64,000 nucleotides of DNA from Hyalangium ruber. Its GTDB lineage: Bacteria > Myxococcota > Myxococcia > Myxococcales > Myxococcaceae. The position numbers and the translations under genes are program-made. The notes beneath the pieces were generated by a model. That model did no database searches. It was not told the DNA's origin and saw only the letters and a list, made by a program, of their open reading frames with translations. The stretch covers positions 310,001 to 374,000 of the forward strand of contig NZ_JAXIVS010000003.1 in assembly GCF_034259325.1 (NCBI RefSeq). Direction: 5' to 3'. This document shows positions 1-64,000 of this stretch, piece by piece (within the stretch, counting starts at the first letter, position 1; each line of letters starts with the position of its first letter).

Positions 1-666
1 CGAGGAGAGGCGCTCCCCAGGCCAGCGGTGGAGCTGGCCCCGCGCGTCCTCTACAACCCGACGCTGTCCACGGCGGTGTATGTGGTGCCCGGCATCATGG
101 CCATGCTGCTGCTCATCGTCACCACGGTGACCATGGCGATGGGCCTGGCGCGCGAGCGCGAGAGCGGCACGCTGGAGCAGCTCCAGGTCACCCCGCTGCG
201 CCCGGGTGTGCTCATGGTGGGCAAGGTGACGCCGTTCATCCTCGTGGGGCTGGCGGACGTGGGGCTGGCGCTCGCGGTGGGCACCTGGGTGTTCGGGGTG
301 CCTCTGCGCGGCAGCCTGTGGCTGGTGGCGGGGGTGACGCTGCTCTACGTCATGTCCACCCTGGGCGTAGGCCTGCTCATCGCCACGCTGAGCCGCACCC
401 AGCAGCAAGCCTTCGTGGGGGGCTTCCTCTTCCTGCTCCCCGCGGTGTTGCTGTCCGGAGTGCTCACGCCGCTGCGCGGCATGCCGGGCTGGTTGGTATG
501 GCTCACCTGGCTCAACCCGGTGCGCTACTACGTGGAGGTGCTCCGCGGTGTGCTGCTCAAGGGCGCGGGCCTGGGGGACCTCTGGCTCCAGGTGCTGCTG
601 CTGGCCACCTTCGGGGCGACCGTGCTGGCGGTGGCGGCGCGGCGCTTCCACAAGACCGCGGGGTGA
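1..666 (+). CDS. ABC-2 type transporter permease, C-terminal part
   Basis: The reading frame is open from base 1, so the gene starts outside the window; the GTG at 28 is probably internal. The visible part is a polytopic membrane protein with about five or six hydrophobic segments. It carries the ABC-2 permease pattern: a first long helix, then a cytoplasmic stretch RERESGTLEQLQVTPL, several helices, the NPVRYYVEVLRG motif near the end and a last helix before a basic tail. YhhJ/YbhR/YbhS-type permeases share this layout and work with an ABC ATPase to export drugs or other small molecules. The ATPase would lie upstream, outside the window. Confidence 0.88.
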   Translation, partial: RGEALPRPAVELAPRVLYNPTLSTAVYVVPGIMAMLLLIVTTVTMAMGLARERESGTLEQLQVTPLRPGVLMVGKVTPFILVGLADVGLALAVGTWVFGVPLRGSLWLVAGVTLLYVMSTLGVGLLIATLSRTQQQAFVGGFLFLLPAVLLSGVLTPLRGMPGWLVWLTWLNPVRYYVEVLRGVLLKGAGLGDLWLQVLLLATFGATVLAVAARRFHKTAG

Positions 667-701
667 GGCCCTGGCGCGAGGCGTGCAAGGCGTCCCAGCC
701 C

Positions 702-986
702 ATGCGCTATCTCATCCTTGCTTCCGTCGTGTTCCTCTCGGGTTGCTGCGTCGCTCGCGAGGAGCTCTCCCAAGAGAAAGAGGACGCCCAAGCCTGCGAG
801 CCGGGGGACACCTGCGTCCTCGCCGGCTCGTCCCAATGCACGTGTGCCAGCCCCGTCAACGCCTCCAAGGCCAAGGAAATCGACTCCATGGCCGACAACG
901 TCTGCTGTTACGGCAGTGCCGTGGACTGCGTGGCCTATACCAACCCGCGCTGCGAGAACGGGCGCTGCGTGGCCGACACTTTCTGA
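702..986 (+). CDS. Small Cys-rich lipoprotein, unknown function
   Basis: A 94-residue protein whose N-terminus (MRYLILASVVFLSGC) is a lipoprotein signal with lipobox LSGC, making C15 the lipidated residue. The mature part holds about ten more cysteines (CEPGDTC, CTC, CC, C, C, C), a pattern typical of disulfide-bonded secreted proteins. The start is the ATG directly before the signal peptide; the open frame upstream overlaps the permease and is a shadow. I do not recognise a family. It lies 35 bases behind the permease gene and could be cotranscribed with it. Confidence 0.7.
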   Translation: MRYLILASVVFLSGCCVAREELSQEKEDAQACEPGDTCVLAGSSQCTCASPVNASKAKEIDSMADNVCCYGSAVDCVAYTNPRCENGRCVADTF

Positions 987-1031
987 GCGGCCCCTGCCGC
1001 CCGAGTCACATGGCCTCGAAAATCCGAGGGC

Positions 1032-1925
1032 TCAGTAGGTCCAGGGGAAGCGCTTGAAGTTGCGCTTGCGCTTCTGGACGAAGGCGTCGCGGCCTTCCTG
1101 GGCCTCCTCGGTGCCGTAGGCCAGGCGCGTGGCCTCGCCCGCGAAGAGCTGCTGGCCCACGAGCCCATCGTCCGGCAGGTTGAAGCCGTACTTGAGCATC
1201 TTGATGGCCGTGGGGCTCTTGGTGTTGATCTCCGCCGCCCAGTCGAGCGCGAAGTCCTCGAGCTGGGCGTGCGGGACGACGGCGTTGACCATGCCCATCT
1301 GGAAGGCCTCTTCGGCCGAGTAGTTGCGACCGACGAAGAAGATCTCCCGGGCGCGCTTCTGGCCGATCTGCCGCGCCAGCAGCGCCGAGCCATAGCCGCT
1401 GTCGAAGCTGGCCACGTCCGGGTCGGTCTGCTTGAAGACCGCGTGCTCCTTGCTGGCGATCGTCATGTCGCACACCACGTGCAGGCTGTGGCCGCCGCCC
1501 ACCGCCCAGCCTGGCACCACGGCGATGACCACCTTGGGCAGGAAGCGGATTTGCCGCTGCACCTCGAGGATGTGCAGGCGGCCCAGGCGCGCCGGGTCCA
1601 CCTTGCCCTCGTCCCCCTCGTACTTGTAGCCATCCTTGCCGCGGATGCGCTGGTCTCCGCCGGAGCAGAAGGCCCAGCCACCATCCTTGGGCGAGGGCCC
1701 GTTGCCGGTAATGAGCACACAGCCCACGTCCGTCATGAAGCGCGTGGCCTCCAGCGCCGTGGACAGCTCGTCCACCGTGCGAGGCCGGAAGGCGTTGCGC
1801 ACCTCGGGACGGTGGAAGGCGATGCGCACCGTGCCCTGATCCACCGCGCGGTGGAAGGTGATGTCCTTGAACTTGAAGCCTTCGACGGCTTGCCAACGGG
1901 CGGGGTTGAAGATGCTCGACACCAT
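1032..1925 (-). CDS. menB: 1,4-dihydroxy-2-naphthoyl-CoA synthase
   Basis: A 297-residue crotonase-fold enzyme of the MenB branch. MenB closes the second ring of the naphthoquinone by Dieckmann condensation of o-succinylbenzoyl-CoA in menaquinone synthesis. Diagnostic stretches are FCSGGDQRIRGKDGY near residue 90, the oxyanion-hole segment PGWAVGGGHSLHVVCD, and FKQTDPDVASFDSGYGSALLAR with GRNYSAEEA, which separate MenB from ordinary enoyl-CoA hydratases. The C-terminus ends FPWTY, like the FPW-type end of the family. Length matches MenB (about 270-300). No other men gene is adjacent, so the pathway is dispersed, and no partner in this window depends on it. Confidence 0.93.
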   Translation of the reverse strand: MVSSIFNPARWQAVEGFKFKDITFHRAVDQGTVRIAFHRPEVRNAFRPRTVDELSTALEATRFMTDVGCVLITGNGPSPKDGGWAFCSGGDQRIRGKDGYKYEGDEGKVDPARLGRLHILEVQRQIRFLPKVVIAVVPGWAVGGGHSLHVVCDMTIASKEHAVFKQTDPDVASFDSGYGSALLARQIGQKRAREIFFVGRNYSAEEAFQMGMVNAVVPHAQLEDFALDWAAEINTKSPTAIKMLKYGFNLPDDGLVGQQLFAGEATRLAYGTEEAQEGRDAFVQKRKRNFKRFPWTY

Positions 1926-1981
1926 GGAGTCGCTCCCTGAGAACGAGGGGGAAATCAGCCAGCGACCCTACCAGCCCACGC

Positions 1982-3388
1982 CTAGTTGTTCACGGCTTCA
2001 TGGCCCGGCTCCCGCTCCGCGCTCTCCTGAGGATCGGGCCGCTTGTCCCGCATGGTGACGAACTCCTCGGCCGCCGTGGGGTGGATGCCCACCGTGGCAT
2101 CGAGCTGCTGCTTGGTGACACCACACTTGAGGGCCACCGCCAGCCCCTGGACGATCTCCGGCGCATCCACCCCCACCATGTGGAAGCCGAGCACGCGCTG
2201 GGTGTCGCGCTCCACGATGGTCTTCATCATCGCCCGCTCCTCCCGGCCGCTCAGCGTGTACTTCATGGGCCGGAAGCTGGACACGTACACGTCCAGCTTG
2301 CCGTGGGACTCTCGGGCCGCGAGTTCGGTGATGCCCACCGTCGACACCGGCGGCTGGCTGAACACCGCCGACGGCACCCCGGAGTGGTCCAGCTGCATCG
2401 GGTTGTCATTGAAGAGCGTCTCCGCCAGCGCCCGGCCCTCGGCGATCGCCACGGGCGTGAGGTTGAGGCGGTCCGTCACATCTCCCACCGCGTAGATGCT
2501 CTCCACCGAGGAGCGCGAGCCGGCGTCCACCATCACGGCCCCACGCTTGTCGAGCTTCACGCCCAGCTCCTCCAGCCCGATGCCACGAGTGTGGGGGACG
2601 CGGCCGGTGGCGAACATCACCGCATCCGCCTCCAGCGTGTCACCCATCGTGGTCAACACGCTCAACGTGCCGTCCGCCCTCTTCTCCAGGTCCCGGACGA
2701 AGACCTCGGAGCGGATGTCGATGCCCTTCTTGCGCATCTCCTGGGTGAGGAACGAGCGCACGTCATCATCGAAGCCCCGCAGCACCGTGTCGCCGCGGAT
2801 GAGCACCACCACCTTCACGCCCAGCGCGTTGAAGATGCCGGCGAACTCCACGCCGATGTAGCCGCCACCCACGATGATGATCCGGCGCGGCAGCTCCTTC
2901 AGGCTCAGCGCGCCATCCGAGGTGATGACGTGCTCGATGCCGGGCATCTCGGGCAGGAAGGGACGCGAGCCCGTGGAGATGAGGATGTGGGCGGCCGTGT
3001 AGCGCTTGCCGGCCACCTCCACCGTGTGCGGATCCACCACGTGCCCGCGGCCTTCGATGAGCTGCACACCCGAGTCCCGTAGCAGCCGCTTGTACACGCC
3101 GTTGAGGCGGTCCAGCTCCTTGTCCTTCGCCGCCTGGAGCTTCTTCCAGTCCAGCGTGGGCTCGGGCACGGACCAGCCGTAGCCCGCGGAGTCCTCGAAG
3201 TCGTGACGGAAGTGGGCGCCGTAGACCAGGAGCTTCTTGGGGACACAGCCCCGGAGGACGCAGGTGCCTCCCACCCGGTCCTCCTCGCAGATGGCCACCT
3301 TCGCGCCATAGGAGCCGGCTCTGCGGCTGGAGGCCACCCCGCCCGAGCCCGCGCCAATGGTGAACAAGTCGAAGTCGTACTGGGGCAT
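1982..3388 (-). CDS. gor: Glutathione-disulfide reductase-like flavoprotein
   Basis: A 468-residue class I pyridine-nucleotide disulfide oxidoreductase. An N-terminal FAD motif GAGSGGVASSR is followed by the redox-active pair in GGTCVLRGCVPKK (C43 and C48, CX4C). A second dinucleotide motif GGGYIGVEFAGI binds NADPH, and the C-terminal HPTAAEEFVTMR supplies the catalytic His/Glu for the partner subunit of the dimer. CVLRGCVPKK and the length match glutathione reductase rather than lipoamide dehydrogenase or mercuric reductase. It would reduce glutathione disulfide in the cytoplasm with NADPH; trypanothione or another thiol cannot be excluded. The tail (about 20 charged residues after TMRDK) is longer than usual. 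Confidence 0.88.
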   Translation of the reverse strand: MPQYDFDLFTIGAGSGGVASSRRAGSYGAKVAICEEDRVGGTCVLRGCVPKKLLVYGAHFRHDFEDSAGYGWSVPEPTLDWKKLQAAKDKELDRLNGVYKRLLRDSGVQLIEGRGHVVDPHTVEVAGKRYTAAHILISTGSRPFLPEMPGIEHVITSDGALSLKELPRRIIIVGGGYIGVEFAGIFNALGVKVVVLIRGDTVLRGFDDDVRSFLTQEMRKKGIDIRSEVFVRDLEKRADGTLSVLTTMGDTLEADAVMFATGRVPHTRGIGLEELGVKLDKRGAVMVDAGSRSSVESIYAVGDVTDRLNLTPVAIAEGRALAETLFNDNPMQLDHSGVPSAVFSQPPVSTVGITELAARESHGKLDVYVSSFRPMKYTLSGREERAMMKTIVERDTQRVLGFHMVGVDAPEIVQGLAVALKCGVTKQQLDATVGIHPTAAEEFVTMRDKRPDPQESAEREPGHEAVNN

Positions 3389-3442
3389 GTGCCGCCTCCT
3401 CGTCCCGAGCCATGGGACCCGATGAGGCGACCTTAGCCATCC

Positions 3443-4528
3443 TCAGGCGCGCGCGCCGTCCCAGTCTTCCACCTCGTAGAGGAAGCGTGAGCCACCCATC
3501 AGCTTGCGGTTGTTGGACGTGCTCTGAACGAACACCACGTACTTCTCCAGGTTGGCGGGGCGGATGCGCACCGTCTCTCCGGGCGGCAGCCCCAGCATCT
3601 CTCGGGCCCCGTCCCCGCTGAACAGGTCGCCCGTCTTGCGGTCCATCAGGACGATCTCCTTGCGGCCCTGAATGGTCTCCGTCTTGGTGAACTCGTAGAA
3701 GCCACGGCCCGGCTTGAACTTCAGGCCGTTCTCGGTGACGAAGTTCTTGATGGGCGTGTCCCCATCGACGTCGAGGAACTGGAAGCGGCCCGGAGCCACC
3801 GCGCGCAGGTCCGTGGAGGCGTAGACCGTCGGCGTCTCACGCTTGAGCATCGTGTTGAACACGCTGTTCAGGCCACGGCTCATGCGGCCCTCCTTGGACA
3901 CCTCCGACTCGTAGGCCTGGAGCTTCATGTCTCCGGACTGCTTGAGGCAGATGGCCAGGACCGTGTCGGTGATGTACGCGAACTGATCCAGGCTCAGGTG
4001 GAATCCGCCCGACTTCTGCGCCAGCTCCTTGTAGAAGGGCGTCGCGTGGCGGCGGTTGAGCGCCTGCACTCCGTACACGGGGATGCCCATGTTCCCCAGC
4101 GCGTTCACCTCGTCGCGCCAGTCCAGCTTGCGCGGGTTCTGCTTCGGCCCGTGCGGCACATCGTCGCCGATCAGCACGAAGGCCTTGGTGTACCCGGGCG
4201 TCCACGACAGCTTGCGCGCCTGGTTCAGCACCAGCTCGTAGCACTCGGGCGCGTCGCCGCCGCCAGTGGGCTCCACGCGCTCCACGAAGCGCACGATGGC
4301 GTCCTTGTCATCCGTCAGGTCGAGGATCTTCGTGACATACGTGGAGCCCTCATCGCAGTAGTCACCGTGCGCGATGATGCCGATGCGGATGCCAGGAATC
4401 TCTTTCGCGAGCCGCGTCACGGTGCTGCCCAGCTTCTTTCGCACCTGCGCCAGACACGGATACATGCTGCCCGTGGTGTCAAAGCTGAAGACAACCTCGA
4501 CGCGATTATCAATCACCGCAGTGCCCAT
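3443..4528 (-). CDS. VWA domain protein
   Basis: A 361-residue protein with an N-terminal von Willebrand factor A domain. The metal-ion adhesion site is visible as D17-T-T-G-S21 (DxTxS), followed by conserved GIIAHGDYCD and VLIGDDVPHG, where further metal ligands sit. The C-terminal third is not recognised. I start at the ATG at 4528 because a GAGGGG ribosome site lies just before it; a TTG at 4585 would add 19 residues but has no such site. No signal peptide is seen, so it should be cytoplasmic. VWA proteins usually work in metal-dependent protein assemblies; the neighbours give no partner. Confidence 0.78.
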   Translation of the reverse strand: MGTAVIDNRVEVVFSFDTTGSMYPCLAQVRKKLGSTVTRLAKEIPGIRIGIIAHGDYCDEGSTYVTKILDLTDDKDAIVRFVERVEPTGGGDAPECYELVLNQARKLSWTPGYTKAFVLIGDDVPHGPKQNPRKLDWRDEVNALGNMGIPVYGVQALNRRHATPFYKELAQKSGGFHLSLDQFAYITDTVLAICLKQSGDMKLQAYESEVSKEGRMSRGLNSVFNTMLKRETPTVYASTDLRAVAPGRFQFLDVDGDTPIKNFVTENGLKFKPGRGFYEFTKTETIQGRKEIVLMDRKTGDLFSGDGAREMLGLPPGETVRIRPANLEKYVVFVQSTSNNRKLMGGSRFLYEVEDWDGARA

Positions 4529-4691
4529 TTTCCCCTCGGGTTCGATTGGCTGAACGGGCACAGGAATACTCAGTACGTCTGACAAAAAATCCGCTTTGCC
4601 AGAGCACGTTTACGCGTCTCGAAATGCCTCCCGTGAAAGGTCAGACCCACGTGTCAGGGCCCTCGTCGCTGTCCCGTAAGATGGCCCCGCC

Positions 4692-6332
4692 ATGGACGCG
4701 GAACTCGAACACCTGAGGCGCAAGGCCCGGCCGGATGATCTCGCCTCCTTGCGACGATTGGATGCGGCCCTCCAACGCACGGGATGGCGCGTGGAGGGAA
4801 AGACGATCCGCGAGTGGATCGCGGATTTCGTCCTCGCGGCCCCGGGCAGCTACCCCACTCCAGACCCCGCCGAGATGGTGCTCAAGGCGGGCCTGGCTGC
4901 GGTGCCCGCGCTGGTGGACACGCTGCGCACGAAGCAACTGGCCGCGAAGAACAAACTCGAAACTCGGATCCGTACTCACTGCGTCGATGTCCTGGCGCGC
5001 ATGGAGCCCACGCCGACCTGTGCTGTCCCCGCGCTGCTGGAGACCCTGAACGTTCCGAGCGCCCAGTTGCGGCAGATGACGCTCTATGTGCTGTCCCTGT
5101 TTCACGTGTACCCCACTGCGCTGGCCGTCCGAGCGCTCCTCACGTGCCTGGGCAGCAAGCACGAGCTCGGTGTCCGGATCCAAGCCGCGCGCACCCTGTC
5201 CTTCCTCGAAGGAGCGCTACCCGAGGAGGTCCGCCGCGCCGCGCTCTCTCGCCTGACGGATTCGGACAAACGGGTGCGCCGCTACTCCCTGCGGATCCTC
5301 GCGCGGTTTCCAGCTCCAGATCCGGAGATCTGCACCGCGCTTGAGGAGCAGATCATCCTGGATGACGCCAATCGGATCGAGGCCCTGCGCGCGTTGGTGG
5401 AGTTCGACACACCGCGAGCGTTCGAGCTCCTACGGGAGGAACTGCTGCGACTGAGTTCCCGGCACGATGAGCGCAGCCTCTCGGAGTGCGCGCGAGTCCT
5501 CCAGCTCATCGGCTCTTTGGGCGCCAGAGCCGAGCCCCTCCTGCCGGTGCTTCGCGGCCTCAGCGTCTCCAGCTCGCTTGCGTTCATCTTGGAGGCGGCC
5601 GTCGATGGCATCCTCCGAGACCAGCTCTTCACCCAGACACGCACCCACGGCGCCGAACCGCTCCAGGATGAGCGCGCCGTGCGCCTTCTCCAGGATGTCG
5701 TACCCCAGGATCCTTCCGAGCCCCTGGAGCGAGCGCTCACCCGCTGGGCCGCGGGCTTCATTCCCTACGGCCATGAGCTGTGCGTGCGCATGGCGCTGGC
5801 CGCCGCGCGCCGCGTGGTGGGCCTCTGGGATTCCTCCTATGCCCTGAACGACGGTCCCCGAGAGGCCCTCTTCGCCCTGGAGGACTGGGTGTTGGACCCG
5901 AGCGAAGTGTCCGCGAGACGGGCAGTGAACCGAGGCGATCTCGTCCCCAGCCAGCTCAGCGCCCCGGATGAGTTCTCGGCCTCCTGGTCCGTCACCTTCG
6001 CCACCCTCTGCGCGCCCACCGAGGAACAACGGGCCGAGTGGGCCGCCCATGCCCAACCCCTGGGGTCGGCGGAGGGAGGCTTCCTGGGTTCGGCCGTCCT
6101 CAGCGCCTGCCGCGCGCTGCGCAGCGCCTCGGTGATCACCTTCGCGGTTGGATCCCGTGAAGAGCCCTCACGACTCACCATGGTGGATGCCGTCCGCGAG
6201 GTGCGACAGGCCATCGTGGCCGAACTCCTACCCTGGATCCGGGGCACCTGGGACCCGGTGCTGGATGTCGCCCGGCGCCGCCGGGAGCTGCTCGCCCGGC
6301 CGGTCGCTTCGACAGGCCGATATCCCCCGTGA
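4692..6332 (+). CDS. HEAT-repeat-like protein, unknown function
   Basis: A 546-residue soluble protein. Residues from about 50 to 300 are alpha-helical repeats of the HEAT/armadillo kind, recognisable by recurring pairs of amphipathic helices with V/L-P-A-L and R-R-Y-S-L-R-I-L type cores, for example VPALVDTLR, VPALLETLN and KRVRRYSLRILARFP. The C-terminal 240 residues are not repeats and contain an Arg/Glu-rich helical region I do not recognise. There is no signal peptide or membrane helix. HEAT arrays act as protein-binding scaffolds. It is followed after 21 bases by the MopE-like lipoprotein gene on the same strand, so the two may be cotranscribed. Confidence 0.72.
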   Translation: MDAELEHLRRKARPDDLASLRRLDAALQRTGWRVEGKTIREWIADFVLAAPGSYPTPDPAEMVLKAGLAAVPALVDTLRTKQLAAKNKLETRIRTHCVDVLARMEPTPTCAVPALLETLNVPSAQLRQMTLYVLSLFHVYPTALAVRALLTCLGSKHELGVRIQAARTLSFLEGALPEEVRRAALSRLTDSDKRVRRYSLRILARFPAPDPEICTALEEQIILDDANRIEALRALVEFDTPRAFELLREELLRLSSRHDERSLSECARVLQLIGSLGARAEPLLPVLRGLSVSSSLAFILEAAVDGILRDQLFTQTRTHGAEPLQDERAVRLLQDVVPQDPSEPLERALTRWAAGFIPYGHELCVRMALAAARRVVGLWDSSYALNDGPREALFALEDWVLDPSEVSARRAVNRGDLVPSQLSAPDEFSASWSVTFATLCAPTEEQRAEWAAHAQPLGSAEGGFLGSAVLSACRALRSASVITFAVGSREEPSRLTMVDAVREVRQAIVAELLPWIRGTWDPVLDVARRRRELLARPVASTGRYPP

Positions 6333-6353
6333 TGGATCTACAATGAGCGCCCT

Positions 6354-8306
6354 ATGGGCCGACTCGCATCGCTCTCCCTGATCCTTCTCCTAGTCGGAAG
6401 CGGGTGCCTGCCAGACTCTCGCGAAGCCGCTGTTCGGGTCGAGGTGACCTACACCTTCAAGGCCGGGTGCATCACCGTCGTGGCGCGTGACGCCGAAGCC
6501 TCGGAGCAACAGGTAGCGGATCAGGTCGCGGTCCTCGCGCGAGGCCCCTCGACGGTGCGCTTCGCCGTCTACCGTGAGGAGAGCTGGAGCCACTCGCTCG
6601 ATCTCACCATCACCGCCCGAGAGCAGTCGTGCGAGGGACCGGTGGTGGCCGAGCAGCTCCGCAAGGTCGAGCTCCGCAAGGCCCGGGTCGAATCGCTCGC
6701 AATCACCCTGGAGGCCCCGGACACGGATGGCGACGGCTACGTGCCCACCACCCACGGGGGCACGGACTGCGATGACTCCCAGGGAAGCGTCCACCCTGCC
6801 GCCACCGAGGTCTGCGACAACCTGGACAACGACTGTGACGGAACCCCGGATCAAGGCGTGGGCCCGCTCTGGTACCCCGACCAGGACGGCGACACCTTCG
6901 GAGACAGCACGGCCGCACCGATCAGGAGCTGCACGCAGCCCGCCAGCACCCCGCGCTACGTGCAGGACAACACGGACTGCCGGGACTCGAATGACCAGGT
7001 CTACCCTCGCGCCAGCTCGGCCCCCGAGACCTTGTGTGACGAGGTGGATGACGACTGTGACGGGCAGGTGGACGACGGCTTCGCCCTCAAGGGCGCGGGG
7101 TGCAGTGAGCCGTGCTCCGGGCAGTACGTCTGCAATGCCAGCCGCAACGCCCTGGCCTGCAACGGGCCCGTGCCGGACATGTACTACCAGGACGCGGACA
7201 ATGATGGGGCGGGGACTCCGAGCACCGCGGTCACCGTGTGTCCCGGCACCCCGCCGCCGGCGGGGACGGTGCCCAACGCACTGGACTGCGACGACCAGGA
7301 TCCACTCAACCGGCATGAGCGGACCGAAGCCTGCGACGGCCGGGACAATACCTGCGACGGGCAGCGTGACGAGGACAACGCCTGTGACGGCAAGGGGTGG
7401 AAGGCGTCCACCGATGCCGCGCTCACGGGGAACCGGGACTGGAAGACCGTGGCGCTCGGGAACAATGGGCTGCCGGTGTGGGTGGCGGGAATGAATGGCG
7501 TGCTGGCGTTCCGCAACGCCGCGACTGGGGCATTCACGAGCCGGGATGGAACCTGCAACAACCGCAACTGGCGCGCCGCGTGGGTCCGGCCGGTCGACGG
7601 GCACGTGTTCCTGGTGGGGGACGCGGGGTACCTGGCCGAGCACACGGGCACCGCCTGCGTCAATGCGACGCGAGTGACCACGAACAACGACCTCACGGGC
7701 ATCATCGGCTTCGACACGGGCACGACAACGACGCTGTATGTGGTGGATGACCGGGGCCGGCTGTACGCGTGGACTCCCGGCAGCACACCGCAGGAGCGCT
7801 ACAACACGGATCCTCCCACCTACTTTGGAATCCACGGGCTGGCGTCCACCCAACTGCTCGTCGTGGGAGGCCGGGAGACCGCTCCCTTCGGCCCGCACAT
7901 CGTGAGCTATCCGGGGACCGGCGCCACAGCCGCGGCGCAGACCCTGAACAGTGTCCCTGGAGGATATGGCGGGAGCCTGCGCGCCGTGTGGATGGGCGTG
8001 CCCGGCCTCGCCTATGCGGTGGGAGATGACGGGCTGATCATGAAGTGGAATGGGACGTCCGACTGGGAGCGTATCGCTCCTCCGGATGACGCCCCGACCG
8101 CGGACTTCACCAGCGTGGTGGTGCTGGACGCGGCCTCCATCTACGTCACCGACACGGACGGCCGCATCCGCCTGCGCAACGCGACCCGCTGGCTCGATCC
8201 CCCGCTCCAGGACGCGGACCGGGCGCTCTGGGACATCGCGCTCAGCTCTCCCAGGGATGTCTGGGCCGTGGGCGAGGACGGGCTCGTGCTGCACTTCGCG
8301 GAGTAG
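6354..8306 (+). CDS. MopE-like repeat lipoprotein with C-terminal propeller-like region
   Basis: A 650-residue exported protein. The N-terminus ends in a lipobox (VGSGC, C18). Residues about 125-350 carry three or four copies of the putative metal-binding repeat seen in MopE-type proteins: acidic D-T/Q-D-G-D-G-Y/T loops, then TDCDD, P-A, E-x-C-D and DNDCDG. These Cys/Asp-rich repeats are thought to bind calcium or another metal at the cell surface. The last 300 residues are Gly/Trp/Val-rich with repeated AVGDDGLI, VGEDGLVL and WVAGMNGVL motifs, which suggest a beta-propeller. Such proteins are frequent in myxobacteria as surface or outer-membrane lipoproteins. The ligand is unknown. Confidence 0.8.
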   Translation: MGRLASLSLILLLVGSGCLPDSREAAVRVEVTYTFKAGCITVVARDAEASEQQVADQVAVLARGPSTVRFAVYREESWSHSLDLTITAREQSCEGPVVAEQLRKVELRKARVESLAITLEAPDTDGDGYVPTTHGGTDCDDSQGSVHPAATEVCDNLDNDCDGTPDQGVGPLWYPDQDGDTFGDSTAAPIRSCTQPASTPRYVQDNTDCRDSNDQVYPRASSAPETLCDEVDDDCDGQVDDGFALKGAGCSEPCSGQYVCNASRNALACNGPVPDMYYQDADNDGAGTPSTAVTVCPGTPPPAGTVPNALDCDDQDPLNRHERTEACDGRDNTCDGQRDEDNACDGKGWKASTDAALTGNRDWKTVALGNNGLPVWVAGMNGVLAFRNAATGAFTSRDGTCNNRNWRAAWVRPVDGHVFLVGDAGYLAEHTGTACVNATRVTTNNDLTGIIGFDTGTTTTLYVVDDRGRLYAWTPGSTPQERYNTDPPTYFGIHGLASTQLLVVGGRETAPFGPHIVSYPGTGATAAAQTLNSVPGGYGGSLRAVWMGVPGLAYAVGDDGLIMKWNGTSDWERIAPPDDAPTADFTSVVVLDAASIYVTDTDGRIRLRNATRWLDPPLQDADRALWDIALSSPRDVWAVGEDGLVLHFAE

Positions 8307-8322
8307 CGAGCCTCCTGCCTCT

Positions 8323-9663
8323 TCAGCGCGCCTCGGGCTCGGAGGCCTCCAGCAGCTTGTAGAGCGTCTTGCGGTCCACTCCCAGGAGCCGCGCGGCCTC
8401 GCTCTTGTTGCCTCCCACGTGCTGGAGCACGTGCGCCGCGTACCGGCGCGAGAGCTCCGCCAGGCTCGGCAGATCTCCCGCCAGCCCCGTGAGCTTCTTC
8501 GGCGCATCCCCGATGGGCTCTGGGAAGTCCTGCGGCCCCAGCACCCCCGTCACGTTGAGCGCCAGCGCCCGCGCCACCACGTTCTCCAACTGCCGCACGT
8601 TGCCCGGCCAGTCGTAGGCCGTCAGCCGCGCCATCGCCTCCTGGGTCACCACGGGCCGCACTCCGCCCCGCGCGTGCAGCGCCGTGAAGTGCTCCACCAG
8701 CCCGGAGATGTCCTCTCTGCGCTCCCTCAGCGGCGGCAGGTGCAGATGCACCACGTCCAGCCGGTACAGCAGGTCCTCCCGGAACAGGCTCTCCGCCACC
8801 CGTGCCTTCAGGTCCTTGTTCGTCGCCGCCACCACCCGCACGTCCACCTTCACTGGCGCGCTCTCGCCCACGCGGCGGATCTCCCCCTCCTGCAGCACTC
8901 GCAGCAACTGCGACTGCACCTTCAGCCCCACGTCTCCAATCTCGTCCAGGAACAGCGTGCCGCCGCTGGCCTCCTCGAACAGGCCGCGCCGTGCTCCCGC
9001 CGCTCCCGTGAAGGCCCCGCGCGCGTGGCCGAACAGCTCGCTCTCCATCAGCGACTCTGCGATGGCCCCGCAGTCCACGGGGATGAAGGGGCCGCCCGCG
9101 CGCGGCGAGCGCTTGTGGAGCGCCCGCGCCACCATCTCCTTGCCCGTCCCCGTCTCCCCGGTGATGAGCACCGGAACGTTGCTCGTGGCGGCGCGCGCCA
9201 CCTGCTTGTACACCTCCAGCAGCGCCGGGCTGCGACCCACCAGCGAGCTGCGCTCCACCTGCTTGCGCAGCGAGCGGTTCTCCTCCACCAACCGCTTCTG
9301 TTCCAGCGCCCGCCGCGACACACGCAGGATGGCGTCCACGTCGAAGGGCTTGGCCAGGTAGTCGAAGGCGCCCTGCTGGATGCTGTCCAGCGCTCCCTCG
9401 ATGTTGCCGAACGCCGTCACCACGATGACGGGTGCGTCCGGCTGCCGCGCCTTCACTTCCTGGAGCACCCGCAGGCCATCGCCCGGGTTGGGCATCGCCA
9501 TGTCCGTGAGCACCAGGTCGAACGGCCCCTCCTCGGCCAGCCGCTCGGCCGCGCTCTTCGGGTCGGAGGCTCGCACCACCTCGCCCAGGCCCCCGAGCAG
9601 CCGCTGCAGCAAGTCCCTCGCGTGAGGGTCATCATCGACGACGAGAATTCGCACGGCGGTCAT
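8323..9663 (-). CDS. Sigma-54-dependent response regulator (NtrC family)
   Basis: A 446-residue three-domain activator. The receiver domain (1-120) has the acidic pair D10-D11, the phosphoacceptor D54 in LTDMAMP and the K in YLAKPF. The AAA+ domain has Walker A GETGTGKE, the sigma-54 contact loop GAFTGA, Walker B TLFLDE and the WPGNVRQLENV segment. The C-terminal Fis-type helix-turn-helix (GGNKSEAARLLGVDRKTLYKLL) binds DNA. It starts inside the stop codon of the kinase gene (ATGA overlap), so it is translationally coupled to it and almost certainly its phosphorylation partner. The target promoters cannot be read from the window. Confidence 0.95.
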   Translation of the reverse strand: MTAVRILVVDDDPHARDLLQRLLGGLGEVVRASDPKSAAERLAEEGPFDLVLTDMAMPNPGDGLRVLQEVKARQPDAPVIVVTAFGNIEGALDSIQQGAFDYLAKPFDVDAILRVSRRALEQKRLVEENRSLRKQVERSSLVGRSPALLEVYKQVARAATSNVPVLITGETGTGKEMVARALHKRSPRAGGPFIPVDCGAIAESLMESELFGHARGAFTGAAGARRGLFEEASGGTLFLDEIGDVGLKVQSQLLRVLQEGEIRRVGESAPVKVDVRVVAATNKDLKARVAESLFREDLLYRLDVVHLHLPPLRERREDISGLVEHFTALHARGGVRPVVTQEAMARLTAYDWPGNVRQLENVVARALALNVTGVLGPQDFPEPIGDAPKKLTGLAGDLPSLAELSRRYAAHVLQHVGGNKSEAARLLGVDRKTLYKLLEASEPEAR

Positions 9664-11078
9664 TGCGCCACCTGTCGGGTGGGAGGAGCAGGCGCTGGCC
9701 CGGTGCCAGCCACCTCTGGCCGTATCACGCGCGGGAGGCGAACCGTCATCTTCGTTCCCACGCCCTCCTGGGACTCGACGGCGAGCGTGCCTCCGTGCGC
9801 CTCCACCAGCCGCTTCGCGGTGGCCAGTCCCAGGCCATGGCCGGGCAGGCTCCGGGCCTCGGGTGCGCGAAAGAACGGCTGGAAGAGCGAGGCGCGGGTG
9901 GCGTCACTCATGCCGATACCGTTGTCCCCCACCTCCAGCACCGCCTCGGAGCCCGCGATGAAGACGCGGACAGTGACATGCGGTGCCGGCCGGCCCGCCG
10001 TGTACTTCACCGCGTTGGACACCAGGTTGCGCGCCACCACTTGGAGCAACTGGTTGGGGCAGTCCACCGCCACGCCCGGCGCCAGCTCGCGCTCCAGCGT
10101 TACGCCCTGCGCCGCGGCCGTCTGTACCAACTCCAGCAGCACCGTGCTCACCGCCGTGTCCAGCTCCGCCGAGGTGCGCTCCCCGCGCTTGCCGGCCCGG
10201 CAGAAGCGCAGCAGCGCCTCGATGAGTTCGCCCATCCGCATGGCGCTCGACTCGCTCTGCGCCAGCATCTCGAGCGCCCCTGCGTCCTGCACCCCGCCCG
10301 TGCGGCGGATGAGCGTGAGGTAGCCCTTCAGCGGCGCCAGCGGGCCCATCAGGTCATGCGCCACCCGACTGGTGAAGGCATCCAGCTCCTGGTTGGCCCG
10401 CCCCAGGTCCTCGAGCTGACGCTGGATGGTGGCCTCCTGGCGACGCAACACCGAGGTGATGGACCAGCCCACCAGCAGCGACACGAGGATGGCCACCAGC
10501 GTGGCGCCCGCGCCCAGCGCGGTGTTGCGCACCCGCAGTCCCGCCAGGTGCCCCACGAGCTCCTGCGCCTCGTCCGCGTTCTCCCGGGCCAGCTGCGTGG
10601 CCAGCGCGTCCACCTCCATCACCAGCGGGCGGATGCGCTCCACCAGGTGGTGCCGGGCCTGCTCCGCCTCGAGGCGGTGGGAGAAGACCGCCGCGGCGCG
10701 CACCTGATCCGCCAGCGTCTGGCAGGCCGTGGTGAAGCGCTGCCACGCCTCCTTCTCCCCGGGCGGCAGGTTGCGGGTGTAGGCCTCCGTCGATTGGCGG
10801 ATGCCCGCGAGGATGTCCTCCATCACCGCGTCGGCCACCCGGCGATCCTCGTCCTTCGTGGCGCGGATGTGGGCCTCGATGGCGCTCTCCAGCGAGAGCG
10901 TGTCCACGCGGATGCGGCCGATGAGGCTGGCCCGCTCCAGGGCCTCGCGCACCAACGCGTCCACCTGACGACCCGTGCGCACCTCCGTCCACAAGGTGAA
11001 GGCCGCCACCGCCGACAGGAGCGCCACGACGAAGAGGAAGCCTGCCCGATAGCCGCCAATGGGCGCGCGCGAGCTCAC
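9660..11078 (-). CDS. Membrane sensor histidine kinase
   Basis: A 472-residue kinase with a GTG start. TM1 lies at about residues 13-30 and TM2 around 175-195, enclosing a helical periplasmic sensor of some 145 residues that resembles a four-helix-bundle (CHASE3-like) input domain. A dimerisation/phosphoacceptor helix follows with the H-box RVAHDLMGPLAPL, then an ATPase domain with N-box NLVSNAVKYT, G1 VGDNGIGM and G2 GHGLGLATAKR. It sits between a coiled-coil lipoprotein gene (7 bases upstream) and the NtrC-type regulator (overlapping downstream), so the three form one signalling operon. Confidence 0.93.
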   Translation of the reverse strand: MSSRAPIGGYRAGFLFVVALLSAVAAFTLWTEVRTGRQVDALVREALERASLIGRIRVDTLSLESAIEAHIRATKDEDRRVADAVMEDILAGIRQSTEAYTRNLPPGEKEAWQRFTTACQTLADQVRAAAVFSHRLEAEQARHHLVERIRPLVMEVDALATQLARENADEAQELVGHLAGLRVRNTALGAGATLVAILVSLLVGWSITSVLRRQEATIQRQLEDLGRANQELDAFTSRVAHDLMGPLAPLKGYLTLIRRTGGVQDAGALEMLAQSESSAMRMGELIEALLRFCRAGKRGERTSAELDTAVSTVLLELVQTAAAQGVTLERELAPGVAVDCPNQLLQVVARNLVSNAVKYTAGRPAPHVTVRVFIAGSEAVLEVGDNGIGMSDATRASLFQPFFRAPEARSLPGHGLGLATAKRLVEAHGGTLAVESQEGVGTKMTVRLPRVIRPEVAGTGPAPAPPTRQVAQ

Positions 11079-11085
11079 CGAGGGC

Positions 11086-11538
11086 TCAGGGCGAAGCGCT
11101 CGCGTTGCCAGCCGGGCTCGCCGGAGCCGGAGCGGGGTTGTGGCGCCGCGCGCGCAGCAGCGCCGACTCGAACCACACGTCGGACATCTCCTCGTGCATC
11201 TCGGTCAGCTCGCGCTGCTCCACTCGAAGCTGGGCGTTGTGCTCCTCCAGGGCCTGGCGCTCCGCCTCCGCGCGCACCACGGCCCGCAACAGCTCCTCGT
11301 TGAGCGCCTGCCGACCCTGCTCGGCCTCCGCTCGCTCCAGACGCTCCACCTCCAGCGCGGCCTCCAGCGCCGCCAGCTGTTGGGCCAGCGCCTCGGCGCG
11401 CGCATGCTCCTCCTCGTACTGAAGCTGCCAGCGCTGCGACTCGCGCAGGTGCGTCTGCAGGAGCTCGGGGGGAACACCCGGGGTCGCACACCCCAGGGCG
11501 CACCCCATCACCATTGTGGTGAGGAGCAGGTAGCGCAT
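11086..11538 (-). CDS. Coiled-coil lipoprotein, first gene of the kinase operon
   Basis: A 150-residue lipoprotein: signal peptide MRYLLLTTMVMGCALGC with the lipidated Cys at about residue 17, then a roughly 90-residue uninterrupted coiled coil rich in Glu, Ala, Leu and Arg, and an Ala/Pro-rich tail. I start at the ATG at 11538, directly before the signal peptide and just after a G-run that can serve as ribosome site; the 34-codon extension upstream is not protein-like. Because the gene ends 7 bases before the kinase start, the protein may be an envelope accessory to the kinase sensor domain. That role is inferred from position only. Confidence 0.72.
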   Translation of the reverse strand: MRYLLLTTMVMGCALGCATPGVPPELLQTHLRESQRWQLQYEEEHARAEALAQQLAALEAALEVERLERAEAEQGRQALNEELLRAVVRAEAERQALEEHNAQLRVEQRELTEMHEEMSDVWFESALLRARRHNPAPAPASPAGNASASP

Positions 11539-11759
11539 CCCCCGCAAATCGCAGAAGTCGGGGGTTCCGTCAAAGGGCCTCCCCTTCCCCTGTGGACGAC
11601 ATCCACACCTTTTGAGTTCCAATGGGGAGAATCTCCCCACTCCAGCGTCCGAGGCCCCCTGCCTTCAGAGGGAGCGGGCGCTGGCACGGGGCCTGCTCTG
11701 GGATTGGGGCGCGAACGGTCGCATCCCGCGCCGTTGCTGCTCAACTCTGGAGACACACC

Positions 11760-11957
11760 ATGAAGAGCTTCATCGCCGCCGTCGTCCTCGCCTCCGCCAC
11801 CGCGTTTGCCGCTGACCCGGCCCCTGCCGCCACCGAGACCAAGGCCCCGGCCGCCGCCGAGGTGAAGGCCGAGACCAAGACCACGACCGAGAAGAAGGTC
11901 GAGGAGAAGAAGGCCGAGGAGAAGAAGGCTCCCCAGACGGCCGAGACCAAGAAGTAA
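11760..11957 (+). CDS. Small secreted Ala/Lys/Glu-rich protein
   Basis: A 65-residue protein with a clear signal peptide (MKSFIAAVVLASATAFA, cleavage before ADP). The mature 45 residues consist almost only of Ala, Lys, Glu, Thr and Pro, with repeats of VEEKKAEEKKA, so it should be disordered and highly charged. A GGAG ribosome site lies about 8 bases before the ATG and a strong hairpin terminator follows 27 bases after the stop, which argues that this is a real, separately transcribed gene. Similar low-complexity periplasmic mini-proteins are common in myxobacteria; their function is not known to me. Confidence 0.65.
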   Translation: MKSFIAAVVLASATAFAADPAPAATETKAPAAAEVKAETKTTTEKKVEEKKAEEKKAPQTAETKK

Positions 11958-11984
11958 TTTCTCGCTCCGCTTGGAGTCACACGG

Positions 11985-12019
11985 GGGCGCTCTCCACACG
12001 GAGGGCGCCCTTCGTGCTT
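11985..12019 (+). terminator. Rho-independent-like terminator
   Basis: An 11-bp stem (11985-11995 with 12000-12010, one G-T pair) closes an ACAC loop and is followed by a T-rich tail TTCGTGCTT. It lies just behind the small secreted protein gene and just before the convergent end of the ABC ATPase gene, so it may stop transcription from both sides. Confidence 0.65.
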
Positions 12020-12039
12020 CGAGGGGCACGCCAGCAGCG

Positions 12040-12726
12040 CTATTCGAGCATCCGCCCGTCCTGGATGCGCAGGGCCCGCCGAGCGTGCGCGACCACGCGC
12101 GGATCATGCGTGGAGAACAGGAAGGTGACGGCCTTGTCCCGGTTGAGCGCGAGCATCAGGTCGATGATCTGCTCGCTGGTGCCGGAGTCGAGGTTGGCGG
12201 TGGGCTCATCGGCCAGCACCAGCCGGGGCTGGGTGATGAGGGCGCGGGCGATGGCCACGCGCTGACGCTGGCCCCCGGACAGCTCGTCCGGCCGGTGATG
12301 CAGGTAGGGCCGTAGCCCCACCGCCTCGGCGAGCGCCTCCACGCGCTTGCGCAGCGCCCCCTTGCTCTCACCGTCCTTGCGCACCACGCACGGGAACTCG
12401 ATGTTCTCGGCCACGTCCAGCACGGGGATGAGGTTGAAGCTCTGGAAGATGAAGCCGATCTTCCGGTTGCGTACCTCCGCGAGCGCGTCGAAGTCGCGGT
12501 CCCCCACCTCTTCGCCATCCAGTTGGTAGAGGCCACTCGTGGCGCGGTCCAAGCACCCGATGATGTTGAGCAGCGTCGTCTTCCCGCTGCCCGAGGGCCC
12601 GGTCACGACGGTGAACTCGCCGGCGCTCACGTTCAGGTCCACGCCGCGCAGCGCGCTCACCTGCGTCTTTCCCAGCAGGTAGTCCTTGGTGATGCCCTTC
12701 AGCTCGATGAGGTTCTGTGCGGCCAT
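12040..12726 (-). CDS. ABC transporter ATPase, LolD/MacB type
   Basis: A 228-residue ATPase with Walker A GPSGSGKT, Q-loop FIFQSFNLIP, signature LSGGQRQR, Walker B LVLADEPTANLDS and H-loop STHD. The opening (L-x-G-I-T-K-x-Y, ALRGVDLNV) and the ADEPTANLD motif place it with LolD/MacB/FtsE ATPases, which drive MacB-fold permeases that act on periplasmic or outer-membrane substrates. No permease is adjacent. The nearest suitable permeases are the two at 19.6-22.1 kb on the same strand, next to a LolA-like carrier. I infer that they work together, but they are 7 kb apart. Confidence 0.9.
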   Translation of the reverse strand: MAAQNLIELKGITKDYLLGKTQVSALRGVDLNVSAGEFTVVTGPSGSGKTTLLNIIGCLDRATSGLYQLDGEEVGDRDFDALAEVRNRKIGFIFQSFNLIPVLDVAENIEFPCVVRKDGESKGALRKRVEALAEAVGLRPYLHHRPDELSGGQRQRVAIARALITQPRLVLADEPTANLDSGTSEQIIDLMLALNRDKAVTFLFSTHDPRVVAHARRALRIQDGRMLE

Positions 12727-12882
12727 GGCGGACTCTCAGTCACAGCGGACGTTAGCAGCCCTTCGCCGCAAGGCCGATTGCTCGCCGGACATTCGAGTCT
12801 GGAACCCATTTCTGGCAGCCACTGGCAGGAATGGATCCGGCGACCCACCCTTTCGTCCAATCCAACGGGATGTGAGGTCGGG

Positions 12883-14460
12883 ATGCGTGCGTGGCGTGGT
12901 GCGGTGCTGCTGGGTTCACTGGTCGTGGGGTGTGGTGGAGCGCTCCCGGACATGGCGTCACAGGACACGCTCCCGCTGAGCGAGGTCGCTGAGGAACCCG
13001 CCGCCGAGCCTCGAAACGTGAGACTGCCCGGGGCGCGCTCGGTGCCGGGCACCGCACGGCGTGTGAAGGCGATCTTCGCTCCCTCCGACATGCCCGCCTG
13101 GATGGCGGAGTCGCCGGAGAGCCTGGTGGCCTTCCGCGGCAAGCTCTACTTCGCGGTCAACCGAGGCTTGGGCCGGCAGAGCCAGGAGCTGTGGATGAGC
13201 GATGGGACCGAGACGGGCACCCTCGCCGTGAAGACCTTCGCACCGCACCTCAGCCCCTTCGGCACCTGGAACTCCGTGGGCGAACTCACGGTGGCGGGCG
13301 ACCGGCTCTTCTTCCAGGTCGGCGATGCGACCCATGGTCGTGAGCTATGGGCGAGCGACGGGACGAGCGCTGGGACGCTTCGGGTGAAGGACATCAGCCC
13401 GGGCGCCGAGGACTCGTTCCTGTCCGGCTTCACGGCCACGGGGAGCACGCTGCTGTTCTTCCGCTACATCCCGGCGACGCAGACCGAGGCCGAGCGCAAC
13501 GAGCTGTGGAGGAGCGATGGGACGGAGGCGGGCACGGTCCTCGTGCGGGACCTGGGACCGGAGTTCTCCGTCTCCTCGATGCGGGCGCTCGTGGGGAACA
13601 CCCTGTTCTTCGTCGGCTCGGACAATGCGCACGGCAGCGAGCTGTGGAAGAGCGATGGCACCGAGGCGGGCACGGTGCGGGTGCGGGACATCCAGCCGGG
13701 TCCTGACAGCGCGTATCCGTACGAGCTGCGCGCCGTGGGGCAGCACGTCTTCTTCACCGCCGAGGACGCGAGCCATGGCCGGGAGCTGTGGAAGAGCGAC
13801 GGCACCGAGGCGGGCACGGTGCTCGTCGAGGACCTCAACCCCGGTCCGGAGAACGGGGGCCAGCGGCTGCTCGGAGCGGTCGGCGGATACCTGTACTTCA
13901 CGACGCCCGCGCCAGCGGAGCAGGCGCTGCGCCTGAGCCGCTTGAAGCTGGACGGCGCCACCCAGTCGAAGCTCGTGAAGACGATTCCCAACCCCTACGC
14001 GGGCCAGCCCGATGCGGACCCGTACATCACCACCTACGCGGTCACGGGCGAAAAGCTCTTCTTCGGGATGGCCATCTCTACCCCGGGCCCTGCCCCGCGC
14101 GATGTGCAGCTCTGGGGGACGGATGGGACGGCGGTGGGGACGCGGCTGCTGGTGCGCCCCCTGAGCCTCTCGGATGAGTTCCAATCCTCCCTGTTCGCCG
14201 TGGAGGACTTCATCCTCTTCAGCGCCCTTGGCCCGGGCAGCGAGGGCCTGGAGCTGTGGATGAGCGACGGAGCAGCGGAGAGCCGGCCGCTGCAGGACAT
14301 CTCGCCGGGGGCCTCCTCCTCGTACCCCACGGGCTTCACGCGGGTGGGCGACTCCGTGTTCTTCGTCGCCAACGACGACACGGACGCCAACCAGCTCTGG
14401 GTCCTGCCGGTGCGGCGACTGGAGCAGCGCGCGGAGCTTCGGCCCGTGGGCGCTCAGTAG
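12883..14460 (+). CDS. ELWxxDGT-repeat lipoprotein
   Basis: A 525-residue exported protein. The ATG at 12883 has a GAGG site in front and begins a lipoprotein signal (MRAWRGAVLLGSLVVGC). The body has about seven copies of a roughly 50-residue repeat centred on ELW-x-S-DGTEAGT-x-x-V-K/R-D, alternating with G-x-x-L-F-F segments. This is the ELWxxDGT repeat, which predicts a beta-propeller. The last copy is degenerate (ELWMSDGAAES). Such proteins are surface or periplasmic and of unknown ligand. The open frame upstream to 12523 is antisense to the ATPase gene and is not part of the gene. The 3' end overlaps the convergent barrel gene by 7 bases. Confidence 0.85.
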   Translation: MRAWRGAVLLGSLVVGCGGALPDMASQDTLPLSEVAEEPAAEPRNVRLPGARSVPGTARRVKAIFAPSDMPAWMAESPESLVAFRGKLYFAVNRGLGRQSQELWMSDGTETGTLAVKTFAPHLSPFGTWNSVGELTVAGDRLFFQVGDATHGRELWASDGTSAGTLRVKDISPGAEDSFLSGFTATGSTLLFFRYIPATQTEAERNELWRSDGTEAGTVLVRDLGPEFSVSSMRALVGNTLFFVGSDNAHGSELWKSDGTEAGTVRVRDIQPGPDSAYPYELRAVGQHVFFTAEDASHGRELWKSDGTEAGTVLVEDLNPGPENGGQRLLGAVGGYLYFTTPAPAEQALRLSRLKLDGATQSKLVKTIPNPYAGQPDADPYITTYAVTGEKLFFGMAISTPGPAPRDVQLWGTDGTAVGTRLLVRPLSLSDEFQSSLFAVEDFILFSALGPGSEGLELWMSDGAAESRPLQDISPGASSSYPTGFTRVGDSVFFVANDDTDANQLWVLPVRRLEQRAELRPVGAQ

Positions 14461-15911
14461 AACAAGCGGGCCTGGAGCAGGACGCGATAGGAGAGCGGGA
14501 CGAGTCCGAACTCGCTCACCTTCGCCCCTGTCTCCGGCACCGTGGCGGCGCGAGACGAGGGCCCGGAGAAGGGCAAGAAGCCAGAGAGGGTCAGCGTCAT
14601 CCACTCGGTGGTCGCCCAGGCCACGCTCGGCGCCAGCAGCCCGGACAGGTCCTGGAGGTTGGCCACCAGGGTCGCCATCACGGTGAAGTCGTCGCGGATC
14701 TTCGGCTTCTGGAAGCTGAGGAAGGCGTAGTGCCGGGCGATGGGCTCGAAGCGGAAGCGCTGCGGCAGGCCTTCCTCCGGGTCCCCCAGCAGCTCCGCCG
14801 TCACCCGGTCCGGATCCACGCCGAGCTCACGCGCCGAGCGCAGCAGGGACAGGCCGTTGACGACGTCCTGGAACTCGGAGCGCTTAAGCCCATCCGCCTG
14901 GTAGAGGTACTCCGCCGACACGAGCGACTCGTCGGTGAACATGTACCGGGTGCCGACGAGGACGCGCGGACGCAGCCGCCCCTCGTCCAATCGGCGGCGG
15001 GAGATGAGGGGCTCGCCGCGCACTGAGCAGTCCACGGCTGCCTCCCGGCTGTCCAGGCATCCAGGCGTCGGGTAGTTCCGCGCCGAGCCCCGCCCCACCA
15101 GCGCCTCCACGTGCAGCTCGTAGTCGGTGAAGAAGTAGCGCGAGAAGGAGAAGCCCAGGCGCGTCTTGTCCTCGAAGGCGTCGCGGTAGAGGTTGGAGTG
15201 GAAGAGCATCAGGTTCACGTCCGCGTCCGCCACCAGGGCGTAGGCGCGAGCGGCCACCAGGTAGTGCAGCTCGTCGTCCCGCGCGTTCCACTCGGGATGG
15301 ACGAGGAGCGCTCGTGGCAAGCCGCTCTCCTGGGAGAGCACCGCGGGGCTGGCCAGCAGCGTGAAGGTGTACGACTCCAGCGGCACCTCCACCCGAAGCA
15401 TGTACGCGCCCACGCGCTGGGAGCTGGGGTCGGTCGGATCCTTCGGTGGGTTGAGCAGGTCCGTGGGGTTGTAGGCCCAGCCCGAGCCCCAGAGGACACG
15501 CTTGCGGCCCGCCAGCAGGTGGAGCGCGGGCACCACCTCATGGCTGAGGTACAGCTCACTGAGCGAGACGAAGGGGCGGGCAGCGGTGGCCTCGCGCGGG
15601 GGTACACCGACCTCGCGGCCCTCGGCATCCAGCCCTCGGTAGCGCCAGGCTCCCTGCAGGAAGAGGGAGAGATCCGCCGCCACGAAGCCGCCCGGCCGGT
15701 ACTCCACGCGCGGCTGCACGTTCAGCTCCAGCAGTTGCCGCACCTCGGGCAGGGTGTCCGTGGGCAGCAGGCCCCGCACCCGCGAGCGCGTGTACTCCGT
15801 GCGGCTCTCCACGTAGCCCGTCACCTCGGCGGCCAGGGCTGGCGTGGCAAGGCACAGCAGCAGGAGGGCGCTCCAGAGAGGGCGCCTTACGCCACCTCGA
15901 GCACCGTCCAC
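14454..15911 (-). CDS. Outer-membrane beta-barrel protein, DUF1302-like
   Basis: A 485-residue protein with a signal peptide (cleavage after ATPALAA) and many alternating amphipathic strands ending in an aromatic residue (RLFY), the signature of an outer-membrane barrel. The segment GRKRVLWGSGWAYNPTDLLNP resembles the conserved early strands of DUF1302-type proteins, which often sit with LolA-like carriers and RND or ABC exporters. The GTG start overlaps the GreA-like gene by 25 bases. It is on the same strand as the ATPase, LolA-like carrier and permeases of the 12-22 kb region and may be the outer-membrane end of that export route; this last point is inference. Confidence 0.75.
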   Translation of the reverse strand: MDGARGGVRRPLWSALLLLCLATPALAAEVTGYVESRTEYTRSRVRGLLPTDTLPEVRQLLELNVQPRVEYRPGGFVAADLSLFLQGAWRYRGLDAEGREVGVPPREATAARPFVSLSELYLSHEVVPALHLLAGRKRVLWGSGWAYNPTDLLNPPKDPTDPSSQRVGAYMLRVEVPLESYTFTLLASPAVLSQESGLPRALLVHPEWNARDDELHYLVAARAYALVADADVNLMLFHSNLYRDAFEDKTRLGFSFSRYFFTDYELHVEALVGRGSARNYPTPGCLDSREAAVDCSVRGEPLISRRRLDEGRLRPRVLVGTRYMFTDESLVSAEYLYQADGLKRSEFQDVVNGLSLLRSARELGVDPDRVTAELLGDPEEGLPQRFRFEPIARHYAFLSFQKPKIRDDFTVMATLVANLQDLSGLLAPSVAWATTEWMTLTLSGFLPFSGPSSRAATVPETGAKVSEFGLVPLSYRVLLQARLFY

Positions 15912-16402
15912 TCATGCACCTCGCCGGCGAGGGTCACCTCGATGCAGTCTCCGGCTCGGCGCCCCATCAGCGCGCGGCCCACGGGCGAGGCAGGGGTGAT
16001 GACGGAGAGGAAGCCATCACCGCCGGGGCCCGTCAGCTCCGTCCCCGCTCCCACCGGGAGCAGGAAGAAGGTGCGCTCGTCGTAGCCCGTCTCGTCCTCG
16101 GTGCGCACATCCACGATGGCGCCTAGCGCCACCGGGCCCTTGCGCTCGAAGCGCGGCATTTCCGCTTCCCGGAAGGCGGTGAGGGCGCCCAGCTCCTCCT
16201 GCACGCGCCGGGCGCGGGCGGCCTGGCCCGTGGCGAGGCTGCCGTACTCAATCGCGGCCCGGCCGTCTTCCTTCTTCTCCGACTCAGTGGCCAGGCTGCG
16301 TGCAGCCTCACGCGCCTCGGCCTGGGCGCGGTTGGCAATCCGGTCACTGTGCTGAAGGCGTTCGGCGAGTTGCGCCATCAGCGCTCGCTTGTCGAGTCCC
16401 AT
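15887..16402 (-). CDS. GreA/GreB-family transcription elongation factor-like protein
   Basis: A 171-residue protein. Residues 1-90 form a charged helical region; residues about 95-171 match the GreA/GreB C-terminal FKBP-like domain (GAIVDVRTED, then ITPASPVGRALMGRRAGDCIEV and WTVLEV, compared with SPIGKALIGKKxGD of GreA). GreA factors rescue backtracked RNA polymerase by transcript cleavage through an acidic tip on the coiled coil. Here the N-terminal half is not a clear GreA hairpin, so it may be a Gre-related competitor or regulator. ATG at 16402 is used; an ATG at 16423 is possible and has a GGAG upstream. It overlaps the barrel gene downstream. Confidence 0.75.
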   Translation of the reverse strand: MGLDKRALMAQLAERLQHSDRIANRAQAEAREAARSLATESEKKEDGRAAIEYGSLATGQAARARRVQEELGALTAFREAEMPRFERKGPVALGAIVDVRTEDETGYDERTFFLLPVGAGTELTGPGGDGFLSVITPASPVGRALMGRRAGDCIEVTLAGEVHEWTVLEVA

Positions 16403-16469
16403 GCCACAGGACTGTAGCGGCATGGCACGAAGGCTCCAGTTTCTGGACTGCGGGCCGGCCCGTTTCCGG

Positions 16470-17105
16470 TTACCAGCGGTTGTCACGCGCCTCGCGACGG
16501 TCCTCGCGCAGCTCCCGGCGGTCCTCGCGCGCCTCCTGCTTGGTGTCACGCACCTCCTTCCGGGCCAGCTGGATGAGGTCGATGATCAGCGTGCGCGTAC
16601 GCTGCAGGTCCCTCGGGCGCCGGCTGCCCATGAGCGAGGACAGCTCCCGGGCGATGTTCTTGCGCGCCGACTGCGAGGCGGCCTCCACCCGGGCGTCCCG
16701 GATGTCATCGCGCCGGTCCTGCCGGTCGTCCCGCAGGTCCCGACGATCGCCGCCGTGGCGGCTGTCCCACTGCTCCGAGCGCACCTCCCGGTTGTCGCGT
16801 CGGATCTCGGCATGGTCCTGCGCCAGCTCGGCGCGGCCCTCGACCAGTTCCTGCTTCAGCAACTGCCGCAGCTGCGACTCCACCGCCACCATCTCCCGCT
16901 CCTTGCCGCGCGAGCGCGCCCGGTCGAAGTTGGCGAGCACGGCCTCCAGCTCGGCCACGTCCCGGCGGTCATCCCGAAGCTCGCGCTTGTCCTGGCGCAC
17001 CTCGTGGCGGTCCTGCGCGCGCTCCTGGTGGTTGCGCCAATCCTGGGCATGGGCGGCGCTGGCGAAGAGGAAAGAAGCGGCAAGGGCACAAGCGATGCGG
17101 TTCAT
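16470..17105 (-). CDS. Periplasmic Arg/Asp-rich helical protein
   Basis: A 211-residue exported protein. The ATG at 17105 has a GAGGA site upstream and starts a signal peptide (MNRIACALAASFLFASAAHAQ). The mature protein is almost wholly helical and made of short charged repeats such as ELRDDRRDVAEL, RRDLRDDRQDRRDD and ELREDRREARDNR, with hardly any hydrophobic core. Proteins of this look are found in several Gram-negative genomes; I do not know their function, and the composition would suit binding of a polyanion or metal. The stretch 17106-17288 upstream carries its promoter region, opposite to the ABC ATPase gene. Confidence 0.7.
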   Translation of the reverse strand: MNRIACALAASFLFASAAHAQDWRNHQERAQDRHEVRQDKRELRDDRRDVAELEAVLANFDRARSRGKEREMVAVESQLRQLLKQELVEGRAELAQDHAEIRRDNREVRSEQWDSRHGGDRRDLRDDRQDRRDDIRDARVEAASQSARKNIARELSSLMGSRRPRDLQRTRTLIIDLIQLARKEVRDTKQEAREDRRELREDRREARDNRW

Positions 17106-17288
17106 GGTGTTCGTCCTCGAAGAGGTTCCGTCAGGGGGGTGATTGTATTGCGGCGTACGCAGAGAAAGACGGGACGGGCAGTCCTTTATTCGAAGCCCCG
17201 TGCCTGAGTCAGTCCCACCCGCACCGACAGCGAACCCTGCTCTGAAGCTCGCCTCCTTGGGGGCTGTGCGGTTAGAACCCACTCCCTC

Positions 17289-18107
17289 ATGGCGCCTTCC
17301 GGCCACCTTCCTTCCAGCTCCATCGGGCCCGCCTCCGGGAGTGGAGGCGTTCGTGTGAAGGTCGAAGGCCTGCGCCGCACCTTTCCGGGCAACGTCTCCG
17401 TGCTCGCGGGGATGGACCTGGAAGTGGCGCCCGGCTCGTTCGTGGCGCTGCTCGGCCCCTCGGGCTGCGGCAAGTCCACGCTGCTGCGGCTGGTGGCCGG
17501 GCTAGACCGGCCCGAGGCAGGGCACCTCTCCTTCACCCCACCGATGGTGCGCACCCAGGGCGAGCGGGCGCCCATCGCCTACGTCTTCCAGGACGCGCAC
17601 CTGTTGCCCTGGCGCTCCGTGCTGGACAACGCGGCGCTGCCGCTGGAGCTGACCGGTGTAGGCAAGCCGGAGCGACAGGCCGCCGCACGCGAAGTGCTCG
17701 AGCAGGTGGGGCTCGGCGATGCCACCGAGCGCTACCCGGCGGAGCTGTCCGGCGGCATGCGCATGCGCGTGTCCCTGGCTCGGGCGCTCATCACCCACCC
17801 TCGGCTGCTGCTGCTCGATGAGCCCTTCGCCGCCTTGGATGAGCTGACGCGCGGCCGGCTGGATGATCAGCTCCGCGCGCTGTGGCGCAAGCTGGGCATG
17901 ACCGTGCTCTTCGTCACCCACTCCATCTCCGAGGCCGCCTACCTGGCCGAGCGGGCCGTGGTGCTGTCGCGACGCCCCGCGCGCGTGGTGCTCGACCGGG
18001 TGCTGGAACTCCCCGAGGAGCGCAGCGCCGCCCTGCGCACCGAGGCCTCCTTCGCCCGCGAGGCCCGCCTGCTCAACGAGGCCCTGGAACAAGGAGAGCG
18101 CTGGTGA
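17289..18107 (+). CDS. ABC importer ATPase, nitrate/sulfonate/taurine type
   Basis: A 272-residue ATPase with Walker A GPSGCGKS, Q-loop VFQDAHLLPW, signature LSGGMRMR, Walker B LLLLDEPFAALDE and H-loop VTHSISEAAYLAER. The sequence VFQ-x-x-x-LLPW and ALDELTR is typical of SsuB/TauB/NrtD-like ATPases that import sulfonates, taurine, nitrate or aromatic precursors. The first 20 residues are Ser/Pro/Gly-rich and may not be translated. It overlaps the permease gene by four bases (GTGA), so the two are coupled. No solute-binding protein gene is near, so the substrate cannot be inferred. Confidence 0.9.
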   Translation: MAPSGHLPSSSIGPASGSGGVRVKVEGLRRTFPGNVSVLAGMDLEVAPGSFVALLGPSGCGKSTLLRLVAGLDRPEAGHLSFTPPMVRTQGERAPIAYVFQDAHLLPWRSVLDNAALPLELTGVGKPERQAAAREVLEQVGLGDATERYPAELSGGMRMRVSLARALITHPRLLLLDEPFAALDELTRGRLDDQLRALWRKLGMTVLFVTHSISEAAYLAERAVVLSRRPARVVLDRVLELPEERSAALRTEASFAREARLLNEALEQGERW

Positions 18108-18886
18108 ACCTCTCACTCCTGCGCGCGGCCGTTCCGCCGCTGGTTGCCCTCGTCCTCCTGCTGGCGCTCTGGGAGGGCTCGGTACGCGTGCTGGAGGTTC
18201 CGGCCTGGCTGTTGCCACCCCCTTCGGCCATCGGCGTCGCCGGAGCCAAGGAGGCGTCCTCGATCCTCGGCGCGGCGGTCACCACGGGCCGCTCTGCCCT
18301 GGTGGGCTTCGGGTTGAGCGTGGGGGTGGGCGTGCTCGTGGCCATCCTCCTGGCCTCCTCGCGGATGCTGGAGCGCGCGCTCTACCCGTACACCCTCTTC
18401 CTGCAGACGGTGCCCATCGTGGCCATCGCCCCGCTGCTGGTGCTGTGGTTCGGCCCTGGCCCTCGCGCCGTCGCGGTGTCCTCCTTCATCGTCTCGGTCT
18501 TCCCCGTCATCGCCAATACCCTCACCGGATTGCGCTCGGTGGAGCCCGCGCTGCGAGACATGTTCCGCCTCTATGGCGCGCGGCGGCTCGCCACGCTGTG
18601 GAAGCTGGAGCTGCCCGCGTCCCTCCCGCACCTGGTGACGGGGCTGCGCATCGCCTCGGGCCTGTCCGTCATCGGCGCCATCGTGGGCGAGTTCGTCGCC
18701 GGCTTCTCCGAGGGCGCCGCGGGGCTGGGAATCCTCGTCATGTCCGCGTACCGCCAGCTGCGCACGGACCTGCTGTTCGCCGCCGTGCTGGCGGCCTCGG
18801 GGCTGGGCCTGGTTTTGTTCGGCGCGGTGAGTCTCACCGGAGCCCGGCTGCTGCGACGCTGGCACCCGTCGGCCTCGGAGTCCTGA
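18104..18886 (+). CDS. ABC importer permease, SsuC/TauC type
   Basis: A 260-residue membrane protein with about six hydrophobic segments. It has the binding-protein-dependent permease motif (EAA-loop region ALRDMFRLYGARRLATLWKLELPASLPHLVTGLRI) that docks on the ATPase, and the SsuC-like sequence TVPIVAIAPLLVLWFGPG. It starts with GTG inside the stop of the ATPase gene. The longer open frame upstream is antisense-like and not used. Together with the ATPase it would form a nitrate/sulfonate/taurine-family importer of the inner membrane, with its periplasmic binding protein encoded elsewhere. Confidence 0.9.
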   Translation: MNLSLLRAAVPPLVALVLLLALWEGSVRVLEVPAWLLPPPSAIGVAGAKEASSILGAAVTTGRSALVGFGLSVGVGVLVAILLASSRMLERALYPYTLFLQTVPIVAIAPLLVLWFGPGPRAVAVSSFIVSVFPVIANTLTGLRSVEPALRDMFRLYGARRLATLWKLELPASLPHLVTGLRIASGLSVIGAIVGEFVAGFSEGAAGLGILVMSAYRQLRTDLLFAAVLAASGLGLVLFGAVSLTGARLLRRWHPSASES

Positions 18887-18901
18887 GTCCCTATCGCGGG
18901 G

Positions 18902-19618
18902 TCAGCGGCCGAGGTCCGCCTGGGTGAAGCGCTGCGGGGGTGCCTCCACTCCCCGCTTCAGCGACTTCAGCACCAGCTCCGAGCGACGGCTCTTCACCAG
19001 CTCGTTGCGCATCACCACCTTCGCCGGCCGCGTGTAGCCCTTCTCGAACTCGGTGTACTCGCTGAACTCCGCGCTGCGCAGCATCTGCCCGCTCGTGCCG
19101 AAGTACTGCCCCTTCACCGGCAGCCCGTCCGACTTGCGCAGCCACAGCTTGATGGCGTCGTACGCCGTCTCCGGTGACTTCGCCTTCAGCTCCAACGCCC
19201 AGGTGTCCGGCACGTCCGAGGCCACCAACTTCGCCGCGTAGTCCTTCGCGTAGCCCACCCGAAGGATGTCCGCGTTGTTGAAGTCTCCGCCCTGGAAGCT
19301 GTCCCGGTTGGCCACCCGCGTGGCCCGCTTGAGGTTGGGCAGGTACACCCACACGTTGTCCCCCGAGCGCAGCACCTCCTGCCCCTTCACGCTGGCGGGC
19401 GACTTGAACCAGATGCGCGACTTGTCGTCCTGTCCCTTCAGCATCCGCATCTCGTAGCCGCGGCTGCTGCCGTCCTCGCGCCAGGCCGTCATCTGCGACT
19501 CGGCCTCGAAGGTGCTCGGCCCCATCGTCTCGTCATAGCGCAGGAGCAGCTCCTCCGCCGTCGGGTCCGCCGCCAGCGCGGGCACAGCCACCAACAGGGC
19601 GAGCATCAGGGCTTTCAT
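18902..19618 (-). CDS. LolA-like outer-membrane lipoprotein-sorting protein
   Basis: A 238-residue periplasmic protein with a signal peptide (MKALMLALLVAVPALA, then ADPTAEELL). The mature part follows the LolA-like family often annotated as outer membrane lipoprotein-sorting protein: Y-E-M-x-M-L-K, IWFKSPASVKGQEVLR, VWVYLPNLKRATRV, FQGGDFNNADIL and Y-A-K-D-Y near the middle, and D-x-x-x-LP-VKGQYFG towards the end. The carriers have a half-open barrel that holds lipids or lipid anchors. An AAAGGA site decides the ATG at 19618 over the one six codons upstream. The gene follows two MacB-fold permease genes by 28 bases, in one operon, so it probably receives the extracted substrate. Confidence 0.86.
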   Translation of the reverse strand: MKALMLALLVAVPALAADPTAEELLLRYDETMGPSTFEAESQMTAWREDGSSRGYEMRMLKGQDDKSRIWFKSPASVKGQEVLRSGDNVWVYLPNLKRATRVANRDSFQGGDFNNADILRVGYAKDYAAKLVASDVPDTWALELKAKSPETAYDAIKLWLRKSDGLPVKGQYFGTSGQMLRSAEFSEYTEFEKGYTRPAKVVMRNELVKSRRSELVLKSLKRGVEAPPQRFTQADLGR

Positions 19619-19646
19619 CGAAGGTTTCCTTTGCAAAAGAGGTTCG

Positions 19647-20870
19647 TCAGTTCGAGCGCAGCGCGTCCACGGGGTTCAACCGGCTGGCCCTCCACGCCGG
19701 CCACGCCGCCGCGATCACCGCGCCCACCACCGCCACGGCGCACGTCAGCCCCGCGAACGAAGGATCCAGTTCTGGCCGCAGGAGCGTGGGCCCTCCCGTG
19801 CCGAGGTTCTCCATGGGAATGCCGCGCACCCCCAGCACCCCGACAATCACCGAGCCCAACCCCATCCCCGCCAGCGCTCCCACCAGGCCCAGCACCACCG
19901 CCTCCAGCAGGAAGAGCCCCAGCACCTGGTGCCGCCGCACCCCCACCGCCAGCATGGTGCCCACCTCTCGCACCCGCTCGAAGACGCTCATCAGCATGGT
20001 GTTGATGATGCCCGTGAGGATGATGACGAACAGGATGGTGGAGATGATCGCCAGCACGAACTTCTGCCGGCGGATGATGTCCCGCACGAACGGCTGCAGT
20101 TCCTGCCAGGTGTGTACCTCGTAGCCCGGGCCCAGCGCCGCGCGCAGGTCCTCCGCCACCCGGTCCAGGTCTCCCAGGTCCTCCACCGCCACCGCCACCT
20201 CCGTCACCCGCCCCTCCATCCCCAGCAGGTCCTGCGCCAGCTTCAGCGGCACCGTCACCACCCGCTTGTTCTCGAAGGGCAGGCTCGACTCGCTCAGCCC
20301 CTCCACCGAGACGTCCAGCGAGTTGGCCCGTCCCCTCGGGCTGGAGGCCGCCAGCGTCACCCGCGCCGAGGGCTCCGCCTGGAAGGAGCGCGCCAGCTCA
20401 CTGCCCAGCAGCGCGTGGGCGTAGTCCGGCGTGGCCAGCACCCGGCCCCCCGTGCGCACCTCGAAGCCGAAGCGCGGCACCGCCTCCCTCTCATGCGCCA
20501 CGTCCAGCCCACGCCCGATGAACGTCGTCTGCGACACCCCGTTGCTCACCAGCCCCGCGAACACCAGCCGCCCCGAAACACCCGTGACGCCCGGCACCGC
20601 TCGCACCCGCGAGAGCAACGCCTCGTCGTACGCCATGTTCGGCTCGAGCGGCAGCGCGTCCACGCTGGCCATGTACCCCACCGAGTGGATCTGCAGCGCT
20701 CCCGTGCGGCCCCGGACGACGTCATCCACCATCAGCCGCAGGAAGCCATCCGTAATCCCCCGCGTCACCAGCACGGCGGTCACGCCCAGCAGCACGGCGG
20801 CGAGCGTGACCAGGCTGCGGCGCCGGTTGCGCGCCACGTTGCGCACCGCCAGCCGGGGAAAGGGGCTCAT
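19647..20870 (-). CDS. MacB/LolC-fold ABC permease (second of pair)
   Basis: A 407-residue membrane protein. One helix near residues 17-37 is followed by a large periplasmic domain of about 230 residues and then three helices near the C-terminus, the MacB/LolCE/FtsX architecture. Conserved stretches are RNVARNRRRSLVTL at the start, SVFERVREVGTMLAVGVRRHQV for ATPase coupling, and the ending AWPAWRASRLNPVDALRSN. These permeases use ATP hydrolysis in the cytoplasm to move substrates in the periplasm rather than across the inner membrane. The ATG overlaps the stop of the upstream permease gene (ATGA), so both are translated together and likely form a heterodimer. Confidence 0.92.
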   Translation of the reverse strand: MSPFPRLAVRNVARNRRRSLVTLAAVLLGVTAVLVTRGITDGFLRLMVDDVVRGRTGALQIHSVGYMASVDALPLEPNMAYDEALLSRVRAVPGVTGVSGRLVFAGLVSNGVSQTTFIGRGLDVAHEREAVPRFGFEVRTGGRVLATPDYAHALLGSELARSFQAEPSARVTLAASSPRGRANSLDVSVEGLSESSLPFENKRVVTVPLKLAQDLLGMEGRVTEVAVAVEDLGDLDRVAEDLRAALGPGYEVHTWQELQPFVRDIIRRQKFVLAIISTILFVIILTGIINTMLMSVFERVREVGTMLAVGVRRHQVLGLFLLEAVVLGLVGALAGMGLGSVIVGVLGVRGIPMENLGTGGPTLLRPELDPSFAGLTCAVAVVGAVIAAAWPAWRASRLNPVDALRSN

Positions 20871-22144
20871 ACGCTCGCCAGCGCCTCCACCGGCCGAAGC
20901 CTCGAGGCCCGCCACGCCGGCCACAGCGCCGCCAGCGAGGCACCCACCGTCGCCAACCCCACCACATACATGAGATAGAGGAAGGAGACGCTGGGCCGGA
21001 TGATGCTGTCCACGTTCGCCCCCGGCGACGGCAGCAGGATGCCCCGCTCGTGCAGCCAGAGCGTCACCGCCCCGCCCACCAGCGCTCCCACCGCTCCGCC
21101 CACCAGCCCCAGCACTCCGCCCTCCAAGAGGAAGAGCAGGATGATGCTCCGCCGCCGCATCCCCACCGCCATCATCGTGCCGATCTCCCGCACCCGCTCC
21201 AGCACGTTCATCAGCATGACGTTCACGATGCCCAGCAGCACCGCCGCCAGGAACACCGTGCTCAGGATGCCGAACAGGAAGTCCTGCTGCCCCAGGATCT
21301 GCGCGATGAAGGGGAACACCTCCTCCCAGGTATGCACCTCGTAGCCCGGCCCCAGCGAGGCCCGCAGCGCATCCCGCACCCGCCGCGCATGCTCCAGCGG
21401 CTCCACCGCCAACGCGTACTCTGTGACGCGGCCCTCCATGCGCAGCACCCGCTGTGCCGTGGCCAGCGGCAGGTAACCCACCCTTCGGTCCCCCGGCGTC
21501 GCCGACACCAACATGCCCGAGATGCGCAGGCCCTCGCCGTTGAGCGCCCCGTCCCGGTCCGCCGCCAGCAGCGCCGGCCACTGCTCCTCGGGCGGAGGCG
21601 CCTTCGCATCCATCACCCCCGTCCCCAGGCCCCGCGCCAGGTCCGCGTTGAGCATCAGCTCCGGCGCGTCCACCTTCGACAGGAACGCCCCCTGCCCCAA
21701 CCACGTCATCCGCTTGGGCGTCACCCTCGGCTCCAGCGCCGGGTCGAACGCCAGCAGTTGCAGGAAGGCCGTGCGCGGCTCGCCCTCCTCCACCCCCTGC
21801 GGCTCCGGCATGGACAACATGCCCCCGAAGGCCAGGCGCGGTGACACCCCGTGGACTCCCGGCACCGAGGTGAGCTGGCGGCGCAGCGCCTCCGAGTCCT
21901 CCATGTCCAGCGACAGCGGCGAGCCCTGCACGTGCGCCAGGTACCCCGCACGGTGGACCTGCACCGCGCCCAGCTGCCCGTAGACGATGTTCTCCAGGAT
22001 GATCCGCTGCTGCCCGTTCACCAGGCCTCGCAGCACCACCATCGCCCCCACTCCCACCACCAGCGCCGCCAGGGAGATGGCCGTCCGGCGGCGGTTGCGC
22101 ATGAGGTTGCGCGTGGCGAGGGCGAGGAGCGTCACCCCGCCCAT
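20867..22144 (-). CDS. MacB/LolC-fold ABC permease (first of pair)
   Basis: A 425-residue paralogue of the next permease with the same four-helix layout: RNLMRNRRRTAISLAALVVG at the start, periplasmic domain, NVLERVREIGTMMAVGMRRR, and the closing ALWPAWRASRLRPVEALAS. The periplasmic domains of the two share GPGYEVHTW and EGRVTE motifs, so they arose by duplication. An in-frame GTG three codons downstream has a better-spaced AAGG site and may be the true start. The operon continues with the second permease and the LolA-like carrier; no ATPase gene is adjacent, which is unusual for this class. Confidence 0.92.
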   Translation of the reverse strand: MGGVTLLALATRNLMRNRRRTAISLAALVVGVGAMVVLRGLVNGQQRIILENIVYGQLGAVQVHRAGYLAHVQGSPLSLDMEDSEALRRQLTSVPGVHGVSPRLAFGGMLSMPEPQGVEEGEPRTAFLQLLAFDPALEPRVTPKRMTWLGQGAFLSKVDAPELMLNADLARGLGTGVMDAKAPPPEEQWPALLAADRDGALNGEGLRISGMLVSATPGDRRVGYLPLATAQRVLRMEGRVTEYALAVEPLEHARRVRDALRASLGPGYEVHTWEEVFPFIAQILGQQDFLFGILSTVFLAAVLLGIVNVMLMNVLERVREIGTMMAVGMRRRSIILLFLLEGGVLGLVGGAVGALVGGAVTLWLHERGILLPSPGANVDSIIRPSVSFLYLMYVVGLATVGASLAALWPAWRASRLRPVEALASV

Positions 22145-22223
22145 CCTTCATGAAACCCACCTGATCGCCAAAGCGGGAACCTTGTCGCCCCTTCTCCCAC
22201 CCGGCTTACAGCGAAAACGTGAT

Positions 22224-22252
22224 TTGACAGGAAGACCGAAATCAGGTTTATT
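22224..22252 (+). promoter_or_regulatory. Sigma-70-type promoter of the GAF gene
   Basis: A perfect -35 hexamer TTGACA (22224-22229), a 17-base spacer and a -10 candidate TTTATT (22247-22252, four of six consensus bases) stand 68 bases before the GAF gene. The surrounding 70 bases are clearly AT-richer than the coding DNA on either side. Confidence 0.6.
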
Positions 22253-22319
22253 CTGTTATTGAAGGTTGCGGCGAATTCCTGTCTAAGCCGGTCCACCCCG
22301 CTCTCCCCCGGAGCCCCCC

Positions 22320-22901
22320 ATGATCGAAGCCTTCGCGAAGATTGCAGAAGCCAGCAAGCAGCTGCTGGAGACGGGTTTCGCTCCGAACCACGTCAACGCG
22401 CTGCTCGCGCAGGTGGGCGGGATGATGAAGGTGGACCGGGTGTACGTGTACGAGAACCAGCCCTTCCCCATCCGGGGCCGGCTGCTGGCCGACGCGCGCT
22501 ACGGGTGGAACACCGCCGGGGTGAAGTCGCTCCAGGAGTCCACCTCGCAGCGTCAAATCTCGCTGCGCGAAGTGGCGCCCCTCTGGATGGAGGAGCTGGT
22601 CAAGGGCCAGGCCGTCTCCACCGGCCTGCTCGAGGCGCCTCCCCGCATGCGGCTGATGATGGTGGAGAACAAGACCCAGGCCCTCGCGCTGGCCCCCATC
22701 CGGGTGAGCAAGGATTTCTGGGGTTTCGTCGGATTCGACGACTGCCAGAAGGCCCGGGTGTGGAACGCCGGGGAGCTGGCCCTGCTCAAGTCCCTGGCGG
22801 GCGGCCTGGCGACCGCTCTGCGCCACCAGCAGATGCGCTCCTCGCTCTCCCAGACGCGCACCCAGCTGGCGGAGATGATGCTGCTCGGCGCCAGCCGCTG
22901 A
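22320..22901 (+). CDS. GAF-domain protein
   Basis: A 193-residue soluble protein that is little more than one GAF domain: an N-terminal helix (IEAFAKIAEASKQLLE), core strands VDRVYVYENQP, the middle W-M-E-E-L helix, then the closing ALALAPIRVSKDFWGFVGFDDC strand pair typical of GAF folds, followed by a helix and a short coiled coil. GAF domains bind small ligands such as cyclic nucleotides or tetrapyrroles, or serve dimerisation. GGAG sits before the ATG and a strong promoter lies upstream. The next gene, 71 bases on, encodes a Ser/Thr kinase; a regulatory link is possible but not shown. Confidence 0.85.
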   Translation: MIEAFAKIAEASKQLLETGFAPNHVNALLAQVGGMMKVDRVYVYENQPFPIRGRLLADARYGWNTAGVKSLQESTSQRQISLREVAPLWMEELVKGQAVSTGLLEAPPRMRLMMVENKTQALALAPIRVSKDFWGFVGFDDCQKARVWNAGELALLKSLAGGLATALRHQQMRSSLSQTRTQLAEMMLLGASR

Positions 22902-22972
22902 GCCGTTCCAGCCACGGCGGAAGACAGGGGCACCATCCCGGGGGTCCTCAAGGCCCCAAGGTCTGATAGCCT

Positions 22973-24820
22973 GTGCCTCCTTCCTCCACCGTCATGGCAT
23001 CTCTCGACCCTACCGCGATCAGCCGCCCGCGTACTCCCAACACCATCAGCGGCTACCGCCTCGAGAAGCTCGTAGGCATGGGCGGCATGGGCGAGGTGCA
23101 CAAGGCCGTGCAGCTCTCGCTCGGCCGCACCGTGGCCGTGAAGCTGCTCAACGCGGAGTTGGCCAAGGACCCGGCCTTCGTCGCCCGCTTCGAGAAGGAA
23201 GCCGCGGCGCTGGCCTCCCTCTCCCACCCCAACGTCGTCTCCATCGTCGACAAGGGGCAGACCGACTCCACCTATTACCTGGTGATGGAGTTCGTCGACG
23301 GCCCGTCCCTGCGCGAGCTCATGCGCTCGCCGCTGCTGTCGCCCCAGGACGGGCTGAAGATGATGTTGGAGATCTGCCGGGGCGTGGACTACGCGCACAA
23401 CCGCGGAATCATCCACCGCGACCTGAAGCCGGAGAACATCCTCTTCGACAAGCAGGCCGGCAGCATCGCCAAGGTGACCGACTTCGGGCTGGCCTCCTTC
23501 ATGGATGATGGCGGCACCGCGCGCTTCGCCCTCACCAGCACCCACGTCTCCATGGGCACGCTCTCGTACATGGCGCCCGAGCAGCGCGTGGACGCCAAGA
23601 ACGCGGACGCGCGCGCCGACATCTTCTCGCTGGGCGTCATCCTCTACGAGCTGCTCACGGGCGAGGTGCCGCTGGGCACGTTTGATCCGCCCTCCAAGCG
23701 CAAGCCGGGCCTCGACCCGCGGCTGGACCTCATCATCGGCCGCTGCCTGAAGCCGGACCCCGCCGAGCGCTACCCCACCGTGGCCGCGCTGGCGGCGGAC
23801 CTGGAGCCGATGGTCCCCGCCACCTCTTCCCAGGCGCCCCGGCCGCTCAACCGCTGGCAGCGCGTGAAGCTGGGTGTGCGCAGCGTGGTGCGCTTCACCG
23901 CCCAGGTGGTGGCCGTGCTGCTGGTGATCGCGGCGCTGGCCGTGCTGGCCGTGGCCTGGCTGCGCAGCGGAGAGAAGCGCGTGCCGCGCAGGCCGGGCGC
24001 CGCGCTCGCCGGAGAGCTGGGACCTCCGTCGGTCCGCACCCTGGCCGGGCGCCTGGTGCGGCCGCCTGATCGCAAGGTGGAGCTGGTCCCCGATGGACCG
24101 GATCCCCTGTCCGCCCTGGTCTCCGGTCGGCCCGTCAGCGACGCCGAGAAGGCCCTGGTGTTCCCGGCGGTGGAGGGCCAGTCCCAGACGGGGCTCGCCG
24201 TGATGGACGTGGTGGACCTCGAAGGAGACCTCGCCCTGTTCAAGGCCGACGTGCTCGCCGAGGGCCCTCCGCCCACCCCCGCCGTTCGCGCGCGCACCGT
24301 GCTCTACGGACCGCCGCCGGATCCGCAGGTGGCGCTGCTGCTCGTGGGCACCACAGGACGCTATGTGGCCCTCATCCAGGACGGAGCCGGCGGTCCGCTG
24401 GCGCTGGAGTGGGCCCTGGGCGAGCGCCGCGGCACCATGTTGGGGCAGGACTCGCCCGAAGGCGTGGCCCACCTGGAGATGGAGGTGGATGCCGAGGGTG
24501 TGCTGCGCGCCTTCGTGGGCTCCGGCAAGGACCGGCGGCCCATCGCCGAGCCCCTCATCATCGGCCCGGATTGGCAGAAGCACTTTGGCACCGGCGCCCC
24601 CCGCCCCGCCGTGGGCTGCATCGAGGGCACCTGCCGCGTGGAGGGCTTCAGCTACGCCATCAAGCGCGCGCCCCCGGCTCCGCCCTCCACCACCGTGGCC
24701 GGGCTGACCCCCACCCCTCGGCCCAACCCGGTGCCCGTCAAGGCGGTGAAGCCCGCTCCTCCCCCCGCCAAGAAGCCCCCGGCCAAGGCCCCGCCTCCCA
24801 AGGGAGGAAAGCGCCGATAG
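22973..24820 (+). CDS. Transmembrane Ser/Thr protein kinase (PknB-like)
   Basis: A roughly 615-residue kinase of the Hanks type. The catalytic domain (about residues 27-285) has the glycine loop GMGGMGEV, the lysine in VAVKLLN, catalytic [11 protein letters not shown] in [11 protein letters not shown] in YMAPEQR and the later R in [20 protein letters not shown] single transmembrane helix (about 310-332) leads to an extracytoplasmic domain of 230 residues with [13 protein letters not shown]-type beta structure and a low-complexity Pro/Lys/Ala tail. The orientation suggests a sensor outside and a kinase inside. The GTG at 22973 has the only AAGG upstream; the ATG at 22994 is the alternative start. 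Substrate unknown. Confidence 0.93.
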
Positions 24821-24891
24821 GGTCCCCTGTGGACACCTGATGCATGTGGATGTAGCCGGGGCCGGGGGATTGCATTATCCCTTCGGGCCTC

Positions 24892-27800
24892 ATGCGCACC
24901 TCTCGTGGCTTCTTCGCGCTGCTCGCCCTCGCCGTCGGCCTCGCCGGCTGCCCCCGCCGTTCCCCTTCCGCCACCGACGTCCTCGAGACGGCCGCCGAGC
25001 GGGCCCAACAAGGCAGTGGCGAGGCGCGCACGCTCGCCCTCGCGGGCTTCCATGCGTACCTCGTGTCGGGGGATGACGCCGGCGCCCAGGCCCGCTTCGA
25101 CGCCGCCGTCGCCAAGGATCCGGGCGACCCCTATGCCCTGATGGGGCAGCACCTGCTCGCCCGCCGCGCCGCCGCGGTGGACCGGGCCCTCGCCGCCGCG
25201 CTGGAGCTGGTGGCGCGCGCCCCCACCCACCCGCTCTCCGTCAGCGCGGCCCGCTACATCCTCGACCAGGTGGGCACCTCGCCGGGCATGGATGAGCTCA
25301 TCCTCCAGGGCACCCAGAAGGGGCTCGACGCGGGCGCCACCGGTGAGACCGCCCAGCTGCTGCGCGGCTCGCGCATGGGCGTGTTCCTCGTGCGCGGCGA
25401 CAAGGAGGCCGCGGCCGGCGTGGCGCGGGAGGTGGGCTCCGCCACCGTGGCCACGCTGGTGGGGCCCTTCTCGCCCTACCACGTGCTCTCCTTCGATGAG
25501 GCCACCGGGGCCGAGAAGGACGGCTCGCTGGCGGGCCCCTTCACCGGCCCCTACGGCGCGCTCACGCCGCGCACCCTGCTGGCGCCGGATGGGCGGCACC
25601 GGCTGGATGGAGAGCCGGGCGAGGCGGACGTCTATCTGCTCGCCTTCGACGCCGAGGTGCCCACCGAGGGCCTCTACCTGGCGCGCTCCGTCTCCTCGTC
25701 CGCCCACAAGGTGTGGGTCAATGGCGCGCTGCTGCTTGATCGACGCTCCTTCGCCCAGCCCGAGTCCACCGTGCTCGGCCGCGCGGTGCGGCTGCCCGCG
25801 GGCAAGTACCGCTTCCTGGTGAAGCTCACCAAGGACAACGCCACGGGCAATGTCGCCTTCAGCCTGCCGCGCGTGGATGGCCGCCCGTCCGAGGTGCGCT
25901 TCACCGCCGCCACGGGGCCCGCGCCCTCGTGGGCCGGGGGCGTGCCCGTCGTCGAGTCGGTGCCCCTCTTCTACCCCACCACGGAGTCCCTGGCCGCCGC
26001 GCTGGAGGAGGAGGCCGGCGGGCTGCTGGCCACCTTCCTGGCGGCGCGCGATGGCATGGGGCGCGACCCCGATGGGGCCCGGCGGCTGCTCGCCAACGTG
26101 GAGGAGTCGGTGCAGACGGCGGCCCTGCTCGGCCTGCGCGCGGAGATCGCCGCGCAGGACCGCACGGTGCCCACCAAGGTGTCGCGCGGCCGGGCCACGC
26201 GGGACCTGGAGGCGACGCTGGTCAAGGATCCGCGCAACGCGGCGGCGCTGCTGCTGCGCGCGGAGCTGGCCCTGAACGACAGCCAGCCGGCCGCCGCGCT
26301 CGAGGTGCTCAAGAGCGCGCTGGAGGTGGCGGGCCCCTCCAGCTACGCCGTACACCTGCTCCGGGCGCGCGCCGCCGTGGCGCTGGAGGTGGACGCCCAG
26401 GCCGAGGAGTCCCTGTCCGCCGCGCTGGCCGCCCAGCCCAAGCTCTGCGAGGCGCTGGGGCTGCGCTACAGCCTGGCCCGCAGGCGCGATGCCGCCGCGC
26501 AGATGGACCAGCTCATCACCGAGTTCACCGGCTGTCCCGGAGCGCTGGCCCGCGCCGCGGAGCACTCCCGCCAGCGCGGGGACACGGCCGCCGCCGCCAA
26601 GGCCTACGTGGAGCTGCTCGCGCGAAACCCGGGCGACCTCAGCACCGGCGCCGCGCTGGCCAACCTCTACCTCACGCTGCGCCGCTATGACGACGCGGCG
26701 GCCACGCTGCGCGAGCTGAGCAAGCTCTGGCCCCGCAACGCGCTGCTGCTCAAGCGGCTGGCGGACGTGCGCGAGTACGCCGGGGCCCCCGACGAGGCGC
26801 TCGCCCTGCGGGAGCAGGCCCTGGCCATCGACGGCAGCGACCTGTCCGTGCGCCGTGCCATCGCGCGGGCCCGGACGGGCAAGGAGCTCCTGCAGGACTA
26901 CGCCATCGACGGCAAGGCGGCCATCGCGGCCTACGAGGCGTCCCGCGGCGAGGAGGACAGCGCCGCCGCGTACGTGCTGGACGCCGCCGCCGTGCAGGTC
27001 TTCCCGGGCAACACCCTGGTCAACCGCATCCACATCATCCAGAAGGCGCTGGAGCAGAGCGGCATCCAGGAGATCGCCGAGGTGAACATCCCCAACGGCG
27101 CCCAGGTGCTGGCCCTGCGCACCATCAAGGCGGACGGCACGGTGCTGGAGCCGGAGAACATCGAGGGCAAGGACGCCATCAGCCTGCCGGGCGTGAACGT
27201 GGGCGACTACGTGGAGGTGGAGTACCTGCTCCAGGAGAGCGCGCGCGGGCCCGCCCAGCCGGGCTTCACGGCCTCGGCCTTCTACTTCCAGATCGCCAAC
27301 ATGCCGAACAACTGGGCCACGTACACGGTGGTGGCGCCCAAGGGCACCGGCATGCGCGTGGACGCGCACGGCATCAAGGTCACGCCGCCCGAGGTGAAGG
27401 GCGACACGGAGGTGTTCTTCCACGAGGCGCGGCGGGTGCCGCCGTTCATCCCCGAGCCGGAGGCGCCGTGGGCGAACAACGAGTACCTGCCCTTCGTGGT
27501 GGTGGGCGCGGGGACGATGGGCCAGGAGCGCCTGGTGGCGGTGTACGCGGACGCCTTCCTGGACCGCTCCAAGCGCAGCGCGGAGATCGAGGCCTTCGCC
27601 CACAAGGCGTCCGAGGGCAAGAAGGGGATGGAGGCGCTCAAGACGTTGCACGCGGCGATCATGAAGCGCATCCCCGGCCGGGACCTGGGGCTGGCGCAGT
27701 CGGCCGCCTCCACCCTGGCGCAGGACCGGGGCAGCCGGCTGATGCTGCTCAAGGCGAGCCTGGAGGTGCTGGGCATTCCCGCGCGGCTGGTCTCCATCCA

Positions 27801-28671
27801 CCCCTTCACCACGGACCCGACGCCGTACCTCTTCCCCACCGAATCGACGCTGACGTACACGGCGCTGCGGGTGGAGGTGCCGGGCGAGGGCCCGGTGTGG
27901 GTGGACACCTCGATGCGCTTCGGCCCCTTCGGCCAGCTCCCCGAGACGGCCATGGGCGAGCGCGACGCGTACCTGCTGCCCGAGCCCGGACGGCCGCTGG
28001 AGAAGCTGAAGACGCCACCGCGCACGGAGCCTCCCGGCAAGAAGGTGCGGCTGGAGCTGGAGCTGAAGGCGGACGGGCAGCTCGTGGGCAAGGGCGAGGA
28101 GGTGTACTCGGGCTTCGAGGCGGCCAGCCTCGCCGAGGCCTTCGACGCGCTGTCGGCGGAGAACCGCCAGCAGGCGCTGCAGAACGCGGTGGCTCGCTAC
28201 TTCGGCGGCGCGGACCTCTCCTCCGTGAAGCTGGAGCACGCCGAGGAGGTGGGCGCGCCGTTCATCCTCAGCTACCAGCTCACCGTGCCGCGCTACGGCC
28301 GCCCCGAGGGGAACAAGCGCATCATGCTGGGGCCGGTGACGTTCCCGGCCATGCTCGGCCGGCGCTACGTGCAGCTCAGCTCCCGGGACACGCCCCTGTT
28401 CATCGACAACAGCGAGGCGAGCGACACCCAGGTGACCGTCACCCTGCCGGAGGGCTGGAAGCTCTCCGACCCCCAGCCGGAGCTGAAGGTGGACAGCGCC
28501 TTCGGCAGCTTCCGGCGCACGGAGAAGCAGGAGGGCCGGGTGCTCACCATCACCGAGTCGCTGCGCATGCCCCGCAACCGCATCCCCCCGAAGAGCTACG
28601 AGGCCTTCTCCAGCTTCGCCGGGGACGTGGACCTGCTGCAGACGCGGGACCTGGTGCTGCTCACTCCTTGA
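24892..28671 (+). CDS. Giant TPR/DUF3857/transglutaminase-like lipoprotein
   Basis: A 1259-residue exported protein. The signal ends in a lipobox LAGC (C20). Residues about 30-700 are TPR-like helical repeats, with a beta-rich insertion near 220-330. A DUF3857 domain follows (near 700-800: NRIHIIQKALE, VLALRTIKADGTVLEPENIEG, YVEVEYLL), then a transglutaminase-like domain and a C-terminal beta domain. In active relatives the transglutaminase Cys sits in a GDCKDKA-type motif; here the place reads DRGSRLMLL, so the nucleophile appears missing. Such proteins are periplasmic and may bind rather than cut peptides. The 3' end overlaps the convergent peptidase gene by 11 bases. Confidence 0.85.
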   Translation: MRTSRGFFALLALAVGLAGCPRRSPSATDVLETAAERAQQGSGEARTLALAGFHAYLVSGDDAGAQARFDAAVAKDPGDPYALMGQHLLARRAAAVDRALAAALELVARAPTHPLSVSAARYILDQVGTSPGMDELILQGTQKGLDAGATGETAQLLRGSRMGVFLVRGDKEAAAGVAREVGSATVATLVGPFSPYHVLSFDEATGAEKDGSLAGPFTGPYGALTPRTLLAPDGRHRLDGEPGEADVYLLAFDAEVPTEGLYLARSVSSSAHKVWVNGALLLDRRSFAQPESTVLGRAVRLPAGKYRFLVKLTKDNATGNVAFSLPRVDGRPSEVRFTAATGPAPSWAGGVPVVESVPLFYPTTESLAAALEEEAGGLLATFLAARDGMGRDPDGARRLLANVEESVQTAALLGLRAEIAAQDRTVPTKVSRGRATRDLEATLVKDPRNAAALLLRAELALNDSQPAAALEVLKSALEVAGPSSYAVHLLRARAAVALEVDAQAEESLSAALAAQPKLCEALGLRYSLARRRDAAAQMDQLITEFTGCPGALARAAEHSRQRGDTAAAAKAYVELLARNPGDLSTGAALANLYLTLRRYDDAAATLRELSKLWPRNALLLKRLADVREYAGAPDEALALREQALAIDGSDLSVRRAIARARTGKELLQDYAIDGKAAIAAYEASRGEEDSAAAYVLDAAAVQVFPGNTLVNRIHIIQKALEQSGIQEIAEVNIPNGAQVLALRTIKADGTVLEPENIEGKDAISLPGVNVGDYVEVEYLLQESARGPAQPGFTASAFYFQIANMPNNWATYTVVAPKGTGMRVDAHGIKVTPPEVKGDTEVFFHEARRVPPFIPEPEAPWANNEYLPFVVVGAGTMGQERLVAVYADAFLDRSKRSAEIEAFAHKASEGKKGMEALKTLHAAIMKRIPGRDLGLAQSAASTLAQDRGSRLMLLKASLEVLGIPARLVSIHPFTTDPTPYLFPTESTLTYTALRVEVPGEGPVWVDTSMRFGPFGQLPETAMGERDAYLLPEPGRPLEKLKTPPRTEPPGKKVRLELELKADGQLVGKGEEVYSGFEAASLAEAFDALSAENRQQALQNAVARYFGGADLSSVKLEHAEEVGAPFILSYQLTVPRYGRPEGNKRIMLGPVTFPAMLGRRYVQLSSRDTPLFIDNSEASDTQVTVTLPEGWKLSDPQPELKVDSAFGSFRRTEKQEGRVLTITESLRMPRNRIPPKSYEAFSSFAGDVDLLQTRDLVLLTP

Positions 28672-29746
28672 AGATGGCCACGTGGGGCGTGCCGTCCGCG
28701 CCCACATAGCCCCGGTACATGCCGGGGGAGTTGAACGGCATGGCGACGTTGCCCTGCGCGTCCATGGCGACGACGCCGCCCTCTCCCCCGGCCTTCACCA
28801 GCACGTCCATCACCACGGAGTGGGCGGCCTCCTGGAGCGGCAGCTCCAGGTACTCCAGGCGCGCGCAGATATCGCGGGCGACGGTGTAGCGGATGAAGTA
28901 CTCGCCATGGCCCGTGGCGGACACGCCGCAGCGCGCGTTGGCGTAGGTGCCGGCGCCGATGATGGGCGCGTCGCCCACCCGACCGTAGCGCTTGTTCGTC
29001 ATGCCGCCCGTGGAGGTGCCCGCGGCGAGGTTTCCAGCCTGGTCGAGCGCCACCGCGCCCACGGTGCCGAACTTCCCGTCCCAATGGGTTCCCGTGGAGC
29101 GCGAAGACGGCGCGGAGGCCTTCTCCTTCTCCAGCGCCTTCTGGAGCTGCTGCCAGCGCTCCTCGGTGCGGAAATACTCCGGTGGCACCAGCTCGATGCC
29201 CTGCGTCTTGGCGAAGGCCTCCGCCCCCTCGCCCACCATCATCACGTGCGGGGACTGCTCCATCACCCGCCGCGCCAGCGCGATGGGGTTCTTCACATGG
29301 TGGACGCCCGCGATGGAGCCCGCCCCCAGCGTGCGCCCGTCCATGATGGCGGCATCCAGCTCGTTCTGGCCGTCATGGTTGAAGACAGCGCCCTTGCCGG
29401 CATTGAAGAGGGGCGAGTCCTCCAGGATGCGGACAGCGGCGGTCACGGCGTCGAGGCTGGTGCCTCCCTGGGCGAGAATGGCATGGCCGGCCTGGAGCGC
29501 CTCGGCGAGCTTGGCGCGCACCTCCGCCTCGCGCTCGGGGGTGAGGTTCTCGCGGGAGATGACGCCCGCGCCGCCGTGGAGGACGAGGCCCCAGGCGGGC
29601 TTGCGCGCGGGAGCGGGCTCCGAGGCCAGGGCCGCCTCATCCCGCGCGGCGCCCTGCTGAGAGGCACAGCCCAGCGGCGACAGGGACAGCAGCGGGAGCA
29701 CGGCGGCGAGGAGCGCGCGGCGGACCGAGGGGGGCAGCGAGGGCAT
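28661..29746 (-). CDS. Isoaspartyl peptidase / type 2 L-asparaginase, lipoprotein form
   Basis: A 361-residue Ntn-hydrolase of the IaaA/EcAIII family. It removes beta-linked aspartyl residues from peptides or hydrolyses asparagine. Family signatures are LVLHGGAGVI near the start, SPLFNAGKGAVFN and ELDAAIMDG in the alpha-subunit region, the autocleavage site in GTVGAVALD where the Thr is the nucleophile of the mature beta subunit, and STGGMTNKRYGRVGDAPIIGAG. Unlike the cytoplasmic enzyme, this one has a signal with lipobox-like SPLGC, so it should act in the envelope. The ATG at 29746 has a GGAG site. The frame upstream is antisense to the DJ-1 gene and not used. Confidence 0.93.
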   Translation of the reverse strand: MPSLPPSVRRALLAAVLPLLSLSPLGCASQQGAARDEAALASEPAPARKPAWGLVLHGGAGVISRENLTPEREAEVRAKLAEALQAGHAILAQGGTSLDAVTAAVRILEDSPLFNAGKGAVFNHDGQNELDAAIMDGRTLGAGSIAGVHHVKNPIALARRVMEQSPHVMMVGEGAEAFAKTQGIELVPPEYFRTEERWQQLQKALEKEKASAPSSRSTGTHWDGKFGTVGAVALDQAGNLAAGTSTGGMTNKRYGRVGDAPIIGAGTYANARCGVSATGHGEYFIRYTVARDICARLEYLELPLQEAAHSVVMDVLVKAGGEGGVVAMDAQGNVAMPFNSPGMYRGYVGADGTPHVAIFKE

Positions 29747-29930
29747 GCGAGGCTCTCCGGAGGGGGCGCGCGGAGTGTCCCATCCCCCTTCTGAAGCTGA
29801 CACCCGAAATCGCCCCTCCCCCGGGGAGCACGCGGGCCCCCTGCCCGCCCGCCTCCTTTGCTCACCCGGAGCAGTACACAGAGTCAGCGAAGACTCCGAG
29901 CGAGCGGAGCGGACGAACGAGGAGACCGCG

Positions 29931-30599
29931 ATGGGCAAGAAGCTGAAGGGGCTTCGGGTGGCGGTGCTGGCGGCGGATGGCTTCGAGCAAGTGGAGCTGA
30001 CACGTCCGGTGAAGAAGCTGAAGAAAGAGGGCGCGACGATCGACATCGTCTCCATCCGCCCAGGCTCCATCCGGGGGATGAACCTCCTGCTGCCCGGGAA
30101 GAAGGTGCGCGTGGACACCACGCTCCGGGAGGTGAAGGCGGCCGACTATGACGCGCTGTTGCTGCCCGGCGGCTTCGTCAACCCGGACCTGCTGCGGCAG
30201 AGCACACTGGCGGTGGAGTTCGTCACGGACTTCGAGCGACTCGGCCGGCCCATCGCCGTCATCTGCCATGGCCCCTGGGTGCTCGCCTCGGCGGAGCTGG
30301 TGCGCGGGCGGCGACTCACCTCCTGGCCCGGCATCCGCGACGACATCCACAACGCGGGAGGCCTCTGGGAGGACGCGGCGGTGGTGCGAGATGAAAACTG
30401 GGTCTCCAGCCGGGGACCGCATGATCTGCCGGAGTTCGAGAAGGCCATGGTGGCCCTGTTCGCCGAGCACCTACCGGTGGAAGCCAAGACGCGTGTACCC
30501 GAGCGGCCATCCAAGCGCTGGCCTCGCTGGCTGGCGGGTGGCATGGCCCTCGCCGCGCTGCGCTATGGCCTCCGAGGGCGCAGGCTGATCGGCGCCTAG
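29931..30599 (+). CDS. DJ-1/PfpI-family protein (YhbO-like)
   Basis: A 222-residue protein of the type 1 glutamine-amidotransferase-like DJ-1/PfpI superfamily. Core motifs are VAVLAADGFEQVEL (with the conserved Glu), YDALLLPGGF and the nucleophile elbow VICHGPW, where the Cys is the active residue. LTSWPGIRDDIHNAGGLWED and RDENWVSSRGPHDLPEF match the YhbO/PfpI subgroup, linked to protein deglycation or stress protection. The last 35 residues form an extra basic segment with a possible membrane helix (WLAGGMALAALRYGL), which ordinary members lack. GGAG lies before the ATG; the gene diverges from the isoaspartyl peptidase gene. Confidence 0.9.
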   Translation: MGKKLKGLRVAVLAADGFEQVELTRPVKKLKKEGATIDIVSIRPGSIRGMNLLLPGKKVRVDTTLREVKAADYDALLLPGGFVNPDLLRQSTLAVEFVTDFERLGRPIAVICHGPWVLASAELVRGRRLTSWPGIRDDIHNAGGLWEDAAVVRDENWVSSRGPHDLPEFEKAMVALFAEHLPVEAKTRVPERPSKRWPRWLAGGMALAALRYGLRGRRLIGA

Positions 30600-30726
30600 C
30601 CTGGGAAGTACCCTCACGGGTAGCCCTCCGGGTGAGTTCACATTGCCCTACGCCAGGGGGCGGGCTGATCCGGGAGACAGGCTCACATCTGCCTCCCTCC
30701 GCTCCGATCCTTCGGATAAATGGGCT

Positions 30727-30756
30727 TTGAAGATGCTGTCGGCTTCTGGACACAAT
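30727..30756 (+). promoter_or_regulatory. Possible promoter of the two-kinase operon
   Basis: TTGAAG (30727-30732) and CACAAT (30751-30756) are spaced by 18 bases in the AT-richer part of the 212-base gap before the histidine kinase gene. Five and four of six consensus bases match. This is the best candidate in the gap, but not compelling. Confidence 0.35.
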
Positions 30757-30811
30757 AGATCCAGCAAGGTCGGGCGACGGGGTTGCGCCCCACAGGGACA
30801 CGCATCGGATC

Positions 30812-32734
30812 ATGGCGAGCACGAGTCCGTCCGAAATGAGGCACCCAATCGCCGGATTTCCGAAGCCCCGAGAGCCCAGAGCGCCGCACGTAGCGGCCCG
30901 CGCGGGGTTCTTCGCGCGGCTGGACAAGCTGCTCTCGGAGCCGCTGCGCAACGCGCCTCCCTCGGAGCTCATCCGCAACCGCATCATGGCCGGCGCGGCG
31001 CTCTTCCTGTTCCTGAGCACCGTGCTGTACATCCTCACCCATCCCTTCACGCCGAAGCTGGCGCCCACGCTCTTCGCGAACCTGGGCTACCTGAGCACGC
31101 TGGTGGTGCTGCGCAGGGCCCGTACCCACCATGCGCCGGCGCGGCTGCTGTTCCTGGTGCTGTGCCTGGGCCTCTTCGGCTCCGTCTTCGTGTCCGAAAG
31201 CCCCCTGGGCAGCATCCATGCCGCGACCATGCTGCTGCCGGCGCTCGCCGTGTACCTGCTGGGGCCGCGCTGGGGGTTCGCCATGACACTGCTGGTCATC
31301 GGCGTCCTCGGCATCCTCCACCCGCTCTATTACACCTCCGTCCACAGCGGTCCCCTCTTCCTGCCCCGCGAGGAGATCTGGCCCCTGCACATCGCCGCCT
31401 CGGTCTCGTTCGTGGGCGCGTGGGGCCTGGGCGCGCTGCACAGCACGGCGCGGCGCTCGGTTCAGGAGTCACTCGAACAGACGCTCCAGGAGCTGCGCGA
31501 CAGTGAGAGCAAGCTCAGCAGCGTCATCGAGAGCACCGGGGACGTGGTCATCTCGATGGACCCCCAGGGGCGCGTGTTGACCGCCAACTCGGCGGCGAAG
31601 CAGCTCTATCTCCAGTACTTTGGCAAGCCGATCGAGGTGGGGGTCCCCCTCTTCGAGCCGGCGCCGCCAGCGCTGCGCGAGCTGTGGGAGCAGCGGATCG
31701 CCCAGGTATGCGCCGGCGAGCGCCTCCACGTCGAGGAGGAGAGCGAGCACCAGGGGGTTCGCGTCGTGGTGGACGTTCGCGCCCACCCCCTCCACGGCGC
31801 GGACGGGCGGCTCATGGGGCTGACGCTCTTCTCCCGCGACATCACCGCCCGCAAGCAGGCCGAGAACCGGCTGGGAGAGATGCACCGCACCCTGGTGGAT
31901 GTCTCGCGCCAGGCGGGCATGGCCGAGGTGGCCACCGGCGTGCTCCACAACGTGGGCAACACCCTCAACAGCGTCAACATCTCCACCAGCCTGCTCGCGG
32001 AGATGCTGGGCAAATCTCGCGTCGTCAGCCTGGCCAAGGCCACCCAACTGCTGCGCGAGCACGGCGCCGACATGAGCACCTTCCTCTCCAGCGATCCGCA
32101 GGGCCAGAAGCTGCCGGCCTACTTCATCGCCCTCTCGGAGCACCTGCTCGAGGAGCGCGACACGATGAGCAAGGAGCTGGTCTCGCTCACCCAGAGCGTG
32201 GACCACATCAAGTCCATCATCAGCATGCAGCAGAAGCACGCGCGCACGGCGGGGTCCATCGAGCAGCTCGCCGTGCCCCAGCTCATCGACGAGGCGCTGC
32301 GCCTGCACGCCGTCTCGTTCGAGCGCATGGGCATCCTCATCGAGCGGGAGTACGCTGCCGTGCCCCCCATCCTCGTCGACCGGCACAAGCTGCTGCAGAT
32401 CCTCATCAACCTGCTGAGCAACGCCCGCCACGCGCTGGTGGACAGCGGCAGGCAGGACAAGCGCATGACCATCCGCATCCGGCTCTCCCCCGACGCTCAG
32501 CGCCTGCTCATCGAGGTGGCGGACAACGGCGTGGGCATTGCCCCGGAGCACACCGAACGCCTCTTCACCCAGGGGTTTACCACCAAGAAGACGGGCCACG
32601 GGTTCGGCCTGCACATCAGCTCCCTGGCCGCCACGGAGATGAAGGGTCGCCTCTCTTGTACCAGCCCGGGACCCGGCCAAGGTGCTACCTTTACCCTCGA
32701 GTTGCCTGTGGCGGGCGAGGAGGCCACGTCGTGA
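30812..32734 (+). CDS. Membrane histidine kinase with PAS domain
   Basis: A 640-residue kinase. Residues about 65-220 hold roughly six hydrophobic helices, a MASE-like membrane sensor block. A PAS domain follows (about 235-345: LSSVIESTGDVVISMDPQGRVLTAN ... RDITARKQAE). The phosphoacceptor helix is the variant HNVGNTLNSVNIS rather than the common HE-type H-box. The ATPase domain has NLLSNARHAL, VADNGVGI and GHGFGLHIS. The GTGA overlap with the next gene couples it to a receiver-kinase hybrid, so a phosphorelay between the two is likely. The ligand sensed by the membrane block is unknown. Confidence 0.9.
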   Translation: MASTSPSEMRHPIAGFPKPREPRAPHVAARAGFFARLDKLLSEPLRNAPPSELIRNRIMAGAALFLFLSTVLYILTHPFTPKLAPTLFANLGYLSTLVVLRRARTHHAPARLLFLVLCLGLFGSVFVSESPLGSIHAATMLLPALAVYLLGPRWGFAMTLLVIGVLGILHPLYYTSVHSGPLFLPREEIWPLHIAASVSFVGAWGLGALHSTARRSVQESLEQTLQELRDSESKLSSVIESTGDVVISMDPQGRVLTANSAAKQLYLQYFGKPIEVGVPLFEPAPPALRELWEQRIAQVCAGERLHVEEESEHQGVRVVVDVRAHPLHGADGRLMGLTLFSRDITARKQAENRLGEMHRTLVDVSRQAGMAEVATGVLHNVGNTLNSVNISTSLLAEMLGKSRVVSLAKATQLLREHGADMSTFLSSDPQGQKLPAYFIALSEHLLEERDTMSKELVSLTQSVDHIKSIISMQQKHARTAGSIEQLAVPQLIDEALRLHAVSFERMGILIEREYAAVPPILVDRHKLLQILINLLSNARHALVDSGRQDKRMTIRIRLSPDAQRLLIEVADNGVGIAPEHTERLFTQGFTTKKTGHGFGLHISSLAATEMKGRLSCTSPGPGQGATFTLELPVAGEEATS

Positions 32735-34047
32735 GCACACCTGCGTCCCCCAACCGTCGCATCCTCGTGGTGGATGACAACCGGACCATCCACCAGGATT
32801 TTCGGAAGATCCTCTGTCCGCCCACCGCCAACGACTCGCTGGACGCGATGGAGGCCGACCTCTTCGGGCAGACCGAGGCGAGCGCCCGGCTCCCGGGCTT
32901 CGAGGTGGACTCGGCCTACCAGGGCGAGGAGGCGCTGCTGCTGTCGCGCAACGCCCGCGAGCAGGGCCGCCCCTATGCAGTGGCCTTCGTCGACATCCGC
33001 ATGCCGCCCGGCATCGACGGCGTGGAGACCACCTCGCGTCTCTGGAAGGATGACCCGGACATCCAGGTCGTCATCTGCTCGGCCTACGCCGACTACTCCT
33101 GGGAGGAGATGATGCAGCGGCTGGGCCTCAGCCAGCGCCTGCTCATCCTCCGAAAGCCCTTCGACGGCATCGAAGTACGTCAGCTCGCCTACGCGCTCAC
33201 GGAGAAGTGGGAGCTGCTGCACCGCAGCCAGCTGCGCATGGAGGATCTGGCCCGGGCCGTCGACGAGCGCACCCGCCAGCTCGCCGCCGCCCACGCCCAG
33301 ATTACCCAGCACCAGCGCCTGAAGGCCCTGGGGCGCCTGTCGGGAGCCCTGGCGCACGAAATCAACAACCCGCTGAGCTTCATCCTGGCCAACCTCGGCT
33401 ACCTGCGCTCGGCGCTGGAGGGCAGCCCGCCGCACCTGGGCCCCGCCGAGGTACAGGAGCTGCGCGAGGTCTGCGCCGAGTCCACGGAGGGCGCCGAGCG
33501 CATCCGCCGCATCATCCAGAACATCAAGCTCTTCTCCCGGCTGGACGACGCGCCGCCCACGCGGGTGGACGTACACGAGGTGCTGGAGCAGGCCCTGGGT
33601 GAGGCGCGCAACGAGCTGGGGCCCAACGTACAGGTGGTGCGCGAGTTCCAGGCCATTCCCCGCGTACACGCCAGCGAGACGGGCTTGCAGCAGGTGTTCT
33701 TCGGCCTGCTGGCCAACGCCGCCCAGGCCCTCAAGGAGAGCCCGCAGCCCCGGGTGCGCATCTCCACCTATCTGCAGGAGGACGGCCGCGTGGCCGTGGA
33801 GGTGCAGGACAACGGCAAGGGCATCGCCGCCGAGCACGTCAACCGCATCTTCGAGCCCTTCTTCACCACCAAGCGCATGGGCTCGAGCAGCGGCCTGGGC
33901 CTGAGCGTCTGCTACGGCATCGTCTCCGGCCTGGGGGGTGACATCACCGTCGACAGCGCCCCCGGCCAGGGCGCCACCTTCCGGGTGTTGCTGCCCCAGG
34001 CGCCCGCCCCGGAGCACCTGACGCCGCTGCCCGTGCGCATTCCCTGA
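32731..34047 (+). CDS. Hybrid receiver-histidine kinase
   Basis: A 438-residue soluble protein. An N-terminal receiver-like domain (about 10-150; acidic start VVDDNRTIHQDF, phosphoacceptor D in FVDIRMPPGIDG, later K in ILRKPF) precedes a coiled-coil linker and a kinase core with H-box ALAHEINNPLSFI, N-box LLANAAQALK, G1 VQDNGKGI and G2 SSGLGLSVCYGI. The receiver is longer than usual, with an insertion of about 30 residues after the first strand (PPTANDSLDAMEADLFGQ). It starts with GTG within the stop of the upstream kinase gene. The arrangement suggests that the first kinase phosphorylates this receiver, which controls the second kinase. Confidence 0.88.
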   Translation: MSTPASPNRRILVVDDNRTIHQDFRKILCPPTANDSLDAMEADLFGQTEASARLPGFEVDSAYQGEEALLLSRNAREQGRPYAVAFVDIRMPPGIDGVETTSRLWKDDPDIQVVICSAYADYSWEEMMQRLGLSQRLLILRKPFDGIEVRQLAYALTEKWELLHRSQLRMEDLARAVDERTRQLAAAHAQITQHQRLKALGRLSGALAHEINNPLSFILANLGYLRSALEGSPPHLGPAEVQELREVCAESTEGAERIRRIIQNIKLFSRLDDAPPTRVDVHEVLEQALGEARNELGPNVQVVREFQAIPRVHASETGLQQVFFGLLANAAQALKESPQPRVRISTYLQEDGRVAVEVQDNGKGIAAEHVNRIFEPFFTTKRMGSSSGLGLSVCYGIVSGLGGDITVDSAPGQGATFRVLLPQAPAPEHLTPLPVRIP

Positions 34048-34054
34048 GCGCGGC

Positions 34055-34609
34055 TCACATCCAGCCGAGCTCGAGCCGCGCCACCTCGGACATGCGGCTC
34101 TGGTCCCAGGCGGGCTCCCAGACGAGCTCCACGTGGGCCTCCTTCACGCCGGGCACGCTGAGCACCTTCTGGCGCACGTCCTCCTGAAGGACGGGCCCCA
34201 TGCCGCAGCCGGGCGCCGTCACCGTCATCTGGATGTCCACCTTGTGCCCGCCCTCCGGCAGCGGGGTGGCCTGACACTGGTACACCAGCCCCAGCTCGAC
34301 GATGTTCACGGGGATCTCCGGGTCGTACACCGTCCGGAGCTGCTCCCAGACGCGCTCCTCCTCGAAGGGCGCGTCGGCGCTCGCCTCGGCGGCGGGCGTC
34401 TTGGGCTGCTCGACATACTCCTCGCCCAACACGGCCGCGTCCTTGGCGGCGATGCGCAGCAACTGCCCGTTGGAGATGGCCTGCACGGTGACGTTGCCAC
34501 CCAGCGTCTGCATCACCCGCAGGTCCGTGCCCGCCGGGACCATGACCCGGTCGCCGCTGGGAATCAGCGTCGCCTCGCACTCGCGCTCCAGAACCACCAT
34601 CCCTCGCAT
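34055..34609 (-). CDS. sufT: SufT, MIP18/DUF59-type Fe-S maturation factor
   Basis: A 184-residue protein. The last 105 residues are a MIP18/DUF59 domain (WEQLRTVYDPEIPVNIVELGLVY, then MTVTAPGCGMGPVLQEDVRQKVLSVPGV), with the conserved Cys in APGCGMG that is thought to hold or transfer an Fe-S cluster. The first 75 residues match the extra N-terminal domain of SufT proteins. It is the last gene of the suf operon, 9 bases after sufU, as in many Gram-positive and other operons. It should help in late steps of [4Fe-4S] protein maturation in the cytoplasm. Confidence 0.9.
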   Translation of the reverse strand: MRGMVVLERECEATLIPSGDRVMVPAGTDLRVMQTLGGNVTVQAISNGQLLRIAAKDAAVLGEEYVEQPKTPAAEASADAPFEEERVWEQLRTVYDPEIPVNIVELGLVYQCQATPLPEGGHKVDIQMTVTAPGCGMGPVLQEDVRQKVLSVPGVKEAHVELVWEPAWDQSRMSEVARLELGWM

Positions 34610-34618
34610 GGGCCCTCC

Positions 34619-35071
34619 CTACTCCGTGGAGACCGACTCCGCCTCACCGCGGAGCGCCGCGCGCAGCGTGTGCCACGCGAGGCTCGCGCACTTCACTCGC
34701 GCGGGGAATTCACTCACTCCGGACAGCACCGCCAGCTTGCCCAGCGCCTCGGTGTCCACCTCGGCGGGGCCTTCCGTCACCAGCTTGTGGACCTGCTCGA
34801 AGAGCCGTTCGGCCTCCTCGCGCGTCTTGTCCTTCACCGCCCCCGTCATCAGCGAGGCGGAGGCGCGCGAGATGGCGCACCCCTGCCCCTGGAAGCCGAT
34901 GTCGCGGATGACGTCGCCCTCCACCTTCACCGTCACGGTGAGCTGATCTCCGCACAGGGGGTTGTGGCCCAGGGCCTTGCCGTTGGCGCCCTCCACCTCG
35001 CGGAAGTTGCGCGGGCGCTTGCCGTGGTCCAGCACCACCTCCTGGTAGAGGTCCTGCAAATCAGAGCTCAT
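34619..35071 (-). CDS. sufU: SufU, Fe-S assembly sulfur acceptor
   Basis: A 150-residue IscU/SufU-fold protein. The three conserved cysteines are visible in NPLCGDQL, GQGCAISRASASLM and RVKCASLAWHTL; the spacing after the second Cys (the SufU-type insertion of about 20 residues) marks it as SufU rather than IscU. SufU is a zinc-bound sulfur acceptor that takes persulfide from SufS. The ATG lies within the stop of sufS (ATGA). The in-frame codons further upstream overlap sufS and are not used. Confidence 0.93.
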   Translation of the reverse strand: MSSDLQDLYQEVVLDHGKRPRNFREVEGANGKALGHNPLCGDQLTVTVKVEGDVIRDIGFQGQGCAISRASASLMTGAVKDKTREEAERLFEQVHKLVTEGPAEVDTEALGKLAVLSGVSEFPARVKCASLAWHTLRAALRGEAESVSTE

Positions 35072-36297
35072 CCGAACACCTCCCGCACCTTGTGGAGCGC
35101 CCGCACGAGCGCGTCCACGTCCTCTCGCGTGTTGTAGAGCGCCAGCGACGCCCGCACGGTGGCGGCCACGCCGAAGCACTGCATGAGCGGCTGGGCGCAG
35201 TGGTGGCCCGAGCGGACGGCCACGCCCTCGCGGTCCAGGATGGTGCCGATGTCGTGCGGGTGGACCTCCTCCATCACGAAGGACACCACCCCCGAGCGCT
35301 CGCGCGCCTTGCCCAGCACGCGCACGCCCGGCACGCCCTCCACCGCCTGCTCCGCGTAGGCCAACAGCTCCCGGTCATGGGCGGCGATGGCCTGCATGCC
35401 CACCCCTTCCAGGTAATCGATGGCGGCGCCAAGCCCCACCGCGCCCGCGACGTCCGGCGTGCCCGCCTCGAAGCGGTAGGGCACGCGGTTGTAGATCGTC
35501 TTCTCCAGCGTGACGGAGAGGATCATGTCCCCGCCGCCCTGGTACGGGGGCATCGTCTCCAGCAGCGCCTTCTTCCCGTAGAGCACGCCGATGCCCATGG
35601 GGCCGAAGAGCTTGTGGCCGGAGAAGGCGTAGAAGTCGCAGTCCAGCTCCTGCACATCCACCGGGAAGTGCGTCACCGCCTGGGCTCCGTCCACCAGCAC
35701 GGGGATGCCCTTCTCGTGCGCGCGGCGGATGAGCTCCTTGACGGGAACCACCGAGCCCAGCGCGTTGGAGACGTGCGTCACCGCCAGGATGCGGGTGCGC
35801 GGGGTGAGCAGCGCGTCGAGCTTGTCGAGCACCAGGTCTCCATGCGCATCCACCGGGACCTGCCGCAGGGTAGCGCCCTGCTGCTCGCACAGCATCTGCC
35901 AGGGGACGATGTTGGCGTGGTGCTCCAGCGCGGTGATGAGCACCTCGTCGCCCGGGCCCACGTTCTTGCGGCCGAAGGTCTGCGCCACCAGGTTGATGGC
36001 CTCCGTGGTGCCTCGCACGAAGACGATCTCCTTCACGTCCTTGGCGTGGAGGAAGCGGCGCACCTTCTCCCGCGCGCCCTCGAAGGCCGAGGTGGCTCGC
36101 TCGGAGAGGGTATGGACGCCCCGGTGTACGTTGGCGTTGTCGTGCAGGTAGAAGTGGCTGATGGCGTCGATGACCGCCTTCGGCTTCTGGGCGGAGGCGG
36201 CGCTGTCCAGGTACACGAGCCTCCGGCCCCGTACCTCCTGATTGAGGATGGGGAAGTCCTCGCGCACCTTCTCGGCACTGAATCCCGTCTGGCTCAT
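35068..36297 (-). CDS. sufS: SufS cysteine desulfurase
   Basis: A 409-residue PLP enzyme of the group II (SufS/CsdA) desulfurases. It releases sulfur from cysteine as an enzyme persulfide. Visible motifs: LVYLDSAASAQKP at the start, NVHRGVHTLSERAT, ALEHHANIVPW, DGAQAVTHFPVDV, the PLP lysine in FYAFSGHKLFGPMGIG, and the catalytic cysteine in VRSGHHCAQPLM. Length fits the family (about 405). It overlaps sufD upstream and sufU downstream by four bases each, so the three are translationally coupled. Confidence 0.96.
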   Translation of the reverse strand: MSQTGFSAEKVREDFPILNQEVRGRRLVYLDSAASAQKPKAVIDAISHFYLHDNANVHRGVHTLSERATSAFEGAREKVRRFLHAKDVKEIVFVRGTTEAINLVAQTFGRKNVGPGDEVLITALEHHANIVPWQMLCEQQGATLRQVPVDAHGDLVLDKLDALLTPRTRILAVTHVSNALGSVVPVKELIRRAHEKGIPVLVDGAQAVTHFPVDVQELDCDFYAFSGHKLFGPMGIGVLYGKKALLETMPPYQGGGDMILSVTLEKTIYNRVPYRFEAGTPDVAGAVGLGAAIDYLEGVGMQAIAAHDRELLAYAEQAVEGVPGVRVLGKARERSGVVSFVMEEVHPHDIGTILDREGVAVRSGHHCAQPLMQCFGVAATVRASLALYNTREDVDALVRALHKVREVFG

Positions 36298-37622
36298 GCC
36301 TGTCCCTCCCTCCGAGCCCCGCCCGGCAGTCGTCCCGAGAGGAGCTGCTCCACCCGGGCCCGCAGCGGCTCCAGCGTCACCGCGCCCACCACCTCGCTGG
36401 CGAAGGCATACGTGAGCAGCCGCTCCGCCTCCGCCCGAGGAATGCCCCGGGCGCGCAGGTAGAAGAGGGCCTGTTCATCCAGCCGGCCCACCGCCGCGCC
36501 GTGGGCACACTTCACGTCATCCGCGAGGATCTCCAGCTGCGGGCGCGTGTCGACCAGCGCCTCCTCCGAGAGCAGGAGGTTGCGGTTGGTCTGGCTCGCG
36601 TCCGTGCGCTGCGCGTCCTGGCGCACCAGCACGCGCCCGTGGAAGGTGCCGCGCGCCTTGCCGTCCAGCACGCCCTTGTACAGCTCGCGGCTGGTGCAGC
36701 GCGGCATCGCGTGGTCCAGGTCCGTCCGGTTGTCGAGGTGCTGCGTGCCACGGCCCACGTACAGCCCGTTGAGGACGCACTCGCCGCCCTCGCCCGCGAA
36801 CACCGAGCGCACCTCGTTGCGCGCCAGCGTCGCGCCCAGGGCGAAGGCGTGCGAGACCAGCCGGCTGTCCCGCGCCTGCTCGGCGTGGAGGCTCGCCAGG
36901 TGGAAGGCCGCCTCCGGCTCCACCTGGAGCTTGTAGTGGTGCAGCCGCGCGTTCTCCCCGAGCACCACCTCCGTCACCGCGTTGGTAAACGAGGCCCCGC
37001 CCTCCACCCCGGCGTACACCTCCACCAGCGCCGCCTCGCTGTTCGCCCCCGCCACCACGAGGATGCGCGGGCTGGCGAGCACCGAGGCCCCAGTGGCTCC
37101 GGAGGCCAGGAAGACGAGCTGCACGGGACTGGGAGCCGCGGCACCAGCTCGCACGTTCACGAAGGCCCCCTCCTCCAGCAGCGCCGCGTTGAGCGCGATG
37201 AAGGAGTGCGTCTCCGCCCGGGCCCGCTGGCCGAGCACGGCCTGGAGCGCCTCGGCGTCCTCGCGCAGGGCCTGGCGCAGCGGCTTCACCGTGACGCCTT
37301 CGTACAACCCCTCCAGCGAGGACAGCTCGGGCGAGTGCCGGCCATCCACGAAGACGAGCCGAGGCCCTGGGAGGGCGAGCTGATCCACCCGCGCCTGGAA
37401 CTCCGCCACGCGGCGGGCCTCCACGGGCGCGAACGGGCGCGAGACGAGGGGCGCCACATCCGTGTACTTCCAGTCCTCGTTGCGCGTCGTGGGAAAGCCC
37501 TGGCGGGAGAGCTGGGCGAGGCCGTCCTCGCGGAGCCCACGCAGCCACAAGGGCGAGTCCGCCATCCGCTCCGCCTGGAAGCGCTGGGCCACGTCCAGGT
37601 AGTGCTGGAGCCCAGCGCTCAC
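36294..37622 (-). CDS. sufD: SufD scaffold subunit
   Basis: A 442-residue SufB/SufD-family protein of the SufBC2D complex, in which SufD supports cluster assembly and iron entry. Family motifs are GFPTTRNEDWKYTDVAPL near the N-terminus, and towards the end HLDNRTDLDHAMPRCTSRELYKGVLDGKARGTFHGRV, QTNRNLLLS and VKCAHGAAVGRLDEQALFYLRARG. It starts with GTG at 37622 inside the stop of sufC (GTGA overlap); the 17 codons further upstream are not SufD-like. The order sufB-sufC-sufD-sufS is the usual one. Confidence 0.95.
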   Translation of the reverse strand: MSAGLQHYLDVAQRFQAERMADSPLWLRGLREDGLAQLSRQGFPTTRNEDWKYTDVAPLVSRPFAPVEARRVAEFQARVDQLALPGPRLVFVDGRHSPELSSLEGLYEGVTVKPLRQALREDAEALQAVLGQRARAETHSFIALNAALLEEGAFVNVRAGAAAPSPVQLVFLASGATGASVLASPRILVVAGANSEAALVEVYAGVEGGASFTNAVTEVVLGENARLHHYKLQVEPEAAFHLASLHAEQARDSRLVSHAFALGATLARNEVRSVFAGEGGECVLNGLYVGRGTQHLDNRTDLDHAMPRCTSRELYKGVLDGKARGTFHGRVLVRQDAQRTDASQTNRNLLLSEEALVDTRPQLEILADDVKCAHGAAVGRLDEQALFYLRARGIPRAEAERLLTYAFASEVVGAVTLEPLRARVEQLLSGRLPGGARREGQA

Positions 37623-38401
37623 TGTCGCGCCTCCCGCCCCGGCTGCGGCGCCGAGCCCAGCTTGTCCACCCACGCGTAGCCCTTCTTCTCCAGCTCCAGG
37701 GCCAGCTCCTTGTCACCGGACATGACGATGCGCCCGCCGGCCATCACATGCACCTTGTCCGGGACGATGTAGTCCAGCAGCCGCTGGTAGTGGGTGATGA
37801 CGAGCATGCCGCGCTCCTTCGAGCGCAGCGCGTTGACGCCGCCCGCGACGATGCGCAGCGCGTCGATGTCCAGGCCCGAGTCCGTCTCGTCGAGGATGGC
37901 CAGCCGCGGCTGGAGCACCGCCATCTGGAACACCTCGTTGCGCTTCTTCTCGCCGCCGGAGAAGCCCTCGTTCACCGAGCGGTTGAGGAAGCTCTGGTCC
38001 ATCTGCACCAGCTTCATCCGCTCCTTGGCGAGCGAGAGGAAGTCCATGGCGTCCAGCTCCTCCAGCCCCTTGGCGCGGCGCTGCGCGTTGAGCGCGGTGC
38101 GCAGGAAGTGGAGGTTGCCCACGCCCGGAATCTCCACCGGGTACTGGAAGGCGAGGAACACGCCGGCCGTGGAGCGATCCTCGGGCTTGAGGGCCAGCAG
38201 GTCCTTGCCGTCGAAGAGGACCTCGCCCTCGGTGACCGTGTACGTCTCGCGGCCCGCGAGCACCTGGGACAGCGTGCTCTTGCCCGAGCCGTTCGGGCCC
38301 ATGATGGCGTGGACCTCGCCAGGGGCGATCTCCAGATTGATGCCCTTGAGGATCTGCTTGTCCCCGATGCGCGCGTGGAGGTTTCGAACGCTCAGCAGCA
38401 T
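37619..38401 (-). CDS. sufC: SufC ATPase
   Basis: A 260-residue ABC-type ATPase that energises the SufBCD scaffold. Walker A is GPNGSGKS, the signature SGGEKKRNE, and Walker B AILDETDSGLDIDALRIVAGGVN, where ETDSGLD is specific to SufC. EIAPGEVHAIMGPNG and TAGVFLAFQYPVEIPGV also match. Start is the ATG at 38401, two bases after the sufB stop; the longer open frame overlaps sufB. The last ten residues extend slightly beyond typical SufC. Confidence 0.96.
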   Translation of the reverse strand: MLLSVRNLHARIGDKQILKGINLEIAPGEVHAIMGPNGSGKSTLSQVLAGRETYTVTEGEVLFDGKDLLALKPEDRSTAGVFLAFQYPVEIPGVGNLHFLRTALNAQRRAKGLEELDAMDFLSLAKERMKLVQMDQSFLNRSVNEGFSGGEKKRNEVFQMAVLQPRLAILDETDSGLDIDALRIVAGGVNALRSKERGMLVITHYQRLLDYIVPDKVHVMAGGRIVMSGDKELALELEKKGYAWVDKLGSAPQPGREARQ

Positions 38402-38403
38402 GG

Positions 38404-39836
<1,433 letters not shown>

Positions 39837-39840
<4 letters not shown>

Positions 39841-40313
39841 GCGAGTTCTCCCGTGGCCGAGCGCGCGGGGAGGTTCAGCCCCACGAGGCGCTCCACGCGG
39901 GGGGTGGGAGCGCACAGGTCGGCCAGCGTCAGCCGCCCGAGCGCGTCGTGGATGGCCTGGTTGATGACGCGCCAGTGGCCGCGCAGACGACACACCGACT
40001 CCAGCTCGCAGGAGGCCTCACCCTCGGTGTGCTGCACGCACTCGGTGATGGCCACGGGGCCTTCCAGGGCGGTGATGATCTGCGTGAGCGGGATGGCCGC
40101 CGCGGGGCGGGCCAGCCCGTAGCCGCCCAGGGCGCCCCGGTGCGAGATCAACACGCCCGCCGTCTGGAGCCCCTTGAGCACCTTGCTCACGGAGGGCAGC
40201 GGGACGCGCGTGCGCTCGGCCAGCTCACGCGCCGTACACGTGTTGCCCTCCTCGCGCGCCAGCTCGGTCAGCAGCACGAGGCCGTAGTCGGTCATCTTGC
40301 TCATCCGAAACAT
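39837..40313 (-). CDS. Rrf2-family Fe-S regulator of the suf operon
   Basis: A 158-residue Rrf2 protein. The N-terminal winged helix ([44 protein letters not shown]) binds DNA. Three cysteines, C92, C102 and C108 ([12 protein letters not shown]), are placed like the cluster ligands of IscR/SufR, so it probably holds a [2Fe-2S] or [4Fe-4S] cluster and senses Fe-S status. It is the first gene of the suf operon and overlaps sufB by four bases, the classic place for an autoregulator. Whether it is IscR- or SufR-like in sites recognised cannot be told. Confidence 0.93.
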
Positions 40314-40366
40314 CCGGTCTCTCTCCTGTACGCCCAGCGCTGCCCAGGCTTCGCGGGGGGCCTCTC

Positions 40367-40379
40367 TACTTAAACAGTA
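40367..40379. promoter_or_regulatory. Possible operator upstream of the suf operon
   Basis: The inverted repeat TACT-TAAAC-AGTA lies in a short AT-rich patch (about 40365-40405) between the suf operon and the divergent binding-protein gene, 54 bases before the Rrf2 start. Rrf2 regulators bind such short palindromes next to their own promoters, so it is a reasonable autoregulatory site, but the match is short. Confidence 0.3.
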
Positions 40380-40514
40380 CCAATCCGGTCCACATTAAAA
40401 TCAGGCCCCACCGGGGGTGGATCTGCCTGCCTGTTCCCTCGGCAGGGGGCTGGGAGGTTGAAGCCGCCGGAGGGACGTGTGAAGAGGGGGCATTGCCCTG
40501 GAGGAAGCTTGCTC

Positions 40515-41714
40515 ATGCGCCGTCCCGTTTCCATGGTCCTCGCCGCGCTCGCTCTGGCCGTGGTGGCCTGCGAGAAGAAGACTCAGCCCCCGCCTGCTCC
40601 CTCGACGGGCACCGCGCCCGCGGAGGTCCAGGCCGGCGCCCCGACGACCGATTCGGGCACCATCCTGCTGGGCGAGGTGGGCAGCCTGACGGGCAGTGAG
40701 GCGACGTTCGGCATCTCCGCGCGCAACGGCATCGAGCTGGCGCTCAACGAGGCCAATGAGGCGGGCGGGGTGCGGGGCAAGAAGCTGGCGGTGCGCGTGT
40801 ATGACAGCCAGGGCAAGCCCGAGGAGGCGGCGCAGGCGGTGACTCGGCTCATCACCCAGGACAAGGTGGTGGTCATCCTGGGTGAGGCGGCCTCCTCGGT
40901 GTCGATGGCGATGGCGGAGAAGGCGCAGGCGGCTGGCGTGCCGATGATCACGCCCACCTCGACGGCGCCGGAGGTGACGCAGAAGGGCGACTACATCTTC
41001 CGCGTGTGCTTCATCGATCCGTTCCAGGGCAAGGTGATGGCGAAGTTCGCGCGGGAGAACCTGAAGGTCGATCAGGTGGCGGTGCTGACGGACAACAAGA
41101 GCGCGTACTCCATCGGGCTGGCGAACGTGTTCACCCAGGAGTTCCAGAAGATGGGCGGGCAGATCGTCGCCAGCGAGAGCTACTCGAAGGGGGATACGGA
41201 CTTCCGGGCGCAGCTGACGGCCATCAAGCAGAAGAAGCCGCAGGCGGTGTGGGTGCCGGGCTACTACACGGACGTGGGGCTCATCGCGCGGCAGGCGCGG
41301 GAGATGGGGTTGCAGGGCGTGCCGCTGCTGGGTGGGGACGGCTGGGAGTCGGACAAGCTGTTCGAGCTGGGCGGCTCGGCGCTGGAGGGCAGCTACTTCT
41401 CCAACCACTACGCGCTGGACAACCCGGACCCGCTGCTCAAGGAGTTCATCGCGAAGTACCAGAAGACCTACGGCAGCCTGCCGGACAGCGTGGCGGCGCT
41501 GGGGTACGACGCGGCGCGGCTGGCGGTGGACGCGATGAAGCGCTCGCCGGACCTGTCGGGCAAGGCGCTGCGGGACGCCATCTCGGCGACGAAGGACTTC
41601 CCGGGCGTGGCGGGGAAGATCACCATCAACGCCAACCGCGACGCGGAGAAGCAGGCGGTGGTGCTGAAGGTGGTGGATGGGAAGACGCAGTTCGTGACGA
41701 CCGTGGCGCCGTAG
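40515..41714 (+). CDS. LivJ-type substrate-binding lipoprotein
   Basis: A 399-residue periplasmic binding protein of the branched-chain amino acid (type I, LivJ/AmiC-like) family. The signal ends in a lipobox VVAC (C19), followed by a Pro/Ala/Thr-rich linker to about residue 50. Core motifs: ILLGEVGSLTGSEATFGISARNGIELALNEANEAGGVRGKKL, VILGEAASSVSMAMA, VPMITPTSTAPEVT and SVAALGYDAARLAVDAMK. GGAGG ten bases before the ATG decides the start. No LivHMGF permease or ATPase genes follow, so it is an orphan here and could also be a sensor for a signalling system. Confidence 0.92.
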   Translation: MRRPVSMVLAALALAVVACEKKTQPPPAPSTGTAPAEVQAGAPTTDSGTILLGEVGSLTGSEATFGISARNGIELALNEANEAGGVRGKKLAVRVYDSQGKPEEAAQAVTRLITQDKVVVILGEAASSVSMAMAEKAQAAGVPMITPTSTAPEVTQKGDYIFRVCFIDPFQGKVMAKFARENLKVDQVAVLTDNKSAYSIGLANVFTQEFQKMGGQIVASESYSKGDTDFRAQLTAIKQKKPQAVWVPGYYTDVGLIARQAREMGLQGVPLLGGDGWESDKLFELGGSALEGSYFSNHYALDNPDPLLKEFIAKYQKTYGSLPDSVAALGYDAARLAVDAMKRSPDLSGKALRDAISATKDFPGVAGKITINANRDAEKQAVVLKVVDGKTQFVTTVAP

Positions 41715-41743
41715 CCCTGAGGGTGGTGCGCGCCTGTTCGAAG

Positions 41744-42709
41744 ATGTCGGGACTTTCCCTCCTGCCCCTGCTCGTGATGCTGGGGTGGGTGGGCGGTTGT
41801 GCCCGAGGCTCGCCAGCAGGGACTCCGGCAGGACTCGATGCGGGCGCGCGCCGACTGAGCAGCAATGGAGAAGATGGGGGTGTCACCCCTTCGAGAAGGG
41901 TCTTGGAGTTCCTGCCCTCGGATGGGCGCCTGCTCGAATTGCTCGGAGAGAAGGACCTCACCAACCGCTATGCCTCCACGGTCATGGTCGAGGTGGAAGA
42001 GTCCACGGTGGAGGTGTCCTGCAGCGGCATCCTCCTCTCACCTCACCTCGTCCTGACGGCGGGCCATTGCGTCTGCGCATGGCGGAAGGCGCCTCTCCTC
42101 GATGGCACCCCGGGCATCCTCATCGACGGTTCAGCATGCGCAAGCCAGGCACGCGTGACCGCCATCCGCCATGTCGCTTCGGAAGATCCATCCAGGTCGG
42201 CATTGCGGATTCGGGACTTCGTGGGGAAGGTCCGACCTCACCCCGAGCTCAAGCTCACCCTGGATGCTCGAGAGGCCGTGGTGACGAGTCATGCGGACCT
42301 CGCGGTCATTCTCCTGGAGCCGCCGGCGAACCTCGGTCTTCCTGATGTTCCTCTCGCGGAGGCGGAGGCTCGCGCCAACGAACCCCTGGTCATGGCGAGC
42401 TATGGAAATGAGCAAGGCCTGGGAGGAATCTATGGGACCCGCTATTTCAAGCGGGGTCGGGTCAAGAACGCGCAGGCTGCTCAGGGAGGAGTCATCCTGT
42501 ACGAGCCAGAGGGGGCGTACTTCAACACGGGGTACAGGGGCGGCCCGTGCTTCCGTGAGAATGAGAAAGGCCGCTGGCTGCTCGGAGTCGTAGGGCTGGG
42601 CTCGGACTCGGAGATGTCCTTTACGAGCATCGCCTTCTACCGGGACTGGCTGCGCGAGGAACTCCGGCACGCAGCGGCCTCGGGTCCCGCTGATTCCCGT
42701 TCCCCATAG
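41744..42709 (+). CDS. Trypsin-like lipoprotein without catalytic serine (pseudoprotease)
   Basis: A 321-residue lipoprotein (lipobox VGGC, C19) with a chymotrypsin-fold domain. The His of the triad is in LTAGHC (H108) and the Asp in HADLAVI (D185), but the serine motif GDSGGP reads G263-Y-R-G-G-P268, so the nucleophile is replaced by R265. The DNA there is TAC AGG where the next gene has GAC AGC: two single-base differences. The frame is otherwise intact, which suggests selection for a non-catalytic role such as binding or decoy rather than simple decay. The next gene, 33 bases on, is an active-looking paralogue; a shared operon is likely. Confidence 0.85.
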   Translation: MSGLSLLPLLVMLGWVGGCARGSPAGTPAGLDAGARRLSSNGEDGGVTPSRRVLEFLPSDGRLLELLGEKDLTNRYASTVMVEVEESTVEVSCSGILLSPHLVLTAGHCVCAWRKAPLLDGTPGILIDGSACASQARVTAIRHVASEDPSRSALRIRDFVGKVRPHPELKLTLDAREAVVTSHADLAVILLEPPANLGLPDVPLAEAEARANEPLVMASYGNEQGLGGIYGTRYFKRGRVKNAQAAQGGVILYEPEGAYFNTGYRGGPCFRENEKGRWLLGVVGLGSDSEMSFTSIAFYRDWLREELRHAAASGPADSRSP

Positions 42710-42742
42710 AACACCTGGCTCCGAAGTCCTGGGAGACTGTTC

Positions 42743-43645
42743 ATGAACACAGGCTGGGCGCGAAAGGCGCCAACCACCTCCCTACTGCTGGTACTGCTTG
42801 TCTTCGGCGGGTGCGCCGGGAACGCCACGAACGAGGGAGGTTCTCCGTCCTATTTGCGGCCCAGGCTCCGCTCCTCGTCGATGCGCTTCATGGTGTTGCA
42901 CTCCGAGGAGGATCGCGACAACCGCTACCTCTCCACGGTGGCTGTCGGGGACCCTTCCGAGTTGTGCAGCGGTGTGCTCATCCACCCTCGCCTTGTTCTC
43001 ACCGCGGCGCATTGCGTTTGCTGGCCGAAGGACGGACGCACGGTCATCGACAGCACCACGTGTGTCCAGGGCGCTCAAGTCACCGCTTACGCCTATGAGC
43101 GCTCAAACGGCGAATGGGTCGCGCAGTTCCGTCAGGGCTCGGTTCGGCCGCACGAGAAGTTCAAGGCGCGCCTCGGAGAGGGGAAGTCCGTGCTCGAGGC
43201 AAGCTCGGACCTGGCGGTCATCTATCTGGAGAAGCCCTTTCAAGATGTCGTGATGGGCTTCCAACTGACCGAAACGGAGGTGGAGATCGATAGCGAGTTC
43301 GTCGCGGTGGGGTATGGCTTGACGGAGCTGAAGCGAGGCAAGAAGGGCCGGCGCTTCTTCGGCCGCAACACCGTCACCCAGAAAGGACGCTCCAACCTCC
43401 AGGACCGAAGCGACAAGGACATCACCTTCATGTTCGAGATGAGTGGAGCCCATGCCGCCGACGGAGACAGCGGCGGCCCCTGCTTCCGCGAGAATGGGCA
43501 GGGGCGCTGGCTGGTGGGAATTGTCGGCCAGGGAGATGGCTCGGCCTCCCGTTTCACCAGCATCTATCCCCACCTGCTCTGGCTGAAGGAGCACCGCGAG
43601 CGGGCAGAGCAGCTCATGTCCCAGAAGCCCGGAAGGTCGCTGTAG
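42743..43645 (+). CDS. Trypsin-like serine protease lipoprotein
   Basis: A 300-residue exported protease. A lipobox FGGC (C24) anchors it to a membrane. The catalytic triad is complete: H90 in LTAAHC, D156 in SSDLAVI and S243 in GDSGGPCF. Cysteine pairs around H90 and before the serine motif suit disulfides. It is a paralogue of the preceding pseudoprotease: both share the SGxLLxPxLVLTAxHCVC stretch, a Cys-flanked insertion after it and the GGPCFREN-x-x-GRWL-x-G-V/IVG ending. It may process envelope or secreted proteins. The pairing of an active with a dead copy suggests that the two bind each other or the same substrate. Confidence 0.9.
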   Translation: MNTGWARKAPTTSLLLVLLVFGGCAGNATNEGGSPSYLRPRLRSSSMRFMVLHSEEDRDNRYLSTVAVGDPSELCSGVLIHPRLVLTAAHCVCWPKDGRTVIDSTTCVQGAQVTAYAYERSNGEWVAQFRQGSVRPHEKFKARLGEGKSVLEASSDLAVIYLEKPFQDVVMGFQLTETEVEIDSEFVAVGYGLTELKRGKKGRRFFGRNTVTQKGRSNLQDRSDKDITFMFEMSGAHAADGDSGGPCFRENGQGRWLVGIVGQGDGSASRFTSIYPHLLWLKEHRERAEQLMSQKPGRSL

Positions 43646-43662
43646 ACGCCCTGCTCCAACCT

Positions 43663-45201
43663 TCAGCGCTTCGCGTTCTTGATGGTCTCCTGGATGAGGT
43701 CCACGTAGCGGCGGTTCTTCGGGTTCAGCTTGAACGCCCTGCGGTATGCGTCCTCCGCCTGCGCCCACTGGCTCTCGCCTCGGCTCACCTCGCCAAAGAA
43801 GAACCAGCCCTCTTCCAGGTTCGGGTCCTGCCGCAGCACCTCGCTCAGTTCCTGCAGCGCCAGCTTGCCGTGCGCCTCCGGCTTCATCAGGTAGCGCGCC
43901 CACGCCCGGTAGGCCAGGTGCATCGGCCTCGGTTCGATGTCGCATGCGTACTCGAAGTACTCGAACGCTCCCGCGAAGTTGCGCCCCTCCAGCCGCTTCT
44001 TGCCCTGATCGAACTGCGTGCGCCCGTCCAACAACTCCGTCTTGATGCGGAACTGCTCCTCCGTGGTCGGCCTCCCCGTCGCCCCCCGCTCCTTCTCCCG
44101 CGCCGCCGCACGCCGCTTGCGCCACAACGCCGCCAGGTCCGGCTCCAGCAACACCCCGAACGCCCGCGCGTACGCCGCCAGCAGCACCTCCGCCTTCTCC
44201 TTCAGGTCCGCCGTGTTGAAGCGCAGCGGGTTGAACTTGTCCGCCATCGCCAGGAACGCCTTGCGCAGCGCCAACGGCTGCACATCCTCCGGCACCCCCA
44301 GCAGCGCGAACGGATCCTGCGCGCGGTGCGACATGAACGCGCTCATCAGAGCGTTGCGCACCCCCTCGTCCTCATCCGAGAACGGCGTGCCCGAGGGCGC
44401 CGCCGGGGCCACGGGCTCCGGCTCCACCACCACCACCGGAACAGGCGCCTGCGCCGGAGCCGGCACCGGCCGTGCCTCCACCGCGTCCGCGAAGTCCGCG
44501 ATCCCCACGATGCACAGCGCGTACAGCCGGCGCAGCGCCGTCTCCGTGTCGAAGCCCGTACGCTCCCGCAGCTCCGTGAACGTGGGCCGCAGCCGCAGCG
44601 CCTGCAACAGCCGCGCATCCTTCGCCGACAGCTTCGGCCCCTCCACTCCCGGCACCTGCGCGAATCTCCGCTCCTCGCCGAAGTTGAAGTGCGTGGTCAC
44701 CGCGTCGAACGGCATCACACTCGCCACACCCGTGAGGATCAGCTGCGCCGAGTTCGTTCGCACGCTCGTGGCCGGCGGCTCCACGTCCGCGATCAGCCGG
44801 TAGCGCGCCTCCGTCCACCGGAAGCAGTCCAGCAGGCTCAAGCCCAGGTTCGCCTGCAGCTGCTTGTACAAATCGAAGGGACTGATCAGCCCCTTCTGCA
44901 CCAGCAGCGCTCCTATCTCCTGCCCCGTCTGGACGCTCTCCGAGAGCGCCTTCTGGTAGTCCGCCTCGTCCAGCTTCCCCTTCTCCACCAGGAACTTGCC
45001 CAGCGTCTCGTGCAGCAGGTTGGAGACGCACGCCACCGGCGCACCTTCCTCGAAGGTGATGCGCTTCTCACGCTGCCGCGCCCTCAGCTCCAGCGTGCAG
45101 GTGCGCTCCTCCACGTCCAGCGCGTGCAGCAACAACGGCAGCGGTATCTCGGCGAGCGTCCCCTCTCGCTGGCGCAGCACATGGGATGGGGCGGGGAACA
45201 T
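43663..45201 (-). CDS. DUF4388/J-domain-like/TPR protein
   Basis: A 512-residue soluble protein in three parts. The N-terminal region (about 10-140) matches the DUF4388/PATAN type common in myxobacterial signalling proteins (LAEIPLPLLLHAL, RITFEEGAPVACVSN, GALLVQKGLIS). After a Pro/Ala/Val linker near 255-280, a segment at about 300-360 resembles a J-domain (DPFALLGVPEDVQPLALRKAFLAMADKFNPLRF), but the HPD triplet is FNP, so it should not stimulate Hsp70. The last 120 residues carry TPR motifs (AGAFEYFEYACDIEP, AQAEDAYRRAFKLNP). Likely an adaptor; its partner is unknown. Confidence 0.8.
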   Translation of the reverse strand: MFPAPSHVLRQREGTLAEIPLPLLLHALDVEERTCTLELRARQREKRITFEEGAPVACVSNLLHETLGKFLVEKGKLDEADYQKALSESVQTGQEIGALLVQKGLISPFDLYKQLQANLGLSLLDCFRWTEARYRLIADVEPPATSVRTNSAQLILTGVASVMPFDAVTTHFNFGEERRFAQVPGVEGPKLSAKDARLLQALRLRPTFTELRERTGFDTETALRRLYALCIVGIADFADAVEARPVPAPAQAPVPVVVVEPEPVAPAAPSGTPFSDEDEGVRNALMSAFMSHRAQDPFALLGVPEDVQPLALRKAFLAMADKFNPLRFNTADLKEKAEVLLAAYARAFGVLLEPDLAALWRKRRAAAREKERGATGRPTTEEQFRIKTELLDGRTQFDQGKKRLEGRNFAGAFEYFEYACDIEPRPMHLAYRAWARYLMKPEAHGKLALQELSEVLRQDPNLEEGWFFFGEVSRGESQWAQAEDAYRRAFKLNPKNRRYVDLIQETIKNAKR

Positions 45202-45255
45202 CGGCGGGCCTCGATCGGTGTAGCCCGGAATTCTACGGAAAACCCAACAGGTATG

Positions 45256-46056
45256 TCACTCTTCAAAGTCGCTATCGGACGCCGAGGAGTACGGGGCCGC
45301 GTGGGGGTCCTGCATGGGAGGCTGGACGCGGCTCAGCACCTGGTAGCTCAGCGCCAGGACCCCCAGGGCCACGGCCGCGTAGGTGAGGGGCCGACTCGGG
45401 CGGGCGCGCCAGGCCCACATGCGCTCCCGACGACGCTGGAAGCCCGGCGCCGCCACGTACTCCTTCCAGGCGTCGTCGCGCATCAGCGCCGCGTCCGCGT
45501 CCCGGCCCGTCTTGTCCAGGGCCTTGGCGAGCAGCACCCGCCCCTCCACCGTCCCGTGCCGTCCCTTCACGAAGCTCTCCAGCGCCTCCACCGCCCCCCT
45601 CGCGTTCCCGTGCGCCAGCCGCAGCCGCCCCCGCTCCAGGTCGATGGCGCCATGGCGGTAGTCCGGGTTGAGCTTCTTCGCCTCGTCCAGCAGCAGCTCG
45701 CCCTTGGCCACCTCGCCCGCGCCCAGGTAGGCCACCCCGAGCAGGAAGAGCGTGTCCACGTCGTCGTCTCCCGCCTCCAGGTTGGGCTTGAGCACCTCCA
45801 CCGCGTCCTTGTACCGCCCCCGTCCGATTCGCAGGTCCGCCAGCTCGTAGCGGGCGCGACGATCATGCGGGTTGGCCAGCAGCATCCGCTCGAGCTGTCC
45901 CGCCCGCCGCCACCGGCCGAACACCCGCAGCGGGCTCGGCAGGAACTGGAAGGTGAAGCGATCCACCGCCCACACACCCACGAGCACGAGCACCAGCGAC
46001 ACGATCGGCCGGCCCGTGAGGGAGGTGAGGAGCATCCATAGCAGCCACTTGCTCAT
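45256..46056 (-). CDS. Membrane-anchored TPR protein
   Basis: A 266-residue protein with an N-terminal hydrophobic segment (about residues 5-32, IVSLVLVLVGVWAV) and a second one near the C-terminus (about 228-245, TYAAVALGVLALSYQVL), enclosing four or so TPR-like repeats: ERMLLANPHDRRARYELADLRIGRGRYKDAVEVLKPNL and the following units. With both ends in the membrane, the TPR part should lie on one side as a docking platform. It ends in an acidic tail DSDFEE. It lies 16 bases behind hemW on the same strand, but a functional link to heme is not evident. Confidence 0.75.
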   Translation of the reverse strand: MSKWLLWMLLTSLTGRPIVSLVLVLVGVWAVDRFTFQFLPSPLRVFGRWRRAGQLERMLLANPHDRRARYELADLRIGRGRYKDAVEVLKPNLEAGDDDVDTLFLLGVAYLGAGEVAKGELLLDEAKKLNPDYRHGAIDLERGRLRLAHGNARGAVEALESFVKGRHGTVEGRVLLAKALDKTGRDADAALMRDDAWKEYVAAPGFQRRRERMWAWRARPSRPLTYAAVALGVLALSYQVLSRVQPPMQDPHAAPYSSASDSDFEE

Positions 46057-46072
46057 ATCTGGGTCCTGTCCC

Positions 46073-47278
46073 TCATATCAGCCTGGCGCTGATGGCGCTG
46101 TGCAGGTCCGCCCCCGCGTCGGTGAGGATGAGCCGCTCGCCCCGCAGCATCGCCAGCCCATGCTGCACCATCCGGGCAATCTCCGCGCGTCGGGGCTCGG
46201 GGTCCTGGCCGTAGGCGGCACATACGCCCTCCCAGTCCACCCCCGAGCGCAGCCGGAGCCCCATGGCCAGCCGCTCGGCGAACAGCTCCTCTGGCGTCAG
46301 CGCCTCTCGGCTCGCCTCGGGCAGCGTCCCCTGCTCCACCGCGCGCAGGTACGCCTCCGCGCTTCGCAGGTTCACGTACCGGTGCGGCGAGGGCGTGTGC
46401 AGCATCCCCGTCGCGCCCACGCCGAGCGCCAGGTACTCGCCCCCCGTCCAGTACAGCGCGTTGTGCCGGGAGCTGTACCCCTCGCGCGCGTGGTTGGAGA
46501 TTTCATACCGGCGCAGGCCGTGCGCTTCGTACACCTCGCACAGCGTGGCGGACATGGCCACCACCTCCTCGTCCGGAGGCAGCGACACCTCGCCGCGCAC
46601 CAGCCGCTTCGCCAGCGGCGTGTCCTCGGCCAGCACCTCGCGCTCCAGCGTCAGCGCGTAGGTGGACAGGTGCTCCGGCCCCAGTGCCACCGCCTGGCGC
46701 GCGTCCGCCTCCACCTGCTCCCGCGTCTGCCCGTGGACGCCATAGATGAAGTCCATGGACACGGACTCGAAGCCCGCGCGCCGCGCCGCCCGGAACGCCT
46801 CCTCCGCGCCCCGCGCGTCGTGCTCGCGCCCCAGCGCCTTGAGCGTCTCCGGCTGGAAGGACTGCACCCCCAACGACAGCCGGTTCACCCCCGCCGACTG
46901 GTAGCCCGCGAACCGCTCCGAGTCCGCCCGCTCCGGGTTGGCCTCCAGCGACACCTCCGCCCCTGGCGCCACCGCCATCCGCGCGGAAATGCCCTCCAGC
47001 ACGTGCGCCACCCACCGGGGGTGCCACAGCGAGGGAGTGCCTCCGCCCAGGAAGATGGACTCCAGGGGGCGTGTGCGCAGCTCCGGCATGGCCGCCAGCC
47101 GCGCCTCGAGCTCCGCGAGCACCGCGCGCGCGTAGCGCTCCTCCGGCACCTGGCGCGACACCGAGACCGCGAAGTCGCAGTACGGGCACTTCGCCAGGCA
47201 GTACGGGAAGTGGAGGTACAGCCCGAAGCGGGCCGCTGGCATCCCCGTGAAAGCGTCGATGGGCGCGAGAGCCGGCAT
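46073..47278 (-). CDS. hemW: HemW, heme chaperone-like radical SAM protein
   Basis: A 401-residue radical SAM protein. The [4Fe-4S] cluster cysteines are C27, C31 and C34 (FPYCLAKCPYCDF, CX3CX2C), with the SAM-binding GGGTPSLW and GVQSFQPETLKALGREH motifs. A HemW-specific C-terminal domain with winged-helix character (EISNHAREGYSSRHNALYWTGGEYLALGVGATG) follows. Homologues were long called oxygen-independent coproporphyrinogen III oxidase (HemN), but HemW lacks the fourth cysteine of HemN and binds heme for insertion into respiratory enzymes. The length and cysteine pattern favour HemW. It follows the coiled-coil gene by 6 bases, so the two share a transcript. Confidence 0.92.
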   Translation of the reverse strand: MPALAPIDAFTGMPAARFGLYLHFPYCLAKCPYCDFAVSVSRQVPEERYARAVLAELEARLAAMPELRTRPLESIFLGGGTPSLWHPRWVAHVLEGISARMAVAPGAEVSLEANPERADSERFAGYQSAGVNRLSLGVQSFQPETLKALGREHDARGAEEAFRAARRAGFESVSMDFIYGVHGQTREQVEADARQAVALGPEHLSTYALTLEREVLAEDTPLAKRLVRGEVSLPPDEEVVAMSATLCEVYEAHGLRRYEISNHAREGYSSRHNALYWTGGEYLALGVGATGMLHTPSPHRYVNLRSAEAYLRAVEQGTLPEASREALTPEELFAERLAMGLRLRSGVDWEGVCAAYGQDPEPRRAEIARMVQHGLAMLRGERLILTDAGADLHSAISARLI

Positions 47279-47284
47279 GAGCGC

Positions 47285-49657
47285 CTACTTCTTGGCCCCC
47301 TTCAGCTGTGCCTCCAAGCGGGCCACCTTCGCCTTGTACGTGGCCGCCGCCTCGATCGCCGACTCGGCCTGCACCAGCTTCTTCTTCATGGCGGCGATGT
47401 CCGACTTGAGCTTGTCGCGCTCGGCCACCAGCTCCGCCGAAGCCTCTCCTCCCCCCGCCGCCGCCGGAGGATTCGCCCGCGCCTGCTCCAGCTCGTGCGC
47501 CAGCCCCTCGCGCTCGACCTGCGCCGCCTGGAGCTCCGCCTCCAGCTCGGAGATGCGCTGCTCCAGCCCGGAGCGCTCGGCCTGCGCCGACTCCAACGTC
47601 GCCTCGAGCTGGCTCAGCCGCTGCCCCAGCTCGCCCTGGCTGCCCCGCTCGGACTGCAGCGCGCCTTCCGCCTGCGCCAGCTTCTGCTCCAGCGCCGCGC
47701 GCGTCCGGGTGCCCTCCTCCTCCTTCTTCTTGAGCGAGCGCACCGTCGTCTCGGAGGCCGACAGCTCGTTGGCGGCCTTCTTCTTCGCCGCCTCGGTCTC
47801 GCCCCGGGCCGTCTCCAGCGCGCCCTCCAGCATCTTCACCCGCTGGTTGAGCCGCTCCGTCTTGTCGTCCGCCTCGGCGCGCGCCGCCTCCAGCTTCGCG
47901 GTCAGCTCGGTCACCTGCGTGTCGCGCTGCGTGCCGCCCTTCTCCAGCATCACCACGCGCGCGGACAGCCCGGCCCGCTCCGCCTTCGTCGTCTCCAGGG
48001 AGGTCTGCGTCGTCTTCAGCGTGGCCTTCAGCGTGGCCACCTCGCCCGCCGCCGCGTCGCGCTCGGCCTGCATGGCCTCCAGCGCCGCGCTCAGCTCCTC
48101 CACCCGTGCCTCGGCCACCTGCGTGGCCTCCGTCAGCGACACGGTGTCGGCTTCGATGCGGTCCCGCAGCGACACCTGCTCGGCCTCGCTGGCCTCCAGC
48201 GAGCCCCGCAGCGTGGCCACCTCCACCTCGGCGTTCTGCGCCCGCTCGGAGAGCGAGGCCAGCTCCGCCTCCAACCCCTGCACCCGCTCGGTCAGCGTGG
48301 CGACCTGGCCCTCGGCCACCTCCGCCCGGCCGGTGAGCGAGCCCGCCTCCGCCGTGCGAGCCGAGAGCGCCGCGCGCACCCCCACCAGGTCCGCGTCCTT
48401 GAGCGCCACGGAGCGCTCCAGCTCCGCCACCCGCGTCCTCAGGGTGTTCTTCTCCGTCTGGAGGGTCGTCTTCTCCGTCTGGAGGGTGTTCTTCTGCGCG
48501 AGCAGGGTGTCCAGCTCCCCCTGCAGGGCGCTCTTCTCCGCCTCGAGCGCCTCCAGCTGCTGACGCACCGTGGCCACTTCCGAGCGCGCCTCGTCCCGCT
48601 CCGCCTCGGTGAGCTGCGCGCGGGCCTGCGCCTCCTCCAGCGAGCTTCGGGACCACTCGCTCTCGCTCTCCAGCGCGCTGAGGTTGCCCGTGGCCTCGGC
48701 CAACGCCGTCTCGAGCTGGCTGTTGCGCAGCGCCACCTCCTCCTTCTCGGAGGCAGCAGCCTCGAGCTCCGTCGTGAGCCGCTCCACGTCCGCCAGCGCG
48801 GCCTGGAACTGCTCCTGGACGGCCTCCATCGTCCCCTGCGCCTCGGACTTCTCCGCGGCCAGGTCCGCCACGCGGTCCTGCGCCAGGGAGAGGGCCTCCT
48901 TGGCGCCCACCAGCTCCTCGGCCAGCGCCGCGCGCGCCTCGCGCTCCGAGCGCAGGTCGTCATTGAGGCGCGGCAGCTCCGCCTCCACGTCCGCCAGCGC
49001 GCGGGACAGGTCCTTGCGGTCCGCCTCCACCGCCTCCAGCTCGCCCTCCACCTCCGCCCGGCGCGCCTCGGCCGCGGCCGCGCGCTTCTCCTCACGGGCC
49101 AGCGCCTCGGTCGCCTGGGCCAGCTTCTGGGGCAGGTCCTTCATCCCCCCGAGCTGGCCCTTGGTATCCAGCGCCTCGCGCTTGGCGTCCGCGGCGACCT
49201 TCTGCGTGTCGGCCATCTCCTTCTTCAGCTGCGTCACCGACTGGCGCAGCGTGGAGAGCTCCGACTCCTTCTCCGTGTACAGCGAGCGCGCCCGGGAGAG
49301 CGTCTCCGTCTTCTGCTTGAGGACCTGCCGGAAGAAGTCGAGCTTCTCCTCCGGCGAGGCGCCCATGGGCAGCCGGGGCTCCGCGGGCTCACCGAAGGGG
49401 TCCGCCCCGCCCAGCGGCCGGTTCTTGGCCAAGGGCGAGGGGATGCCCGACTGGCTCTGGCTGGGAATGGGCGCGGGCGCCGTGTTGGCCGAGGCCGCCG
49501 CGGAGGCCGCCTTGCGCGGCGGCAGCGGAGGCGGCGCCACCCCGGCGGCAGGGGCCGCCGGCTTGCTCGCGGACAGTGTGCCGGCCCTGGGGGCTTCACC
49601 CTCCAGGCTCTCGCGCAGGTCCGCTAGCGGATCCAGCTCTTCCAGGGGCGATGCCAT
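47285..49657 (-). CDS. Long coiled-coil protein, unknown function
   Basis: A 790-residue cytoplasmic-type protein without signal peptide. The first 115 residues are Ala/Pro-rich and disordered, with a D-P-L-A-D-L-R-E-S-L start. From about 118 to 690 it is one nearly unbroken coiled coil, rich in Glu, Ala, Leu and Arg, with a heptad-exact DNA repeat at 48438-48505 coding for LLAQKNT, LQTEKTT and LQTEKNT. A Gly/Ala/Pro break near 740 is followed by a last short coiled coil ending in Lys. Rod-like proteins of this sort serve as scaffolds; in myxobacteria several belong to motility or polarity systems, but I cannot name this one. Confidence 0.8.
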   Translation of the reverse strand: MASPLEELDPLADLRESLEGEAPRAGTLSASKPAAPAAGVAPPPLPPRKAASAAASANTAPAPIPSQSQSGIPSPLAKNRPLGGADPFGEPAEPRLPMGASPEEKLDFFRQVLKQKTETLSRARSLYTEKESELSTLRQSVTQLKKEMADTQKVAADAKREALDTKGQLGGMKDLPQKLAQATEALAREEKRAAAAEARRAEVEGELEAVEADRKDLSRALADVEAELPRLNDDLRSEREARAALAEELVGAKEALSLAQDRVADLAAEKSEAQGTMEAVQEQFQAALADVERLTTELEAAASEKEEVALRNSQLETALAEATGNLSALESESEWSRSSLEEAQARAQLTEAERDEARSEVATVRQQLEALEAEKSALQGELDTLLAQKNTLQTEKTTLQTEKNTLRTRVAELERSVALKDADLVGVRAALSARTAEAGSLTGRAEVAEGQVATLTERVQGLEAELASLSERAQNAEVEVATLRGSLEASEAEQVSLRDRIEADTVSLTEATQVAEARVEELSAALEAMQAERDAAAGEVATLKATLKTTQTSLETTKAERAGLSARVVMLEKGGTQRDTQVTELTAKLEAARAEADDKTERLNQRVKMLEGALETARGETEAAKKKAANELSASETTVRSLKKKEEEGTRTRAALEQKLAQAEGALQSERGSQGELGQRLSQLEATLESAQAERSGLEQRISELEAELQAAQVEREGLAHELEQARANPPAAAGGGEASAELVAERDKLKSDIAAMKKKLVQAESAIEAAATYKAKVARLEAQLKGAKK

Positions 49658-49826
49658 GTTGGGTGCAGGTTATCGCCCAGCGCGCCACTTCTCCAGAGAC
49701 ACGCACGAAAGGGCAGCGCCCGCCCCCCTGGAAGGGCTTCGGACATGCGTCCGGCTCGCCTTGGAGTGGCCCAGGCGTTAGGCAGTAGGAGAAACATCAA
49801 GCCCGCCTTGCTTCCCAGCAGGGCTG

Positions 49827-52445
49827 GTGCCAGCTTCGGACGCTCCCATGCCCCTCCGCTATGCCCTGCCCAATGGGCTCACCGTCGTCTTCGAGGAACA
49901 GCACGCCGCCAAGGTCGCGGCCTTCCAGGTCTGGGTGAAGGCCGGCAGCGCCGACGAGCGCCCCGACCAGGCCGGCCTGGCCCACCTGCACGAGCACATG
50001 CTCTTCAAGGGCACCGAGCGCCGGGGCCCCGGAGAGATTGCCCGGGACGTGGAGGCGCACGGCGGCGAGGTGAACGCCTGGACGTCCTTCGACCAGACGG
50101 TCTACCACATCGTCATCGCCAGCCAGTTCGCCCGGACGGGGTTGGACATCCTCGGCGACGCGGTGCGGCGATCGGCGTTCGACAAGGACGAGCTGGCGCG
50201 GGAAATCGAGGTGGTGTGCGAGGAGATCAAGCGCAGCCAGGACACCCCGGCCCGGCGCGCCTCCAGGGACTTGTTCTCCACCGCCTACCAGGTCCACCCC
50301 TACCGCAAGCCCGTCATCGGCACCGAGGAGAGCGTGCGGAGCTTCACCCGGGAGAAGGTGCTCGAGTTCTACCACCGGCACTATTCGCCCCAGAACCTGG
50401 TGCTCTCGGTGGTGGGAGACCTGCACGAGGCGGAGCTGCGGCAGTGGGTGGATGAGATTTTTGGTGGGGATTGGGGCCGACCCTTCGAGGGATTGGTCCA
50501 GCGCCCGGTGGAGCCGCGCGCCCAGGGCCGCCGCGTCCTCCTGCGCCCGGACGAGGTGAAGGAGGCCCATGTCCACCTGAGCTTCGGCATCCCCCAGGCC
50601 AGCCATCCGGACGTGCCGGCGCTGGACGTGCTGGCGATGCTGATGGGCCAGGGAGAGGCCAGCCGGCTGGCGGTGGAAGTCAAACGCAAGGCCAACCTCG
50701 TCAATGACATCCACGCCTCGGCGTACACGCCGAGGGACCCGGGCCTGTTCACCGCCTCGTTCACCACGCCCCCGGAGAACGTGGCGAAGGCGCTGGAGGA
50801 GACGCTGCGGGTGATGTCCGAGCTGCGGGTGCGCTCGGTGTCCGCCGAGGAGCTGGCCACGGTGAAGGCCCTGGTCGAGGCGGAGGCCGTCTACCAGCGC
50901 GAGACGGTGCAGGGCATGGCGCGCAAGATGGGCTACTACCAGTCCTCGATGGGCGGGCTGGAGGCGGAGGAGCGCTACTACGAGGCCGTGGCCCGGCTCA
51001 CCCCGGACGATGTGCGCGCGGTGGCGGAGAACTACCTGCGCTTCGACCGGGCGGCGCTCAGCGCGCTGCTGCCCCAGGGCACGGCCTTCACGGAGGCGCA
51101 GGCGAACCAGATCCTCGACGGGGTGATGCACGAGGCGCCCACGCTGCGCCCCGAGCGCCGCACGCGCCGGCCCACGAGCGAGACGGCCATGCGCATCGTC
51201 CGCTCGGGCACGAGCACCGGGGAGATCATCCAGGAGACGCTGCCCTCGGGAGCGCGCATCCTGGTGCGCGAGGAGCACGGCGTTCCGCTCTTCTCCGTGC
51301 GGGCGGCGTTCGCCGGCGGGCAGCGCTACGAGACGCCAGCCCACAGCGGGTTGACGACGCTCCTGGGCCGCAGCCTCACGCGGGGCACGCGGGCGCGCGA
51401 TGCGGAGGAGATTACGCAGTTGGTGGACGCGTACGCCGGCTCGCTGCTGGGCGTAGGCGGGCGCAACTCGGTGGGCGTGAGAGGCGAGTTCCTCTCGAAG
51501 CACTTCGAGTCGGCCTTCCGCCTCTTCGCCGAGTGCGCCACGGAGCCCACCTTCCCCGAGGCGGAGGTGGCGCGCGAGCGGCGCCTGCTGCTGCAGGACA
51601 TCCTCACGCGGGAGGACAAGCCGTCGGGGCTGGCGTTCGACCTGTTCAGCAAGACGCTGTACCGCTCGCACCCGTACCGGATGCCCGCCAGCGGAGAGCG
51701 CGGCACGGTGGAGGCGCTGGGGCCCGAGCTGCTGCGCGACTACCACGCGGCGTTCATGGACCCCTCGCAGCTGTCGCTGTGCGTGGTGGGCGATGTGAAG
51801 GTGGACGAGGTGATGGCGCTGGCGCGCGAGTACTTCGGCAAGGCCCGGGGCACGGCGCGCAAGGCGCCTCCGGTGCCGGTGGATCCGCCGCCGGAGACGG
51901 CGCGCGAGGAGAAGCGGGTGCTGGCACGGGCCCAGAGCCACCTGGTGTACGGGTTCATGGGCGCACGGCTGAACGATCAGTGGCGGCACGCGCTGGAGGT
52001 GCTCTCGACGGTGCTCTCGGGCCAGGGCGGGCGGCTCTTCGTGGAGCTGCGCGACAAGCGCTCCATGGCCTACAGCGTGAGCAGCTTCACCATCGAGGGC
52101 GTGGACCCGGGCTACTTCGCGGCGTACATCGGTACGAGCCCCGAGAAGGTGAACGACGCGATGGCGGGCATCCGCCGGGAGCTGGAGCGGGTGCGCGAGG
52201 AGCGGGTGAGCGACGCGGAGCTGGCGCGCACCAAGCAGCACCTCATCGGCACGAACGAGATCGGCCTGCAGCGCAACGGCGCCCGCGCCGCGCTGCTCGC
52301 GCTGGATGACTGCTACGGCCTGGGCTTCGACAACTTCCTGCACTACGCCGACAACATCAGCGCGGTGACGGCGGAGGAGGTGCGCGAAGTGGCCCGCCGA
52401 GTCATCGACTTCGACCACAGCGCGCTGTCCATCGTCGGGCCGTGA
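49827..52445 (+). CDS. M16-family zinc metallopeptidase, double-domain
   Basis: An 872-residue peptidase of two M16 halves. The N-terminal half has the inverted zinc motif HXXEH in H53-L-H-E56-H57 (AGLAHLHEHMLFKG) and the downstream glutamate in VVCEEIKRSQD; the C-terminal half (from about 460) has no HXXEH and acts as the inactive partner, as in pitrilysin-type and fused processing peptidases. Residues NAWTSFDQTVYH match M16. No signal peptide is visible, so it may act in the cytoplasm. The GTG at 49827 has an AGG in front; the ATG at 49848 is an equally possible start. It probably degrades or processes peptides of intermediate size. Confidence 0.92.
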   Translation: MPASDAPMPLRYALPNGLTVVFEEQHAAKVAAFQVWVKAGSADERPDQAGLAHLHEHMLFKGTERRGPGEIARDVEAHGGEVNAWTSFDQTVYHIVIASQFARTGLDILGDAVRRSAFDKDELAREIEVVCEEIKRSQDTPARRASRDLFSTAYQVHPYRKPVIGTEESVRSFTREKVLEFYHRHYSPQNLVLSVVGDLHEAELRQWVDEIFGGDWGRPFEGLVQRPVEPRAQGRRVLLRPDEVKEAHVHLSFGIPQASHPDVPALDVLAMLMGQGEASRLAVEVKRKANLVNDIHASAYTPRDPGLFTASFTTPPENVAKALEETLRVMSELRVRSVSAEELATVKALVEAEAVYQRETVQGMARKMGYYQSSMGGLEAEERYYEAVARLTPDDVRAVAENYLRFDRAALSALLPQGTAFTEAQANQILDGVMHEAPTLRPERRTRRPTSETAMRIVRSGTSTGEIIQETLPSGARILVREEHGVPLFSVRAAFAGGQRYETPAHSGLTTLLGRSLTRGTRARDAEEITQLVDAYAGSLLGVGGRNSVGVRGEFLSKHFESAFRLFAECATEPTFPEAEVARERRLLLQDILTREDKPSGLAFDLFSKTLYRSHPYRMPASGERGTVEALGPELLRDYHAAFMDPSQLSLCVVGDVKVDEVMALAREYFGKARGTARKAPPVPVDPPPETAREEKRVLARAQSHLVYGFMGARLNDQWRHALEVLSTVLSGQGGRLFVELRDKRSMAYSVSSFTIEGVDPGYFAAYIGTSPEKVNDAMAGIRRELERVREERVSDAELARTKQHLIGTNEIGLQRNGARAALLALDDCYGLGFDNFLHYADNISAVTAEEVREVARRVIDFDHSALSIVGP

Positions 52446-52454
52446 CGCTCAGGG

Positions 52455-52477
52455 CGCTTTGCGCCCGGTTGGGGTTG
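52455..52477 (+). repeat. Direct repeat A of the toxin cassette
   Basis: A 23-base sequence beginning CGCTTTGCGCCCGG and ending GGGGTTG, 10 bases behind the M16 gene, with a small GGGCGC-TTT-GCGCCC hairpin overlapping its start. It recurs in the same orientation at 54470-54492 with 21 of 23 bases identical. The cassette of small and toxin-like genes lies exactly between the copies. Confidence 0.6.
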
Positions 52478-52558
52478 CACACGAGGCCCGTGGTGCGCGC
52501 GTCGGACAGCTCCAGCTCGGCCCGGTGGCGCGTGCCAGGAGACGCCCGGCAGCCTCAC

Positions 52559-53317
52559 TCAACCCAGCGTCACGCGCCCGCCAATCTCCGGGAAACGCTC
52601 GTACGCGCGCACGAGCGCCTCCAGGTGCGCGGGGTTTTCGAGATCCAGCAGCGTATCCGTGAGCCGAACCACCCACCCGCCCGTCGCCGTGCGCCGCGCC
52701 CGAGAGAGCAAGTCCGCATCGCGGGCAGGGTCCGGAAACCCGATGGCTTGTGCAGCGGCTGCCGACCAATAGTTCAGCCACCCGAGGTGATGGGGAATCG
52801 CCGGCGAGCGAATGTACTTAGGAAGGTTGAGCGCTGGGAGCCCCCGGGGTGGGACATGCGGCTGATCCGCCGAGTGGCGAATCTGTTTTGCCATCTCCGG
52901 CGCCACTGCGTCCGGCAGCACGCGCCCCCAGAACGCGAGTGCGCCTTCAGCCACGCCTTCCAGCACCTCCGCTGCCGCTGCGATGCCGACCGCATCTAGC
53001 GGCAGCTTTGCATGGACATCGAGCAACGGCTGGCCGCCCGGCGCTTGGCGCCCGGAGGTCCGCAACCCATAAACCGTTACCGGGTAACTCTCGTCGCCGT
53101 TGCACAGCAACGGGAATTCCCCGCGCGCCGCCGCCTTAGCGAGCCACCCCTCGCGTTGCGGCAACGCGAGGGGCCGCCCCTCGTCAGACAGTTCCCACTC
53201 CAGGCGCACACCGGGGAGCGCTCGTTCGACTCCGTGGACTACTGCGAGTGTGCGACCGTCGTTGCCCACAAGCGCAGGCGCGTAGACGATGTGGATGAGG
53301 GTTCTCCGCTTGGTCAT
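52559..53317 (-). CDS. DUF5953-like protein, likely immunity partner
   Basis: A 252-residue soluble protein without signal or membrane helix, translated from an ATG that overlaps the stop of the upstream lipoprotein gene (ATGA). Stretches such as RTLIHIVYAPALVGNDGRTLAVVHGVE, LPLLCNGDESYPVTVYGLRTSG, DVHAKLPLD and GGWVVRLTDTLLDLENPAHLEALVRAYERFPEIGGRVTLG resemble what I know as DUF5953, a myxobacterial family found beside DUF6310 genes. Being cytoplasmic, coupled and directly downstream of a probable nuclease effector, it fits an immunity protein that keeps kin from self-poisoning. The family name is from memory; the role is inference. Confidence 0.65.
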   Translation of the reverse strand: MTKRRTLIHIVYAPALVGNDGRTLAVVHGVERALPGVRLEWELSDEGRPLALPQREGWLAKAAARGEFPLLCNGDESYPVTVYGLRTSGRQAPGGQPLLDVHAKLPLDAVGIAAAAEVLEGVAEGALAFWGRVLPDAVAPEMAKQIRHSADQPHVPPRGLPALNLPKYIRSPAIPHHLGWLNYWSAAAAQAIGFPDPARDADLLSRARRTATGGWVVRLTDTLLDLENPAHLEALVRAYERFPEIGGRVTLG

Positions 53318-54024
53318 CGCTCGCACCCCGTGACGACAACATTGAGGGTTATATCCTCGTTGAGCAACGCGTCTTTGTGCTCTTGGGTGCTCACCCCGAC
53401 GACGAGGCCATAGCCACATGCCTCCGCGATGTCCCTCTCTTCCCGCAGCAACGGCATCTGTTTCAGGATCGTCCGCTCCCGGATGAAGTCAGGGTAGGTG
53501 TCAAATCGATGGGTCTTGATCTCCCACAGCACACGCGCGCCGACTTGCAGCGCATCAAAGCGCTTGCCGCCAACGAGCACGTCATTGCCGGGGTAGCGGT
53601 TCGGCGGAAACTGATCGGCGCACTGGTTATGCGGGGCATCCTCGCCCGCGTGCGGCACCGGGATGGGGTCGCACTCGAGGCGGCGCTCCGCTGTCACCGG
53701 GGCAGGCGGGTCCCTCCTGTTCACTCTGGACTTCTCCGGTGTGGGGTTCGCCTCCGGTTCCTGCGAGGCCCGAGGAGCGTCTCCGGCCCAAAGGCCCGGC
53801 TCCCGGGTGGGCGGCAACACGCGCTTGTGCGGGCTGCGCGGCAGGGGCTGGGGGCGAACCTGCCCTGGCTGCCCGGGGGTGGGCAGGCCCGTGCCGGGCA
53901 CAGGGGGGGGGCGCACAGGCGCCCAAGCGTAGGTCTCAGGCGCCTCTTGAGAGGTGGCGCACCCCGCTACGACTCCGGCAACAGCAACGGCTTGGCGCAG
54001 TGCGCTGCAAGTTCGGAAGTTCAT
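53314..54024 (-). CDS. DUF6310-like lipoprotein with PD-(D/E)XK-like nuclease domain, putative toxin
   Basis: A 236-residue exported protein: lipobox VAGC (C22), a Pro-rich disordered linker (about 25-110) and a C-terminal domain of about 115 residues. This contains HNQCADQFPPNRYPGNDV, then D157 in KRFDALQ and E168-x-K170 in VLWEIKTHRFDT, a D...ExK arrangement as in PD-(D/E)XK nucleases, and ends ACGYGLVVGVSTQEHKDAL...VVVTGC. I recognise this as the DUF6310 type. A lipid anchor plus linker plus small nuclease suits a contact- or outer-membrane-exchange toxin. The start at 54024 has GGAC upstream; an ATG at 54039 is possible. Confidence 0.65.
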   Translation of the reverse strand: MNFRTCSALRQAVAVAGVVAGCATSQEAPETYAWAPVRPPPVPGTGLPTPGQPGQVRPQPLPRSPHKRVLPPTREPGLWAGDAPRASQEPEANPTPEKSRVNRRDPPAPVTAERRLECDPIPVPHAGEDAPHNQCADQFPPNRYPGNDVLVGGKRFDALQVGARVLWEIKTHRFDTYPDFIRERTILKQMPLLREERDIAEACGYGLVVGVSTQEHKDALLNEDITLNVVVTGCER

Positions 54025-54058
54025 TCCACGTCCGTTCATCGAAGAGGGGCGGGGCGGA

Positions 54059-54271
54059 TCAGAGCCCGCTCGCTACTTCCAACTTGCAGGGCTGATCAGA
54101 ATAGACCCGAGCCATAACAGCTCTTGTAAAGTCGGGCACTTGGCCAAATGCAGTGCCCCCGGCGCTCACTCCCAACGCATAGAGGAGGAGCGCGAACGGC
54201 ACGATGAGGCACAGCCCTCCGAGTGCGCCCAGCACCGCGCGCGCTTTCAACTGCGACACCTCTGAAGACAC
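54059..54271 (-). CDS. Small membrane protein in the toxin cassette
   Basis: A 70-residue protein with a GTG start and one clear hydrophobic segment (about residues 12-40, AVLGALGGLCLIVPFALLLYALGV) followed by a polar tail with one Cys. It lies 34 bases upstream of the lipoprotein toxin gene on the same strand and shows no better start. It could be a delivery or anchoring subunit of the toxin cassette. I do not recognise a family, and the ribosome site is weak. Confidence 0.45.
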   Translation of the reverse strand: MSSEVSQLKARAVLGALGGLCLIVPFALLLYALGVSAGGTAFGQVPDFTRAVMARVYSDQPCKLEVASGL

Positions 54272-54357
54272 GCCTCTGGTTCCGGCGCTTCAGCGCAAAA
54301 CTCCTCGACGTCCTCAAGGGGTAGGCAGTCTTCCTGAAGGGGTCGGACACCTTCCAT
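54247..54357 (-). CDS. Possible 36-residue Cys-rich protein
   Basis: An ATG with an AAGGA site 4-5 bases upstream opens a short frame (MEGVRPLQEDCLPLEDVEEF, then Cys at 21, 30 and 34). Its 3' end overlaps the next small gene by 25 bases. It is acidic, with four cysteines (C11, C21, C30, C34). This could be a real micro-protein at the head of the cassette or a chance frame; the length is too small to decide. Confidence 0.3.
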   Translation of the reverse strand: MEGVRPLQEDCLPLEDVEEFCAEAPEPEACLQRCRS

Positions 54358-54469
54358 CGCATCCTTGTGCGCGGCGCGCTCGATGGTGCCTCGCCGCCCG
54401 AAGGCATGGGGGCACCCAGGCGATTCTCTCTCAAGTGCGGCAGTTGCGCACGGGCGTGACTCCACCGGA

Positions 54470-54492
54470 CGCTTTGCGCCCGGCGGGGGTTG
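54470..54492 (+). repeat. Direct repeat B of the toxin cassette
   Basis: The second copy of the 23-base repeat (21 of 23 identical to 52455-52477), 35 bases before the start of the next plus-strand gene. With copy A it frames a 1992-base segment that carries only minus-strand cassette genes. Confidence 0.6.
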
Positions 54493-54527
54493 GACCAGAC
54501 TGCCGCGATTCTCTCCAGGAGGAATGA

Positions 54528-55637
54528 ATGGGAATCGCGGAGCGCAAGGCCGCCAGCCAGTTCGAGGAGACAACCTACCCGAAGCTGAAGAAGGACATCG
54601 ACACGGCCGCCCACTTCGAGGTGCCCGTCGAGGTGGACTGGAACAGCCTGGCCCTCGAGGGCTACGACCACCTCTATGAGGAGGCGTGGCCCAAGGTCTT
54701 CTTCACGCCGCTGATCGAGGCGCTCAAGGCCATCGGCACCGACGCGCTGGGCCGCGAGGTGCTGCGCGGCACGCTCAAGCGCGTCGTCATCCGCAACAGC
54801 AAGGGCGTCTCCTCGGGCTCGAGCATGGTCCACTTCCAGGACGGCGTGCTCACGCTGGACCACGAGCCCTTCTCCAACGTGGACTATGTGCAGGACCGCC
54901 AGGAGGCCATCCAGAAGGCGCTGGAGTCCGCGCCGGAGGACAGCGCGTCCCCGGACGACACGCTCGCCGCGTTCCTGTCCTGGAATGCCAAGGGCGTGAA
55001 CGCCACCCTGCAGGTGCTGCAGCGCCTCTTCTGGCGGCAGCAGGCGGGCATCCCCTTGGTGCTGCCGCGCATGACGCTCCTGCTGCGCAGCGGGCGCGGC
55101 GTCACCGGCATCCTGCGCGAGGTGCTGGAGGATCGCCACGAGGGCCACTCCGTGCTCGTGCATGTCCCCCGGGAGAGCGGCATGCCCTATGAGGACGTGG
55201 TCATCGTCCCGGTGGGCACCATCGAGGCCATCTCGGTGCATGACGTGTCGGCGTTCGGCTCGCTGCGGCGGGATGCACCGCCCACGCCCTCGCTGCTCCA
55301 GCTCCGACGCCGGCTGGCCGCGCTGGAGACACAGCTGCGCGGGCTGGTGGAGACGCCGATCAGCGTGGGCCTCGGGCCCGAGGTGAAGGCGACCTCCGCC
55401 ACGGAGCTGCGGGCGCTCGGATTCCTGGCGGACCGGGCGAGCGAGGTGATGGAGGCGCTGGCGCGCGACAAGGTCGGCAAGGCCGCGCTGCGCGAGAAGA
55501 TCCAGCACATCCACCTGAGCGTGTCCGACAAGGGCGTGAAGCTCACTGGCCACACCTTGGGGCTGTCCACCGGCGCTCGCCCGGTGGACTGGTACACGCG
55601 CGGGGAGTTGGAGCAGGCAGTCCAATCCGCCCTGTAG
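54528..55637 (+). CDS. Conserved-looking soluble protein, unknown function
   Basis: A 369-residue protein with no signal or membrane helix; a strong CCAGGAGG site stands five bases before the ATG. The first half has Trp/Tyr-rich helical and strand segments (VDWNSLALEGYDHLYEEAWPKVFFTPLIEALKAIG, LRGTLKRVVIRNS, VHFQDGVLTLDHEPFSNVDYVQDRQEAIQKAL), the middle is beta-rich (LVLPRMTLLLRSGRGVTGIL, DVVIVPVGTIEAISVHDV), and the end has a leucine-rich helical pair. I do not recognise a family. Its codon use is that of the main genome, not of the island downstream. Confidence 0.75.
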   Translation: MGIAERKAASQFEETTYPKLKKDIDTAAHFEVPVEVDWNSLALEGYDHLYEEAWPKVFFTPLIEALKAIGTDALGREVLRGTLKRVVIRNSKGVSSGSSMVHFQDGVLTLDHEPFSNVDYVQDRQEAIQKALESAPEDSASPDDTLAAFLSWNAKGVNATLQVLQRLFWRQQAGIPLVLPRMTLLLRSGRGVTGILREVLEDRHEGHSVLVHVPRESGMPYEDVVIVPVGTIEAISVHDVSAFGSLRRDAPPTPSLLQLRRRLAALETQLRGLVETPISVGLGPEVKATSATELRALGFLADRASEVMEALARDKVGKAALREKIQHIHLSVSDKGVKLTGHTLGLSTGARPVDWYTRGELEQAVQSAL

Positions 55638-55660
55638 GCGGCTCGCGCCCTAGCCGGGGG

Positions 55661-56326
55661 TCAGAAGCGACCCCCCAGCCCCAGCGCCGCGCTCTTTCCA
55701 GAGATGGCCAGCACCGGCTGAAAGCTGGCCATCGAGGCGAGGCGCGGAGCGGAGTTCGCGCCATGGGACAGCTCATATCCCACCACCGCGCCAATCAGGG
55801 AGAAGATGGGGATGGGAAAGGGCTTGAGGTCGTCATTGGTGATCAGCACCGAGTTGATGGCCCCCGCCGCCACCGCGACCCCCGTGCCCAAGAGTGCTCC
55901 CATGAAGGTTCCCTTGCCGCGCGCGAGCTTCCCACCCCACCAGACGCCCAGAGGCGCCCCGACGACCATGCCCACGGCCGCGCCGTAGAGCGCTTCGTTC
56001 AAGCACCGGAAATAGCCCGGGTTGCCCAGGTCGAACGCCTCGCATATCGCCCCCCCGGCGAAGAAGCCGGGAACGCCCATCGTCGCGGAGGTCACCAGCA
56101 TCGCGCCGACCTCCGCCGTCACGCGCATCACCGGGTGGATGCGCTGGACGGGCTCGGCCTCTCGGGGAACTTCCACCAGCCTCAGGGACGCGGGCGTCTC
56201 GGTGCCAGGAATCCGCTCGGCCTCAGGGGCCAGCTCCTGTGCGGCGAGGCCTATTCCCGGCACCACGAGCAGCAGGAACACTAGCAGTGCCAGTTCTTGA
56301 GACCACGGGTTCTTGGGTGTGCGCAT
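55661..56326 (-). CDS. Glycine-rich membrane protein, unknown function
   Basis: A 221-residue protein with an N-terminal signal or anchor helix (SQELALLVFLLLVVPGIGLAAQ) and three further hydrophobic, Gly-rich segments (GAMLVTSATMGVPGFFAGGAIC, YGAAVGMVVGAPLGVWWGG, TFMGALLGTGVAVAAGAINSVLI, then PIPIFSLIGAVVGYELSHG). The GxxxG spacing of the middle helices is like glycine-zipper proteins that oligomerise in membranes. The start at 56326 is chosen for a GGAG just upstream, over a TTG at 56356. The gene is convergent with the unknown gene before it. Confidence 0.7.
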   Translation of the reverse strand: MRTPKNPWSQELALLVFLLLVVPGIGLAAQELAPEAERIPGTETPASLRLVEVPREAEPVQRIHPVMRVTAEVGAMLVTSATMGVPGFFAGGAICEAFDLGNPGYFRCLNEALYGAAVGMVVGAPLGVWWGGKLARGKGTFMGALLGTGVAVAAGAINSVLITNDDLKPFPIPIFSLIGAVVGYELSHGANSAPRLASMASFQPVLAISGKSAALGLGGRF

Positions 56327-56576
56327 GCTCCGCAGCGGGTGCAACGGGGAGACCAAAGCCTACCTCCGGGCACTTAGTCGAAGCTGATGGCTCCCTCGCT
56401 GCACAGTCATACAGGCGTGTGCAGCCATTGGCACAGCGGTCGCCCGAGCCCACGACGCACTCCGGGTGCGACCCGTCCAACCACACCTTCAGATCTTCAG
56501 CCTGATACGCAGTGTCTTCAGCGGAGACAAGGAACGAGTCCCCACAGTACTTCCTACAAAACCGCTGCTCAGGCAA
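56326..56576 (-). other. Cys-rich open frame, possible gene remnant
   Basis: The 276-base gap between the two minus-strand genes contains a frame opening at a TTG (56576) whose first 70 residues look protein-like: CRKYCGDSF, HPECVVGSGDRCANGCTRLYDC, TKCPEVG, seven or eight cysteines in all. A stop lies only nine codons upstream, there is no ATG and no ribosome site, and the frame then runs antisense-free into the next gene. It could be the remnant of a secreted Cys-rich protein. Confidence 0.25.
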
Positions 56577-56586
56577 ATTCTGAATG

Positions 56587-56610
56587 CTAACTGAGTCTCG
56601 TCTCAGTTAG
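56587..56610 (-). terminator. Hairpin at the end of the nuclease gene
   Basis: CTAACTGAG (56587-56595) pairs perfectly with CTCAGTTAG (56602-56610) over a 6-base loop. It overlaps the stop codon of the GIY-YIG gene. A T-run is missing, so termination is only likely, but a perfect 9-bp stem at a gene end is good support. Confidence 0.5.
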
Positions 56611-56974
56611 ACGGCAGTGGCTGATGCCACGCTCGTCTGTCAGCGACCAGCACATAGAGGTAGTTCGGTCGCGGAATGCGCACAACCCCCTCTCCTCCCG
56701 GAGCCACGTTCTCAAGATCTAGCAAGAAGTTGCTCTGTCGGGCATTCTCAATCAGGTTTCGCTCCATGGCTTGGACGATCTCGGGCGTAAATGCTTTGTA
56801 GAGAAGCACCATCTTTGTCCATCCATCAGAGGCATGACTCACCCAGCGTCGCTGGGGATGTGCAGTCGCACCGACATACACCCGCCGCCACACACTTCTG
56901 TAGCCATTAAGTTTTAGCTTGATGTGCGCTATGGCTTTTTTGTGTCCAATACGCACAATCTTGTTTTCAATCAT
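56603..56974 (-). CDS. GIY-YIG-superfamily nuclease-like protein
   Basis: A 123-residue protein. The core VYVGATAHPQRRWVSHASDGW corresponds to the YIG strand, the catalytic Arg (PQRRW) and the conserved His of GIY-YIG nucleases; MERNLIENARQ carries the metal-binding Glu and LENVAPGGEG the Asn near the end. The GIY half is degenerate (NGY). GIY-YIG enzymes cut DNA with one metal ion and occur in homing, repair and restriction. The ATG has AGAGGG just upstream. Codon use is much richer in A and T than in the genes before 56.3 kb, a sign of recent transfer. The gene marks the left part of the island. Confidence 0.7.
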   Translation of the reverse strand: MIENKIVRIGHKKAIAHIKLKLNGYRSVWRRVYVGATAHPQRRWVSHASDGWTKMVLLYKAFTPEIVQAMERNLIENARQSNFLLDLENVAPGGEGVVRIPRPNYLYVLVADRRAWHQPLPSN

Positions 56975-57146
56975 TTAGCCCTCTATACAGCAAGAACTAC
57001 ACGCTTGCCAGAACCTCTATCGTCGGAGGGCTCCTAGACATCCCAAGAGCCCTCTGACATGCCCAATCCAGAGTGCCTAAAAAGCAAGAACTGGAGTTCA
57101 CCAAACTGAGGTTGCTTTCCATCAATGCTGTCTTCTCTGGTTGCTC

Positions 57147-57347
57147 CTAGTGCGTCGTGTAAGCGCCCACTCCTCCAAGTAATCCTGCGCCAATGGCAGC
57201 CCCGACAGGACCTCCAACCATCGAGCCAAGCACGGCTCCAATGACCGCTCCCACTGCTGCTCCTCTTGCGGGTCGACGATGCTGCGGAGGAATGATCTCC
57301 CAAGCCTCATCCCTAATAGCCCTATCGACCTTGTCGTTCTTCTTCAT
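57147..57347 (-). CDS. Glycine-zipper mini-protein
   Basis: A 66-residue protein: a charged first half (MKKNDKVDRAIRDEAWEIIPPQHRRP) followed by a Gly/Ala/Val membrane segment GAVIGAVLGSMVGGPVGAAIGAGLLGGVGAY with regular GxxxG spacing. An excellent GGAGG site nine bases before the ATG decides the start and argues for real expression. Short glycine-zipper peptides insert into membranes and can form pores (holins, bacteriocin-like or toxin peptides) or act as anchors. It lies in the low-GC island between the nuclease gene and the MITE, pointing away from the GTPase operon. Its role is not known. Confidence 0.65.
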   Translation of the reverse strand: MKKNDKVDRAIRDEAWEIIPPQHRRPARGAAVGAVIGAVLGSMVGGPVGAAIGAGLLGGVGAYTTH

Positions 57348-57670
57348 AAGTATGTACCTCCAGTAGGTTGCGATGCCTTCATCAGCAGGTACTGTGCCAA
57401 TGCTCTTCGAGAGCGCGGCAACCAAGCACGTGTGTGAATGCACCTTAAAAAACCCAATCAAATCGAAGACATGCCAGCCAGAGGCCGTGCAGGCGCTGTA
57501 GGCAAATATACTCCTTGATCCCACTCTAACCGATAGCCGCACCATGCTAGAGAATAGCGGGGACAACGAAACCGTTGTCTGGGAGCAATGAGTTCATTGT
57601 CGAGGACCTAGGTGCGCTCGCCTCAAGGTCACGCCACCCCCTACGACAACCTTGCCCCACAGCCGCGTTA
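57348..57670. other. Gene-free stretch with one short hairpin
   Basis: No convincing gene is seen in these 323 bases. They hold a perfect 7-bp inverted repeat (GACAACG-AAAC-CGTTGTC, 57562-57579), which could be an operator or a remnant terminator, and the upstream region of the glycine-zipper gene. The open frames here lack ribosome sites and have low-complexity, Arg/Ser-rich translations. Confidence 0.5.
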
Positions 57671-57878
57671 GAGGGTGTTGAACAGGAGCGAGCAACCAAG
57701 CTTCGTGAGCCTCCACGGGTCGCAGTCGGCACGGCTCGCTGGCCCACTGGTCGGAAATGTCGGGGGTTTGGGCGCTCGATAAGTCCCGACATTCCCGAAC
57801 AGTCACCCGCGTAGGTCGCCCCCGGGGCTAGAGTTGGAGACGCTGCCGCCTACTTCCCTGCTCCTGCTCAACACCCTC
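57671..57878. mobile_element. 208-bp MITE with 19-bp terminal inverted repeats
   Basis: The left end GAGGGTGTTGAACAGGAGC (57671-57689) is the reverse complement of 57860-57878 with one mismatch. Both ends abut the trinucleotide TTA (57668-57670 and 57879-57881), a 3-base target duplication. There is no room for a transposase. The GAGGGTGTTG end and a TNA-type duplication are what I know of IS5-family (IS1031-like) elements, so an IS5-type transposase elsewhere probably moved it. Confidence 0.7.
57756..57793. repeat. Inverted repeat inside the MITE, possible activator site
   Basis: AATGTCGGG (57756-57764) and CCCGACATT (57785-57793) form a perfect 9-bp inverted repeat 20 bases apart. It lies 130-170 bases upstream of the sigma-54 promoter, the usual distance of an enhancer for a bacterial enhancer-binding protein. 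A structural role in the element is the other possibility. Confidence 0.35.
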
Positions 57879-57922
57879 TTAGCCTCTCGCACTCCGGGGT
57901 CGCGATTGCCTAGGGCTTGAAG

Positions 57923-57938
57923 TGGCACGCTCTTTGCC
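57923..57938 (+). promoter_or_regulatory. Sigma-54 (-24/-12) promoter of the GTPase operon
   Basis: TGGCACGCTCTTTGCC has the invariant GG at 57924-57925 and GC at 57936-57937 with exactly ten bases between, and it matches the consensus TGGCAC-N5-TTGC at all ten defined positions. The transcript would start near 57949, about 24 bases before the GTPase ATG, leaving room for the GGGAGG ribosome site at 57961-57966. Confidence 0.8.
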
Positions 57939-57972
57939 ATATCCGCTCAGACTGTGCTACGGGAGGCGCATC

Positions 57973-59922
57973 ATGGCCAAGCGACGTTCGGATGTTGTAG
58001 CAGTATTTGAGGAACGCAAGCAGAGAATCCTAGATCTAGCAAAGACTCTAAAGGGGCTCGCCGCTGAGCGTGAGGACGCTGAGGCAGTGAACGTCCTTAG
58101 CGATTTCGTCGAGCGGTTCCAGCAAAATCGCTTTCTGCTACTCATCGTCGGAGACTTTAAGAGTGGCAAGTCCACGCTAGTTAATGCTCTCGTGGGGCGC
58201 CCCGTTTGCCCAGTCAAGGCCACGCCACGTACAGCTAAAGTAACGCGGCTCACCGCAACCGAAGCAGACGGTGTTGAGCGGGTCGACATTCACTTCATTG
58301 AGGACCGGCCATCCGAGCGTGTACAACTAGGAGAAGTGCCTCTCGATGAACTGGTTGCTGTGGGAGGTAGCCGCTCGAATGATGTACAAATGGTCGATGT
58401 ATTCATCCGGCCAGGGGATACCCTCCTTCGCCATCCGGTTCGGCTTGTGGACACACCGGGGCTTGGATCAAGCAACGAGGAGCATTCCAAGATCACTCGG
58501 GACTACATGCAGCACACAGATGCACTCGTAGTGGTATTCTCCGCATCGAAGCCTTTCTCCGACTCAGAGCGCGATTTTCTTCTCACGTTTCGGCAATTAC
58601 TGGATCGAGCCGTCTTCGTCGTGAATCAGATTGACCGCGTCAGCGATGATGAACGCGATGAAGTGTTAGGTCATATTCGTCATGGATTGAAGGAAGACGT
58701 ACTTGGAGCCGATGCGGCTGACCCCGTACTGCTTCCCGTTGCAAGTCGCCGGGCCTTGGACCTTCTCAAGGAGGGTGCCAACTACGACGATGAAGCCCTC
58801 ATCAAAACGGGACTGCCTGCAATCGTTGATGCCATCGAACATCACCTTGCGCAGGCTCATGCTACGAAGCTCCTCAAGAATATTGCGGAGCAACAACAAC
58901 AAGTAACCGCAGCACTTGTCCATCAAGCGATGCTAGCGACGGAGGGACTCGAAGCGGCTGGTCCTTTGGCACACGGCTTTCGAAGCCGTAAGAAGAAGCT
59001 TTTATCAGAACTTGATCGCATGGCTTCTCGACGAGATTACGCCATGCCTTTGCAGAAGGACCAGCAGAGCCTCCTAGATGCAGTGCATCCCGCAGCGGAA
59101 ACGCTACGTAACGCACTGAACCAGAAAGTGGAGAACTGGATCACGGCCTGTGCCTCGGAGGAGGCGTGCAAGAAAAGTCTTGCAGCTATCTTCGCCAAAG
59201 AACTTACCGGCATGCTTGAAGACCTCGATCACCAACTCGCAACTCAGTATAGGCGGATCGGGACAACTGCTTACAAGAACATACACATCCTGTTTCGAGA
59301 TATGGAGACAGCAACACGTCAAGTCATCACCTCGGATCATGCACAAAGCTCGACGAACGACGATAGCCTTGCACGTGGAGCTGCGGGCCTTTCAAGCTTG
59401 AGCGCGTTCGCCAACAGCATGGGAGGCCCAACGGGTGGCTACGGCATCGTAGCATCTGCGCTTTCACAGGCGCTTGCCCCGTCTGCTGGTTTACAGTTTC
59501 TTTCGATTGCGACCGTAGTTACCACTCTGCTCGCAGGATTTGCCGGACCAGTGGGCTGGGTTGTGGCAGGGATTACTGGATTACTCACTGCCATATTTGG
59601 ATTCTCTCGCTCCTCCTCATGGCGCGAGCGTGTCATTAGCAGCGTCCGCACCAAAGTGGAAGAAGAAGTCATTCCATCACTAAATCAAGCCATGCAACAA
59701 TCCATCCACGCTTTTGCTCAAGGACTTATTACAGAGCTAGACTCTCGCGTGCATACTGTTAGGCAACGTCTTGGCGCAGTAGTGGAGGAAGTCTCGCGAG
59801 AAATAGACAGGGAAGAGAGGCGCCGCAAGGAAGAGATTGCTCGGCTGAAGGCTTTCCGGCAGCGCGTTGAGGCAGTCCAAGAATCTCTCAAGGCATTTAC
59901 ATCTTCGCTACAAGAGTCCTAA
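57973..59922 (+). CDS. Dynamin-like GTPase with membrane hairpin
   Basis: A 649-residue large GTPase. P-loop G60-DFKSGKS-67, the switch Thr region PRTAKVT (84-91), G3 D160-TPG and G4 NQID (218-221) are all present. A long helical middle region follows (about 300-500), then a hydrophobic hairpin at about 506-542 (IATVVTTLLAGFAG ... GWVVAGITGLLTAIFGF) and a C-terminal charged coiled coil ending SSLQES. This is the layout of bacterial dynamin-like proteins that bind and remodel membranes. GGGAGG decides the ATG at 57973. The gene lies behind a sigma-54 promoter and 43 bases before its likely activator gene. Codons are A/T-rich, unlike the host background. Confidence 0.88.
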   Translation: MAKRRSDVVAVFEERKQRILDLAKTLKGLAAEREDAEAVNVLSDFVERFQQNRFLLLIVGDFKSGKSTLVNALVGRPVCPVKATPRTAKVTRLTATEADGVERVDIHFIEDRPSERVQLGEVPLDELVAVGGSRSNDVQMVDVFIRPGDTLLRHPVRLVDTPGLGSSNEEHSKITRDYMQHTDALVVVFSASKPFSDSERDFLLTFRQLLDRAVFVVNQIDRVSDDERDEVLGHIRHGLKEDVLGADAADPVLLPVASRRALDLLKEGANYDDEALIKTGLPAIVDAIEHHLAQAHATKLLKNIAEQQQQVTAALVHQAMLATEGLEAAGPLAHGFRSRKKKLLSELDRMASRRDYAMPLQKDQQSLLDAVHPAAETLRNALNQKVENWITACASEEACKKSLAAIFAKELTGMLEDLDHQLATQYRRIGTTAYKNIHILFRDMETATRQVITSDHAQSSTNDDSLARGAAGLSSLSAFANSMGGPTGGYGIVASALSQALAPSAGLQFLSIATVVTTLLAGFAGPVGWVVAGITGLLTAIFGFSRSSSWRERVISSVRTKVEEEVIPSLNQAMQQSIHAFAQGLITELDSRVHTVRQRLGAVVEEVSREIDREERRRKEEIARLKAFRQRVEAVQESLKAFTSSLQES

Positions 59923-59965
59923 TCAGCAGAGAACTGTCACTGCCCAAGGAGAACTCGCCTAGCCT

Positions 59966-61048
59966 ATGAATGCACAGCAGAACCCCATCCCCCGCTACTT
60001 GAAGGGCGAGGATCCACGGACCCATGAACTCTTCCGAGATCTCTGTCGGTATGCTCGGACGCGTGAGCCTATTCTTATTCTTGGCGAGACAGGGACTGGG
60101 AAGGAGATTGTCGCGCAAGAAATACATGCACAAAGTCACCGTCGAGATAAACATTTCCAGCCTGTCAACTGCGCTGGATTAGCTCACGACCTCGCCGGAA
60201 GCGAGCTGTTTGGCCATGAAAAAGGCGCCTTCACTGGAGCAGGCAGAAAACGTCCTGGGCTAATCCGCGAAGCAGATGGTGGCACCTTATTCCTTGACGA
60301 GTTTGGAGACCTCCCTCAATCGGTGCAGGTCATGCTCTTGAGGTTTCTGCAAGACAGTTCTATTCGCGGCACAGGTGCAGACAAAACCGAAACTCTAAAT
60401 GTCCGCATTATTGCTGCCACCAACAGAGATATCGAAGGCGAGGCACAAACTGGCAACTTCAGGCGAGACCTTATCGCTCGATTCCAGAAAATTCTGCGAC
60501 TTGCTCCACTAAGGGAACGCCCCGGCGACATACACTCCCTTGCTCTAGCATTCATTCAAAAGCACGCAGGGCAAGAAGGTATGAATCCTTCGGCTCACTC
60601 ATTAAGCCTTGCTGCTTTAAACCTTCTTGGGTCGCAACGATGGCCTGACAATGTCCGCCAACTTGAACGCGCGATCAAAGACGCACTAATCACAACGTAT
60701 GACCAAGCACCAGCCTGCTTAGATATTCACCATTTCAGCAATCTCCAAGAACATCCTTCCTCAAAGGATTCGGCAGTGGATAGCGCGTCTCATGAGGCAA
60801 CGAATGCCCTCCAGCATCTAGCCGAGAGTATTTTATCAGGGCTTTGCAGCGGGGACCTACAACCTGAGAAACTCCCCTTATTGGCTGATCGATTCTTCGT
60901 GCTGCCACTTGAACATTATTTAGCGCAAGCGTTCCTCAAGCGTTTTAGCGGAAAGAGCGCCGAGGAAATGGCCGACAAGCTATTCACGTACAAGTCAGCT
61001 GAGGCAGTCCGCCGTTTCTTGCGAAAGCCCGCACGTAGCCGCACCTAA
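59966..61048 (+). CDS. Receiver-less sigma-54 activator (enhancer-binding protein)
   Basis: A 360-residue protein that begins almost directly with the AAA+ domain: Walker A GETGTGKE (40-47), the sigma-54 contact loop GAFTGA (87-92), Walker B GGTLFLDE (105-112), sensor I AATNRD and [12 protein letters not shown]. There is no receiver, GAF or other N-terminal input domain, so it should be active when made or be controlled by a partner. The last 110 residues are not a standard Fis domain, but the end ([24 protein letters not shown]) can form a helix-turn-helix. It follows the GTPase gene after 43 bases with an AAGGAG site and is the obvious activator of the sigma-54 promoter in front of the operon. 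Confidence 0.9.
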
Positions 61049-61108
61049 CACGCCAAGGGCGAGAGAACTCGCTGCTGAAACCATCATGAGCCACCATCCG
61101 CCCTAAGC

Positions 61109-62785
61109 TCAGGGCTTCTTGATGAACGTCAGCGGCGCACGGTCATTGCGCCCCTTGCCCGCCGTGCGCAGCGCCACCGGGTCCAGCCCCGACAGGTACA
61201 GGGCCGTGGAGTACACGTGCCCCGCGTCGGTGATGAAGCTGTTGGCGTTCTTCGTCCGGCCGGAGAGGAGCAGGCCCGTGTCCGGGCTGTACGCCGGGTC
61301 CAGCGTGCCGTCCGGCATGATGGGGATACCCTCCAGCGAGGTGCTGCCCACGCGGCCCCACTGGGTGTTGCCGCGCACCGTGCCGCCCAGGAACGCCACG
61401 CTGCTCACGCGCCAGTGCTGGCAGCAATCCTGGCCCATGATTTCATCGTACTTCTGCACGTCGGTCAGCCCCGAGCTGGCGAGGATGCCCTCCACGTCGC
61501 CGCTGATGGTGCGCCCCATCTCCGAGGCCAACACGATGGTGGTGAAGTCGTAGTAGCTCTTGCCCGTGTCGCCGTACTGCGTGGCCTTCAGCTTCGCCAC
61601 CAACGTCTTGAGCGGCGACCACAGGTTCTTGCGCATGTTGTTGGTCTGGTCGCTCTGCCCCTGGTTGTTCATGATGGAGCGACGGTCCCGGTGCGAGTCG
61701 TACAGGCGCAGCCCGCGGTTCTCGATGAAGAAGCCGATGGAGAGCCCCTTCGTCATCATCTCGTAGGTCATCAACGCCTGGACGTTGGTGTTCGGGTTCT
61801 CCTTGGAGCGAGCGGGGTTGCCGTTGATGGAGCCCGCCTCGGTCGTCTCATCCGCCGCGGTGATGCCGAACTCGCTGCGCAGCGTGGGGTCCTTGAACAT
61901 CGTCGTCGGATCGATGGTCGTGGTCCCGCCCGCCGTGAGCGCGCGGTGGATGGTGAGCGCGGAGGCGAAGGCACGCACCGACTCGCCGTTCTGCTCGTTG
62001 ACCAGGTTGGCCTGCAGGTTGTCGGTGAACTGGCGGATGCGCGCGTCCCGCTGCCCCTGGGCCACGCTGCCCAGCGAGCTGAGGCGGTTGCGCATGTCCG
62101 TCGGCGTCTTGCCGTAGAGCGTATGCGCGTGTACCGGCCCGAGCTTCTCGTAGTAGCCGGTGCCCTCGGGGTACGAGGGGATGGACAGCTCGCCATCCGA
62201 GAGCCAGCGGTGCCAGCTCACGTGCGGCAGCAGGTAGCCGGTGCCGTACGCCTCGCAGAAGGCCTGCATCACCGTGCGCTCATCCTGCTGACGGGCGCCC
62301 GAGAGCGAGGAGCGGTACTTGCCGTAGTGGTACTCCCAGCGCCCGCCGGAGTGGAACGTGTTGCCGTTGTGGCTGGAGACCACCGCCATGTCCGAGAAGA
62401 GCGGCAGCCCGTCCTCGGCCAGGTACCCATAGGTGATGTTGCCCGAGGTGCGCGGCGGGTTGAGCGGGCTGGTGCCGTAGTTCTTCGGCCGGTAGCGGTG
62501 CTGGCTCCACGTGGGCGTGGGGCGCAGCGTGCCCGCGGGGATGACCCGCGTCCCGTCATTGGGCGTATGGACGGGGTTGAACATCGAGTACCCGTCCCAG
62601 CCACCCTCCTGGAACCAGTAGATGAGGAAGCGGGGCGTGGCGTTGAGCTCGGCGGCGGCGGCCTCGGCGATGCCCAGCTCCTTCGCCGTGCCCGGCACGC
62701 CGAAGCTGCGGAAGAAGCGGAGCCAGTCCAGCGTGCTGATGGCGGTGCCGGCGAGCGCACCCGAGAGGAATTGGCGGCGGTTCAT
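61109..62785 (-). CDS. Tat-exported DUF1501-like protein
   Basis: A 558-residue protein with a Tat-type signal (MNRRQFLSGALAG). The mature part opens with FLIYWFQEGGWDGYSMFNPV and has SDMAVVSSHNGNTFHSGG and, near the end, TTIVLASEMGRTISGD and a Gly-rich segment with DAGHVYSTALYLSGLDP, which recall the alkaline-phosphatase-like DUF1501 family of Tat proteins. Its length (about 560) is somewhat above the usual. The gene lies 11 bases behind the CxxCH gene on the same strand, a pairing seen in many myxobacteria and planctomycetes (DUF1501 with a heme or DUF1592-type partner). The ATG is preceded by GGAACC-like purines. Normal high-GC codon use resumes here. Confidence 0.75.
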   Translation of the reverse strand: MNRRQFLSGALAGTAISTLDWLRFFRSFGVPGTAKELGIAEAAAAELNATPRFLIYWFQEGGWDGYSMFNPVHTPNDGTRVIPAGTLRPTPTWSQHRYRPKNYGTSPLNPPRTSGNITYGYLAEDGLPLFSDMAVVSSHNGNTFHSGGRWEYHYGKYRSSLSGARQQDERTVMQAFCEAYGTGYLLPHVSWHRWLSDGELSIPSYPEGTGYYEKLGPVHAHTLYGKTPTDMRNRLSSLGSVAQGQRDARIRQFTDNLQANLVNEQNGESVRAFASALTIHRALTAGGTTTIDPTTMFKDPTLRSEFGITAADETTEAGSINGNPARSKENPNTNVQALMTYEMMTKGLSIGFFIENRGLRLYDSHRDRRSIMNNQGQSDQTNNMRKNLWSPLKTLVAKLKATQYGDTGKSYYDFTTIVLASEMGRTISGDVEGILASSGLTDVQKYDEIMGQDCCQHWRVSSVAFLGGTVRGNTQWGRVGSTSLEGIPIMPDGTLDPAYSPDTGLLLSGRTKNANSFITDAGHVYSTALYLSGLDPVALRTAGKGRNDRAPLTFIKKP

Positions 62786-62796
62786 GGGGCGGTTCC

Positions 62797-64000
62797 TCAG
62801 CGGCGGGTGTACTCGGGAGACAGGGCGATGGACTTGAGCACCGCCTTGAGGTTGGCGTTGCTCTGCTGGCTCACGTCCCACAAGCGCTTGTAGATGACGC
62901 GCTCGTCCTCCTCGTGCCTCATGCCTCGCCCGAAGAAGATCATGTACTGGGCGTTGATCGTGCGGCGGACGAAGGTCTCCTTCTTCACCGCCTGCTGGGC
63001 GAAGGCCGGCATGCCCTGCCCCTTGTACGAGTAGACGCCCACCAGGTTCCGGTCGCTGTCGTCGATGGGGCGGCCCTGCTCGTCCGTGGTGCGGTAGTTG
63101 CCCTCGTCGTCCCACCGCAGGCGCTGGTGCGCCAGCGGGGTGAGCGTCTGGTGGCACGAGAAGCAGATGCTCGTCGGGTCCACCGTGGAGGAGGCCGTGG
63201 CCGCCCCGCGCATGTCGAACACCTCCGAGGGAATCTCGAAGATGGAGCCCATGAAGTCGGTCATCACCCGCGCCGCGTAGTTGTAGTGCGGCAGGCCCGG
63301 CTTGTTCTTGATGAAGCCCTTCATGGTGAGCACGCCCGTCTTCCCATGCTCGGCCGCGCGCGGCACCTTGCTGAAATCCAGCGCCACCGAGTAGTCGCCC
63401 GTGAGCAGCTCCTGCATGGGCGCCCCGGTGGTGGCCAGGTATGTCCACAGGCGCGCCGGCTCGTCCGTCTCCAGCGTGCCCTCGCTCTCGGTGCGGATGC
63501 GCATCTTGTGGAAGTAGTGCGTGCGGAAGTCCGTGGAGGACAGGTACGTGTCCACCATCTGCTCCCAGCTCTTGCGCCCGCTCTCGAAGTCCGAGAGCTC
63601 CGTGGCGCTCGGCGTGCGGCCCAGCAGGTCTTGCGCCAGCTTCACCAGCAGCAGCCGGTCACGCTCCAGCCCCGAGCGATTCTCGTACGAGGGCGGCAGG
63701 GTGAAGAGGAAGTCCGGCGAGCGCATCAACCCCTCGCACAGCCCGCTCCACGCCTTGGGCAGGTCCGCCTCCATGGTGTACAGGTCCTTCACCAGCGCGT
63801 AGCCGTTGGCCTGCTCCTGCGCGGTGGCCGGGCGGTACAGCATCCGCCGGTGGAGCGTGTCCACCTTGGCCCGCGCCGCGTCCGTGCGCGTCGTCCCCGT
63901 GGAGGTCTCCGTGGGGCCGTTCACCCGCAGGAAGTCCACGTACAGGTTTCGGTCACACACGCCCGACTGGCTGTAGTCGTTGGTGAAGGCCACCGAGAGG
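62797..64000 (-). CDS. CxxCH-containing DUF1592/DUF1549-like protein, N-terminus outside window
   Basis: The frame is open to the window end, so at least the first residues are missing; the GTG at 63993 is probably internal. The visible 400 residues have a helical part with RMLYRPATAQEQANGYALVKDLY and LAQDLLGRTPSATELSDF, the type of segment found in DUF1592/DUF1549 proteins, and a c-type heme motif C-F-S-C-H (SICFSCHQTLTPLAHQRLRWDDEGNY). Towards the end it has FFGRGMRHEEDERVIYKRLWDVSQQSNANLKAVLKSIALSPEY. Such proteins are periplasmic and pair with Tat-exported DUF1501 proteins. The substrate is unknown. Confidence 0.72.
   Translation of the reverse strand, partial: LSVAFTNDYSQSGVCDRNLYVDFLRVNGPTETSTGTTRTDAARAKVDTLHRRMLYRPATAQEQANGYALVKDLYTMEADLPKAWSGLCEGLMRSPDFLFTLPPSYENRSGLERDRLLLVKLAQDLLGRTPSATELSDFESGRKSWEQMVDTYLSSTDFRTHYFHKMRIRTESEGTLETDEPARLWTYLATTGAPMQELLTGDYSVALDFSKVPRAAEHGKTGVLTMKGFIKNKPGLPHYNYAARVMTDFMGSIFEIPSEVFDMRGAATASSTVDPTSICFSCHQTLTPLAHQRLRWDDEGNYRTTDEQGRPIDDSDRNLVGVYSYKGQGMPAFAQQAVKKETFVRRTINAQYMIFFGRGMRHEEDERVIYKRLWDVSQQSNANLKAVLKSIALSPEYTRR

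Follow-up and report, generated by a model that had tools for sequence, protein, structure and literature searches.

A MITE with IS5-type ends between predicted tandem enhancer dyads and a predicted sigma-54 promoter

MITEs are known to land near promoters, and divergent sigma-54 promoters around a shared upstream activating sequence (UAS) form the layout of the psp system. Some members of the IS5 family use a three-nucleotide target site. Activators that lack a regulatory domain typically bind paired UAS sites and reach the promoter by looping (PMC7175178, in the part of the paper available to us), and sigma-54 enhancers act at distances of several tens to hundreds of bp, with indels of whole helical turns both predicted and found to be tolerated (PMC4740811, again in the part available). 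In the locus described here, which lies in a 64-kb stretch of Hyalangium ruber DNA (the whole stretch analysed, hereafter the window), a MITE appears to have inserted between the predicted tandem dyads of a sigma-54 activator and the promoter of the operon encoding a dynamin-like GTPase and that activator, and activation by looping probably persists. What is read directly from the sequence is the MITE with its copies and relatives, the conservation of dyads and promoter motifs, and the spacing among them.

The MITE occupies positions 57671–57878 (no strand assigned), with IS5-type ends GAGGGTGTTGAACAGGAGC and, on the other strand, GAGGGTGTTGAGCAGGAGC that form 19-bp terminal inverted repeats alike at 18 of 19 bases, and it is flanked by a target duplication, TTA, read at 57668–57670 on the left and 57879–57881 on the right. 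It is too short to encode a transposase and contains no ORF of 100 aa. The first-pass annotation had described just such an element, 208 bp long with 19-bp ends differing at one base and a TTA duplication, ending 44 bases before the −24 box, and each of these points is present in the sequence, the −24/−12 motif starting at 57923. The inner inverted repeat that it listed is also real, with its length of 9 bp understated: the repeat consists of two 19-nt arms (57746–57764 and 57785–57803) that are 89% complementary.

A search with the whole element in its own genome (10.77 Mb, the sole representative of its genus among the genomes compared) gave 22 matches, mostly to the middle of the MITE. Copies were defined by both ends together with an identical TNA duplication, sought at 13 loci carrying the inner palindrome and at 777 control positions; four of the palindrome loci (the window copy included) have this structure, versus none of the controls. 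The four copies measure 208 bp with TTA (the window), 252 bp with TCA, 359 bp with TGA and 294 bp with TGA, and their alignment reveals common ends and a common middle, two of the four being alike along most of their length, while partial, MITE-like loci with one or two decayed ends (C4:304612, C3:269563, C10:18528 and C4:20279) were left out of the count. The earlier proviso that no other copies with the same ends might exist thus falls away, as three more were found, all with perfect TNA duplications.

An IS5-type transposase between comparable ends, which the first-pass annotation had proposed to look for, is present in a related genus of the same family (G003), whose genome contains five copies of a 1065–1066-bp IS that ends in GAGGCTGTTGAACTGGGCG and GAGGGTGTTGAACAGGGGC; TTA flanks four of them on both sides. 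Of the outer 11 bases of this IS, all match those of the MITE at one end and 10 do so at the other, without identity over the full 19. One copy (L199) carries an open 277-aa transposase with domains DUF4096 and DDE_Tnp_1 that scores 223.4 bits against NF033580, the IS5 model, versus a curated cut-off of 110. The MITE's own genome has six NF033580 matches, and no intact IS5 transposase was found in this assembly, since both of the matches over the cut-off contain an in-frame stop, although a MITE does not need such a helper in its own genome; one of these two, at C32, lies between matching ends GAGGGTGTTGAGCCAGGGC and GAGGGTGTTGATCCGGGG, 1004 bp apart, with flanks TCA and TTA. Judged from its ends, its duplication, the further copies and the existence of an IS5-type IS with such ends, the element is therefore a MITE of an IS5-type transposon, one that an IS5-type transposase with a TNA target would have moved, and belongs to a subgroup that we take to be IS427/IS1031-like. 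A literature search found no report of MITEs in Myxococcus. As a separate observation in G003, 1816 bp lie between IS5-type ends at L197:513–2328, with flanks TTA and TCA and ORFs of 263 and 278 aa that by eye are not transposase-like, possibly cargo moved by MITE ends.

On the plus strand beyond the MITE lie a gene for a dynamin-like GTPase of 649 aa (57973–59922, with ATG at 57973; an alternative GTG start at 57922 would overlap the promoter) and one for a sigma-54 activator (bEBP) of 360 aa (59966–61048), which has a GAFTGA motif and a sigma-54 interaction domain and is without an N-terminal regulatory domain. On the minus strand, a gene for a 66-aa Gly-zipper protein (57147–57347) points the other way. 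Relatives of the GTPase occur in two of 96 family genomes (its own included) and three of 195 phylum genomes, with 43% identity to that of the window in G090 and 47% in G154, and among plasmid records none is full-length (17 matched, none covering 80%). All three loci have the same arrangement: a sigma-54 activator gene stands downstream of the GTPase gene, and upstream of it, in divergent orientation, is the gene for the small, strongly conserved Gly-zipper protein. Searched with its last 100 residues, the activator has matches in three of the 195 phylum genomes, those that also have the GTPase; this C-terminal part matches no Pfam HTH model, and a structure model of the activator from sequence alone (mean pLDDT 36.4) is too poor for use. 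In G154 (L218:12–1444) the activator gene seems cut short, passing into an ORF that by eye looks like an rve-type transposase.

The predicted sigma-54 promoter of the GTPase–activator operon, TGGCACGCTCTTTGCC (57923–57938, plus strand), and the predicted divergent promoter of the Gly-zipper gene, TGGCACAGTACCTGCT (57384–57399, minus strand), both recur in the two orthologous loci, a −24/−12 motif with GG-N10-GC being present in both directions in all three. All 11 scored positions of the GTPase-side motif agree with the consensus; no other site in the window reaches this score, and 13 sites on both strands together score at least 9. Scans of 57350–57980 for sigma-70 promoters and terminators returned none, and Rfam at gathering thresholds gave no match over 57000–58500. 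IHF-like sites with one mismatch number three in the 3036-bp locus (L220), with 1.17 expected, a count equalled in 30 of 200 shuffles.

Just upstream of the MITE are two predicted UAS dyads, located by comparison and pattern search: CAACGAAACCGTTG (57564–57577, plus strand) and, 22 bp from it, CAATGAGTTCATTG (57586–57599, plus strand). These are the only two occurrences of CAAYGN4CRTTG in the 64-kb window, where 0.12 are expected and where none of 100 shuffles produced two; each half of the second dyad has one departure from CAACG/CGTTG. G090 and G154 each have two perfect CAACG-N4-CGTTG dyads, 21 bp apart, upstream of the −24/−12 motif. Across the 195 phylum genomes the tandem pattern is found in three, at one place each, beside the orthologous GTPase–activator operon, and a reversed control pattern is found in two other genomes. 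As dyads, GTPase and activator C-terminal domain are thus restricted to the same three genomes of 195, there is strong comparative evidence that the tandem dyads are the predicted operator, or enhancer, of this activator, and we infer that the activator binds them, hence outside the MITE as the second part of the earlier proviso had it, and that it controls its own operon.

The distance from the dyads to the GTPase-side −24 element is 323 bp in the window, 67 bp in G090 and 51 bp in G154, and to the Gly-zipper-side −24 element it is 164, 44 and 66 bp, respectively. When the MITE and one TTA (211 bp) are subtracted, the GTPase-side gap in the window becomes 112 bp, so that the insertion would have roughly tripled the loop, which is now about five to six times as long as in G090 and G154. 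These two loci, the only ones available for comparison and too diverged for base-by-base alignment of an empty site, have spacers with no room for the MITE. Comparison with them, in which tandem dyads stand 51–67 bp from sigma-54 promoters without any MITE, favours the earlier suggestion that the element separated a (predicted) upstream activating sequence from its promoter, and lends no support to the suggestion that the insertion rewired the operon, as loci free of the MITE have these dyads and promoters too. The longer Gly-zipper-side gap is not explained by the MITE, which implies that the spacer of this lineage grew for other reasons too. A literature search for MITEs in sigma-54 UAS regions found nothing relevant.

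We propose that before the insertion the dyads would have been shared by two divergent sigma-54 promoters, one for the Gly-zipper gene and one for the GTPase–activator operon, and that an IS5-type transposase then moved the MITE into a TNA target between the dyads and the GTPase-side −24/−12 promoter. This would have lengthened the GTPase-side loop only, from 112 to 323 bp. The added 211 bp correspond to 20.1 turns of 10.5 bp, near 20 whole turns, and the bound activator should therefore still face the GTPase-side promoter, so that looping probably survived, most likely with activation persisting at a strength that may be altered; this effect on expression is what we infer from spacing. By chance alone, about one length in five would fall within 1 bp of whole turns, which makes helical phase a weak argument.

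The first-pass annotation had instead placed an enhancer at the inner inverted repeat. On that reading the palindrome, a good dyad at a usable distance (57746–57803, no strand), would be the enhancer and the insertion would have brought sigma-54 control to the operon, which we regard as highly improbable. The repeat is a palindrome of about 56 bp (CTGTTCGGAAATGTCGGG...CCCGACATTTCCGAACAG) with a conserved central asymmetry (GGGGGTTTT...AAAAGTCCC; window:57746–57803, L050–L062, L229–L243) and belongs to a separate repeat family of Myxococcaceae. It stands at 13 places in its own genome (14 pattern places, less two unrelated in sequence, C3:604871 and C10:240767, plus an interrupted copy, C16:73243–73477), at four of which no MITE end was found, so that it is not specific to the MITE. 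A search of named genomes found it also in Myxococcus and Pyxidicoccus: the 102 stretches obtained (80 listed and read, palindromes being counted over all 102) contain 37 palindromes of myxobacterial type, none of them inside MITE ends with TNA duplications. The whole-element search matched 20 of 96 family genomes, in four genera, and the arms covary in some genera (GGGAATG/CATTCCC in G041, GGAAACG/CGTTTCC in G040). In the two orthologous operons the sigma-54 promoter motifs stand without the palindrome, and the dyad that is conserved is another one, located outside the MITE. The inner palindrome is thus, on this distribution, an independent repeat carried by the MITE and probably not an enhancer, and the notion that the insertion brought an enhancer is unsupported; comparisons within its own genome, across the family and among named genomes yielded no evidence of a link between palindrome and activator. 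A role of the palindrome as a terminator was considered and set aside on the terminator scan of 57350–57980, which returned none. A literature search found no description of this palindrome in print. Elsewhere in the genome, the loop of the C16 copy (L273) is interrupted by about 180 bp and an IS5 transposase remnant lies nearby (C16:72612–72803). A record named Comamonas sp. KCTC 72670 (BNCN01 contigs; L065, L072) carries Myxococcus-type palindromes, and that name is probably wrong.

Two further readings accept the position of the MITE and differ on its consequence. The insertion may have broken the GTPase-side loop, silencing or weakening the whole module because the activator gene lies in that operon; the roughly threefold increase over the pre-insertion loop, and five- to sixfold excess over the orthologous loci, speak for this, and under autogenous control of the activator gene both arms would be affected. 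However, the two reading frames, the two promoter motifs and the pair of dyads are all intact, the addition is close to a whole number of turns, and the present distance is to be set against the several tens to hundreds of bp over which sigma-54 enhancers act (PMC4740811, in the part available), and we judge a broken loop unlikely. Alternatively, the tandem dyads might bind some other regulator, such as a repressor of the divergent pair, in which case the position of the MITE would be uninformative on activation. The missing Pfam HTH match in the C-terminal part of the activator and its poor structure model leave space for such a regulator, but the dyads are confined to genomes that have this activator with its C-terminal domain, and their tandem spacing of 21–22 bp, 51–67 bp upstream of promoter motifs where there is no MITE, is the usual UAS layout, so that we consider this reading distinctly improbable. 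We thus favour an insertion between dyads and promoter with looping retained.

The MITE itself is of an ordinary, already known kind, and the useful result is its position, which lies between a predicted bacterial enhancer and the sigma-54 promoter that this enhancer would serve. With two MITE-free loci and the second promoter as an internal control, it becomes directly testable how loop length affects a natural sigma-54 enhancer. Setting the three loci side by side also brings to light a small conserved module, composed of the Gly-zipper protein, the dynamin-like GTPase and the activator, with a testable predicted operator. The GTPase has a Dynamin_N domain and matches to 2j68, 6j72 and LeoA models, and PADLOC places both LeoA (2.4e-27) and LeoBC (4.3e-21) on the GTPase only; its matches to LeoA, BDLP and IniA are weak, and they suggest, as a guess, a function in membrane stress or defence. 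More speculatively, and in our view less likely than not, the module might be an undescribed sigma-54-controlled membrane-stress or anti-phage response in which two divergent promoters share one pair of enhancer dyads and the MITE retunes their ratio. If so, it would be a natural experiment in which the loop is longer on one arm by a near-whole number of helical turns and a transposable element has retuned the ratio of two promoters. A literature search that covered few subscription papers found no pairing of a dynamin with a sigma-54 activator in print.

Compared with described systems, the element resembles IS5-family MITEs in being short and non-coding, with terminal inverted repeats whose first bases are GAG, TNA duplications of 3 bp and a related IS whose transposase passes NF033580, and differs in that the copies here vary from 208 to 359 bp and have at their centre a palindromic repeat that is unrelated. 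The GTPase shares Dynamin_N and model matches with the bacterial dynamin-like proteins BDLP, IniA and LeoA, but scores far below the NCBIfam equivalog cut-offs. Similarly, the activator is like PspF-type activators in its lack of a regulatory domain, its GAFTGA motif and the divergent (predicted) sigma-54 promoters around a shared (predicted) UAS, whereas its score against the PspF equivalog is 203.9 bits versus a cut-off of 443.55 (TIGR02974), the genes next to it encode a dynamin-like GTPase and a Gly-zipper protein, and its gene lies inside the operon under its own predicted control.
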